36,698 nucleotides of DNA. Source: a virus. The stretch lies in the IMG/VR virus record IMGVR_UViG_3300021559_000325, positions 1 through 36,698 of that record; one strand, 5' to 3'. Made by a program: the position numbers and the translations under genes. Positions 1 through 36,698 of the stretch are shown here, piece by piece. Below the pieces are notes generated by a model. It was not told where the DNA came from, did no database searches, and saw nothing but the letters and a program-made list of their open reading frames with translations. Numbering within the stretch: the stretch's first letter is position 1; each line of letters begins with the position of its first letter.

Positions 1-27
1 CCCTCACCTGGCAGCATCCGCCCTCCT

Positions 28-556
28 TCACATCCCCATACCATTTCTTACTACGAACGCCTGACAAGCCCGTCCCGTAGCTGCTACTTCCTCCGTCTGC
101 AAGATCAAGGCTTGAATATCTCGCGCCACCGCGTCAGGAAGTAGCCCGCCGCCGGGATCGGCTGCAGCGCCTCCTTCGGCGCCAACGGCACCGGCCGGGG
201 CGGCAGGTCCAGCACTTGCACAGAAGGCGGGCTTGCGCATGCGCTCAGCAGCAGCAAGACGAGCGAGTACATCGCTGATTTCGTCATCGTAGACTTTCTT
301 GATGGCCGCCGATTTGATGGCCTGTTGCCTGGCTTGCGCCAGGTTCTCGGTGGCGCGCTGCGCCACCGCCTTCGTTTCCGCTGCCGCGCGGGTCTTCTTG
401 TCGATATTCCACAGCGCCTGCACGGCGGCGCGGCCCTGGGCGACTCCCTGCGCACGCTGATACACCATGCCGAAGCCGGCCAGCACGCACGCACGCCAGC
501 AAAGCACAGTACAACCACCACGGCACCTTGCCCGCCATCTTGGCCAGCGTGATCAC
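28..556 (-). pseudogene. inner-membrane spanin (Rz-like), frameshifted by an extra GCGT
   Basis: In phage lysis the inner spanin sits in the cytoplasmic membrane and bridges to the outer-membrane lipoprotein spanin. The gene would start at a GTG at 556 that overlaps the endolysin TGA, the same junction type as holin-endolysin. The N-terminus reads MAGKVPWWLYCALLAC and then leaves frame; the frame holding the remaining 150 or so residues resumes with LAGFGMVYQRAQG. The break lies in a triple GCGT (plus strand 485-496). Removing one unit restores a continuous transmembrane helix followed by an Ala/Gln/Lys-rich periplasmic helix, as expected for Rz. As written, only a GTG at 507 could start the downstream frame, giving 159 residues with a poor membrane anchor. 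The Rz call rests on position, topology and the embedded Rz1-like gene. A sequencing error in the tetranucleotide is possible. Confidence 0.6.
105..287 (-). CDS. outer-membrane spanin lipoprotein (Rz1-like), embedded
   Basis: This 60-residue ORF lies wholly inside the inner spanin gene in another frame, the classic Rz/Rz1 arrangement. It starts with ATG at 287 (MTKSAMYSLVLLLLSAC). A short hydrophobic segment ends in a lipobox LLSAC with the acylated Cys at residue 17. The mature part is short and proline-rich (DLPPRPVPLAPKEALQPIP), typical of Rz1-type outer spanins that attach to the outer membrane and bind the inner spanin. The start could also be the Met at residue 6. The frame is intact although the overlapping inner spanin carries a frameshift upstream of it. 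Confidence 0.8.
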   Translation of the reverse strand: MTKSAMYSLVLLLLSACASPPSVQVLDLPPRPVPLAPKEALQPIPAAGYFLTRWREIFKP

Positions 557-1077
557 GCCAGCACCTTGCGCGCTTCCCGGTACAAGGCCAAACGCTCGGC
601 CAGGCCGTTCACGCCACCGTTGATGCGGCGCGTCACCCGCTCTTGGTCGCCTGCATCGGCCAGGGCATTCAAACCGCGCGTCTGCCAGAACCAACCGGCC
701 GAACGGCAGGCGTTGGCGGTCTGCTCGAGCAACTCGGGCTGGGCCAGCAGATCCAGGCCCAGCGCCTTGCCACAGGCGGCGTAGTTGGCGCGGCCAGTCA
801 CCTGCAGCAAGCCGCGCCCACGGAAGCGCACGCCGTCGCCGCGCTGGGTGTTGCCCAGGTCGACGCGCCCCTCGTAGGCCTGGCCGCTGGCCAGCTCGCG
901 CACATAGCGCAGCTGGCCGGACTCGTGCCCCACCTGGGACAGGAAGGAAGCCTGGCGTGCCGGGGTCGTGATCCCGAATTCCACCATGGTCGCATTCAGC
1001 GGCGCCAGGAAGGCTACCGCGCGCGTGCGAGCCAGCGGCATGATAGCCAGCAGCTGGACCAGCGTGACGGCGCTCAC
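553..1077 (-). CDS. endolysin, GH19 chitinase-like lysozyme
   Basis: A 174-residue peptidoglycan hydrolase that degrades the cell wall after holin triggering. The family is recognisable by QVGHESGQLRYVREL (residues 48-62, with E52 and E61 as likely catalytic acids), RFRGRGLLQVTGRANYA (85-100) and the C-terminal INGG (152-155), all typical of phage GH19 enzymes. I chose the GTG at 1077 because it overlaps the holin stop as GTGA; a longer reading upstream would lie inside the holin. There is no signal peptide, so export would depend on the holin. It overlaps the downstream spanin by GTGA. Confidence 0.9.
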   Translation of the reverse strand: MSAVTLVQLLAIMPLARTRAVAFLAPLNATMVEFGITTPARQASFLSQVGHESGQLRYVRELASGQAYEGRVDLGNTQRGDGVRFRGRGLLQVTGRANYAACGKALGLDLLAQPELLEQTANACRSAGWFWQTRGLNALADAGDQERVTRRINGGVNGLAERLALYREARKVLA

Positions 1078-1502
1078 AGGCCACCCCGCACGTCCTTGAC
1101 GACGGCGGCCGCATCGCGCGCCAGCTCGCCGATGTCCTTGTCCCGGCGCTTGTCGAACCAACGCACCGTGGCGCCCAGCACCCACCAGGCGGGCAAGCCG
1201 GCGGCCACCATCAGCGGCGCGGCGATGAACAGGAAGCCCAGCGCCGGGTCGCTACCGTACAGCACGGCGACGGCGCGCGCGCTGTCGAACAGGCCCGGCA
1301 TCCAGTTGCGCACGACCACAACCAGGGCCGGCCCCATCAGGGCGGAAAACAGAATGGTGACGAAGAAGCGTACGCCCGCTTCCTTGGCAGTTTTTGGCCA
1401 CATAAACATGAATCCCAGTGAGGTTGCGGCAGCGCCGGCAAGAACCGGGATGCCAAAAATTTTGATCAGTGCGCCGCCGGCGGCGGTCGTTTCGATGGCC
1501 AT
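1074..1502 (-). CDS. putative holin
   Basis: A 142-residue membrane protein just upstream of the endolysin and overlapping its start by 4 bases, so a holin role is inferred from position. Hydrophobic segments lie at about residues 10-34, 44-64 and 83-109, followed by a charged cytoplasmic-type tail (RWFDKRRDKDIGELARD). The start is preceded by CTGAAAGG, a good ribosome binding site, just after a terminator hairpin. I cannot assign a named holin family. Confidence 0.7.
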   Translation of the reverse strand: MAIETTAAGGALIKIFGIPVLAGAAATSLGFMFMWPKTAKEAGVRFFVTILFSALMGPALVVVVRNWMPGLFDSARAVAVLYGSDPALGFLFIAAPLMVAAGLPAWWVLGATVRWFDKRRDKDIGELARDAAAVVKDVRGGL

Positions 1503-1528
1503 GTAGTGCCTTTCAGGTGGTGGAAATG

Positions 1529-1551
1529 AAAAAACCCGCCGAAGCGGGTTT
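1529..1551 (-). terminator. rho-independent terminator after the fibre gene
   Basis: Read on the minus strand: stem AAACCCGC, loop TTCG, stem GCGGGTTT, then a T run. The UUCG tetraloop makes it very stable. It lies between the S74 fibre gene and the holin, so it would separate structural from lysis transcription unless read through. Confidence 0.85.
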
Positions 1552-1571
1552 GTGGTGAATGCTGTTATTCT

Positions 1572-2612
1572 TTATGCGGCTTCAAGCGCCGTCAGCCGCG
1601 CCTCCTGGCCAGCGGCAATAAACATGGACAGTTCGTCGTAACGGAAGGCGTAACGGTCACCAGCCTCCAGCGTGACCTCTGTGTACGCTGCGCGCGCCTC
1701 GACGGCCAGCTGGCCATCGCTGGCCGGTACAGCCGGCGTGATGATGTCACCGAATGAATTGCGTACCTCTGGCGCCGCCTCAGTAGCGGGAATGGCTGGC
1801 CGGGCCTCGATGGCCGGGTGCTCGATGGTCTGCTGCTCCCAGGTGTCGTGGCAAATAAATCCGTAGTTGAACGGGTCCAGTCCATGCGCCTGCATGATCT
1901 CAATGGCGCGCTGCACGGTCGGACCGACGTGCTCGCGTGCATCAGGCCCCCTGCAGTCGACGGCATCGCGCCAACGGTAAGCGCCGATGGCACGGGCGAT
2001 ATCCTTGGCGGCGGCAATTTCGGCCGCAGTCAGGCCCCGGAAATCACATTTCAGGCGCGCGTCGGAGGTGTTGATGGTACCGGTCCGGGCGTACAGGGTT
2101 GCATAGGCTAATGCTGCCGTCCCTACCGTGTGCGTATTGTCGGCAATGGGCACAATGTTTGCGGCGCTCACTCGCCCAGCAACTGTCAAATTTCCTGCCC
2201 CGCTGATCGACAGCAACGAACCGGTCTCCGTCGTACTACCCGCATCTTGAAAGCTCACAGCCAATATGTAGCCTCCCGTCCCTCCCGCGACGCTGCCGGT
2301 CGACAACAGGAATCGGCCAGAATTCGACAAACCTGGGACCGATGCTACTCCGACGGACAGTGCTGGGTACAGGACGCCTCCCACGCCTCCTACCAAACCA
2401 TTAGGACGCAGCAGGGCCGAAGCCCATGTCGCCGCTGCGACTGTGCCGGCGATTATGCTCGTTGCCGATAGGGAGCTGGAGCTGCTCACGGGGCCAGTTA
2501 ACGCGCCACCAGTCAGCGGCAGTGCGTTATATGGCCCTGCGGCGAATGCCGTGTACAGCAAGTTCAACCGCTCGTTGACATTCGGCATGCCGTCGTAAAA
2601 ATAATCAGCCAT
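1572..2612 (-). CDS. tail fibre with C-terminal S74 intramolecular chaperone
   Basis: A 346-residue distal tail protein. Residues 1-180 are Gly/Ala/Ser/Thr-rich, fibre-like sequence (for example LPLTGGALTGPVSS at about 31-44, a motif common in beta-helical fibres). The hallmark TSDARLK follows at 182-188. In the peptidase S74/endosialidase chaperone family, Ser183 and Lys188 would form the self-cleavage dyad, and the C-terminal domain (183-346) helps trimerisation before being released. The C-terminal part has the usual DPFNYGFICHD and Glu-rich features. The start ATG directly abuts the upstream stop (TAAATG). It is probably the receptor-binding fibre; the receptor is unknown. Confidence 0.85.
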   Translation of the reverse strand: MADYFYDGMPNVNERLNLLYTAFAAGPYNALPLTGGALTGPVSSSSSLSATSIIAGTVAAATWASALLRPNGLVGGVGGVLYPALSVGVASVPGLSNSGRFLLSTGSVAGGTGGYILAVSFQDAGSTTETGSLLSISGAGNLTVAGRVSAANIVPIADNTHTVGTAALAYATLYARTGTINTSDARLKCDFRGLTAAEIAAAKDIARAIGAYRWRDAVDCRGPDAREHVGPTVQRAIEIMQAHGLDPFNYGFICHDTWEQQTIEHPAIEARPAIPATEAAPEVRNSFGDIITPAVPASDGQLAVEARAAYTEVTLEAGDRYAFRYDELSMFIAAGQEARLTALEAA

Positions 2613-3467
2613 TTAAATTCCTTCGATTTGCAGTGGTGCGGAATACGTTTCAAAGTACGGCGTTGCCACCGCATCGATATTGCTGGCCTTGCCATACAGC
2701 ATATGGTCCTGCTCCAACAGTGGGTCCGGGTTTTCCGGGAACAAACTGAACAGCATCGCCTTGCCCTTGCCGCTCTCGCGCAGGATGCGCATGAAACGTG
2801 CGCGGTCCGCTGGCGTAAGGTGCGCCAGATTGATGCTCAGCTTGTCGCTGGTCGGGCGGATCTGCGTCTTGAGGTCGCCGGCACCTGTGCGGTAGTCTTC
2901 GCTGGCATCCTGCAGTTGCAGCTGGGCGCCGTATTCGGCGTTGTGTTCCGGCGACCAGTAATTCCCCACCACCAGGCGCGATATATCCAGGTAGCCTTCC
3001 GGGCTTTGTGGCGCGGATACCTCGATCACCAGTTTGCGCACGCGCACGGGCGCGAACCAGGCGACGCCATCGGCGCCACCACCGCGCGCCCATGTGTTCG
3101 CGCCACCCCACTTGTAGGCATTCCAGCCCAGCGGCAGCACGCCCCAGGGATAGGAGCCATGCACGGAGGCCGGGCACGGGAAGATGCTGCCTGTGTCGAG
3201 CACAGGCACGGCATCGCCCGGCTGGGCATAGCCGCGCACGCGCATGCGAGCGCTGCTGGTCATGTTGGTGAAGATCAGCGCCACGCAGCCGACGGCTTCT
3301 TGCGTGGGCCAGATGGCGGTGATGGTCTGTGCGGTGACGCTGGCGCGAAGCACGGCAGCCTTGCTATCGCGCTGCAGGTTGGCCGGGCCCAGCGCGCCGA
3401 CTTGGCTCGAAGCGGTCAGCACCGCGCGGTCGGCGGCGTTATCGTGGATGATGCGAAGATTTGGCAT
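2613..3467 (-). CDS. unidentified tail-tip associated protein
   Basis: 284 residues, no family recognised with confidence. The sequence is rich in aromatic and beta-prone stretches (ITAIWPTQEAVGCVALIF, about 49-66; WNAYKWGGANTWARGGG, about 118-134) with no membrane segment or signal peptide. The first 170 residues look like a beta-sandwich of the discoidin or carbohydrate-binding type, but this is an impression only. Its place between the tail-tip fibre proteins and the S74 fibre, in a tightly packed run of genes, points to a virion component of the distal tail. Confidence 0.65.
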   Translation of the reverse strand: MPNLRIIHDNAADRAVLTASSQVGALGPANLQRDSKAAVLRASVTAQTITAIWPTQEAVGCVALIFTNMTSSARMRVRGYAQPGDAVPVLDTGSIFPCPASVHGSYPWGVLPLGWNAYKWGGANTWARGGGADGVAWFAPVRVRKLVIEVSAPQSPEGYLDISRLVVGNYWSPEHNAEYGAQLQLQDASEDYRTGAGDLKTQIRPTSDKLSINLAHLTPADRARFMRILRESGKGKAMLFSLFPENPDPLLEQDHMLYGKASNIDAVATPYFETYSAPLQIEGI

Positions 3468-3468
3468 A

Positions 3469-4296
3469 TTAGGGAAATTTAGCGTTGTCGATCACCGAGA
3501 GGCGCGAATACACGGTCTGGCATTTCGAATTATCAATAATCAGGGGTCCACTGACGTCCATCTCATCTGCGCTCGCCGCGATACGGCGCACCTGCAGCTG
3601 ATTGCCGCTGGCCCAGTACATCGATTCGTAGTGCAGCACCGCATAGCGGTTCATGGTCCGGCCGTCGTCTTCATACGAATACAGGTAATACGGCATCGAG
3701 ACCATGCCACGGGTATTCGCGCTGATGGATTTGCCTTGCATGCTGAACGGCAAGTTGACCGCCGTGTCCTGGCCATTCGCTGGGGCGCTGTCACTGGGCG
3801 GCACCGGCCAGGGGAGTGTCAGCTCGACATCGTAGGTATCGCCAGCCAGGCGCAACATGCGTTTGCCGCTGAGAAACACCAGCGCCTTTTCCTCCAGCGT
3901 ACGGACCAGCAGGCCGTAGCCATATGGGCGCGCTGGAGGATTTAGATCCAGGCGCCCGAATACCCGCAAGTACAGCGCCAGAGCGGGGCCATTGTGGTTA
4001 TTGATGGCCATGGTCGCGCGCCAGCTATCGCCACCCAGAAACTGCAACTTGCGCAGACTCATGCCCGTGCGCGAACGGAAAGCATCCAGCCCGGTCGTGC
4101 CGATGTCCTGGGCCGTGATGTTGTAGGGCACGTCAAAATACAGCTGGGGCATACCCTTGCACTGAAAATCGACCGTTGGGTACGCGCCGATCTGGCTGGG
4201 GATGAGGTATTTTCCAAGGTACACGTAAGCACGCAGGCTGGAATCGATGGTGATATTGCCCTTCTCCAGGTTCTTCGCTTGAAAGCCCATTCTCAT
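3469..4296 (-). CDS. unidentified tail-tip associated protein
   Basis: 275 residues of unknown function. I took the ATG at 4296 (MRMGFQAKNLE) because it overlaps the stop of the preceding gene as ATGA; a start 14 codons further up would run deep into that gene. It is rich in aromatic residues and beta-like segments (YVYLGKYLIPS, MPYYLYSYEDDG) with no signal peptide or transmembrane helix. It belongs to the set of three unassigned genes between the J-like fibre protein and the S74 fibre, so a structural or host-recognition role in the tail tip is inferred from context. Confidence 0.65.
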   Translation of the reverse strand: MRMGFQAKNLEKGNITIDSSLRAYVYLGKYLIPSQIGAYPTVDFQCKGMPQLYFDVPYNITAQDIGTTGLDAFRSRTGMSLRKLQFLGGDSWRATMAINNHNGPALALYLRVFGRLDLNPPARPYGYGLLVRTLEEKALVFLSGKRMLRLAGDTYDVELTLPWPVPPSDSAPANGQDTAVNLPFSMQGKSISANTRGMVSMPYYLYSYEDDGRTMNRYAVLHYESMYWASGNQLQVRRIAASADEMDVSGPLIIDNSKCQTVYSRLSVIDNAKFP

Positions 4297-4643
4297 AGCG
4301 CCGCTCCGGTAAAGTAAATCATCATGTAGCCATCGCACACCGGTAAGCCGGCAGTGGCATTGTCGACAAACACCTGGACCGTCGGGATGCCCGATGGATA
4401 GCTGACGCGACAGCTCAGCACCGCCCAGCCGTCAACGTCACCGGTTTGATAGGGTGAAACCAGATTGGCAACGATTTTCTTTCCGGCATAAGCCGGGTAT
4501 GAGAATGTACGACCAGCCCCGGTACCGACACTGGCCCCGGCAATCGCCTCTTCTACAATACAGAACAGGGTGTTCTCCTCCCGGCTGTCATAGAGCACTT
4601 CTCGGGTTTGCAAATCCCGGCTTATCACGCCATGGCTGTTCAT
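4293..4643 (-). CDS. unidentified small tail-module protein
   Basis: 116 residues, mixed alpha/beta composition, no recognised domain. It begins with ATG overlapping the stop of the fibre-like gene (ATGA at 4643-4640) and ends overlapping the next start (ATGA at 4296-4293), so it is translationally coupled on both sides. The C-terminal half (VQVFVDNATAGLPVCDG, then YMMIYFTGAAL) looks like a compact beta domain. A virion or tail-assembly role is inferred only from position. Confidence 0.65.
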   Translation of the reverse strand: MNSHGVISRDLQTREVLYDSREENTLFCIVEEAIAGASVGTGAGRTFSYPAYAGKKIVANLVSPYQTGDVDGWAVLSCRVSYPSGIPTVQVFVDNATAGLPVCDGYMMIYFTGAAL

Positions 4644-6202
4644 ATATCCAGATTCCCGAACTGCGCCGTAACAACTTCAGCGCCTGCCGCATCGATGCCA
4701 ATTGATTTCAGCGCGTCACCATACATCTCCATGCGCGCACCGCTGGCGCGGCTGCGCAGCAGACCGATCGTACCTGTCACGGCCGACAGGGTGCCGTAGA
4801 AAGTCGCCGTGCCGTTTACAATGGAAAATGCTGGCGCGAAAACGTTGCCGGCTGCGTCGACACCAAAATACTTCCCTGTTTGCGGATTGCCGATATACAG
4901 GCCGCCGGCGCTCAAATGATAGCCAGTACCTAAATTGCCGGTAACCGGCCAACCTGATGCACTGGTGGGATACCCCGTGCCACCATGCAGCGTCGTACCG
5001 TACAGGTCGCCAGCAACCACGCTCCCCAGATTCGCCTTGATGGCGCCGAGCGTGTCGCCCACAATCGCCTTCGCCGCCACCGTCCCATCGACCAGCAAGC
5101 TGCCATTCAACACCGTCCCCAGCACCATCCAGGCTCCATCAACGTAGAACTTCGTCACCGCATGCGTCCCGTCATACAAGGTCACCACGTCGCGGTTGAG
5201 CGGCGCGCCATAGCCTGCACGCCCCAGTTCATACACGGCCGATGCATCCGACCAGACCGAGTAGCCGGGCGCCGCCACCGTGACGGTGCCGCGCTGGCCG
5301 TTGGCACCATCGGCGGCCAGGCGCGCCGCGGCGGCCCATTCGCCTGGGGCGATGTCGTCGGTCGCCGTGCGCGAAGCGGCCGTGGCGCCCGAGGTGAACA
5401 GATAGGCGCCGCCGGCCGTCGGCACCTGGGCCGACCAGCCATTATTCAGGCCCGTTAGCGCGCCAGTGGCAAAGGTGAACGTGCATGCCGCACTCGGCAG
5501 CGCCGGCGCAATATTCGTGGCGCCGCGCTGGTAGATGCGCACGGGTGCCACGTTCAAGCCGTCGGCACCATCCTTGGCCAGCTGCACCGCCCCCGCCCAC
5601 TCATTGGCGGCGATATTGTCCGTGGCATTGCGCGAACTGGCGGCGGCCACGCGCACGTACAGCGGCGCTGTGCCAGCCGGAATGTTCTTCGACCAGCCAT
5701 TGGCCAGGTCGTTGCCGGCCGGCGTCGTGATGCTGGCCGTGGCAAAGGCAAAGATCACGTCACCTGGCGAATCGCCAGGTGCGGCTGCCGCGCGCTTGTA
5801 GGCGAAAGCCTGCCCCGTGTTCAAGCCAGCCAGGCCAGGCTCACCGGTCACGCCATCGAAGACCTTGCTGATCATGTAGTTGCCGACGTAGTCAACACCA
5901 AATTCACGGATGCGGGCCTGCACCAGGGCCGTATCGGTCGTCATGCTGGCAAAATCGACCGTGGCCACGTTGCCGTTGACGGTCATCTGCGTGCCGGCGG
6001 ACACCGAAAACACGATATCGCCCACCACATTGACCGGCTTGGCGGTGATGGCAATCGAGCCGGGCGCGCCGGCGCCGGCGCTGTTCACGCGAAACACGGG
6101 CGTGCTGCCCGCCAGCAGGATCGCCTTGCCGTCGGCCGTGGTGCTGAAGCGCTCCGCCGTCGCCTGCAGCAGCGTGTCACGGGCACCGCCGATGGCTGTC
6201 AT
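4640..6202 (-). CDS. tail-tip fibre protein, J-like C-terminal region
   Basis: 520 residues; start ATG at 6202 overlaps the hub gene stop as ATGA. Two diverged repeats of about 85 residues (roughly 125-205 and 216-296) share the plan NGWS...VP...A.LF/LYV...AASR.ATD.IA..EWA.A..LA.DGA.G. Repeats of this kind occur in central tail fibres. The section GDTLGAIKANLGSVVAGDLYG (around 380) resembles the DUF1983-type region at the end of lambda J-like host-specificity proteins. It would extend from the tail-tip hub toward the host surface. The split of a J-like protein into hub and fibre genes is inferred from order and sequence style. Confidence 0.7.
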   Translation of the reverse strand: MTAIGGARDTLLQATAERFSTTADGKAILLAGSTPVFRVNSAGAGAPGSIAITAKPVNVVGDIVFSVSAGTQMTVNGNVATVDFASMTTDTALVQARIREFGVDYVGNYMISKVFDGVTGEPGLAGLNTGQAFAYKRAAAAPGDSPGDVIFAFATASITTPAGNDLANGWSKNIPAGTAPLYVRVAAASSRNATDNIAANEWAGAVQLAKDGADGLNVAPVRIYQRGATNIAPALPSAACTFTFATGALTGLNNGWSAQVPTAGGAYLFTSGATAASRTATDDIAPGEWAAAARLAADGANGQRGTVTVAAPGYSVWSDASAVYELGRAGYGAPLNRDVVTLYDGTHAVTKFYVDGAWMVLGTVLNGSLLVDGTVAAKAIVGDTLGAIKANLGSVVAGDLYGTTLHGGTGYPTSASGWPVTGNLGTGYHLSAGGLYIGNPQTGKYFGVDAAGNVFAPAFSIVNGTATFYGTLSAVTGTIGLLRSRASGARMEMYGDALKSIGIDAAGAEVVTAQFGNLDI

Positions 6203-7668
6203 ACCAGCACTCCCACCGTCACGCGCCCTGCCAGCCATTGGTGCGACAGCAGCACCACCACGCCAGGTGCACCGCCCTGCAGGCCAAAGCGATCATCGCG
6301 CAACACCACAGGCTGCCCCAGTTCCAGCATCATCATCTCAGGCTCTCCGTCAAATTCATAAATGGTGCGCTGCACCTTGTTCAGGGCCAGGCGCCGCGCC
6401 GCTTCCGCCTGGGCGTCTGCGTTGGTCTTGAGGCAGGTATCGATCTGCGGCGGGTCGTCCGTCAGGCGGTAGCGCGTGCGCACCGCTTCATCGACCGCCG
6501 TTTCGGTCAGCCATTCCGTGGCATACAGGTCGGCATGCGCCGGCGGGATGCTGGTGGTCAGGCTGGCCTGCACCGTGTAATTACGGTCAAAGGCGATCTT
6601 GACGGCGGCGACCACGGGCAGGCGCTGCACCGGGCGCAGGGAATCGAGCCGCATGTGCTCTGGGCCGATCTCCACCGGCACGCCGGCGGCCGGCAGCGCA
6701 ATCTGCACCAGGCGCAGCTGGCCGGTGCGCGACATGACCGCCTGGGCGCCCACACTGGCCGCCAGCTGCTGGATCGCCTGCGCCTGGTTCGTCCGGTCCG
6801 CAACGTACAGGCCCACCAGCTGCGGGTGGGCGGCGTCGAAGGCGGCCAGGTTCGCCAGGTCCAGATCAGCCAGCGTAAAACGGTCGGCCGCCTTGCCGTA
6901 GGCCGTGGCGATGCGCTGCACCAGCGGCGCGATGCGCGGCGCATAGCCGCCGCCCTTGTCTCCCTGCACGCTGACCGTGATCGTGGTGGAAAACGGGTCA
7001 GTGGTCAGGTTGAAGCGCCCCGCCTGGTCATTCAAGGCCACGGCAATAGGCTTGCCGTTCGTGCGCACCTCAAAACTCGACTCCACCGCGCCCAGGAATC
7101 CATACTCCAGCGTGGCGGGATTGGTCAGCAGCGGCGTCACGTTGTGGCATTCGCCGAACGGGATCGGCAGGGTCGCGTCCTTGTTTGGCGTGGTGCCGCC
7201 CAGCTTTGCCTCGGCAATAGGCGTGTCCAGGCGCTGCAGCTTGTCGCGCAGTGATAGGTTGATCGATTCGCGCGCCGAACTGCCGATATCGGCGACGATG
7301 CCGTCAAAAATCAGGCGAAAGTCACTGCGCGGCCAGGCCGGGTCACCGGACCAGGCCCTGATGGGCCGGTTACGCCAGACGTCGGCGAGCCAGCTATCGA
7401 GCGCGCCATCGGTGTTGTCGAGCTCAATATCCCCGCCCGACAGGCCGGCCTCGCCGGTCAGGCTGACCTGCTCGGTGAAGGCCAGCCCGCCGGTGGCCAG
7501 TGGCAAGTACTCGACGTTGGACGGGATGTCGGTCGGGCCTGTGATATACGGCCAGGACGAGATAAACCGTGTCACTTCGACGCCTGCCACATTCACCTGC
7601 GCCTCGATCAGCACCATACGGGTGGCCGACGAGCTTTGCAGCCATGCCAAAAATTGCGCGTCTGTCAT
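6199..7668 (-). CDS. tail-tip hub / baseplate protein
   Basis: 489 residues directly after the tape measure gene, with ATGA overlaps at both ends. The early part has the look of a tail-hub barrel (MVLIEAQVNVAGVEVTRFISSWPY, residues about 18-41, then GGDIELDNTDGALD). The C-terminal part has EFDGEPEMMMLELGQPVVLRDDRFGL, a pattern seen in gp27/gpJ-like hubs. It probably forms the ring at the tail end that holds the fibre and the tape measure C-terminus. No enzymatic motif seen. Function is inferred from order and general hub features. Confidence 0.7.
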   Translation of the reverse strand: MTDAQFLAWLQSSSATRMVLIEAQVNVAGVEVTRFISSWPYITGPTDIPSNVEYLPLATGGLAFTEQVSLTGEAGLSGGDIELDNTDGALDSWLADVWRNRPIRAWSGDPAWPRSDFRLIFDGIVADIGSSARESINLSLRDKLQRLDTPIAEAKLGGTTPNKDATLPIPFGECHNVTPLLTNPATLEYGFLGAVESSFEVRTNGKPIAVALNDQAGRFNLTTDPFSTTITVSVQGDKGGGYAPRIAPLVQRIATAYGKAADRFTLADLDLANLAAFDAAHPQLVGLYVADRTNQAQAIQQLAASVGAQAVMSRTGQLRLVQIALPAAGVPVEIGPEHMRLDSLRPVQRLPVVAAVKIAFDRNYTVQASLTTSIPPAHADLYATEWLTETAVDEAVRTRYRLTDDPPQIDTCLKTNADAQAEAARRLALNKVQRTIYEFDGEPEMMMLELGQPVVLRDDRFGLQGGAPGVVVLLSHQWLAGRVTVGVLV

Positions 7669-10600
7669 TGCGAGTACTCCACTTGTTTCGCCCAGGCAGA
7701 TGCCTTGGCGGATTTATCGACACCGGCCACGACCGTTTTGGCTGCTTTGTCGTTCGATTCGACTGTCGCCTGGATGGTGGCGCCAGTCTGCTTGTCCTGA
7801 TCGGCGCGCAGTCCTTTGACCTCGTCCCGCAGGGTCTTGATTTCGGCAATCAGGGCGTCGTTATTGCCGCCGCCCTGGCTCGGTGCGCCACCGAAGTAAC
7901 GGCGCATGGCAGCGGCAGCTTGCGCGTCGACCACCACCTCGCCGCGGTGCAGCTCGGCCGCATAGCCATCAAACGGCACATTGGCCAGGCCGCCGGCATG
8001 GGAACCGTCGAACTGCACGCCCAAGCCTTTGGCCGTGCCCATCGCCGCATGCAGGTTGGCAATGGCTTGCGCCACCGTCAGCACGCTGTCATTGATGGTG
8101 ATCAGGCCCGAGACCTGGGCCTTGAGGGCGTCCAGGCTGGCCTGCTGCACGTCGACCTGGGCCGAGGCCCATTTCAACGCCTCGTTGTTGGCCGCCACCA
8201 CGCGGGCGTAATCTGCCGCGTAGCGAGCGTCCGAGGCGTTGACCACTTGGGAAGCCGTCAGGAAGGCCTGCTCTGCAGCAGACAGACCGGACTGCGCCGT
8301 GGTGTCGCCGGCATTGGCTGCCGCCAGGGTTTTCTCGAACTGGGCCCGCGCCTCGGCGTATTTCTGCTCCGGCGTCAGCGTGGACTGGTTACCCAGGGCC
8401 ATGCTGGCGTTCAGGCCATTGAGCGTGGCCACCCACGACTTCGATTTATCCAGCGCCGTCTGGGCCGCTGCCGCTTCAGTCTCATACGCCTTGGAAAGCG
8501 CGTCCTTGGCCGTCACCACCGCCTTGGCCGCCTGCACCTGGTCGAACAGCGCACGATTGACGGCGGCGATGCTGGAGCGCTGGATGGCCAGCAGTTCCGT
8601 TTCGCTTTTCGTCAGTTCGTTCAGCTGCTTTTGCAGATCCATGCGCTCACTGGCGATTTCGCTGGCGGTTTTGACGACGGCAGCATAATTGCCGGTCGCT
8701 GCGGCCAGTTGGCTGCTGTAGTCGGCGGCCGCCTTAAAGGCCGGCGCAAGAGCCAGCAGCTTGATGTACATCTCTTGGCCGCCCGTGCTGGCCAGGTCCA
8801 GGCCCAGCACCACTTCCTTGTACTGCTCCACCGATTTGACGCCAGACATGCCCAGCTTGCCCAGCGTATCGGCCACGGTCGACAGCACGGGCGCCATCTG
8901 CTCGGCTTCCGTCAGGAAGTTTTCGGCAAAGAAGCTGGTCCCGCTGGTGAGCGAGTCCAGGCTGCCGGCCAGCTTGATCAGGTTTTCCCGCGCGCCAATG
9001 GTGGCCACGCCCACCGCGCCAAAGGCATCCTGCGACGTGCGGCCGATCAGCTGCAGGGCCGCGTCGACGCCAGCGTAATTCCCGGCCACGCGCTGCAGGG
9101 TGGCGCTCAGTTCCTCGTTGCCCTGCTTGAACTGGCCGACATTGGGCAGCAGCTCGACTGCGATGGCGTTGCCCACCCCCTCGAAAAACTTGGTAACGGC
9201 GCCCAGCCTGTCTGCCTCAGTAGTGAGGCCGGTCAGATTGATGTTCAGCGCCTGGGCGCGCGTGGCCAGGCTGGAAGTATCGATGCCCAGCGTATTGGCC
9301 AAGGTGGCCGAGACGTTGCGGATGGCAGCGTATGTTTCCACAAACGCATTGGACGTCGTGGCGTCGACGGCTTTGCGGTCCGTATCCTTCTTGTCGCTGC
9401 GCAGCCAACCGCCCTTTTGCGTCCATTTGGCATATTCGGTGCCACTGAACCCGGTACCGGACAGCGTCCCGGTAATGCCAGTCTCACCGTACTTCTTTTC
9501 ACCCATGCCGAAAACACGATTGCCAAGGCCTCCGATCAAGCCACCCAGGGCGCCGCCAATGGCCGCGCCGATAGGGCCACCCATGAATGCACCAGCGACG
9601 GCGCCGATGCCGGTGCCGACATTCACCGTAGAGTTGCTGCCATACTGGCCAGAGATCATCCTGCCACCCAGTACACCAGCAGCAATACCGGCGGCGGCCG
9701 TAACTGCCGCTCCAGCGAAGGCGCCAGAAGTCAGCGCGGTGCCCGTGCCGGCCATGCCCGCCGATCCATAGGCTGCGGAAGCCGCAGCCGCCTGCGCTCC
9801 GGTCATCCCCATCCCAGCGCCGAAAGCGGATACAGCGGAGGAACCGAAGAGATTGCCGAGCGTGGCAATGCTACCGCCGATGCCGGCAGCCACACCAGAG
9901 AATCCCTGTGTGGCAATGGTGTAGGCCGTTTTGGCGCTCTGCGCAAGGTTCGCCACGCCGCCAAGCGCGCCACCGGCACCACTGCCGACAGCGCCCAAAT
10001 CACCGGCCATCGCTAGGCTGGTGGCACCAGCACCCGACACCGATGCGCCGATGTTCAAGATCCACTTCTTGATCGTCATTTGGTACAGCAGATCGAGCAG
10101 GCCATTTTTGAGGGTATCGCGCAAGCGGTCGAAAGCGGACTTACCGGAATCAAAGATCGATACGAAGGTGTCATGCGCCGTCTGGTCGATCGACTCCCAC
10201 ATCTTGGTGTGTTCCGCAAGATTGTCTTCGGCCACTTTTTTTTGCGCGGTCAAAGCTTCCAATCCACCCAGCGCGACGGCATTCTGCTTGCGCAGATCGA
10301 TCTCCCGCGTCAGCTGTGCGACATATGCCTCGCTCATGTCGAGCTCACCTCGGCGCGCCAGTCGATCCTCCAGCCGAGCGATCGTCACCAGTTCAATCGC
10401 TTCTTTCGTCAGGCCGAAATTTGCCATCGCATCCTCGTTGCCCTTGACCTCGGCAGCCAGGCTGACGTAGGCCGCGTTCTGCTCATCCGTCAGCGCCTGG
10501 ATGGCCTCGCGCACTTTCTTCGCAGATGCAGTCGATTTGTCCATGGCGTCAGCCTCGGCCATCAGCGTGCGCACATGCGCCAAATGACCGATGCTCAATT

Positions 10601-11939
10601 TCGTCTTGCCACTAGCAAGTTCGCTATCGAGCTTGATGGTGGCTTTCTCGGCTTCGGTCAGTTCACGCCCGGCAGACAACTCCGCTTTTCCTGCGGCGAT
10701 ACGTTCAGCCAATGTCGTCAACAAGCCTCGATATGCCTCCTGCTCTTTTTTTGCTGCAGCGGCTGCCACGTCGGCCAATTTTTTGACGCCTGCTTGCTGC
10801 TCAGCGTACTTGACGAAGGCGTCCGCACGCGCAGCGTTTTCTTCCGCAATCTTGCCGTCGATGCCAAACGGGTCGGGGAACTCGACCGCAGCCAGCCCCT
10901 CTTTCACTTCCTTACCGGCATTGATGACGCTTTCAGACCACTGGTCGATGGCCTGGCGCGACTTCTCCGCGTCCTCCTTCATCTTGTCGCCCATCCCTCC
11001 TTTACCGAAAGCGATATTGAAGTCACGAGCTGCGGCTTTAAAATCGAGTTTCAGCAAATTGACCACTGCGCCATAGGCAACAACGATCTGCGCGGCAATG
11101 CCTCCAATCTCCTGGCCTATGGTTTTCAGCACATACAAGACATTGCCGCCAAAGACCACAATGGCCTTAAACGTCTCGGTGAGGGGTTTGAAAGAGGTGT
11201 CGGCAGCATCGGCAGCTTTCGACGAATTCAACGCCTCGTCAGTGAGGATCTTGAGCACAGGCAGCAAGTCCACAGCGATCTTGACACCGACACCTTGGGC
11301 AACGGCGCCCAGTTCGTCGAGCGCGTCATTGAACGCCGCCGCGTCTGCAGAATTTTGAGTGGTGATACCCGACAGTTCCAGGCCACGCGTGACTAAGTCG
11401 GTAATGCCTGAGGAACCCTCGTTCAGCAAGACCGCAGCCTCCTGCCATGACTTACCCAACGCCTCGGCTCCGAATGCTGCACGTGCCTGCGGGTCTTGAA
11501 TGGATTTGAAGATGTCGGCAAACTGTTTGAAAGCTTCCAACGGCTCCTGCGCCGTGATGCCCAGCTTGGCATATCGCTCCGCATCCTTACCCATGTTGAC
11601 GGACAGTTTCGAGATCGAAGCTGCAGCTGCCTCCAATTCAGTGCCGGACAACTTGGCACCGTAGCTGAGGCCAGCCAAGTCCTCCACGCTGATAGCCGTC
11701 CTGGTACTCAGGTCGGTCAGACTATCGACAACATCAAGCGTCCCCTTGATGAAGGATGTCATCGCGAAAACCGACATGCCAGCGGCCAGACCCGCAAACA
11801 TCGACATGGCGCTTTTTACCTTTGCACCGATATTATCCATTGCGCTGCCGACAGTGCGGCGGGCCGCGTCCATATCGGACTGCAGGCGCGCGATATCCGC
11901 GCGCAGGCGGATCTCCATATCACTGATGATCGTCGACAT
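7665..11939 (-). CDS. tail tape measure protein
   Basis: About 1424 residues, by far the longest gene, in the expected place after the tail-assembly chaperones. It sets tail length and is ejected with the DNA. The N-terminus is helical and coiled-coil prone (MEIRLRADIARLQSDMDAARR), followed by a hydrophobic segment (MSMFAGLAAGMSVFAMTSF). The middle has a long Gly/Ala-rich membrane-like stretch (GAFMGGPIGAAIGGALGG and neighbours). The rest is heptad-rich. I chose the ATG at 11939 because the longer reading would overlap a terminator. The upstream TATGGGCATAT gives only a weak ribosome site. A lambda-like tail-length reading is inference. Confidence 0.92.
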   Translation of the reverse strand: MSTIISDMEIRLRADIARLQSDMDAARRTVGSAMDNIGAKVKSAMSMFAGLAAGMSVFAMTSFIKGTLDVVDSLTDLSTRTAISVEDLAGLSYGAKLSGTELEAAAASISKLSVNMGKDAERYAKLGITAQEPLEAFKQFADIFKSIQDPQARAAFGAEALGKSWQEAAVLLNEGSSGITDLVTRGLELSGITTQNSADAAAFNDALDELGAVAQGVGVKIAVDLLPVLKILTDEALNSSKAADAADTSFKPLTETFKAIVVFGGNVLYVLKTIGQEIGGIAAQIVVAYGAVVNLLKLDFKAAARDFNIAFGKGGMGDKMKEDAEKSRQAIDQWSESVINAGKEVKEGLAAVEFPDPFGIDGKIAEENAARADAFVKYAEQQAGVKKLADVAAAAAKKEQEAYRGLLTTLAERIAAGKAELSAGRELTEAEKATIKLDSELASGKTKLSIGHLAHVRTLMAEADAMDKSTASAKKVREAIQALTDEQNAAYVSLAAEVKGNEDAMANFGLTKEAIELVTIARLEDRLARRGELDMSEAYVAQLTREIDLRKQNAVALGGLEALTAQKKVAEDNLAEHTKMWESIDQTAHDTFVSIFDSGKSAFDRLRDTLKNGLLDLLYQMTIKKWILNIGASVSGAGATSLAMAGDLGAVGSGAGGALGGVANLAQSAKTAYTIATQGFSGVAAGIGGSIATLGNLFGSSAVSAFGAGMGMTGAQAAAASAAYGSAGMAGTGTALTSGAFAGAAVTAAAGIAAGVLGGRMISGQYGSNSTVNVGTGIGAVAGAFMGGPIGAAIGGALGGLIGGLGNRVFGMGEKKYGETGITGTLSGTGFSGTEYAKWTQKGGWLRSDKKDTDRKAVDATTSNAFVETYAAIRNVSATLANTLGIDTSSLATRAQALNINLTGLTTEADRLGAVTKFFEGVGNAIAVELLPNVGQFKQGNEELSATLQRVAGNYAGVDAALQLIGRTSQDAFGAVGVATIGARENLIKLAGSLDSLTSGTSFFAENFLTEAEQMAPVLSTVADTLGKLGMSGVKSVEQYKEVVLGLDLASTGGQEMYIKLLALAPAFKAAADYSSQLAAATGNYAAVVKTASEIASERMDLQKQLNELTKSETELLAIQRSSIAAVNRALFDQVQAAKAVVTAKDALSKAYETEAAAAQTALDKSKSWVATLNGLNASMALGNQSTLTPEQKYAEARAQFEKTLAAANAGDTTAQSGLSAAEQAFLTASQVVNASDARYAADYARVVAANNEALKWASAQVDVQQASLDALKAQVSGLITINDSVLTVAQAIANLHAAMGTAKGLGVQFDGSHAGGLANVPFDGYAAELHRGEVVVDAQAAAAMRRYFGGAPSQGGGNNDALIAEIKTLRDEVKGLRADQDKQTGATIQATVESNDKAAKTVVAGVDKSAKASAWAKQVEYSQ

Positions 11940-11949
11940 ATATGCCCAT

Positions 11950-11970
11950 AAAAAAACCACCCGAAGGTGG
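11950..11970 (-). terminator. rho-independent terminator upstream of tape measure
   Basis: Minus strand: stem CCACC, loop TTCG, stem GGTGG, then seven T. It is the second of a tandem pair and ends only about 10 bases before the tape measure start. Confidence 0.8.
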
Positions 11971-11982
11971 CTGCACTAAAAT

Positions 11983-12010
11983 AAAAAAAGCCCTGCAATC
12001 AGGGCCTTTT
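11983..12010 (-). terminator. rho-independent terminator after the zinc-ribbon moron
   Basis: Minus strand: AAAAG, stem GCCCTG, loop ATTG, stem CAGGGC, then seven T. With A residues on one side and T on the other it could work in both directions. It is the first of two tandem terminators between the small membrane gene and the tape measure. Confidence 0.8.
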
Positions 12011-12016
12011 CAATAT

Positions 12017-12322
12017 CTACTTCTTGGCGAACATGCGCCCTATTTTCCTGCCGAATTGCTCCGCTGCCGGCGAACCCTTATATGCTGGCGGGGCCTGATA
12101 ACCAGAATCTGCGGCCAACTTGGCACCAACAGGCGTATCAAGCGGAATCATGCTTTGTCCGCCGCATGCCGCGCAGACCTCATGGCGCTTAGATAAGCGC
12201 CAGAACGAATAAAACAGGCCCGGCACAATAAAGCAGCACCAAAGTACCAACTCAATAAAAATTGAACCAGGTGTGATTTTTTTCACGCGCCCGACGGTGC
12301 CGCATTCCCTGCATATCTGCAT
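12017..12322 (-). CDS. small membrane zinc-ribbon protein, moron-like
   Basis: 101 residues. Two Cys pairs (CREC at 4-7 and CAAC at 50-53) surround a hydrophobic hairpin (ITPGSIFIELVLWCCFIVPGLF, about 16-37). This recalls LITAF-like membrane zinc ribbons, in which the metal site sits against the membrane. It lies inside the tail module between the assembly chaperones and the tape measure, where no such structural protein is needed. A strong ribosome site (GGGAGGG) precedes it and two terminators follow it. That layout fits a moron, possibly changing the lysogen surface. Function unknown. Confidence 0.75.
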   Translation of the reverse strand: MQICRECGTVGRVKKITPGSIFIELVLWCCFIVPGLFYSFWRLSKRHEVCAACGGQSMIPLDTPVGAKLAADSGYQAPPAYKGSPAAEQFGRKIGRMFAKK

Positions 12323-12364
12323 ATGCCCTCCCAGTTTTAAAACGGCAATACTACAGCACCGAAC

Positions 12365-12823
12365 TTATCCCAAGAACTGATCCAACTTTCTGTTGATCTC
12401 TTTTTGCGTGGATTTGACTAATTGCAGTGACACACCGTAAGGCGCCGGGCAATCAAATTTCGTTGCGGCATGCGATTCACCGAAGTATTCCACCGAGAGG
12501 CGCCGCAACAACTGCACCTCAAAGGGCGAAAGACAGATACCCACTGTCCGCTGCCACGACTCAATTTCAAAAAATGTCAAAGGGCCGCCCCCCATACCGC
12601 AGGCCATCGTCGGTCCTACCTCGAAGAGATAGCCCAGGATGTAATCACCCCATTCAATCGGGGGCATTTGAACGTCGGCGCCCCGCTTCTTGAACGCGTC
12701 TCGGCGCGACACTGGCAGCTGAGCCTTTGCCGCAGGCTTGCCAGGCGCCCGATCGGGCGCCTCCGGCACTGCGTTTAGCCAGGCTGCATGACGGACGAAG
12801 ATGGCGAGCTCGTCTCCGAGCTC
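12365..12823 (-). CDS. tail-assembly chaperone, frameshift extension (GT-type)
   Basis: This is the 152-residue downstream part made by -1 frameshifting from the preceding chaperone gene. The frame is open from the slippery site onward (ELGDELAIFVRHAAWLNAV, then PEAPDRAPGKP) to 12365, and it has no convincing start of its own; the only nearby one is a GTG at 12769 without a ribosome site. Fused to the first 135 residues it would give about 287 residues, like lambda gpG-T, which loads tail-tube subunits on the tape measure. Contents such as MPPIEWGDYILGYLFEVGP are consistent with a helical chaperone domain. Assignment rests on position and the frame relation. Confidence 0.75.
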   Translation of the reverse strand, partial: ELGDELAIFVRHAAWLNAVPEAPDRAPGKPAAKAQLPVSRRDAFKKRGADVQMPPIEWGDYILGYLFEVGPTMACGMGGGPLTFFEIESWQRTVGICLSPFEVQLLRRLSVEYFGESHAATKFDCPAPYGVSLQLVKSTQKEINRKLDQFLG

Positions 12824-13227
12824 TTTTTGAAGTTTCCCCGGTCACCGTTGAATTTGTCGGCGTCGTCGGTAATGTGACCCAGCTCCAGGTCGGAGTAGGT
12901 TTTCATGAACAACTGGTGGCCGGTCAGTTCGCCATTGCCGAAGTTATTGAACGAAACGGTGATTGCGGACAGAAAGGTGGCGCGTTCTTGCAGCTTGTCG
13001 TCGGCCGACTGCTTGGCCTCGGACTTGCCCTGCATGCGACCGAAGACGCGGGTATTGTTGCGCTCCTCGGCCGCATGCTTGGCGGCCTGGTGTTGCTTCG
13101 TGCCGGGGCTGTGGAACGTGATGCTCAGCGCATTACCCTGTTCGTCGAACTGGGCTTCGCCAGTCGCGTCACGTACGGGCATGGTGCCGGTTGCAGCGAT
13201 GGCGAGTTTTTTGATATTGAATGTCAT
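12775..13227 (-). CDS. tail-assembly chaperone, short form (G-type)
   Basis: 150 residues between the tail tube gene and the tape measure gene, the position of lambda G. N-terminal beta-like MTFNIKKLAIAATG, then a charged helical part (TKQHQAAKHAAEERNN). The normal end is a Ser-rich tail (SSETSSPSSSVMQPG) that looks unconserved and serves mainly as the in-frame termination past the slip site. A good ribosome site (GAAAGG) precedes the ATG. The short form would coat the tape measure and the frameshifted form would recruit the tube protein; both roles are inferred from the lambda model. Confidence 0.8.
   Translation of the reverse strand: MTFNIKKLAIAATGTMPVRDATGEAQFDEQGNALSITFHSPGTKQHQAAKHAAEERNNTRVFGRMQGKSEAKQSADDKLQERATFLSAITVSFNNFGNGELTGHQLFMKTYSDLELGHITDDADKFNGDRGNFKKSSETSSPSSSVMQPG
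12806..12829 (-). promoter_or_regulatory. probable -1 ribosomal frameshift site with hairpin
   Basis: On the minus strand the codons TTC AAA AAG (slippery C-AAA-AAG, 12829-12823) run into a perfect 7-bp hairpin: GAGCTCG, loop GAGA (a GNRA-type tetraloop), CGAGCTC. A shift of -1 here joins the two chaperone frames. The AAA-AAG tandem is the strongest bacterial A-site slip context. The leading C is not the ideal A, and the hairpin starts at once rather than 5-8 bases downstream, so its stimulating effect is uncertain. Confidence 0.65.
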
Positions 13228-13322
13228 GGGAATTACCTTTCATGAAAAATAGAAGCGCCGCCCGTACAGGCGAGGCAAAGCAGGCGGCGATGGGACAACC
13301 TTGCAGCCGAATCAGACCGGCG

Positions 13323-13796
13323 TTAAGCCGGCGAAGGCACGCGGATAGTGTCGCTTTGGCGCAGAAGCGAAAAACCGAACAACACGGCATCGTCAATACC
13401 AGAGGCGGTTTCGGTCGGCGACATCGCCTGGGCGGTGAAGCAGCGCTCGGAAAGATCCTGACGCACCACCTTGTACGAATTGATCGAGTGATTGCTCGCG
13501 CTCGCATAGGTACGGATCATTTTCTGACCTGGGTCGTCCTCAATCAGGGCCGTCTGAAATTCCGCAGTGGAACGCGTGCCTGCGCCTTTTTTTACCAGCT
13601 TGAGGGCGCGGCCGATATCATCGACCGTGGCCGTACCCGAGCTCTCGCCGACCACGTCGCCCATAGAACTGACGGCGCCAACCAGCACCCAGGTCAATGC
13701 GGCAAACGCTGCAGCAGTATTTGCAGTTGGCCGGCCAGCGGCGACATACAGCTCGCTGCCGGAATTGGTTTGGAAATCTGGATCAAAATCAGCCAT
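13323..13796 (-). CDS. major tail (tube) protein
   Basis: 157 residues. I chose the ATG at 13796 (MADFDPDFQTN), which has a clear ribosome site (GAAGG, six bases upstream) placed just after a terminator. The sequence is short, mixed beta with the profile AALTWVLVGAVSSMGDVVGE (about 31-50), then alternating polar and hydrophobic strands, as in siphophage tail tube subunits. It sits between the tail completion protein and the assembly chaperones, exactly where the tube protein is expected. It would polymerise around the tape measure. Confidence 0.8.
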   Translation of the reverse strand: MADFDPDFQTNSGSELYVAAGRPTANTAAAFAALTWVLVGAVSSMGDVVGESSGTATVDDIGRALKLVKKGAGTRSTAEFQTALIEDDPGQKMIRTYASASNHSINSYKVVRQDLSERCFTAQAMSPTETASGIDDAVLFGFSLLRQSDTIRVPSPA

Positions 13797-13808
13797 ATTT
13801 ATACCTTC

Positions 13809-13840
13809 AAAAAAAAGCCCACCGGCATGTGCAGGTGGGC
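13809..13840 (-). terminator. rho-independent terminator before the tail tube gene
   Basis: Minus strand: stem GCCCACC, 10-base loop, stem GGTGGGC, then eight T. The T run directly leads into the ribosome site of the tail tube gene. Confidence 0.85.
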
Positions 13841-13861
13841 GGGTTGAGAACAAGAAGTAAG

Positions 13862-14269
13862 TCAGCTCGGTTCAATAAAGGAAACAAAAAAGTCGCGCGA
13901 CTGCTCATAAATGCCAGCATCTTCATCGCTGAAATCAGGCCCCACATCACCACGCCGGACACTGCGAACCGGCACCCCTGCGACGTTTCCTGCGTAAATT
14001 CCCTTGCCTAATTTTGCAGCTTGCAGCAGCTTCTTTTGCTCGGGATAGCTCTTGGCGTACACCGTCACCTGAACGCGGGACCGCACCAGCGTTCCCGGCT
14101 CCCGCTGAGCAACGGTCAAGAACTCATTGCTACCAATCTCCTTGATACCGATCGCAGGTAGCACAGTCGCCTGCGGCACCGTTCCAGCGACGATCTTTTC
14201 GGCAGGTAGCAAACCAGCTAATGCTGGATGAGCCAACAGCAAAGCGCGCATCACCTTGACCGCGCTCAT
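13862..14269 (-). CDS. tail completion / terminator protein (DUF3168- or gpU-like)
   Basis: 135 residues beginning with ATGAGCGCGG that overlaps the preceding stop as ATGA. The layout (an N-terminal helix MSAVKVMRALLLAHPALAGLLP, then LPAIGIKEIGSNE, a strand RSRVQVTVYAKSY, a helix and a final strand) matches the small alpha/beta tail terminator fold. Such proteins cap the tail tube and join it to the head. The gene lies between the gp10-like protein and the tube gene, as usual in HK97-type phages. Confidence 0.75.
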   Translation of the reverse strand: MSAVKVMRALLLAHPALAGLLPAEKIVAGTVPQATVLPAIGIKEIGSNEFLTVAQREPGTLVRSRVQVTVYAKSYPEQKKLLQAAKLGKGIYAGNVAGVPVRSVRRGDVGPDFSDEDAGIYEQSRDFFVSFIEPS

Positions 14270-14751
14270 GGCTGATCCGGCGGAACATCAAGGCCAGCCA
14301 GCGTCAATCGCTCACGCAATTTACTCACGACCGCTGCAAGCGCTGCGACGTGACTGGCATCGGCACCAGGCCGCATGTATGGGTGCGCCTGGGCACCAGG
14401 ATGGTCAACGACCTCTACTACCGCACCGCCGATTTCCAGCGCCTTCGCATCCTTCGGCTGTATTTTGTGAGGCCGCGTACCAAATTCGACGAGCTGGGCA
14501 TACCAGGCCTTGCGGTTACCAGCCTTTAACGATCCGATGAGGACGCCATCCTTCACCTTGATGGACACACGAACGCTTTTTTTCAAGTCTCCCAGTTGGA
14601 CTGGTACTAGCTCTTTCACCGCCTTGCGGTAGACCGCCAAACCAGCCCGCACTGCTGAGCGCATAACGTTCTTTTGCACCTTGCCAGGCAAGGTCTTTAA
14701 CAAGTCATCCAGCTTTTTACCGCCAGAAATTGCCAGATCATCAGCACTCAT
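14266..14751 (-). CDS. HK97 gp10-family neck / minor tail protein
   Basis: 161 residues. The family is recognised by LPGKVQKNVMRSAVRAGLAVYRKAVKELVP (split here: residues about 21-50), the strand with GDLKKSVRVSIK, and WYAQLVEFGTRPHKI with the C-terminal HPYMRPG. These are standard parts of HK97 gp10-type proteins, which act at the head-tail interface. ATGA overlaps join it to both neighbours. Confidence 0.85.
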   Translation of the reverse strand: MSADDLAISGGKKLDDLLKTLPGKVQKNVMRSAVRAGLAVYRKAVKELVPVQLGDLKKSVRVSIKVKDGVLIGSLKAGNRKAWYAQLVEFGTRPHKIQPKDAKALEIGGAVVEVVDHPGAQAHPYMRPGADASHVAALAAVVSKLRERLTLAGLDVPPDQP

Positions 14752-15089
14752 GATGAAAGCTCCTCAACCATAAATTCAAGCTCTGTTCGGCCTGTGATCA
14801 CTGCCGGTCCGGCAATAATCTGCAAGGTCCCCGGTGTTCCAGTCAAACGGACAATGCGCATTGCACTCGTAATGTCGTTGCGATATCGAATGCGAACGCG
14901 GGCCGAATGTGCGGCCAGTCGTAGGCCATTGGTAACGGCCTCCGATTTGCTCGGCATAACGTCGACGATCTCTGCCCACACTTCGCCTACTGGTAGCCAT
15001 GAGGCGGGAAGCTGCGTCCCGTAATCAGGGTCTACCGCCGGGCCAGGCCTTTCAATCCTGATGCGATCCTTATACTTGAGCGCGCTCAT
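14748..15089 (-). CDS. head closure / head-tail joining protein
   Basis: 113 residues, start ATG at 15089 (MSALKYKDRIRIERPG) overlapping the previous stop by ATGA; an alternative start 5 codons upstream is less likely. The beta-rich pattern DRIRIERPG, then VGEVWAEIVDVMPSKSEAV, then ARVRIRYRNDI, is typical of the SPP1 gp16 / phage head-tail joining family, which closes the connector after DNA packaging. Order and length agree. Confidence 0.85.
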   Translation of the reverse strand: MSALKYKDRIRIERPGPAVDPDYGTQLPASWLPVGEVWAEIVDVMPSKSEAVTNGLRLAAHSARVRIRYRNDITSAMRIVRLTGTPGTLQIIAGPAVITGRTELEFMVEELSS

Positions 15090-15649
15090 CCGTATGTCCT
15101 GCAAGCATCAAGCAGCCGATCAATAAAAGTGGACTGAACCGTGTCACGTTCACTACGCGTGGCCGGATCGAACTGCTCCACCAACTTCGCGAGCAAGTAA
15201 AGCTGGATGTTTGCTGGCGTTTTATCCGGGGTATTGCCATAACCGCACTTGACTGTCACAACCGCCGTGCAGACGTCTGCACTCGACGGCCACACCATGC
15301 CACGTGCCGGCACCAGGCTCGACTTATACTCGCTGCGCACCAGTTGGTAAGCTGCAGGCGCCACCGTCTGAGTGGCACCCTTCGCATCGATATACTGGAT
15401 AGACACCGCATCGGCGACGCTGAGTACTGGATGCGGCAATGGAATTGATGCTGAGAAACGATCCAGGTGAACTTCCCACGTTTGTTCCATCAGGCACTGG
15501 CCGAGCTGGAATTCGGCATCAGCGATAATGCCGCTCAACCAGGTGGTGATAAGCGCGTCCAGGTACTCCCCGTCGACGCGCAGATTTTCGCGCGCCTTGG
15601 CGAGTGGTACTGCCAATACAGTCGGCCGCTCGATGCAAATTTTTCTCAT
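15086..15649 (-). CDS. head-tail connector (gp6-like, phiE125 gp8 family)
   Basis: 187 residues. An N-terminal helical adaptor (LAKARENLRVDGEYLDALITTW, then IADAEFQLGQCLMEQTWEVHL) is followed by a strand-rich insert and a C-terminal helix (PANIQLYLLAKLVEQFDPAT). This is the usual pattern of HK97 gp6-like connectors, also called phiE125 gp8 family, which form a ring under the portal. A 16-bp palindrome lies within its coding sequence at 15267-15282. Confidence 0.85.
   Translation of the reverse strand: MRKICIERPTVLAVPLAKARENLRVDGEYLDALITTWLSGIIADAEFQLGQCLMEQTWEVHLDRFSASIPLPHPVLSVADAVSIQYIDAKGATQTVAPAAYQLVRSEYKSSLVPARGMVWPSSADVCTAVVTVKCGYGNTPDKTPANIQLYLLAKLVEQFDPATRSERDTVQSTFIDRLLDACRTYG
15267..15282. 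repeat. 16-bp palindrome GTGCAGACGTCTGCAC, copy 1
   Basis: A perfect palindrome inside the head-tail connector gene. The identical 16-mer is at 30728-30743 inside the parB-like gene and a 15/16 copy is at 22413-22428. It resembles in size and symmetry a ParB or repressor site, but no binding is known. Confidence 0.6.
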
Positions 15650-15667
15650 GCGCGTCTTTCGCCAGGA

Positions 15668-16189
15668 TTACTTCGATGCGGCGTTCTTTGCCGTTTTGCT
15701 CGTGGCTGCCGCTACTGCCGCAGCTGCTTCCGCTTCCTTCGCTGCCGCCGCAGCTGCTTCCGCTTCCTTCGCTGCCGCCGCAGCTGCTTCCGCTTCCTTC
15801 GCTGCTGCCGCAGCTGCTTCCGCTTCCTTCGCTGCTGCCGCAGCTGCTTCCGCTTCCTTCGCTGCCGCCGCAGCTGCTTCCGCTTCCTTCGCTGCCGCCG
15901 CAGCTGCTTCCGCTTCCTTCGCTGCCGCCGCAGCTGCTTCCGCTTCCTTCGCTGCCGCCGCAGCTGCTTCCGCTTCCTTCGCTGCTGCCGCAGCTGCTTC
16001 CGCTTCCTTCGCTGCCGCCGCAGCTGCTTCCGCTTCCTTCGCTGCTGGCTTCGCAAATTCGCCAGCACCACAGTCATGGACAAGGTGATTGGCATACTGC
16101 ACATCAGTCAAAACGCTGTCACCAGGGTTGAGCGTGCCGTAGCGAGCTGTCAACGCCTGAATGGTGATGTTCACTTTTACAAGGTCCAT
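15668..16189 (-). CDS. capsid-module protein with 11 alanine-rich decapeptide repeats
   Basis: 173 residues. A short N-terminal domain (MDLVKVNITIQALTARYGTL, then NPGDSVLTDVQYANHLV, about 1-45) looks like the small conserved phage proteins that follow major capsid genes. It is followed by about 11 copies of the decapeptide AKEAEAAAAA and a short tail (AVAAATSKTAKNAASK). The repeats should form a long, soluble single helix with charged Lys/Glu faces, similar in style to TolA repeats. I chose the ATG at 16189 for its AGGAG ribosome site; a longer upstream reading crosses a hairpin. Whether it is a head decoration, a connector part or a non-virion protein is unknown. Confidence 0.75.
   Translation of the reverse strand: MDLVKVNITIQALTARYGTLNPGDSVLTDVQYANHLVHDCGAGEFAKPAAKEAEAAAAAAKEAEAAAAAAKEAEAAAAAAKEAEAAAAAAKEAEAAAAAAKEAEAAAAAAKEAEAAAAAAKEAEAAAAAAKEAEAAAAAAKEAEAAAAAAKEAEAAAAVAAATSKTAKNAASK
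15721..16050 (-). repeat. 11 tandem copies of a 30-bp coding repeat
   Basis: Eleven in-frame 30-bp units with almost no divergence. The only internal variation is a synonymous C/T (gctgccgccg versus gctgctgccg), giving the order C C T T C C C C T C from left to right, with the last unit ending differently. Low divergence suggests recent expansion or homogenisation by slippage or recombination. Confidence 0.95.
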
Positions 16190-16204
16190 AAAATTCTCCT
16201 GGGT

Positions 16205-16227
16205 GGGCCGGCCAGGCTGACCGGCCC
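16205..16227 (-). other. strong hairpin between capsid and repeat-protein genes
   Basis: Stem GGGCCGG, 9-base loop, stem CCGGCCC in the short gap after the capsid stop. It lacks a T run, so it is not a typical terminator; the ribosome site of the next gene follows at once. It may stabilise or process the capsid message. Confidence 0.55.
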
Positions 16228-16235
16228 GAGGTTGG

Positions 16236-17567
16236 TTATGCAGGCACCAAATCACCGTAACGGGCGGCGCCTGGCTTCTCGACCGTCAGCGCTGCACGGC
16301 GTTCAGCGCGGATCGTCACAAGGTTGTTGATGAAGTTGTCACCGTCAGAGTCGGACAGGTCGATCGCGACGCCTTCACGAATCCATAGCGTCGCCGCCTG
16401 CGACAGGCTTCCAACCCATACGCGACCCGCCACCATGGCATTGCTGGCCACCACCGGCAGGCCAAACAGCGCTGGAGGAACCGCCGAACCAGGATCGCCC
16501 AGGATATAGCGGCCGGTATCGTCTTTGCTCAGGCGCAGAGTCCACCAGTCAGCGGTGTTGAGAATGATGGCTTCAGCCGGGTAGTCAGCCAGCGCGCAGT
16601 CACCGATCATCTTGCCGATCAAGTCGAAGCGATTGTTGGCCAGCCCCATGCCGGCCAGTACATCGGCGGTGTAGCCGTGGGGTGTAAAGTTGCCGGTGTT
16701 GGTCAAACCGTTGATGTTGGGCGATACACCATTGCCGGAAACAATCTGGTTTTCCACGCGCAGGTCGACGCCATAGATCATGCGGCGGTTGATATATGCC
16801 ACCATCGCGGCGTTGTCCATGGCCAGCTGACGGGTAATTTTGATCCAGTGTGCGATCGTGCTGACCGGCATCGTGCCGGGCACGAACGTGATGGAACTTT
16901 GAGGCTTGGTGGCGCCTTCCGCCGTTTCGGCCGCAGCATTGGCGAACACGCTTTCACGGACCCAATCAATCGCATTGGCCGACGTGGGGATCTTGGTCAG
17001 CAAATCTTCGATCGTGAAGACACGAAATGCACTTTCGACCAGATTAGGACGCCGCTCGCTGAAAGTGTTGGCGATCACGTTGGTCACCGTGTTTTTAACT
17101 TCGACCCGGGTCTTGATGCGACCATCGGCCTTGACGAAGGAGTCATAAGCCGCATGCTTCGTGAACTGGCCACCAACCGTTTCATCCGCAGCAGGAGCAT
17201 CGTCCTGTGCGCCCGCCTTCTGTTCGATGATCAACAGGCGATCAGCCAATGTGCGCTGTTCGATTCCCAACGCTTCGATGGCCGACTTGGTTTCGGTCGA
17301 TGTCTTGCCCAAATCCTTCATCTCCGCCTCAGCCTTAGTGGAAATCACGCCCAGCTTGGCCTCAACGGAATCGAGCGCCTTCATGATAGCCGCGCCGTCA
17401 ACCTCGCCCATCAAGAACAACCCGGCCAGGCCAGCCATCGCAGGACCGCTCTGCCCCATCAGAGAGGGTACATCGACGCCAAATGCATGCGCGACGCCAC
17501 CCACGCATGCCAGAAACAGTACGAGCACCATCCGCGCAGGGATGCCAAACAATTTAGTACGCTTCAT
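16236..17567 (-). CDS. major capsid protein, HK97 fold, with signal-like N-terminus
   Basis: 443 residues. The HK97-type capsid part is clear from about residue 140: SAFRVFTIEDLLTKIPTSAN, ETAEGATKPQSSITF, ITRQLAMDNAAMVAYI, then the end LVTIRAERRAALTVEKPGA. Residues about 60-115 are the coiled-coil delta/scaffold region (MKALDSVEAKLGVISTKAEA) normally removed by the prohead protease. Unusually, the gene starts with a basic, hydrophobic segment ending AHA|F (MKRTKLFGIPARMVLVLFLA, then CVGGVAHAFG), which looks like a Sec signal. The start at 17567 has a strong ribosome site (GAAAGG); a Met at residue 53 has none. The segment would be lost in head maturation if the delta domain is cleaved. Confidence 0.92.
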   Translation of the reverse strand: MKRTKLFGIPARMVLVLFLACVGGVAHAFGVDVPSLMGQSGPAMAGLAGLFLMGEVDGAAIMKALDSVEAKLGVISTKAEAEMKDLGKTSTETKSAIEALGIEQRTLADRLLIIEQKAGAQDDAPAADETVGGQFTKHAAYDSFVKADGRIKTRVEVKNTVTNVIANTFSERRPNLVESAFRVFTIEDLLTKIPTSANAIDWVRESVFANAAAETAEGATKPQSSITFVPGTMPVSTIAHWIKITRQLAMDNAAMVAYINRRMIYGVDLRVENQIVSGNGVSPNINGLTNTGNFTPHGYTADVLAGMGLANNRFDLIGKMIGDCALADYPAEAIILNTADWWTLRLSKDDTGRYILGDPGSAVPPALFGLPVVASNAMVAGRVWVGSLSQAATLWIREGVAIDLSDSDGDNFINNLVTIRAERRAALTVEKPGAARYGDLVPA

Positions 17568-17584
17568 ATTTACCTTTCAAGTAT

Positions 17585-17608
17585 AAAAAAAGCCGCCATC
17601 AGGCGGCT
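17585..17608 (-). terminator. rho-independent terminator before the capsid gene
   Basis: Minus strand: stem AGCCGCC, loop TGAT, stem GGCGGCT, then a T run that leads into the capsid ribosome site. Confidence 0.85.
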
Positions 17609-17627
17609 GTCGTCACGGAATGCGCGT

Positions 17628-18302
17628 CTACTGGGCGATTTTCTGCAGCCGGGCCAGAATCTCGTCCATTTCCTTCGCCTTACCCTGTTCGGAGGCATCC
17701 CGCACGCCAAACAGCGTTTTGACGCGGGCGGTCAACGCTTGCGCCGCCCCTTTGCTGAAACTGCCTGCATCCCGCAAGAAGTATTCAAAATCCCTGATCG
17801 TCGAAATTTCAGCGATCTCGTCGGTGAACGACGATTTCACGCTATCGAGATTGATGCGTGCAAATTTATCGGCAGGGAAAACCACGATCGATGTCTCTTT
17901 GAGCATGGCCACTTTGCGAATGACGCGGCCACCAGTCGTCTCATCAAAGTCCCCTTTTTTCAGACCATATCCGATCGACAAGGAGTCGATGGTGCCATGT
18001 TTGAGTGCCGCTTTGACCTGCTCGCCCATGACGTTGCCAGGCGTGAATTCACCGGTCAGCAGCAGGCCATAGTCGTCTTCCTCCGCTTTGGTCCATTTCC
18101 CGATCGGCACTGAGTAGCTGTCGTGATTGAAAAACATTTTTGGTAGGCCATTCGCCCTCAGCGTGTCGACGTAGGCGCCCTTGAGGATCGTGTCGCCGTA
18201 GCTATCGACCTGGTTGAACGCCGACGCATAGCCGGTAAAAGATGCGTCATCCGCCGCCAGCTTGAACTGCACGGCGGCGAACGCTAGTGATTTGATTTCC
18301 AT
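17628..18302 (-). CDS. HK97-family prohead (maturation) protease, U35
   Basis: 224 residues. The family shows in FTGYASAFNQVDSYGDTILKG (split: residues 22-42), LPKMFFNHD with the likely catalytic His60, and IDSLSIGY with the likely catalytic Ser109, followed by LKETSIVVFPADKFARI. It would cut the delta domain off the capsid protein during head expansion. A ribosome site (AGGAA) precedes the ATG. The C-terminal helix (EMDEILARLQKIAQ) is typical too. It lies between portal and capsid genes as expected. Confidence 0.92.
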   Translation of the reverse strand: MEIKSLAFAAVQFKLAADDASFTGYASAFNQVDSYGDTILKGAYVDTLRANGLPKMFFNHDSYSVPIGKWTKAEEDDYGLLLTGEFTPGNVMGEQVKAALKHGTIDSLSIGYGLKKGDFDETTGGRVIRKVAMLKETSIVVFPADKFARINLDSVKSSFTDEIAEISTIRDFEYFLRDAGSFSKGAAQALTARVKTLFGVRDASEQGKAKEMDEILARLQKIAQ

Positions 18303-18312
18303 TTTTCAGTTC

Positions 18313-19557
18313 CTATTGAGCGATGTTGTTCCCATTGCCGCCAGCAGCCGGCGGCGTTTTTCCAAGCATATTCAGCGGTACCAAGTTGCTCTGCGCAGTC
18401 AGCACGTCGCTGCCTGGAACGAACGGCAAGCCCTCAAGTTGACGAACCTCGGCACGGGTCGCTATGCCGTTCTGGACATTCTTGGCATTAATCTCAGCGC
18501 GATCCTTGGGGTTACCGCGCAAGAGCGCATCCAGGCTCATTTCGCCAACCATCGTCGCTCGCTGGCGAGAGGTCATGACGCGCTTGCGCACTGACTGCTC
18601 GATGCAGATCAGCATGGGCCGAATCGATAACGTGACCCAGCCGCTGTAAATCTGCTCGACACCGGACCCCCACGCCGTTACGTTGGCGTTATGCACCAGC
18701 ACTGGTGGTACATCGAACCAGCGGCAAATCTCTTCGACCGTGAATACCCTGGTAGCCAACAACTGCTGATCCTCTGGCGTCATCGACAACTGCTGGTATT
18801 TCATATTGGCTTCGAGCACATGCAGCCGGGCGGTGGTTCCCTCGGCCATTTCGGAGAAGTTCAACCGAACCGCCTCCCGTTGCTCCTTGTTCAGAACCTT
18901 GTCAACCATGAGGATGCCGGTCGGCTTTCCTCCAGCGCCAAAAAGTTTGCTGGCGGCGTTCTGCGCCTTCACTGCCTCATCCGTTGTGCCGCGCATGAAA
19001 TCGAGCTTGGCCAAGCCGGTCGTGCCATTGCCAAGGTTTTTCAATATAAGCACGTTCGACTCAGCCAACACTGCGATATCGTTGCCGAACGAATAAAAAT
19101 AGACCATCGAACCGTCTTTTAACACCTTGGCTTCGACCTGATCAGTTGGCATTGGCCAAAGTGCCACCGCTTCGCCGCTGGCGTCACGTTCAATTCGGGC
19201 ATACCCATTGCCCCGTAAGTCATGATTCATGATCAAAGCGCGCCAGAATTCGTATGGCGTCATGCGGCTGTTGGGCGAATCGTGCAGCAGCTGGTATAGG
19301 CGCGAAGTTCGTGCCAGTTTCTTTTCACCGGCCAGCTGCTCGTAGACGAAGTACGGCAGGCTGGCAATTGTGGTCGCGCGACGATCGATGCAAGCCCACA
19401 CGGTGCTGATCTGCAGCGCCCCATCGACGCTAACATTTGCCGTATCCGGTATCAGTGCCGTGCCAGGGATACCGCTTTGCGTACCCTCGGTCTCGGCAAT
19501 CGCACCAGCGCGCCCGAACCAGCTCCGTAGCGAGCCAAAGGAGTTAAGAAAGTTCAT
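18313..19557 (-). CDS. portal protein, HK97 gp3 family
   Basis: 414 residues. Typical portal sequence: LQISTVWACIDRRATTIASLP (split: about 47-66), LYQLLHDSPNSRMTPYEFW, GNGYARIERDASGEAVALWP, and the wing/clip region FTVEEICRWFDVPPVLVHN. It forms the dodecameric ring for DNA entry and exit. The ATG overlaps the terminase stop (ATGA). The end is a Pro/Gly/Asn-rich tail. No truncation seen. Confidence 0.93.
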   Translation of the reverse strand: MNFLNSFGSLRSWFGRAGAIAETEGTQSGIPGTALIPDTANVSVDGALQISTVWACIDRRATTIASLPYFVYEQLAGEKKLARTSRLYQLLHDSPNSRMTPYEFWRALIMNHDLRGNGYARIERDASGEAVALWPMPTDQVEAKVLKDGSMVYFYSFGNDIAVLAESNVLILKNLGNGTTGLAKLDFMRGTTDEAVKAQNAASKLFGAGGKPTGILMVDKVLNKEQREAVRLNFSEMAEGTTARLHVLEANMKYQQLSMTPEDQQLLATRVFTVEEICRWFDVPPVLVHNANVTAWGSGVEQIYSGWVTLSIRPMLICIEQSVRKRVMTSRQRATMVGEMSLDALLRGNPKDRAEINAKNVQNGIATRAEVRQLEGLPFVPGSDVLTAQSNLVPLNMLGKTPPAAGGNGNNIAQ

Positions 19558-21308
19558 GTGCTGATCGGGTTGTTGAGGAAATCATCGATATCTCCGGTTG
19601 AAGGGTGCGTCGTCATCGCGCGGTTCAAACACATCAGCAGCGAGATCACGCCGTCGATCTTGTTTTCTAGCCGCTCTTTGTTCGGGAAAATGTTTTCCTT
19701 GGCATCGCGGTGGCAGACCGTATTGCTGACCATCCAGGCCAGCACGGGATCGCCGTCGTGGTGAAAGCGCTTTTGCAGCACCAGGGCTTCGAGCCATTTC
19801 ATCGGCTCGCTAAAGTTTTTCACCGTCGCGCCGACCTCGATCATCGGCAAGCCGGCCGCCACCATGCGCTGGCTGAACTGGGTCGCCTGGAATGGGTCAT
19901 AAGGCGCTTCGATGATGGAGAAAAGATCGCGGTCTTCGAGCAGATCCTCTTCGATCACTCCGAAATCGGTCACATCACCAGGCGTCGACACCAGTAAATC
20001 GGCCTTGGCCCAGCCCTTGTACTGCGAATTCGTGCCCTCTTCGACCGCTTTCTCGTTCAGCCAGTAGGTGTTGAAGCCGTAGTAGTGCCGCACGCCGTCG
20101 ATATCACGCCAGAAAAGCTTGGTTTTTGCCGCGATATCGACCTTGCTGGCCAGGTCATGTGCCGCTATACACTCGCTGCCGATGAACTGATCGATGCTCA
20201 TCGTCGTATCGAGGCAGGCATCCCACGCTTTCATGTCCATCCAGGCGCTGTCCGCGTTGACCCATATGTTGACCCGCTTGGTCAGGAACTCGTTTTGCGC
20301 CGACATCATCTTTTGCGCCTTGCGGCACGCCGCGCGCATGTCAGCCAGCTTGACGGACACGCCCAGGTTCGGATTCGCCTTGCGCCATACCGCCTCGTCT
20401 GCCCAGTCGTCGCCGTCATCGAGCGTGAAGATAATGCTGAAGAAAGTTTCGTCGACGGCGCATTCACCGGCCAGCTTGTAGCCCATACCGCCGTGCGCAT
20501 GCAGCGTGGTATTCAAAATCATGCAGGAGTAGCTGCGCTGCTCATAGCAAACGCCTGCCCTGTCGCTGCCTGCGGTGGTGATGGCGAAGCCCAGGGGCTG
20601 CGATCGCGCGCCGGTGGAGCTGTCCACCACGTCGTACAGTCCTCGGTCTTTCTGCGCATGCAGCTCGTCAGCGATAAACCCGTGGGTATTGAGGCCGTCC
20701 AGGGACTCGAAGCCACGCGCCAGCGGCTCAAATTTGCTGTTTGTTTCGGTGTTGTAGATGGATGTCTTGCTCGCCTGCAGGCCGAGCTGGCCGAAGTCGG
20801 GCTCGCGCTGCATCATCGCGTGCGCCGTCGACCAAACGATCTTGGCCTGCTCCTTCTTCGTAGCGAATGAGTACACCTGCGCGCCCGACTCGTCGTCTGC
20901 GCTGACCAGGTACAGGGCAATGCCAGCGGCCATGGTGCTCTTGGCGTTCTTGCGCGCCACCTCTTCGTACGCGCGCCTGAAGCGGCGTAAGCCGCTGCTC
21001 TTTTCCAGCCAGCCGAACAGGTTCACCAGGATGAATACCTGCCAGTCCTCAAGGCGTATCTTTTGGTACGTCTTGACCTGGCCGACCCAGATTGGCTTGC
21101 CCCACTCTCCCTCGACGTGCGGCAAAAGCTGGATAAATTCGCAGATCCGCACCCCTTCGGCGTGGTCTAGCCGGTATGGCCAGTCCGTTTCTTGCCGTTC
21201 CAGGTCGTCCAGGAAGCGCTGGCACGCCGCCTTTTCCCACTTGCCGGCCACTTCATCGCCCGCTACTACGGCATTCGCATACCGCAAAGCGCGATCAATG
21301 AAGTCCAT
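19554..21308 (-). CDS. terminase large subunit
   Basis: 584 residues, the DNA packaging motor with ATPase and nuclease. The Walker A-like motif is VARKNAKST (117-125), Walker B is GFIADEL (210-216, D214/E215), and a coupling motif lies at ITTAGSD (242-248). The nuclease domain starts with the acidic AAHDLASKVD (D384). These are the marks of the P27/HK97-type TerL. A ribosome site (AAAGG) precedes the ATG at 21308. Confidence 0.95.
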   Translation of the reverse strand: MDFIDRALRYANAVVAGDEVAGKWEKAACQRFLDDLERQETDWPYRLDHAEGVRICEFIQLLPHVEGEWGKPIWVGQVKTYQKIRLEDWQVFILVNLFGWLEKSSGLRRFRRAYEEVARKNAKSTMAAGIALYLVSADDESGAQVYSFATKKEQAKIVWSTAHAMMQREPDFGQLGLQASKTSIYNTETNSKFEPLARGFESLDGLNTHGFIADELHAQKDRGLYDVVDSSTGARSQPLGFAITTAGSDRAGVCYEQRSYSCMILNTTLHAHGGMGYKLAGECAVDETFFSIIFTLDDGDDWADEAVWRKANPNLGVSVKLADMRAACRKAQKMMSAQNEFLTKRVNIWVNADSAWMDMKAWDACLDTTMSIDQFIGSECIAAHDLASKVDIAAKTKLFWRDIDGVRHYYGFNTYWLNEKAVEEGTNSQYKGWAKADLLVSTPGDVTDFGVIEEDLLEDRDLFSIIEAPYDPFQATQFSQRMVAAGLPMIEVGATVKNFSEPMKWLEALVLQKRFHHDGDPVLAWMVSNTVCHRDAKENIFPNKERLENKIDGVISLLMCLNRAMTTHPSTGDIDDFLNNPIST

Positions 21309-21310
21309 AG

Positions 21311-21847
21311 CTACCTTTTATTGAAGTTTCCCAAGCTTTTTGCACCGGGATCAGCACAAGCTGGTGGCGTTTCAGCACCAACAATCGTTGGCGCGAACAG
21401 CGAAAGCTGCGTGGTGGCCGGGGCCAGGTTGACGCGTGACGAAGGCGTCAGGCCAAAGTCGATGCACAGCTTGTAATACAACTCGATGGCGCGGTTGCTG
21501 GCAACCAGCGCAATCGAGTGCACCATGTTTCCGTTCGCCGTCAGCGAACTCAGGCCGCCACTATCCGGTCGCGCCTTGGCATCGGCCGCGATCATGTCCT
21601 CGGCTTCCACGTACCGGCCCCACTGCGTGCAGAGCATCGCCAGCGCACCACGGTCGACCGCCGAGATCATTTGATAAGCGGCCAGCTCAGTGCAAACCCG
21701 CGTCCACTCTTTTTTCGCCTCGCCTTTGAGATGTCGTGGGCAATCCGGCGCCTCGGCAACCGGTCGAAATTCGTTCTTGTTGACTGGCCGGCGCCCTGCG
21801 TTTCCATCGATCGCACGCAGGGCGCTCGGTTTGGCTTTACGTCCCAT
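21311..21847 (-). CDS. terminase small subunit, P27 family
   Basis: 178 residues. It begins MGRKAKPSALRAIDGNAGRRPVN (split for reading: basic start typical of P27 small terminases), then PDCPRHLKGEAKKEWTRV and a helical core DRGALAMLCTQWGRYVEAED. The C-terminal GLTPSSRVNLA is also diagnostic. It would recognise the cos or pac site and recruit the large subunit. The ribosome site is remarkable: AGGA followed by eight G (21853-21864), so the distance to the start could change by slippage. Confidence 0.92.
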   Translation of the reverse strand: MGRKAKPSALRAIDGNAGRRPVNKNEFRPVAEAPDCPRHLKGEAKKEWTRVCTELAAYQMISAVDRGALAMLCTQWGRYVEAEDMIAADAKARPDSGGLSSLTANGNMVHSIALVASNRAIELYYKLCIDFGLTPSSRVNLAPATTQLSLFAPTIVGAETPPACADPGAKSLGNFNKR

Positions 21848-21928
21848 GGATACCCCCCCCTCCTAAAATAACGCGCTCGAAAAAATGTGACTATGAGCAC
21901 GGTCTTCTGCAAAATCCCGTGCGACTTT

Positions 21929-22297
21929 TCACCCGCCCCGGCCGTACCCCCCGTCCTCGGTCGCCGTTTTCCGGCTATGGCATGGTTTGCAAAGGGGTTG
22001 CCAGTTTTTTGAATCCCAAAAGAGGACCTGGTCACCCTTGTGTGCAACGATGTGGTCGACCTCGGTGGCAGGCACGGCACGGCCCTCTGCTTCGCAGTGG
22101 CAGCACAGCGGATGGCGCGACAGATACGAGGCACGGGATTTTTGCCAGGCCCGGCCGTAACCACGCTTGCTCGATGACTCGCGCCGCGCGTCGGACTGGC
22201 GCCGCACATGCTTGGCATGTGGTTCGCAATAGCCGCTCACATCGAGCAGCTGGCCGCAACCAGGTTGCCGGCAGATGGACTTCGATCTCAATGCCAT
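21929..22297 (-). CDS. HNH endonuclease of the packaging module
   Basis: 122 residues from the ATG at 22297 (MALRSKSICRQPGC). Zinc ligands CCHC (65-68) and CKPCH (103-107) frame the HNH core: DHI (81-83) and KNW with N98, plus the basic SSSKRGYGRAWQKSR (41-55). Phage HNH proteins beside terminase genes act with the terminase in DNA cleavage for packaging in HK97-like phages. Position directly upstream of the small terminase fits this. A start 10 codons upstream is possible but would sit in the terminator-like hairpin. Confidence 0.9.
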   Translation of the reverse strand: MALRSKSICRQPGCGQLLDVSGYCEPHAKHVRRQSDARRESSSKRGYGRAWQKSRASYLSRHPLCCHCEAEGRAVPATEVDHIVAHKGDQVLFWDSKNWQPLCKPCHSRKTATEDGGYGRGG

Positions 22298-22308
22298 AGC
22301 GATCCCAC

Positions 22309-22336
22309 TAAATAAAATAGCCCGCACGCGGCGGGC
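22309..22336 (-). terminator. terminator-like hairpin before the HNH gene
   Basis: Minus strand: stem GCCCGC, loop CGCGT, stem GCGGGC, then TATTTTATTT. The T run is interrupted, so termination may be partial. Confidence 0.6.
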
Positions 22337-22412
22337 AAACGAAACAGCTACCTATAGACGCCGCTTATCTTGCGGGTCAGACGGGATCACCTCTTTCGTG
22401 GTTGAGAAACTT

Positions 22413-22428
22413 GTGCAGGCGTCTGCAC
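22413..22428. repeat. 16-bp palindrome, copy 2 (one mismatch)
   Basis: GTGCAGGCGTCTGCAC differs at one base from the perfect copies at 15267 and 30728. It is the only copy outside coding sequence and sits upstream of the packaging genes. Confidence 0.55.
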
Positions 22429-22530
22429 TATCGACGCCACAACCTTTACAGATTCACTGCCCAACATTTCCTTGATGACTACCACCAGGTCGAATACCAT
22501 CAAGCCACTGGTAGGCCACGGACATAGGCG

Positions 22531-22567
22531 TAAAAAAACCCCGCGAGGCTTGCCGCCTGGCGAGGTT
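22531..22567 (-). terminator. rho-independent terminator after the likely late regulator
   Basis: Minus strand: an outer stem AACCTCGC/GCGGGGTT with an inner AGGC/GCCT stem, then seven T. It would end the early transcript after the gene at 22675-23316, and is a plausible site for antitermination. Confidence 0.8.
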
Positions 22568-22674
22568 GATCTGGTCTTGCGTCTCAGAGTCGGCTTGTAA
22601 ATATTGCCTTGGATACAGTTACTCCGAGAATGACCGAAATATACAGCGCTTGTCACAGGGGCGTCAAGCGATAA

Positions 22675-23316
22675 CTAATTATTGCCAACAACCCCCTGCG
22701 AAGTGAAACTCGGCGCCAACCTCTTGAATGCGATCTCTTCCATGTCCCGCAGGTGATCCTGCATCTTCTTCGACGCGCGCTGGTAGGTCATGCGGCTGCC
22801 ACCAAATGATGCGGCCAGATCGCGTACCGTAATGTCTAGCTTCTTATGGTTGGCAAACAAACGCCCAAGCATGCAGTCGATGGCCAGAGGATTCACCGTT
22901 GGGAACAATGGCCGGAACCAATCCGCCAGTCCCTTGATAGCTTCGATGCGTTCGCCCGAGAAGGCAAAGCGACGCTTGCCATCCACATCTTCAAAATCCG
23001 TCTGCCCGTACTTCGCCTGCAGTACCCACATTTCCGTCTTTGGCAGCCGATGCTTTACCGCCTGCAGCACCAGGGCACACTGGGCCCGCACCTCGTTGCC
23101 ATCCAATCCGCCGAAGTTAATTGACCCAGACGCCGTGCCGCGCAGCTGCTCCAGCCAGCAACGCTGCCGGCCGTTCAATTGCACCGACTCCATGGCCTTG
23201 ATCAGCGCCGCCCGCAACGGCGCGTCCTGCTTTGCCTCCTGGGCCATGATCAGGAACGACACATGCACCGCCTGCCCAACGTTTTCAAATACCGCCTCTT
23301 CCGCTTTCACTTCCAT
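22675..23316 (-). CDS. probable late-gene regulator (Q-like position)
   Basis: 213 residues of no family I can name with certainty. It is soluble and mostly helical. Residues about 137-193 (LADWFRPLFPTVNPLAIDCM, then a helix-turn-helix-like DITVRDLAASFGGSRMTYQR) suggest DNA binding. The gene is the last of the early-left block and a terminator separates it from the packaging genes, the position of lambda Q-type antiterminators. An activator or antiterminator of late genes is therefore inferred, not shown. Confidence 0.6.
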   Translation of the reverse strand: MEVKAEEAVFENVGQAVHVSFLIMAQEAKQDAPLRAALIKAMESVQLNGRQRCWLEQLRGTASGSINFGGLDGNEVRAQCALVLQAVKHRLPKTEMWVLQAKYGQTDFEDVDGKRRFAFSGERIEAIKGLADWFRPLFPTVNPLAIDCMLGRLFANHKKLDITVRDLAASFGGSRMTYQRASKKMQDHLRDMEEIAFKRLAPSFTSQGVVGNN

Positions 23317-23319
23317 CGC

Positions 23320-23601
23320 CTAGCCCCTTTTCTCGTTATCAATCGCTTGCTGATCCATTGCTGCCTGCCATGCCACTTCACCCATCCGCCTCTCATACTG
23401 CCCAGGCGTCCTATCCAGCGGCACGCCCCGATAAACCGGCGTGCCCACCTCATGCCCATTCTCAGTAGCGTGGAACCCCTGCCCACCACGCATGCCGCGC
23501 CGTATCGCGGCATCCACCACTACCACACCAAATGCCTCGCGGAACGCATCGATGATCGCTGCCACCTGGGGCATTTGCTCCCGCATATTCGATTTCGTCA
23601 T
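23320..23601 (-). CDS. small conserved-type phage protein, unknown function
   Basis: 93 residues. The ATG at 23601 (MTKSNMREQMPQVAAIID) has a strong ribosome site (GGGAGAGG); a TTG start 10 codons upstream is possible but unsupported. Sequence features: a helix MPQVAAIIDAFREAFGV, a Gly/Arg loop IRRGMRGGQGFHATENGHEV, and a C-terminal helix MGEVAWQAAMDQQAIDN. No known motif. It opens the last block before the late operon and lies just downstream of the GTTAAC repeat region. Confidence 0.65.
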   Translation of the reverse strand: MTKSNMREQMPQVAAIIDAFREAFGVVVVDAAIRRGMRGGQGFHATENGHEVGTPVYRGVPLDRTPGQYERRMGEVAWQAAMDQQAIDNEKRG

Positions 23602-23631
23602 CGCCTCTCCCGGCCGTCTTTGGTTGTTCAA

Positions 23632-23916
23632 CTTCGTTAACAGTGGTTAACCACCCATTCGGCAAACCCTGATACGTCACAACCCGCATGAATACTTACT
23701 TTGATCATGGTTAACAGGGTTAACATGGGTAGTTACACATGTGAGAGGTACTGCATTACCGAACTCACCTTGCAGCATCGACACCAGCACATACGCGCAC
23801 ACACGCGGCGCACCCTGTTAACCCTGTTAACCATGTAGAACCCGCATGGATACGCACTCTTTCGCTATCACGGTCTACTGCAACCCAGCACAACCCTGTA
23901 ATAAAATGAGCCAGCA
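23632..23916. repeat. GTTAAC repeat region: candidate replication origin or operator
   Basis: A 285-base gap between the primase-helicase and the next gene. Six GTTAAC hexamers occur in three tandem pairs: 23636-23652 (10-base spacing), 23710-23725 and 23817-23832 (9-base spacing). The last two pairs form a 19-bp inverted repeat, ATGGTTAACAGGGTTAACA at 23707-23725 and its complement at 23816-23834, 90 bases apart. A direct repeat AACCCGCATGRATAC lies outside them (23681-23695, 23839-23853). Iteron-like arrays next to a replication gene suggest an origin; an operator for the downstream genes is the main alternative. Confidence 0.6.
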
Positions 23917-26889
23917 TCACAGCTCTGCCCGAATGTCGGCCAGGTCACGGAAGACCTTGCACTGTTCGCTGATCGTCCCCTCGCGCCCCAACTCGGCCTG
24001 CTCGCCTTCAGCCGGCACGTACGGCACGTGAAACACCGACAGCAGCTTCCCCTTACCCGACGTCGTGAAATTGACCCACTGGCGGTTCTTCTTCAGCCGC
24101 TGCCCTATCAGCTCATTGAACTTAGTCATGGACATCGAGCGCAGACCGTACTTGCTGCTGTAGCGAGAGAACACGTTGTAGAGGTCTGTCGACAAACAGG
24201 TGCAATAAGGCGCCGCCAGCTCGCCATTGCACCAGGCTAAATAGAACGCCTCCCAGTCCGGCCGCCCAAAGTTGATCACGCGCTCTTTCGACGGCGTCAT
24301 CAGCGGCTTCGTGTGCGGGGTGAATGTGCCCAATGGGTAGGCGAGCAAGAACGCATAGAACGCCTCGATCAAGCCGTCATCGAGTGCAGCCGTGATCCTG
24401 GCCAGCAGCTCAGGGGATAAAGGCTGGCGCACGTCGACCACCAGGAATCGCCGGTCTTCAGGCTCCAGCGGGATAGCCTGGAACTCGTTCGACAACATCA
24501 CGCAGTTCATGTGATTGGCCTCGACTCGGTCATCCTTGAATTTCTGGCTGATGGGCGTGTCGCGGCCGGTGATCATGTGCTTGATCAGGCCGAAGTACGA
24601 ATACTTATCCTGCCTGCTCAATATCTCCTCAAACAGCACGAACAGCTTTTGCGAGCGCCACATGGTGTATGTACCTTCGAGCTGATGCTGCCCGCCGGTG
24701 GCCCCGTGGGCGCCATAGATTGGCTTGACAATTCCCTCAAAAAACAGCGACTTGCCCGTCCCCTGTTTCTCGCCGAAGAACAGCAGGCCGGTCTGCATCT
24801 TGGCGCCAGGATGTTGCAGTGGATACGCAAGCCAGTGCAAGACCCAACGGAACACGTCCGGCCCGTTCACCTCGGTGGCGCAAAGGCTCCACAGCAGTTC
24901 GAGCACCAGCTGCGCCTTGGCCTCGTCTGGCCGGGGCGTCAACGGAAAACCCTCGAACAGGTTGATATGCGTATTCAGGTCGACGCGCTGCGTAGGGTCG
25001 AACACGACCTTGTCGTAGTCCTTTTCCATGTGCAAGGGATGGGACAGCCAGCGCGAGGCCAAGTCATTGCCGCGTGCCAGGGCCATAGCGTCATAAGCGA
25101 TAATCGATTTCTTATCCGCATCGAATACTGTCTTGGTTCCATAGAGCAGCGTATAGCGCTCCAGCATCATGACGATGTTGTCGCCCCCCGCCACCCCGTC
25201 TTGTGATGCGACGCCGCGCACAGTCTTGGGCAATGCCCGAGGCGAGATCGTCCGGCGTACCGACGCCGAGGCCCACCCCTTGGCCACTTCCTTGCCGACC
25301 ATATCGACAAATGCCGCTTTCTTCATACGCAGCTTGTTGAGGCTGTCCCATATATCGGTCGATCCCTGCACCAGCGCGCAATGCGCCACCGCCCATTCCA
25401 GCGTGAACGCGCCTGTATCTCCCGGCGCCGCAGTCGTTTCCAAGGGGGGCGGGGAATTTGCATGTGCTTCGCCCAGGACGTCAATCGAAGCGGCGACGGC
25501 TGGCGCCTCATCGGCGCCGCCTAGCATAACGAGGGGCGCGGGGGAGGCGTCGGCCACGCCCTCGGCGAACAGCACGTCCATGTCAAGGAACACCGCTGGC
25601 GCGGCGTCAACCCCAGGAGAAACGAAATCAGGCTGCTGCGCAGCAGGGGGAGTCATGCTATCGGCTTCGGCACTACCATCGGCCCTTGCCACGTCAGCGG
25701 CATAGGATGCGGCCGCTGGCGCGGCAGGATGAATGGCAAGAGCAGAACCAGGCTGCTGCGCAGCAAGGATAGCAAAACCGATTTGTGCTGCGGCCGTTTC
25801 AAACGACTCCTCAATTGCCAGGTCATTGAAATCGCTGATTTTACGGCCGCCACGATCCTTAAAAACTGGCAACACCACAGATGCGTTGCCGACTGCAGCT
25901 GCCGCAGCGCGACAACTGGAAACGCCAGCATTCGAAAACTTCGGTGTCCGCACCGTGCCACGCGCACGGCGAACGTCCGCAGCTATGTAGTCGACGCCCT
26001 GTGCGTCTTGCATCCATTGCGCCATGACCTCCACGATCTGGCCGTCATCGCTGCGCACCATGTGCGTCTGGCCGTCAATGGCTACCGGCGTCGACACACC
26101 AAAGTCTTCCGCCAGATCGCGAACGAAGCGCTCCTGCAGCAAATAATCGTCATCCGCAAAAAACAGCAGGTGCGCATCTGGATGCGCCGCGCGCAGGCGC
26201 AGCGCCACCGCCATGATATTGCCGGCGGTGAAGGCAGCCTCGACCGGGAACCCTGCCGGCGCCAACATCTGTATGGTGCGGCTGGTGGCATAGCCCTCAC
26301 CCACGCCAATCACCTGCGCGCCAGCCAGCACGCCCAGCGTATGCGCGGCGCCAATCGTATCGCTATCGAAGTTGAATTTTTTCTCGCCGGCCGGGTCAAT
26401 CTTTTGCACCGCGACCATCTGCCCATCACGCATTGCCGGAACAAGCAGCAGCCCGTCATCGCTGACACGAACACCCTCAGGCGTAATCTGCTTTCGCTCA
26501 AGGTACGAATGCACGACAGGCAGGTGCTCAGCCTTATTCCACTGATCGCGTGCCCGATTGGCCGCCAAACGGGCCTTATTCCGGCGGTCCTCGGCATCCT
26601 TGGTTGCCGTCTCTTTTTGCTTCCGATGGTACTCAGCGACATCCTCAGGAGGCATCGCAGCTACATCAGCATTTACTTTTACTTTGCCTGAATCCTGCCC
26701 TTGGTACAACCCGAACGAACCGACAATAACGCGCCGACCAGATTTGAGGTCGATTTCACGCAGTGAGTACCAAGCCTTCTTACCTTTGCCGTACTTGTGC
26801 AGCTTTCCATCCGTGACCAGTATTCCGTTCGGGGGACTTGGCAGGCCGCAGGCCTGCATATCGATAAGTATCTGACTAACGTCGCTCAC
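23917..26889 (-). CDS. replicative primase-helicase (Toprim plus SF3-type helicase)
   Basis: 990 residues. The N-terminal half (about 130-360) is primase-like with a Toprim domain: VIGVGEGYATSRT (193-205) and the acidic LLFFADDDYL (241-250). A low-complexity Ala/Pro linker follows (about 380-490). The C-terminal half has the helicase ATPase: Walker A GEKQGTGKS (706-714), a Walker B-like KLFVLFEEI about 40 residues later, and the DUF5906-type LSNEFQAIPLEPEDRRFLV. P4-alpha and similar proteins join these two activities to start phage replication. The start GTG overlaps the upstream stop (TAGTG). Neighbouring GTTAAC repeats may be its origin. Confidence 0.9.
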   Translation of the reverse strand: MSDVSQILIDMQACGLPSPPNGILVTDGKLHKYGKGKKAWYSLREIDLKSGRRVIVGSFGLYQGQDSGKVKVNADVAAMPPEDVAEYHRKQKETATKDAEDRRNKARLAANRARDQWNKAEHLPVVHSYLERKQITPEGVRVSDDGLLLVPAMRDGQMVAVQKIDPAGEKKFNFDSDTIGAAHTLGVLAGAQVIGVGEGYATSRTIQMLAPAGFPVEAAFTAGNIMAVALRLRAAHPDAHLLFFADDDYLLQERFVRDLAEDFGVSTPVAIDGQTHMVRSDDGQIVEVMAQWMQDAQGVDYIAADVRRARGTVRTPKFSNAGVSSCRAAAAAVGNASVVLPVFKDRGGRKISDFNDLAIEESFETAAAQIGFAILAAQQPGSALAIHPAAPAAASYAADVARADGSAEADSMTPPAAQQPDFVSPGVDAAPAVFLDMDVLFAEGVADASPAPLVMLGGADEAPAVAASIDVLGEAHANSPPPLETTAAPGDTGAFTLEWAVAHCALVQGSTDIWDSLNKLRMKKAAFVDMVGKEVAKGWASASVRRTISPRALPKTVRGVASQDGVAGGDNIVMMLERYTLLYGTKTVFDADKKSIIAYDAMALARGNDLASRWLSHPLHMEKDYDKVVFDPTQRVDLNTHINLFEGFPLTPRPDEAKAQLVLELLWSLCATEVNGPDVFRWVLHWLAYPLQHPGAKMQTGLLFFGEKQGTGKSLFFEGIVKPIYGAHGATGGQHQLEGTYTMWRSQKLFVLFEEILSRQDKYSYFGLIKHMITGRDTPISQKFKDDRVEANHMNCVMLSNEFQAIPLEPEDRRFLVVDVRQPLSPELLARITAALDDGLIEAFYAFLLAYPLGTFTPHTKPLMTPSKERVINFGRPDWEAFYLAWCNGELAAPYCTCLSTDLYNVFSRYSSKYGLRSMSMTKFNELIGQRLKKNRQWVNFTTSGKGKLLSVFHVPYVPAEGEQAELGREGTISEQCKVFRDLADIRAEL

Positions 26890-27329
26890 TATTGCTGCCC
26901 ATCCGTAATACCAGGCATAGCCAAGCCATGCGGAACGCGCTGATTTCCCATACGGGAAGGAATAGCTGCATAGTCAAATGAACCAGGACGGGCCAGCGGC
27001 GCGCGCACCATATTCGCGGGCGACAAAGGGAGTTTCTTGCCGATGTAACGTGGCCCTGCGACCTGGCCTGCCGGCGCCACCTTGGCCTGAGTCGAGCGTC
27101 CAACAAAATCCCAACCTTTTTGCGTCACCACGTAATCGCCAGCCTCACGGCGCACCACATGACAACGCATCAGCGAATTGATGATTTCTCGCTCAAACGC
27201 TGTAATTGGGCGCGTCCACGTCATAGCGTTCATCCAACCATGCAAACCGGCACGGCCGCCCAGCTGGACCAGCTTACGAAAGGCAAGATCAGGGCGCGTT
27301 CCGGTGCGCGGGCCAAAATGCGCACTCAT
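26889..27329 (-). CDS. small early protein, possible winged helix
   Basis: 146 residues from the ATG at 27329, which overlaps the CII-like stop as ATGA. The middle (ITAFEREIINSLMRCHVVRR, then GDYVVTQKGWDFVG, about 42-76) has the pattern of a winged helix-turn-helix. The C-terminal half is Pro/Ala/Gly-rich and probably disordered. Its place between a regulator and the primase-helicase suggests a replication accessory or regulator, but no function is proven. Confidence 0.65.
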   Translation of the reverse strand: MSAHFGPRTGTRPDLAFRKLVQLGGRAGLHGWMNAMTWTRPITAFEREIINSLMRCHVVRREAGDYVVTQKGWDFVGRSTQAKVAPAGQVAGPRYIGKKLPLSPANMVRAPLARPGSFDYAAIPSRMGNQRVPHGLAMPGITDGQQ

Positions 27330-27796
27330 GCGGCACCATCCTGGCCGGCATCCGGCTTGCAATACACGCGAATGCTCATCGCCATCATTTCGGACAGCGA
27401 TTTATGGATGCCATCCATGATGGCGTCGAGCTCCGCGCGTTCCTTCTCGTCGATTTCATCGTCGCCATCGATGGCAGCCTCGAAACGCTCGGCGAAGCGC
27501 CCCAGGCGGATATAGACCTCGCGGAACTTCTTGGCGATGACTTCGTTACTGTCCGACAGATCCGCTGGTAACTTAACGAAGGTGCCACCACTCGATGCCG
27601 CTACAGCCTCGGCAAACAGAGTCGTGCTTGAGAATGCCTGCAACTGCAGGGCCGTATCAACAGCGACGCCTTGGCCCTTGCGTTCATAGACGCGGTTTTC
27701 CAGTCCGTTGCGGCTCATGCCCAGGGCGGCTGCAATTGCATCCCAACCGCCAGGAAATGCCTTGATCATGGCAAGGTACGATTTTTTAATTTTCAC
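27326..27796 (-). CDS. CII / YmfL-like transcriptional regulator
   Basis: 156 residues with a GTG start and a good ribosome site (AAGGAA). The N-terminal helix-turn-helix MIKAFPGGWDAIAAALGMSR (10-29) followed by NGLENRVYERKGQGVAVDTAL matches phage CII/YmfL-type regulators, which act early in the lysis-lysogeny decision. The rest is helical with an acidic Asp/Glu-rich segment (DGDDEIDEKERAELDAIMDG). It is the second gene of the cro operon, like lambda cII. Confidence 0.85.
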   Translation of the reverse strand: MKIKKSYLAMIKAFPGGWDAIAAALGMSRNGLENRVYERKGQGVAVDTALQLQAFSSTTLFAEAVAASSGGTFVKLPADLSDSNEVIAKKFREVYIRLGRFAERFEAAIDGDDEIDEKERAELDAIMDGIHKSLSEMMAMSIRVYCKPDAGQDGAA

Positions 27797-27870
27797 AACA
27801 TTTCCTTCTTCTTGGTGGTTGTTCTTGTTACGCGGTCAAGCTACGCTTGCGACATGAAAATTGATCCTGC

Positions 27871-28188
27871 TCACACCCTGCTTCGCGGATCGACACCGAC
27901 AACGGAATGCTCCGGTATGGTGTCAAGAATGTTTGTTGGCGATGGCAGTTGACGGCCTCCGTGCCCTGCCTCCATCGGGGAAAGTTCCGGCCAGATACTC
28001 TGCCAATCCAATGGGCGCAGATCCTTGCGCGATACCCGGCCACCAGTTGCCCTTTCAATTGAGAAGCAGCACTCAATTGGCACGCCGCGCGCGCGCCAAT
28101 TTCCTAGCCGCGAAGGACTAACGCCAATTGCCTTGGCAAGAGCGGATGGGCCGCCACACAGCTGAACTGCTTTATCTAATGGGTTCAT
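27871..28188 (-). CDS. Cro-like repressor (YdaS/HTH family)
   Basis: 105 residues, helix-turn-helix at the start: LDKAVQLCGGPSALAKAIGV (4-23) then SPSRLGNWRARGVPIECCFS, and RATGGRVSRKDLRP, the YdaS/Cro pattern. It is divergent from the S24 repressor and next to the operators, so it should act as Cro. No ribosome site precedes the ATG and the predicted transcription start is only about 2 bases upstream, so the message looks leaderless. The C-terminal 45 residues are longer than in minimal Cro. Confidence 0.88.
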   Translation of the reverse strand: MNPLDKAVQLCGGPSALAKAIGVSPSRLGNWRARGVPIECCFSIERATGGRVSRKDLRPLDWQSIWPELSPMEAGHGGRQLPSPTNILDTIPEHSVVGVDPRSRV

Positions 28189-28196
28189 GGAAACGG

Positions 28197-28251
28197 ATAA
28201 TACACGTTTTGTGTATTCACAACAAACAATTTGTGTAACACGCCTTGTGAA
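28197..28251 (-). promoter_or_regulatory. right operator OR with leftward promoter PR
   Basis: Three sites fit TACAC-N5-GTGTA: 28201-28215 (perfect), 28223-28237 and 28237-28251 (imperfect). On the minus strand TTGTTG (28225-28220), a 17-base spacer and TATTAT (28202-28197) form a promoter for cro; the first site covers the -10 and the second the -35. The third lies where a promoter for the repressor gene would be. Confidence 0.75.
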
Positions 28252-28271
28252 GTGTTGACTATTCTGTGTCT

Positions 28272-28952
28272 ATGAATAAAAAGGCCAATATCCCCTGGGG
28301 AGTCGTGGAAAATCGACTAGTACAACTTGGGAAAGATCAGCAATGGTTGCGCGAAGCCCTGCAACTCTCGCCAAGCGTGGTTACAAACTGGAAAACTCGC
28401 GGAGTTCCCAGCGGGAAAGCTGTGTCTGTCGCTAAGATTCTTGATCTCACCACAGACCAACTCTTGGGGTTGGAAAGCGCGGACTTCCCTGCAGGCGCCT
28501 CGCGCGTCCAGGCAGTCGAACGCGGCGATCCTGCCTACGCACACATCAAGAAAGTAAAGCTACGACTGTCTGCTGGGGTCACGGGCTTTCAAGCAGATCC
28601 CGAGTTCGATAGTGGCGGCACCGTCGCCCTTGATCCTCGATGGCTTGCGCGCCATGGCTTCGCCCCTGATCGACTCATTGCGATCAAAGTAAAAGGGGAA
28701 AGCATGGAGCCCACCCTCTATGAGGACGATTTAGTGATCCTTAATACTGCCGACACGCAAATGGTAGATGGCGCGGTGTACGCGTTCAACTATGAAGGCC
28801 AGGCAGTTGTAAAGCGGTTATCACGGGATGCGGGGGAATGGTGGCTCACCTCAGACAATCCAGATCAGCGCAAGTACCACCGAAAATTATGCAGGGGCGG
28901 CGATTGCATCATAATCGGGCGCGTCGTCCGCAAGGAAAGCGATCACATATAG
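28272..28952 (+). CDS. phage repressor, S24/LexA-like (CI-type)
   Basis: 226 residues (or 228 from a GTG at 28266). The N-terminal helix-turn-helix covers about 12-60 (KDQQWLREALQLSPSVVTNW). The C-terminal peptidase domain has the Ala101-Gly102 cut site (LSAGVTGF), the catalytic KGESMEPT (Ser144) and VVKRL (Lys181). Such repressors cut themselves when RecA is activated, so induction by DNA damage is expected. The ATG has no ribosome site and the putative -10 (TATTCT, 28260-28265) would place transcription start at about the ATG, as in leaderless lambda cI. A terminator follows. Confidence 0.93.
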   Translation: MNKKANIPWGVVENRLVQLGKDQQWLREALQLSPSVVTNWKTRGVPSGKAVSVAKILDLTTDQLLGLESADFPAGASRVQAVERGDPAYAHIKKVKLRLSAGVTGFQADPEFDSGGTVALDPRWLARHGFAPDRLIAIKVKGESMEPTLYEDDLVILNTADTQMVDGAVYAFNYEGQAVVKRLSRDAGEWWLTSDNPDQRKYHRKLCRGGDCIIIGRVVRKESDHI

Positions 28953-28983
28953 TAAACAGCGCTACCTAGACCACCTACTCATC

Positions 28984-29010
28984 AAAAACCCGCATATTGC
29001 GGGTTTTTTT
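28984..29010 (+). terminator. bidirectional rho-independent terminator after the repressor
   Basis: AAAAA, stem CCCGCA, loop TAT, stem TGCGGG, then seven T. A and T runs on both sides suggest it works in either direction and isolates the repressor gene from the right operon. Confidence 0.85.
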
Positions 29011-29086
29011 ATACCTAAACTTTGGGTAATTACCATCGTCAGCTACTTGTAATAATGTGGCTCGAATACACAACCACACAAAACAA

Positions 29087-29124
29087 TACACAATTTGTTT
29101 GATTGAGTACACATCTTGTGTAAT
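29087..29124 (+). promoter_or_regulatory. left-type operator OL with rightward promoter PL
   Basis: TACACATCTTGTGTA (29108-29122) is a perfect operator and TACACAATTTGTTTG (29087-29101) a partial one, matching the consensus at OR. A plus-strand promoter TTGTTT (29095-29100), 18-base spacer, TGTAAT (29119-29124) overlaps both and would drive the accessory-integrase operon under repressor control. Confidence 0.7.
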
Positions 29125-29164
29125 ACTCCATCCCATCAAAAACAGCAACCACAACGATGGGGTG

Positions 29165-29341
29165 ATGCCGATGGGAAACTCAAACGCCTTTACTGTCACG
29201 GTTCGTATGCCTGGTCAGCTGCCTTGCGATGGACTTCCACTTTCCGCCATCGCCACAGACGCCGCGTCCGTGATCATGAACATGATCGACCTTTTCGGTC
29301 CTTGCTTGGTATTCGTCCAGCCGCTCAAGGCCGCGCAATGA
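29165..29341 (+). CDS. small early protein, unknown
   Basis: 58 residues, MPMGNSNAFTVTVRMPGQLP, first gene of the plus-strand operon about 40 bases after the promoter. A GGGG-type ribosome site precedes the ATG. The length, the beta-like start and the C-terminal hydrophobic stretch (VIMNMIDLFGPCLVFV) give no clear family. It overlaps the next gene by ATGA. Confidence 0.6.
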   Translation: MPMGNSNAFTVTVRMPGQLPCDGLPLSAIATDAASVIMNMIDLFGPCLVFVQPLKAAQ

Positions 29342-29655
29342 AGTCCGCCACCAAGCAGCTGGCACACGATCAGCATTTGAGCCAAGCACTGGCCGCGTCC
29401 GCTGCACTGGCGCGCCTGCAGCACCTGGCCAATTCCGTTCGCTGCGCTCCAACAGACCTGTCATCTGACGGCGGCCGAAGTATCGACATGCTGCGCCTGC
29501 TCGACGTCATGCGTGGGCGCGGCTACCGCATCGAACCTCCCGTCATGGCCACCGCGCAGCCCAACCCGCTGCACACCATCTGGCTAATCAACATTGTCGT
29601 ACCTACAGGCGTCGGCGTCAGGCTGGGCGTGCCACTGCCACGGGTGCCGGGATGA
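29338..29655 (+). CDS. early protein, unknown
   Basis: 105 residues from the ATG at 29338, which overlaps the previous stop (ATGA). Starts with a helix (KSATKQLAHDQHLSQALAAS) and has a central segment RSIDMLRLLDVMRGRGYRIE that could pack as a helix-turn unit. The C-terminal part is beta-like (LINIVVPTGVGVRLGVPLPR). No family recognised. Coupled to the next gene by ATGA. Confidence 0.6.
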   Translation: MKSATKQLAHDQHLSQALAASAALARLQHLANSVRCAPTDLSSDGGRSIDMLRLLDVMRGRGYRIEPPVMATAQPNPLHTIWLINIVVPTGVGVRLGVPLPRVPG

Positions 29656-29855
29656 CCGCCCCGCTTGTCCATCTGGCAATCGACGTGCGTAGCGTGCTTG
29701 CTAGGCCGCTGCACGAACTGCGCGGCTTCACCCACCCGGATGGCCGCGCCATGACCCCGCGACAAGCAAAGGCCGCACTGGTGGCGCAACTGGCCGAGGG
29801 CCATGAACTCCTGCCCATCGGCAACAGCACCCCTTTCGATTTCATTAAACGCTAA
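29652..29855 (+). CDS. small early protein, unknown
   Basis: 67 residues, MTAPLVHLAIDVRSVLARPL, with a helical segment TPRQAKAALVAQLAEGHELL. The frame is fixed by ATGA overlap with the previous gene. It ends about 35 bases before the parB-like gene. No domain recognised. Confidence 0.6.
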   Translation: MTAPLVHLAIDVRSVLARPLHELRGFTHPDGRAMTPRQAKAALVAQLAEGHELLPIGNSTPFDFIKR

Positions 29856-29889
29856 CCGGGCCGTACCCGCCCGCAACCAGGAGCCGCAC

Positions 29890-32055
29890 ATGAGCGACCT
29901 CGTAATACCCACCATCGGAAGCATGAAGAAAGCCCCGGCACGCAGCGAGAAACCCATCGTCGTCGACGAGCTGGTCGACGACCAGGTATTCGCAATCACC
30001 GATTGGGCCGACATCCGCCCCAGCTACACCAACCGTAAACGGTTCAACCAGGCTGCGTTGGAGCAACTGGCCGCCAACATTAAGGAAGTCGGGATTGTCC
30101 AGCCCATCCTGATTCGCCCGGTCACGCCAACCGCTGACGCGCCTCAGCATTTCGAGATCGTCGCCGGCGAGCGCCGCTGGCGCGCTGGCAACATCGCCGA
30201 GCTGCAGCGCGGTCCGACCATGATCCGCACGCTGACGGACCTGCAGGCGCGCGAGATCCAGCTGCTGGAGAACCTGCAGCGCGAAGACCCGCACCCGATG
30301 GAAGAGGCCGAAGGTTTCCAAGAGCTGATGCTCAATGCGGGCTACACCGCAGATCGCTTGGTGGATAAACTGAAGAAGTCGCGCAGCCATATCTATGGTC
30401 GTCTGAAGCTGTGCGCCCTGACGACCGAGGTGCGCGAGAAATTCCTCGATAATGTGATCTCGGCGTCGACGGCGCTGCTGATCGCACGCGTGCCCGTGCC
30501 GGCGCTTCAGATCAAGGCCCTGGCCGACATTAGCGCACCCTACCAAGGCACTGGCGAGCCTATGCCCTACCGCGCCGCGCTTCGCCACATCCAGGAGCGC
30601 TATACCGTCGACTTGACGCGCGCGCTATTCAAGCTCAGCGATGCCACGCTCCTGCCCCTGGCCGGCGCCTGCACCAAATGCCCAAAGAAGACCGGCAATC
30701 AGCCGGAGGTATTCGGCGACATCAAAAGTGCAGACGTCTGCACTGACCCGGACTGTTACGCCGAGAAGCGCATGGCACACGATACGCTGACCATTGCTGC
30801 TGCAAGTAAAACCGGCGTTCCGGTCTATGAAGGCGCCGAAGGGGCAACCATCTATCGTAAAAACACCTACGACCGTTATAGCCTGTTTGTCATGGCCAAC
30901 TCTCCCCTGTGGGTGTTTGATCGCAATTCGCCTGCCACCCAAAATCAAGGCAATGCAGCAACTTACCTCGATGGCGGCCTACTGCCTGAGCCAGCGTGGT
31001 ATGTAAAGCACGAAGGAGGCGAAGTGACCCCGTTTTACGACAAGGCTCCAATCCAAAAATTGCTTGAAGACGCTGGTGCATGTGAAACGGTCGAAGTTCA
31101 TGCGGCACGCATGGCCGATGTGCGCGCCATGGCCGAGAAAAAAGAAGCGGCCGCGAACACGCCAGCCAAACTTGCTGAAATGGCAAAGCAACGCGATGAA
31201 AGGGAGACCGCTGAGAAAAAAGAAGAAGTCGACGAACTGTACCGCATCGAACTCTACAAACGCCTGCGCGCACGGGGCGCCAACGGTTTCTCACTGGCCT
31301 CGCTACGCGAATTTACCAAACTGGTGCTGATTGACCGCGATCTGCCAGACGAGGCCCTCGCCGGCGTATACACGTTTGATACCTCCAGTACCGAGAGCAT
31401 CCACGCTTACATCGATCAGGCCGGCCTGCCTGACGTGCAGCTGCTGCTGGTCGACATGCTCTTAGGTGATTGCTTGGTCTCCTCTGGCATGGGGTGGTTC
31501 AAAAAAGAGGAGCGTGAAGCTCAAGAGACCGCGATACACGCCATGGCCAGGCTTGAGGGCATCGACCCTGATGCCGTACGCCTGCAGCTGGAAATGGAAT
31601 CGATCACGCTTGAGGATGTCCAGGAAAACCAGCTGGGTACCATCATTGCCCACGCATCATGGCGCCTGAATGACCTCACCAAATTCATCATCGCCGAACG
31701 GCCTCACCTGCTCAACGTCCTCGAACGGGCCGCCAAAGAAAATGGCTGGCAATACGCACCAGGTCAAGTATGGCTGCGCGCCGACGAAACAAGCGCACCT
31801 GGCGTGGCCCACGTGGCGCCGGAGCAATCCAACGATGAAGATGCCGACGACCTCGCAGATCAAATCAACTTGGCGCCGCAGGACGACGTAGCCGTAATCG
31901 AGCCGCCCGCAGCGGTTGCGATCGAGCCGCCAGAACCAGAAGCCAAGAAGCCAGCACCACGCACACGTAAGCCCAAAAGCCCAACGAAGCCTGCAGCATG
32001 GCCCTGGCCAACATCCGCAACCGCATCACCAACTACCGCGAAGGAAGCACAATGA
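29890..32055 (+). CDS. large ParB/RepB/Spo0J-like protein, no ParA partner
   Basis: 721 residues; ATG at 29890 with AGGAG ribosome site. The ParB N-terminal core is clear: IKEVGIVQPILIRP (64-77), GERRWRAG (93-100), LLENLQREDPHPMEEAEG (125-142), then a helix-turn-helix (about 150-175). A Cys set (C261, C264, C284, C289) may bind zinc. The rest is long, with a charged helix (about 410-440) and a Lys/Pro-rich tail. In newer work ParB domains bind CTP. No ParA or plasmid-type gene lies near, so a role in gene regulation or DNA organisation is more likely than partition. One copy of the 16-bp palindrome lies inside the gene. Confidence 0.88.
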   Translation: MSDLVIPTIGSMKKAPARSEKPIVVDELVDDQVFAITDWADIRPSYTNRKRFNQAALEQLAANIKEVGIVQPILIRPVTPTADAPQHFEIVAGERRWRAGNIAELQRGPTMIRTLTDLQAREIQLLENLQREDPHPMEEAEGFQELMLNAGYTADRLVDKLKKSRSHIYGRLKLCALTTEVREKFLDNVISASTALLIARVPVPALQIKALADISAPYQGTGEPMPYRAALRHIQERYTVDLTRALFKLSDATLLPLAGACTKCPKKTGNQPEVFGDIKSADVCTDPDCYAEKRMAHDTLTIAAASKTGVPVYEGAEGATIYRKNTYDRYSLFVMANSPLWVFDRNSPATQNQGNAATYLDGGLLPEPAWYVKHEGGEVTPFYDKAPIQKLLEDAGACETVEVHAARMADVRAMAEKKEAAANTPAKLAEMAKQRDERETAEKKEEVDELYRIELYKRLRARGANGFSLASLREFTKLVLIDRDLPDEALAGVYTFDTSSTESIHAYIDQAGLPDVQLLLVDMLLGDCLVSSGMGWFKKEEREAQETAIHAMARLEGIDPDAVRLQLEMESITLEDVQENQLGTIIAHASWRLNDLTKFIIAERPHLLNVLERAAKENGWQYAPGQVWLRADETSAPGVAHVAPEQSNDEDADDLADQINLAPQDDVAVIEPPAAVAIEPPEPEAKKPAPRTRKPKSPTKPAAWPWPTSATASPTTAKEAQ
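30728..30743. repeat. 16-bp palindrome GTGCAGACGTCTGCAC, copy 3
   Basis: Inside the parB-like gene; extends to 18 bp as an exact palindrome (A...T). The bases encode SADVCT, part of a conserved Cys motif, and copy 1 encodes SADVCT too, so coding constraint could explain part of the match. The gap copy at 22413 argues against pure coincidence. Confidence 0.6.
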
Positions 32056-32663
32056 ACAGCGAGAACATCGCGGCCACGACCGCCCAGGAACGTATTGACG
32101 CAGTCGAAGTCCAGGAATGCCTGTCCTGGCCAAACGCTCCAGCCGCCGCTTACTGCGACACCTGGCTGATGGTCAACGTCGGCGCACTCAATTTCAAAGC
32201 AAGCGAAGAGCACCAGGTGGCGGCAATGGCCAACATTGGACACCAGCTGCGGCAGGAGATCGCCGCATATCGGCCGGCATTCAAGTGGACCACCAGCCCG
32301 ACTGAGATCGTCGGCGCCCTGATCGAGGAAATGGCATTGTCAAATGCTGCCCGCGACGTGCTTACTGAGCGTCGCCGGCAGATCACTACAAAAGGATGGG
32401 ATCACGATCACGACGACGCACAGCGCAATGACGAAATAGCCGCGTTCGCTGCCGTGTACGCGATGCCTGAAGGCGCTCGCGACTGGCCAGCAAAAGAAAC
32501 TGGATTCGGCCGAACGTTTGCGGAAGCGCTGATTCCCTTTTGCTGGGAACCGAAGTTCGGCGACCGCCGCCGTGACCTGGTGAAAGCCGCCGCACTGCTC
32601 GTCGCCGAAATTGAGCGCATCGACCGAGCAGCTATCGCTACCAGCGAACAGGAGGCGTCATGA
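32052..32663 (+). CDS. conserved-type phage protein, unknown function
   Basis: 203 residues from the ATG at 32052, overlapping the parB-like stop by ATGA. The C-terminal half has the pattern VLTERRRQITTKGWDHDHDD, NDEIAAFAAVYA, and RRDLVKAAALLVAEIERID, which I have seen as a recurring all-helical family in many phages, with no assigned function that I can defend. The N-terminal part (ECLSWPNAPAAAYCDTWLMV) is unrelated to anything I recognise. It is coupled to the next gene by ATGA. Confidence 0.75.
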   Translation: MNSENIAATTAQERIDAVEVQECLSWPNAPAAAYCDTWLMVNVGALNFKASEEHQVAAMANIGHQLRQEIAAYRPAFKWTTSPTEIVGALIEEMALSNAARDVLTERRRQITTKGWDHDHDDAQRNDEIAAFAAVYAMPEGARDWPAKETGFGRTFAEALIPFCWEPKFGDRRRDLVKAAALLVAEIERIDRAAIATSEQEAS

Positions 32664-32905
32664 GAATACTTCCCTTCGGATACCGACGCCTCATGCGCAG
32701 CTTGGAGCAGCACCTCGCCGACCAAGTCGAGCAACGCGAAGACAAAGCCATCGCAGCGCACATGGCTGCCGTCAATGCCTCGCTCGGCAAGCCATCAAAA
32801 CGGCGCCAGAACCGCGCTGAGCCGATGCCCTACCGCTTGCATATCGCCATCGCTCTCGCATGGCTGGCGAGCATCCTGTTCAGTCTGTACTGGTGGTATC
32901 CATGA
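32660..32905 (+). CDS. small single-helix membrane protein, unknown
   Basis: 81 residues: a charged, basic N-terminal half (RRLMRSLEQHLADQVEQRED) and a C-terminal membrane helix (HIAIALAWLASILFSLYWWYP, written as residues about 61-81). The positive side before the helix suggests the N-terminus stays in the cytoplasm. Starts and ends with ATGA overlaps. No function can be named. Confidence 0.65.
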   Translation: MRILPFGYRRLMRSLEQHLADQVEQREDKAIAAHMAAVNASLGKPSKRRQNRAEPMPYRLHIAIALAWLASILFSLYWWYP

Positions 32906-33129
32906 CTAATTACTTAAGCGCATCCGAACTGGCCGAGCTGGTCGGATGCAAGCCTGGCCAGCGCTGCCGTATGCAGGCTTGGCTGACCAAAAACCGCTGG
33001 AAGTTTGAAGTCGACGCGCGCGGTCTACCGAAAGTGGCACGCGCCTATCATGATCGCAAGATGGGCATCACCGAAGAAGCAACCTCAATCAAATATGACC
33101 AAGCACCAAACCTCCAAGCCTTCTGCTAA
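32902..33129 (+). CDS. DUF4224 protein, possible recombination directionality factor
   Basis: 75 residues, ATG at 32902 overlapping the previous stop. MTNYLSASELAELVGCKPGQ, then QAWLTKNRWKFEVDARGLPK and VARAYHDRKMG match the DUF4224 family, short helix-turn-helix proteins usually found directly before phage integrases. A role as excisionase or directionality factor is a common suggestion. Its 3-prime end overlaps the integrase start by 35 bases, so the two must be coexpressed. Confidence 0.85.
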   Translation: MTNYLSASELAELVGCKPGQRCRMQAWLTKNRWKFEVDARGLPKVARAYHDRKMGITEEATSIKYDQAPNLQAFC

Positions 33130-34300
33130 AGAACGCACCGGCGTCGACCGCCTTTACAAGCGCGTCGGCGTCCGGAAGATCTCCTATTATTACCAGCACC
33201 CGGACGGCAGCAGCGAGACGCTGGCCACGGCCGTGATCGGCGATCGCAAAGGCATCGCCGACGCGGATCGCGCGGCAAAGCGCAAGGCGCTCGACATCAT
33301 CGAGGGCAAGATCATCGCCGGATCAGTGGCCCAGTTGATCGAGCGGTTCCGCGACGAGATCGCGCCCACCCATTACCTGGACCAGTCCAAGGATGGCCTG
33401 GCCGTCAGGGAGTCCGGCTACAAGAACCTGACCAAGTTCTTCGGCAAAATGGATCCGAAGTCGCTGCGCATGCTGCACGGCTATCAGTACCTCGATGCGC
33501 GCGCCAAAGCCGGCGCGCCGGCGAAGGCGAACAAGGAATTGTCGCTGATGTCGACGATCTGCAAATACGCAGTGCGCTGGGGCGTGATTGAGGCGATGCC
33601 GTTCACGGACATCATGCAGAACGATATCGAGAAGGATGTGCGGACAATCACACGCAGCCAGGTGGTGCGTTTTTACCTGTGGTCGCTGCGTCAGACCGCC
33701 ACCTTCCGCAACCTGGGTTGCGCGGCCATGTTTACTTACCTGACCGGCTTTCGTGCGGCAGAGGTGCGGCCGTTCCATATCGATGGCAAAACGAAGGAAG
33801 GCGTGCTTGTCACCAGCGCCAAGCGCAAGAAGGGCCAGGCCGAGGTCATGAAACTGCGGGAGTGGTCAACCAAGTTGCGTGTAGTTGTCGCGCGCGCTGA
33901 GCAAACGCACTCTGTTCCTCGCCAGTTCCTTTTCGCTAATTCAAAAGGCCAAGCATACACGCGGTCGGGGATGGGGTCAGTGTGGCAGGACGCCATGTTC
34001 GAGTGGATCGCGTCGTTTGACACCGAGGCGGCGGCAGCACTTGCTCGCAAACGCGCTGCCGAGCTGGAATATATCCTGGCGTACAAGAAGGGACTGAAAG
34101 TTGCGAAATATGAGGCCGACTACCGGCTGGCAGACCACGCACAGTATTTTTCACTGCAGGACATCCGGCCAGCGGCAATCACAGCCAAGTTCGACCAGCG
34201 CAACGTTGACGCATATGATTTCGCCGCTCATGCGAACCCCAGCACCACCCACAAGCACTATGACCGCAGGAAAATAAAGAAGGCGGGCGCAACCGAGTGA
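33095..34300 (+). CDS. tyrosine-family site-specific integrase
   Basis: 401 residues from the ATG at 33095. N-terminal arm and core-binding regions precede the catalytic domain: LTGFRAAEVRPF with R220, then LQDIRPAAITAKF with R358, AAHANPSTTHKHYDRR with H379/H386 and the nucleophile Tyr389. At the first box II position (normally His) there is Gln355; this variation is known in some integrases but should be noted. An extra helical insert (about 305-350, Ala/Lys-rich) separates boxes I and II. It would integrate and, with the DUF4224 protein, excise the phage. It ends the plus-strand operon under the repressor-controlled promoter. Confidence 0.92.
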   Translation: MTKHQTSKPSAKERTGVDRLYKRVGVRKISYYYQHPDGSSETLATAVIGDRKGIADADRAAKRKALDIIEGKIIAGSVAQLIERFRDEIAPTHYLDQSKDGLAVRESGYKNLTKFFGKMDPKSLRMLHGYQYLDARAKAGAPAKANKELSLMSTICKYAVRWGVIEAMPFTDIMQNDIEKDVRTITRSQVVRFYLWSLRQTATFRNLGCAAMFTYLTGFRAAEVRPFHIDGKTKEGVLVTSAKRKKGQAEVMKLREWSTKLRVVVARAEQTHSVPRQFLFANSKGQAYTRSGMGSVWQDAMFEWIASFDTEAAAALARKRAAELEYILAYKKGLKVAKYEADYRLADHAQYFSLQDIRPAAITAKFDQRNVDAYDFAAHANPSTTHKHYDRRKIKKAGATE

Positions 34301-34479
34301 GTATTCTACGTAGGCTGGTCACTAGTCCCATCACAACCTGGAAACCTATTGCCATCCAAGCCAAGAAAATGAACTTCCTGTCTGAAAACCTTTATGCAAA
34401 AACCGACTCTAAGGTCCGCTTTCACCCAAAAGAGGAAGTTCAGCAGATCAGTTAATTATACCGAGCGAGTAGCCTTTCG
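34301..34479. other. gap after integrase; candidate attachment region
   Basis: No gene seen. A 9-bp inverted repeat GAACTTCCT (34371-34379) and AGGAAGTTC (34433-34441) encloses a 53-base segment. A hairpin AGTAGC/GCTACT (34468-34484) overlaps the HNH stop. Attachment sites commonly lie beside the integrase end, but no second copy of any core sequence is in the window, and no tRNA is visible. Confidence 0.45.
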
Positions 34480-35667
34480 CTACTGTGTATTATTGTGAGG
34501 TAATTCTATAATTTCGCGATTTGGTATATCCATTTGATGAGATATATGGGCTGCCATAGCGTTAGCGACTTCGCTTGCAATTTTCACCGCCTGAGTTTTC
34601 GAAATAGGGGCTCCTGGCTTGAGTCCGTATTTCTCCATCGATATCTTCAGCGCTGTTTCTAGAGTATTGTTGAGGCTTCGTTCATCCGCGCGCCTCAATA
34701 GGGGGCCGATCATCTTCTCTAGCTCAGAGTGGTAATTTTCAAACCCATAGCCGCTGACAATCTTCTTTACATCCTCATCCGCCAAGGGCCAGTTCAAAGT
34801 CACGTGGGCTGGCTTCCCTGTAGTAGGATCAAGGGCATAAATCTCATTGATCGGTGGCCCATCGTAACGTTTGCTAAGAACAATTAACCACCGTGCGAGA
34901 CCAAAGTATTCCACATACGCAAACAGTTGATTCGACGCCTGGTCACTATACAACCCCAAGCAATGAAAGAATGCCCCATGAGGGCGATCCTTCACTAGAT
35001 CGGATAGGTACCCAAGCCCACAACAACTTGCATCGCTTGGCAGCACTTGGCCGGCCTCATCGAGTACCGGTTCTGATAAGAGAAATTCTTGAGTATTTTC
35101 GCAAATCGAGGAGGGTATACCCCTCGAAAATGCAAAGGCCAAGGCTGTTTTTACGACCGATCTGTCCGCCAACTCCCCCCCAAACTGCAGTTGAATCTTG
35201 AGAGGCTCCTTAAGATAGGTAGTTTTAATTTGCGCCTGTTCTAACGCTTGAGCTTTGTTAATTTTAGGATAACGTTTCGCCAGCTCATTAATTTTCCTGG
35301 TAGCTTCCTTCATCGTCCTCGGAGTCATGGAGATTTTGACGCTTCCGTCTTCCTCAACTCTGGAAAATGCAAATTCCGCTGGCTCCAACGAACCGTTGTT
35401 GAGAAGATTAAACCTCTTCCCTGACACGGTCTCCACAACGGCAGGAGGGACCTCACCACGATCCCGAACAATTCCAAGCGTTAACGATAGCCAATGGAAT
35501 TGATCAGCAAGGACGGTGTCCCATGTTGCTCCCTTGTTGTTGTTGCAAGAGTTACATATGAAGCCACCGATTTTTACGATGCCGCCAATCGAATTTGGAA
35601 TGATATGTTCTTTTGTCCAGTTTTCTTCGCTTAACGTTACTGGGCACAGTGCACAATGAGTGTTCAT
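34480..35667 (-). CDS. HNH endonuclease, candidate defence nuclease
   Basis: 395 residues. The N-terminal HNH module carries CALC (5-8), the active-site KEHIIPNSIGG (19-29, His21) and CNSCNNNKG (38-46), the HNH_5 type. The remaining 340 residues are of unknown fold: a charged helical part (MKEATRKINELAKRY), then a mixed core with VKTALAFAFSRGIPSS and FAYVEYFGLARWLIVLS, and a C-terminal helical region. DNA here is clearly more AT-rich than the phage genes, so it was acquired separately. It overlaps the 48-residue ORF upstream by ATGA. Similar HNH proteins occur in defence islands, but the target is unknown. Confidence 0.85.
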   Translation of the reverse strand: MNTHCALCPVTLSEENWTKEHIIPNSIGGIVKIGGFICNSCNNNKGATWDTVLADQFHWLSLTLGIVRDRGEVPPAVVETVSGKRFNLLNNGSLEPAEFAFSRVEEDGSVKISMTPRTMKEATRKINELAKRYPKINKAQALEQAQIKTTYLKEPLKIQLQFGGELADRSVVKTALAFAFSRGIPSSICENTQEFLLSEPVLDEAGQVLPSDASCCGLGYLSDLVKDRPHGAFFHCLGLYSDQASNQLFAYVEYFGLARWLIVLSKRYDGPPINEIYALDPTTGKPAHVTLNWPLADEDVKKIVSGYGFENYHSELEKMIGPLLRRADERSLNNTLETALKISMEKYGLKPGAPISKTQAVKIASEVANAMAAHISHQMDIPNREIIELPHNNTQ

Positions 35668-35810
35668 GCTGGTTTCGGGTTTATTGTCATTTGTTTCGCC
35701 AACGAGGAAAAATAGTGAGATGCCTGGTTTGGCTGTTGGGCTAAGTTGGCGATCAAGTCATCGAGGAATATTGCTGAAATGAAAATATCGTAGACTATCT
35801 CGACCGGCAT
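35664..35810 (-). CDS. 48-residue ORF coupled to the HNH gene
   Basis: Starts ATG at 35810 (MPVEIVYDIFISAIFLDDL), ends LAKQMTINPKPA with TGA inside the HNH start (ATGA). The sequence is hydrophobic-acidic at the start and could form two helices; no domain recognised. A GGAGG precedes the ATG by only 2 bases, closer than usual. The frame is open 18 codons further up, without a start. It may be a small partner of the HNH nuclease, or the end of a longer, lost gene. Confidence 0.5.
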   Translation of the reverse strand: MPVEIVYDIFISAIFLDDLIANLAQQPNQASHYFSSLAKQMTINPKPA

Positions 35811-35890
35811 GTCCTCCAGCAGGAAGAGGACGGTCGAGTACTTACGAAATCGGCACCCCCGCTAGCGATCCGCCAAAGTTAACGCATCTA

Positions 35891-35909
35891 GCTACAGCTA
35901 CAGCTACAG
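35891..35909 (-). repeat. triple CTGTAG hexamer giving three in-frame stops
   Basis: The TIR gene ends AAA CTG TAG CTG TAG CTG TAG on the minus strand, three copies of a 6-base unit, each with an in-frame TAG (35904, 35898, 35892). Loss or gain of whole units would not alter the protein. Confidence 0.9.
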
Positions 35910-36698
35910 TTTGTAGATCGCCTTCAATTCACGTTGCAGGACATGGAAGCCTCCTTCGATGTTGCCTTTCGCAAAAGGTATGTACGCAACACCTGACAGA
36001 TTCGTCGGAATGTTGACGCCCTCTTCGTGCAGCAGCACTACCTGGCTTCGTCCGTAGCGGCCTTGGAAGAAACCGATCTCGTGCATAACGTTCTCGCGAA
36101 CTCGCGCTTCATCCTCATTTGCAACATCGTCACCTGTCATCACGATCACCGCGCTATCACACCGGTCGGCGTTATCGATCAGCTTCTCGATGATTGTGCG
36201 CCCCTGATTGGGTTCCTGCGCAAGCTCAATAGTAGGAATCGCGACATCCTTCTCAATGAAAGGTTGTACCCGTCGCCAGTCTTCTGAATGGCCATGTGTG
36301 AGAAATACCCTTCGCCGTGCCTCTCGCTTGGGCTGCTCTAGCTCGCTGTTCGCGCGCATTTCAAAAATCTGGTCAATGTCTCGACATAAACGCTCGGCTT
36401 GGCGGCGTGAGTAATGCCGTGGGGCGGGTTGGCCACTACTGAGTGTTGCCATCTGCATTTCCGGCTCTATGGCTATAGCTTGAAAGTCGCCGTATAGGTC
36501 AGGGAGCAGTCTTTTTAGCGCTTCGAGGCACTTGGCCGCTTGCATAAAATAGTGCTCAACCAACTCTGGTTCGAAATTGGTACGAGTCAGCACTACGCCA
36601 TTGTCGCGACCTCGGCCCACGTTCTCGCTCATCACCGCGCTTATTGCTCTGCCAACGCCGGCGAGCTTCGACATGACAACAGACAGTTCACCGCTCAT
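35904..36698 (-). CDS. TIR-like predicted nucleotide-binding protein, candidate defence effector
   Basis: 264 residues to the window edge; the last three bases read as an ATG, so the true start may lie beyond. Residues 130-262 match the TIR-like family found in CAP12/Pycsar-type effectors (PF10137): VFLTHGHSEDW (131-141), AQEPNQGRTIIEKL (160-173), MTGDDVANEDEAR (187-199), and RENVMHEIGFFQGRYG (201-216) with Glu207 as the candidate catalytic residue. Such domains typically cleave NAD+ when a cyclic nucleotide or another signal binds. The N-terminal 130 residues are helical and may sense or oligomerise. No cyclase gene is in view. It lies upstream of the small ORF and HNH gene on the same strand. 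Confidence 0.85.
   Translation of the reverse strand: MSGELSVVMSKLAGVGRAISAVMSENVGRGRDNGVVLTRTNFEPELVEHYFMQAAKCLEALKRLLPDLYGDFQAIAIEPEMQMATLSSGQPAPRHYSRRQAERLCRDIDQIFEMRANSELEQPKREARRRVFLTHGHSEDWRRVQPFIEKDVAIPTIELAQEPNQGRTIIEKLIDNADRCDSAVIVMTGDDVANEDEARVRENVMHEIGFFQGRYGRSQVVLLHEEGVNIPTNLSGVAYIPFAKGNIEGGFHVLQRELKAIYKL

Follow-up and report, generated by a model that had tools for sequence, protein, structure and literature searches.

Virion proteins of tailed phages are taken as purely cytoplasmic until lysis. Shell and tail proteins have to remain within the cell if they are to assemble, which makes a signal cassette on a capsid or tail-tube protein unexpected. The major coat proteins of filamentous phages carry a cleavable signal peptide and are held in the inner membrane before assembly; they are membrane proteins of about 50 residues and are extruded through the envelope. 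The major capsid protein (MCP) of phage HK97, gp5, starts directly at its delta domain, an inner scaffold that is removed by the protease (PMC10457771). The window, the whole stretch of viral DNA that was analysed (36,698 nucleotides; IMG/VR record IMGVR_UViG_3300021559_000325), encodes an MCP that resembles gp5 (3qpr, TIGR01554, PF05065) in fold, in the portal-protease-MCP gene order and in having a delta domain upstream of the mature part. Unlike gp5, it bears a signal-like cassette. A literature search whose scope took in only a minority of subscription journals turned up no earlier account of a signal peptide on a capsid protein of the HK97 type.

The capsid gene of the window

The MCP gene, correctly placed by the initial annotation, lies on the minus strand (Table 1). 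Its product matches PF05065 (E 1.3e-38) and TIGR01554, and the protein model matches the HK97 and D3 heads in fold (E about 1e-28). Together with a delta domain adjoining the gene of a prohead protease, these matches identify an HK97-type MCP. The prohead protease, portal, and large and small terminase genes are found upstream of it in HK97 order. A first structure model was poor (pLDDT 49.8); in a second, for which 98 sequences were used, the capsid domain was well modelled. The modelled delta domain has two helices (residues 58-83 and 91-119), and a further helix is modelled in the cassette (residues 11-28).

Residue 5 of HK97 gp5 aligns near residue 60 of the window MCP, so residues 1-58 are extra and lie wholly upstream of the delta domain, where the initial annotation had put the signal-like segment. 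The end of the delta domain was set at the equivalent of HK97 K103 and is approximate. By analogy with HK97, the prohead protease would be expected to take off the delta domain together with any leftover cassette. A terminator-like hairpin lies upstream of the MCP ribosome site, at a distance of about 14 nt, and most relatives, cassette-bearing and cassette-free alike, have a similar one ahead of the MCP gene. Elsewhere in the window, a holin-like gene followed by an endolysin gene indicates that this phage has ordinary lysis genes, and a small protein with CxxC motifs was also predicted.

Table 1. Coordinates of the features in the window and in related records.
Feature	Record	Coordinates	Strand	Remarks
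MCP gene, HK97-type	window	17567-16236	minus	443 aa
Sec signal-peptide-like segment, MCP residues 1-28, MKRTKLFGIPARMVLVLFLACVGGVAHA	window	17484..17567	minus	predicted signal peptidase I cut AHA/F
Second cassette part, MCP residues 29-58, FGVDVPSLMGQSGPAMAGLAGLFLMGEVDG	window	17394..17483	minus	weakly hydrophobic, acidic, K/R-free
HK97-type delta (scaffold) domain, about residues 59-155	window	17103..17393	minus	alignment to HK97 gp5 3qpr
Mature HK97-fold capsid domain	window	16239..17102	minus	PF05065, TIGR01554, fold match
Ribosome-binding site AAAGG	window	17573-17577	minus	5 nt before ATG at 17567
Terminator-like hairpin AGCCGCC-TGAT-GGCGGCT then T7	window	17591-17608	minus	cassette left border, between protease and MCP genes
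Prohead protease (Peptidase_S78)	window	17628..18302	minus	PF04586, E 2.4e-24
Holin-like multi-helix protein	window	1074-1502	minus	
Endolysin	window	553-1185	minus	phrog_181
Small protein	window	12017-12322	minus	CxxC motifs, one hydrophobic helix
Cassette-tail-tube fusion	L248	1501-2286		
Cassette-tail-tube fusion	L249	275-1072		
Separate cassette ORF	L015	2829-3009		63 aa, own GGAG site
Unrelated hydrophobic MCP N-terminus	L042	2989-3100		
Unrelated hydrophobic MCP N-terminus	L111	1812-1980		
Rhizobium phage 16-3 MCP	L235	4109-5375		annotated ribosomal slip, cassette absent

Relatives with and without the cassette

Sixty MCP relatives were taken from viral and bacterial contigs, two of them truncated ahead of the start. 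A hydrophobic N-terminus with a basic start was found in 28 of the 60, whereas 29 start directly at the first residues of the delta domain (MSD/MSE..IMKALD or similar), and one (L015) is split. Each class has a ribosome site at its own start. All long relatives have one at the long start, and an SD-like match at the core ATG is rare (L005, L028). In nucleotide alignments, for example of the long form L012 with the short form L036, the cassette is a clean block of about 170 nt that one form has and the other lacks, bounded by the ribosome site and the ATCATGAAG of the core. The flanks of this pair are closely similar on both sides, and one ribosome site serves either the cassette or the core. 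The fused extension proposed by the initial annotation is supported.

A wrongly chosen start, with translation from M53 or M62 and an accidental upstream frame, would also leave homologues that begin at the core. About half of the relatives do start there, near residue 59 (the initial annotation had named residue 53 as a start that would speak against the extension), and an ATG is present at M62 in nearly all long forms. However, the short forms have their own ribosome site in the place of the cassette, which points to the presence or absence of a module and not to a wrong start. In the MCP gene of the window, a ribosome site is present only at the long start. An internal start at M62 was rejected, as no properly spaced site precedes it in the window. 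The 29 short relatives contain no such upstream frame, and the purifying selection and invariant motif described below also argue against a wrong start, which we regard as extremely improbable.

In the split relative L015, the separate cassette ORF ends in a TGA that shares bases with the ATG at the start of the MCP core (ATGA). Compared with the other long forms one G is missing, so that either the gene is truly split or the sequence contains an error. In two MCP families, MCPs with hydrophobic N-termini unrelated to the cassette (L042, L111) have a ..GYM..G(F/M)(I/L)L.. stretch in common, and possibly represent a second cassette family.

In a tree of the MCP core built without the cassette columns, long and short forms are interspersed, with 11 changes, at least 8 of which are forced by supported branches. 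A second MCP family, represented by the cultured Mesorhizobium phage vB_MseS-P1 (RcGTA g5 homologue), shows the same presence/absence mosaic: members with strong, intermediate and no hydrophobic N-terminus are mixed, and a quick tree forces at least 10 changes for the strong class. The vB_MseS-P1 MCP has its own hydrophobic signal-like segment, ending AHA/G. It differs from the window MCP in its core (33% identical), in a more hydrophobic segment and in an A-x-A that is less clear in its relatives. Homologues of g3-g9, including this MCP, were detected in its virion by mass spectrometry, and particles are therefore made with an MCP gene that has this kind of N-terminus; the word "signal" is absent from the text of the vB_MseS-P1 paper. 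A third, Psp6-like core (L126, L202) bears cassettes like those of L017 and L023, with 45-54% identity in the cassette and about 32% in the core. In the alphaproteobacterial MCP family, L130-L133, L094, L106 and L086 have a third, short and mildly hydrophobic type of N-terminus, for example MTKHFMPRASLAALLAARPAGIVG, which is not clearly a signal peptide. For the MCP of Rhizobium phage 16-3, the annotated ribosomal slip gives a longer alternative product.

The cassette also occurs on the major tail-tube protein of two phages (L247/L248 and L249), as an in-frame fusion preceded by a ribosome site of its own. The tail-tube identity is based on matches to phrog_584 (E 7e-70, from residue 49) and PF08813 (5e-53). 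Other tail-tube relatives are without the cassette, and nearly all of these have a ribosome site of their own and begin at the core. The initial annotation had suggested a membrane anchor for head assembly. Such a specific role is unsupported, because neither a delta domain nor a prohead protease step exists for the tail-tube protein; moreover, capsids of the same type are built by close relatives that lack the cassette.

Exactly one copy of the cassette was found in each cassette-bearing phage record searched, whichever gene carries it, and phages with short-form (class B) MCPs have no cassette elsewhere in the searched records. This distribution would fit a passenger, or moron, whose functional unit is a small membrane or periplasmic peptide and for which the capsid or tail-tube gene serves as a strong expression vehicle. 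The target of such a peptide could be the envelope, the lysis process or superinfecting phages. Movement between MCP families and the tail-tube protein, conservation of the segment after the predicted cut across carriers, and the separate 63-aa ORF of L015 are all consistent with a passenger. However, that ORF may be due to a single-base sequencing error, and all other carriers are fused in frame with no stop. Stand-alone copies are absent from 399 Burkholderiales genomes and from the strong matches in 369 and 392 further genomes, and the window phage has holin-like and endolysin genes of its own. We consider the passenger possible, though rather unlikely.

Signal-peptide character and conservation

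The initial annotation had described an N-terminus that looks like a cleavable Sec signal, and this likeness is borne out. Residues 1-28 combine four basic residues with a hydrophobic core and end in A26-H27-A28, with FG, beginning at F29, after the predicted cut. The basic start, hydrophobic core and A-x-A are in common with type I (Sec/SPase I) signal peptides of the host, such as those of PQQ alcohol dehydrogenases. Few basic residues just after the cut are favoured in exported proteins, and the early mature region of the cassette is likewise poor in K/R, so that the n-, h- and c-regions and the region beyond all show Sec/SPase I features. Unlike host signal peptides, the phage cassette sits on proteins that assemble in the cytoplasm and includes a second conserved segment of about 30 residues, which is retained when the cassette sits on other proteins.

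In an alignment of 24 cassettes, most of them 27-53% identical to that of the window, only M1, A26, A28 and G30 are invariant, giving A-x-A/x-G. Only one of the 24 has K/R between the cut and the cassette end. The A-x-A-x-G is also kept where the cassette sits on the tail-tube protein or on a distant MCP core. A rule-based signal-peptide pattern was found in 28 of 30 long relatives and in none of 31 short ones, and the hydrophobic core in all 30 long forms. The same pattern appears in 1.1% of shuffles of the window's cassette. A few variants (L028, L042, L282) have lost the A-x-A but kept the hydrophobic helix, suggesting that cleavage is not always needed.

In most close pairs, dN/dS of both cassette halves is 0.07-0.3 (segment <0.35), compared with 0.04-0.18 for the rest of the MCP; it reaches 0.9 in one short, noisy comparison. 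The second cassette part has a dN/dS of 0.09 against its nearest relative. Judged from these ratios, the cassette is under purifying selection in most pairs. A chance extension, which the initial annotation had also considered, is excluded by these ratios together with the counts in short forms and shuffles.

As a test of signal-peptide identity, the cassette profile was run against whole bacterial genomes. Strong matches are all in capsid-sized frames. Most of the weak matches (E 1e-4 to 1e-3) fall on the N-termini of proteins that the host exports, namely two PQQ methanol/ethanol dehydrogenases, a PEP-CTERM protein, a GDSL hydrolase, a DUF4148 protein and an unassigned, secreted-looking protein; the other three hit an internal membrane segment or frames that are implausible. 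These weak matches lend independent, indirect support to the signal-peptide identity.

Several other descriptions were rejected. The lipobox L-[AS]-[GA]-C of a lipoprotein (SPase II) signal is absent; six cassettes have C after the cut, but it is preceded by A-[QHY]-A. A membrane hairpin with a second transmembrane helix is contradicted by segment 40-54, which is too weak (about +3, against about -0.9 for the first segment, on an approximate hydrophobicity scale). The helical moments of residues 29-58 are no better than those of shuffles, which does not favour an amphipathic helix. Nor is the cassette a general PF05065 feature: among the 64 readable MCPs of an unselected survey of 299 Pseudomonadota genomes, three show the pattern, all within the subfamily of the window MCP, to which L216 and L278 (mis-chosen start) also belong. 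No known family for the cassette was found in Pfam, PHROGs (at a usable E-value) or PDB.

The position before the delta domain and the modelled helix 11-28 would also suit a hydrophobic inner scaffold that packs inside the prohead, strengthens the delta-domain clusters and is digested at maturation, with no involvement of the membrane or Sec. Such a scaffold leaves the tail-tube carriers unexplained, as well as the basic start, the absence of K/R beyond the cut and the invariance of A-x-A-x-G, and it appears very unlikely.

Possible roles of the cassette

The cassette is real, conserved and unusual. As far as sequence comparison can tell, it is translated and signal-like, it has been exchanged between divergent MCPs, and over evolution the capsid type can do without it. 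Its free exchange and its absence in close relatives argue against an essential role in assembly. We give about even odds to the reading in which the first 58 or so residues form a portable cassette, made of a Sec signal (residues 1-28) and an acidic segment of about 30 residues, that is carried by abundant virion proteins. Most likely, the cassette takes these proteins to the inner membrane and has been removed by the time assembly is complete.

Late in infection, the nascent virion protein would be brought to the Sec machinery of the inner membrane. Its N-terminus would cross the membrane and be cut by signal peptidase I after AHA, and the body of the protein would stay in, or slip back to, the cytoplasm. 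In the MCP, the prohead protease would take away the remainder of the cassette along with the delta domain. On balance, newly made virion protein would be held transiently at the membrane, with timing, assembly near the membrane and hiding from sensors as candidate gains for the phage. Filamentous coat proteins are comparable as virus coat proteins with a cleavable signal (predicted for the MCP) and a stay in the inner membrane (which the MCP would share); their families in Pfam and PHROGs have no sequence match to the cassette.

Besides the variants that have lost the A-x-A and the free exchange, two points count against the portable Sec cassette. A working signal peptide should export the protein, so the paradox raised by the initial annotation, that capsid proteins should not be exported, is real. 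The conserved second segment may be an export stop, but it is too weakly hydrophobic for a clear stop-transfer or plain transmembrane helix.

Evasion of host defences could explain the choice of carriers, as some defences sense the MCP or the tail-tube protein and the cassette might mask new copies or hold them at the membrane until assembly. CapRel senses the MCP. DSR2 senses tail-tube proteins (PMC11087589). Frequent gain and loss of the cassette would fit an arms race; masking, however, needs no signal-peptide features, and evasion is an unlikely explanation. Returning to the Sec cassette, a more specific form can be put forward tentatively, with somewhat less than even probability: a mobile secretory cassette, plugged onto the MCP or the tail tube, that serves membrane holding or hiding from sensors until assembly, by catch and release and not export.

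If catch and release is correct, a signal peptide would be used here for holding a virion protein instead of exporting it. More broadly, a conserved and exchangeable cassette on these proteins would mean that some phages send virion proteins through the Sec route and retrieve them, or else smuggle a peptide on their structural genes. Either reading can be tested directly, including in the cultured phage vB_MseS-P1, which already yields virions.

What the first reader, a model, noticed from the sequence alone, without database searches (positions are those of the whole stretch)
34480..36698. TIR-like protein, 48-residue ORF and HNH nuclease: candidate anti-phage cluster at the integrase end
Three genes point the same way: a TIR-like effector (35904-36698), a small ORF (35664-35810) and an HNH endonuclease (34480-35667) coupled to it by ATGA. 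The DNA is visibly more AT-rich than the phage, and the cluster sits next to the integrase, a common place for cargo or island genes. TIR-like and HNH proteins are both known effectors in phage defence, but this three-part set is not one I recognise. The 93-base gap between the TIR gene and the small ORF leaves open that they are separate.
Basis: partly seen in the sequence, partly recalled or inferred. Interest (0 to 1): 0.8.

Follow-up and report, generated by a model that had tools for sequence, protein, structure and literature searches.

The report
Prophage slot carrying unlinked defence-like genes
The TIR and HNH genes are real, but they look like two separate passenger genes that a bacterial virus probably carries in a variable slot beside its integrase, where its closest relatives carry other genes, one of them resembling a known anti-phage gene.

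Summary
The TIR gene (35904-36698, minus) and HNH gene (34480-35667, minus) are real and lie beside the integrase in AT-rich DNA. They are not a conserved three-gene system: of 140 loci fetched, only the window's own holds both; 30 others hit the TIR and 23 others the HNH. The 48-codon ORF is no longer than chance gives (588 of 2000 shuffles) and has no relative among those loci. The TIR is a standalone CAP12/Pycsar-type protein (PF10137, PADLOC PDC-S35) with an invariant glutamate 207 and its own helical N-terminus. The HNH is a standalone HNH_5 protein of plasmids and phages. What links them is place. In four sister prophages (integrase 92-97% identical where matched) a tRNA-His 3' end, the likely attachment site, lies 0.6-2.3 kb past the integrase; each carries different AT-rich cargo there, one resembling the defence gene PD-T4-7, and the host DNA beyond is 91-93% identical. 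The window shows no tRNA-His end, so HNH and TIR probably fill this slot. Best reading: two independent single-gene anti-phage candidates in a variable prophage cargo slot. Defence is inferred, not shown.

The parts
32860..33129 (+). excisionase-like ORF (DUF4224) upstream of the integrase
   Evidence: PF13986 2.2e-8; that DUF4224 proteins are excisionase-like is partly recalled, the matching gene of BgManors32 is annotated excisionase
33095..34300 (+). tyrosine integrase of the prophage (ATG at 33095; one search lists a TTG at 33005)
   Evidence: phrog_1 integrase 1.2e-16; 97% identical sister copies in G655 and G561
34301..34382 (.). stretch past the integrase stop still alignable with two of four sister prophages; cargo begins at or after it
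   Evidence: blastn alignments end at 34301 (L126), 34305 (L127), 34336 (L128) and 34382 (L129)
34464..34484 (+). terminator-like hairpins between the convergent integrase and HNH genes
   Evidence: 5 such sites in the region against a shuffle mean of 2.9, so weak
34480..35667 (-). HNH_5 nuclease, 395 aa; cargo gene
   Evidence: PF14279 5.4e-12; C5, C8, C38, C41 and E20-H21 invariant in the 5 sequences of A5
35664..35810 (-). 48-codon ORF, probably not a gene
   Evidence: 588 of 2000 shuffles give one as long; no relatives in 140 loci
35904..36698 (-). CAP12/Pycsar-type TIR protein, 264 aa, helical N-terminal part plus C-terminal TIR; cargo gene
   Evidence: PF10137 2e-28; PDC-S35 1.5e-32; fold match to TIR-STING, Z 14.2
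35970..36311 (-). TIR domain, residues 130-243
   Evidence: PF10137 boundaries
36078..36080 (-). codon of Glu207, catalytic-type glutamate
   Evidence: invariant in 22 of 22 aligned sequences; aligned with the Glu of NVVFEFG in TIR-STING; that this Glu is the catalytic one is recalled

Best explanation
The HNH and TIR genes are separate cargo genes in a variable slot between the integrase gene and the attachment site (3' end of tRNA-His) of a Burkholderiales (Oxalobacteraceae-type) temperate phage. Shown: the genes, their families, no HNH-TIR linkage in the other loci fetched, and variable cargo in this slot in four sister prophages. Inferred by position: the window's own attachment site lies beyond the end of the record, so both genes are in the phage. 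Inferred by family: the TIR is a single-gene abortive-infection effector. Its conserved helical N-terminal part senses infection or drives oligomerisation, the TIR domains assemble and Glu207 cleaves NAD+, stopping the infected cell before a rival phage matures. The HNH protein is a separate nuclease acting on invading nucleic acid. Both would protect the lysogen, and so the prophage, against other phages.
For: Relatives of the integrase use tRNA-His: of 57 relatives at 45% identity or more with at least 60 nt past the gene (one contig listed twice), 45 have the tRNA-His 3' end, 36 within 260 nt and 9 at 311-1369 nt, five of these nine with an ORF of over 140 codons in between. In sister prophages with 92-97% integrase identity where matched, the spacing is 1830, 612, 1241 and 2275 nt, the contents differ in all four, GC is 0.43-0.48 against 0.60-0.63 on the host side, and the host DNA past the site is 91.5-92.6% identical to that of L126 over 2.7-2.8 kb. 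Cargo in L129 includes a PD-T4-7-like protein (PADLOC 1.5e-24); L126 and L055 have DUF4062 proteins. The window has no tRNA-His 3' end, its right end matches none of the sister host DNA and its slot DNA is AT-rich. TIR: PF10137, PDC-S35, TIR-STING fold, Glu207 invariant. Some TIR relatives lie beside PADLOC-matched genes such as a type IV restriction enzyme (2.3e-247) or PD-T7-1 (2.6e-126). HNH: in two Pseudomonas plasmids a stump of the HNH relative sits where a NotI-type restriction-modification pair now lies. HNH and TIR each occur without the other in the loci fetched.
Against: No protection assay. The window's own attachment site was not seen; its place in the slot rests on sister prophages, two of which (G572, G583) have interrupted integrase genes. 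12 of the 57 integrase relatives show no recognisable tRNA-His end, so another site is possible. Of 14 proteins found past the integrase in relatives and scanned with PADLOC, one matches strongly (L129), five weakly (8.7e-7 to 0.008; one of them a homing endonuclease) and eight not at all; two of the loci (L071, L114) have no tRNA-His end. The HNH has no PADLOC match and no solved fold match at E 0.001; one relative lacks the HNH motif and C38 is not kept in L031 and L033.
Confidence: 0.6

Rival explanations
1. The three ORFs form one operon and one defence system: TIR effector, small accessory protein and HNH nuclease.
For: Same strand, ATGA overlap, no terminator-like site in the gap.
Against: Of 140 loci fetched only the window's own has both (30 other TIR loci, 23 other HNH loci). 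Of 9 genomes of close TIR relatives 1 has an HNH match, 25% identical. Small ORF within chance and without relatives.
Confidence: 0.07
2. HNH and TIR are host chromosome genes beside the prophage, not phage cargo.
For: The attachment site was not seen in the window; homology to the sister prophages ends 0-81 nt past the integrase stop; TIR relatives occur on bacterial contigs.
Against: All four sister prophages have other, AT-rich DNA there and only then tRNA-His and shared host DNA. The window's right end matches none of those regions, and no tRNA-His end separates int from HNH or TIR.
Confidence: 0.1
3. The HNH protein is not a defence gene but a mobile or housekeeping endonuclease of phages and plasmids (homing, packaging or DNA processing); only the TIR is defensive.
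For: HNH relatives sit in mixed plasmid and phage places, near ParA, IS elements or, judged by eye, a lysis gene. A homing-type HNH_3/AP2 protein sits in the same slot of L092.
Against: The HNH motif is followed by a long conserved C-terminal part. Some relatives lie within 6 kb of restriction or toxin-antitoxin genes.
Confidence: 0.2
4. The TIR is the effector of a larger cyclase-type system (CBASS or Pycsar) whose other genes lie right of the record end.
For: The TIR domain is of the CAP12/Pycsar family; the right side is unread.
Against: No STING domain after the TIR, which ends the protein. Far below the NCBIfam Cap12 cut-off, 41.4 against 450 bits. In 129 ORFs around 25 relatives no cyclase is among the PADLOC families matched by 2 or more (25 of 47 families were shown).
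Confidence: 0.06

Closest known systems
PADLOC candidate PDC-S35 / Pfam PF10137 (CAP12-PCTIR_TIR) standalone TIR proteins
   Same: Same TIR domain (1.5e-32 and 2e-28); no fixed partner gene seen
   Different: The best PDC-S35 match begins only at residue 100; this subfamily has its own conserved N-terminal 120 residues
Cap12 TIR-STING of CBASS
   Same: Top solved fold match, Z 14.2, rmsd 2.7 over 126 residues, though other TIR folds follow at Z 11-13; aligned glutamate
   Different: No STING domain, TIR at the C-terminus instead of the N-terminus, no cyclase seen
Prophage defence hotspots (P2 and P4 of E. coli; Vibrio and Bacillus prophages), PMC9122126 and PMC9519451, passages read
   Same: Small variable locus with different cargo in each copy, some of it known defence genes
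   Different: Here the slot lies between the integrase and a tRNA-His attachment site in Burkholderiales phages; defence by annotation only
HNH_5 (PF14279) endonucleases on plasmids and phages
   Same: CxxC...EHIIPN...CxxCN motif; 13 of 16 plasmid records match over 65-93% of the length at 25-36% identity, 4 viral contigs at 28-34%
   Different: Function of the family not found here; no PADLOC or NCBIfam match

Membership tests
CBASS Cap12 (TIR-STING) | TIR domain of the CAP12 type | tested here: met
   PF10137 99.2 bits against cut-off 24.7; fold match
CBASS Cap12 (TIR-STING) | STING domain after the TIR; NCBIfam equivalog score | tested here: not met
   TIR match ends at residue 243 of 264; 41.4 and 32.1 bits against 450
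CBASS Cap12 (TIR-STING) | adjacent CD-NTase | tested here: inconclusive
   right side unread; no cyclase among PADLOC families matched by 2 or more of 129 ORFs around 25 relatives
Thoeris ThsB (PF08937) | ThsB-type TIR | tested here: not met
   only PF10137 matched at E up to 1
PDC-S35 single-gene TIR candidates | match to the PADLOC models | tested here: met
   1.5e-32, residues 100-260; N-terminal part not covered
PDC-S35 single-gene TIR candidates | protects against phage | not testable with these tools
   no assay; the search for PDC-S35 found no paper
prophage defence hotspot | different cargo between the same two anchors in related prophages | tested here: met
   four sister prophages, four different contents between int and tRNA-His; for the window itself the right anchor is inferred
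prophage defence hotspot | contents include known defence systems | tested here: inconclusive
   1 strong, 5 weak and 8 no PADLOC matches among 14 proteins
HNH_5 endonuclease | zinc cysteines and catalytic His | tested here: met
   PF14279 5.4e-12; C5, C8, C38, C41, H21 kept in all 5 of A5; among plasmid relatives L036 lacks the motif and L031 and L033 lack C38

The most novel reading that the evidence does not exclude
The slot between integrase and the tRNA-His attachment site is a dedicated defence-cargo site of a large Burkholderiales phage group, and it here carries two undescribed single-gene anti-phage systems: a TIR NADase with its own helical sensor domain and an HNH_5 nuclease with a long unknown C-terminal domain.
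Probability: 0.35. Interest if true: 0.55.

Novelty: new member of a known kind. Interest (0 to 1): 0.4.

Why it matters
Variable slots in prophages are a productive source of new anti-phage genes. This one has two clean anchors (integrase and tRNA-His), so its contents could be listed across many Burkholderiales genomes. It also shows that virus records that stop at a gene end can lose the attachment site, so that cargo next to an integrase may be mistaken for host DNA or for an operon.

Tried and rejected
A three-gene unit was rejected after the co-occurrence tests. A weak HNH hit beside the TIR in L007 (E 0.003, residues 249-370) lies outside the HNH motif and above the E 1e-3 limit. Reading the genes as host flank was judged unlikely after the sister prophages. 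Direct repeats that would mark attachment sites at the two ends of the window: none among the 20 of 26 families shown. tRNA genes in the window: none; Rfam matches in 32000-36698 up to E 1: none. Integrase searches: genus of G002 0 of 5 genomes, order of G002 4 of 399, all distant, family of G001 7 of 294. HNH in the order of G002: 2 of 399, both distant, the better 26% identical at 6.9e-24. TIR there at E 1e-20: 4 of 399. HNH in 'phages': none; HNH as a single query in viral contigs: none. TIR in seven genomes with integrase relatives: 1 of 7, 37% identical, at another place. The HNH fold gave no PDB match at E 0.001 (model of middling quality, pLDDT 74.6). The N-terminal part of the TIR was not searched alone; the rows span mainly residues 127-264. 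Paper searches: PDC-S35 none; CAP12-PCTIR_TIR none; PF10137 with TIR one listed, passages read; BgManors32 none; DUF4062 with prophage none; the lists were seen as listings, from which PMC9122126, PMC12860723 and PMC13026187 were opened for passages. PMC12860723 and PMC13026187 report variable or expressed genes downstream of the integrase in other Burkholderia phages, so cargo beside an integrase in this group is not new as such.

Full report
What is there. The three ORFs exist as described. The window is a whole virus record of 36698 bases that ends on the TIR start codon. Of ten proteins scanned with PHROGs, six match tail, tape-measure, terminase, primase or integrase families, and a DUF4224 ORF precedes the integrase. 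GC falls from 0.594 before the integrase end to 0.491 after it. The host is not known; the closest TIR is from an Oxalobacteraceae MAG (L002, 87%), and the sister prophages below are from genomes drawn from the family of that MAG.

The TIR protein. It matches Pfam PF10137 (2e-28, residues 130-243), PADLOC PDC-S35 (1.5e-32) and weakly Cap12 (41.4 bits against a cut-off of 450). Twenty relatives were found in genome contigs at 40-87% and five in viral contigs at 51-61%, labelled as Proteobacteria, Verrucomicrobia, Nitrospira, Bacteroidetes, Planctomycetes and others; many are MAGs. In an alignment of 22 (L012, L014, L016 and L020, partial or split, left out) Glu207 is invariant. The AlphaFold2 model (mean pLDDT 83.4, pTM 0.51) has a helical N-terminal part and a C-terminal TIR. 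The best PDB matches are TIR-STING (Foldseek 8.5e-7; Z 14.2, rmsd 2.7, 126 residues). PMC13142454 (preprint, passages read) states that TIR-STING uses a catalytic glutamate to deplete NAD+. That this protein does so is inference.

The HNH protein. PF14279 (5.4e-12) at residues 5-57, then about 330 residues without a match above a cut-off. Relatives: 16 plasmid records, none above 37% identity (all 16 contexts read), 4 viral contigs, none in 'phages'. On Pseudomonas plasmids it sits beside parA; in two of them (H15, H16) only about 80 codons match and a NotI-type restriction enzyme and a methyltransferase follow, which hints at exchange with a defence gene. The model is of middling quality and matched no solved fold at E 0.001.

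Are they a unit? Of 140 loci fetched, 31 have a TIR hit and 24 an HNH hit at E 1e-3; only the window's own locus has both (L026 repeats L008, several plasmid records are near copies, and loci such as L025-L028 carry only about 1.5 kb of flank). The 1133 plasmid records that hit the TIR were not examined for neighbours. In 9 genomes of close TIR relatives one HNH match turned up, 25% identical. Around 25 TIR relatives, 129 ORFs were scanned: no PADLOC family matched more than 3, and no cyclase is among those matched by 2 or more (25 of 47 families shown). The nearest relative, L002, is alignable to the window only from the TIR stop to the record end, not to the left of the gene. The small ORF is within chance. 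No terminator-like site lies between TIR and HNH, so joint transcription remains possible.

The slot. The integrase gave 64 loci in viral contigs and a free phage relative, BgManors32 (56%), whose circular genome has a tRNA-His 3' end 158 nt past the integrase. Of 57 relatives with at least 45% identity and 60 nt of downstream DNA (L039 and L070 are one contig; some metagenome contigs are near copies), 45 carry the tRNA-His 3' end (up to 9 mismatches in 48; 0 of 50 shuffles of 34301-36698 have one): 36 within 260 nt and 9 at 311-1369 nt. Twelve show none, among them L051, which repeats L038, the 94% sister record. Ten further rows end at the integrase stop and were dropped from this count. Seen past the integrase: DUF4062 proteins (L038, L055), a weakly trypsin-like protein (L057), HNH_3/AP2 (L092) and proteins without a clear family (L074, L076). 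L071 has an AAA/STAND-like ATPase and L114 an asparagine-synthase protein, but neither shows a tRNA-His end, so their limits are unknown.

Sister prophages. Of 294 genomes drawn from the family of G001, 7 have the integrase at E 1e-60. Four are 92-97% identical where matched: G655, G561, G572 (in two pieces) and a remnant in G583. In each, tRNA-His follows after 1830, 612, 1241 and 2275 nt, with different contents: a DUF4062 protein; a 123-aa lipoprotein-like ORF; a 256-aa ORF; and a PD-T4-7-like protein (PADLOC 1.5e-24; it contains one ambiguous residue) with a 251-aa ORF. Of the slot proteins compared, with the window's, only two resemble each other, the DUF4062 proteins (26%). Host DNA on the far side of L127, L128 and L129 is 91.5-92.6% identical to that of L126 over 2.7-2.8 kb. 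The slot DNA has GC 0.43-0.48. The other three (L130-L132, integrase about 65%) have tRNA-His at about 90, 630 and 120 nt, in L131 after a DUF1643 gene. The window shows no tRNA-His end, so its attachment site probably lies right of 36698 and HNH and TIR fill the slot. This last step is inference by position.

How it likely works. TIR: sensing or oligomerisation through residues 1-120, TIR assembly, NAD+ cleavage through Glu207, and abortive infection that spares the lysogen population. HNH: a nuclease on invading nucleic acid. Each would act alone. The logic is established for TIR-STING; nothing here tests it for these proteins.

Compared with known systems. PMC9122126 (passages) and PMC9519451 (passages) describe prophage hotspots with defence cargo, including Vibrio prophages with cargo between cI and integrase. 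PMC12860723 (passages) notes variable genes downstream of the integrase in Burkholderia phages. The present slot is another member of that kind, at a different place (integrase to tRNA-His) in another phage group. I found no paper on this slot in the ten searches made.

Noticed in passing
L013:5742-5957, L016:991-1206, L017:5548-5769, L018:5520-5741, L021:5748-5963: A conserved 71-73-residue ORF (YTIKDFxxGDxVYHLSN...) follows the TIR gene directly in five Bacteroidetes/Cloacimonadota loci and was not seen in the ORF lists of the proteobacterial ones; a possible partner of that TIR branch.
   Followed up: partly
L134-L140; L032, L034, L037 (HNH context on Pseudomonas plasmids): The place beside parA holds a full HNH gene in some plasmids and, in H15 and H16, an HNH stump followed by a NotI-type restriction enzyme and a methyltransferase.
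   Followed up: partly
window 15267-15282, 22413-22428, 30728-30743: Three copies of the 16-base palindrome GTGCAG(A/G)CGTCTGCAC; six strand matches against at most 2 in 100 shuffles. One lies inside the ParB-domain gene 29803-32055, so they may be its binding sites. L061 has a copy too.
   Followed up: partly
window 15650-16135: Tandem array with a 30-base period, overlapped by open frames on both strands.
   Followed up: no
window 34297-34455: A 52-codon ORF overlaps the integrase stop (GTGA); its first part is alignable with sister prophages L128 and L129.
   Followed up: partly
window 35890-35909: Short direct repeats of AGCTAC across the TIR stop codon.
   Followed up: no
window right end; L038, L040, L052, L054, L077, L087, L094, L096, L104, L107: Virus records end exactly on a start codon or right at the integrase stop, so that the attachment site is missing, probably cut off when the record was trimmed.
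   Followed up: partly
L129:8935-12115: Integrase remnant beside a complete tRNA-His while a second tRNA-His 3' end lies at 8935: a decayed prophage whose cargo is still in place.
   Followed up: no
L115:5114-5926: A DUF2971 protein (4.6e-11) lies directly before the HNH relative in this viral contig.
   Followed up: no
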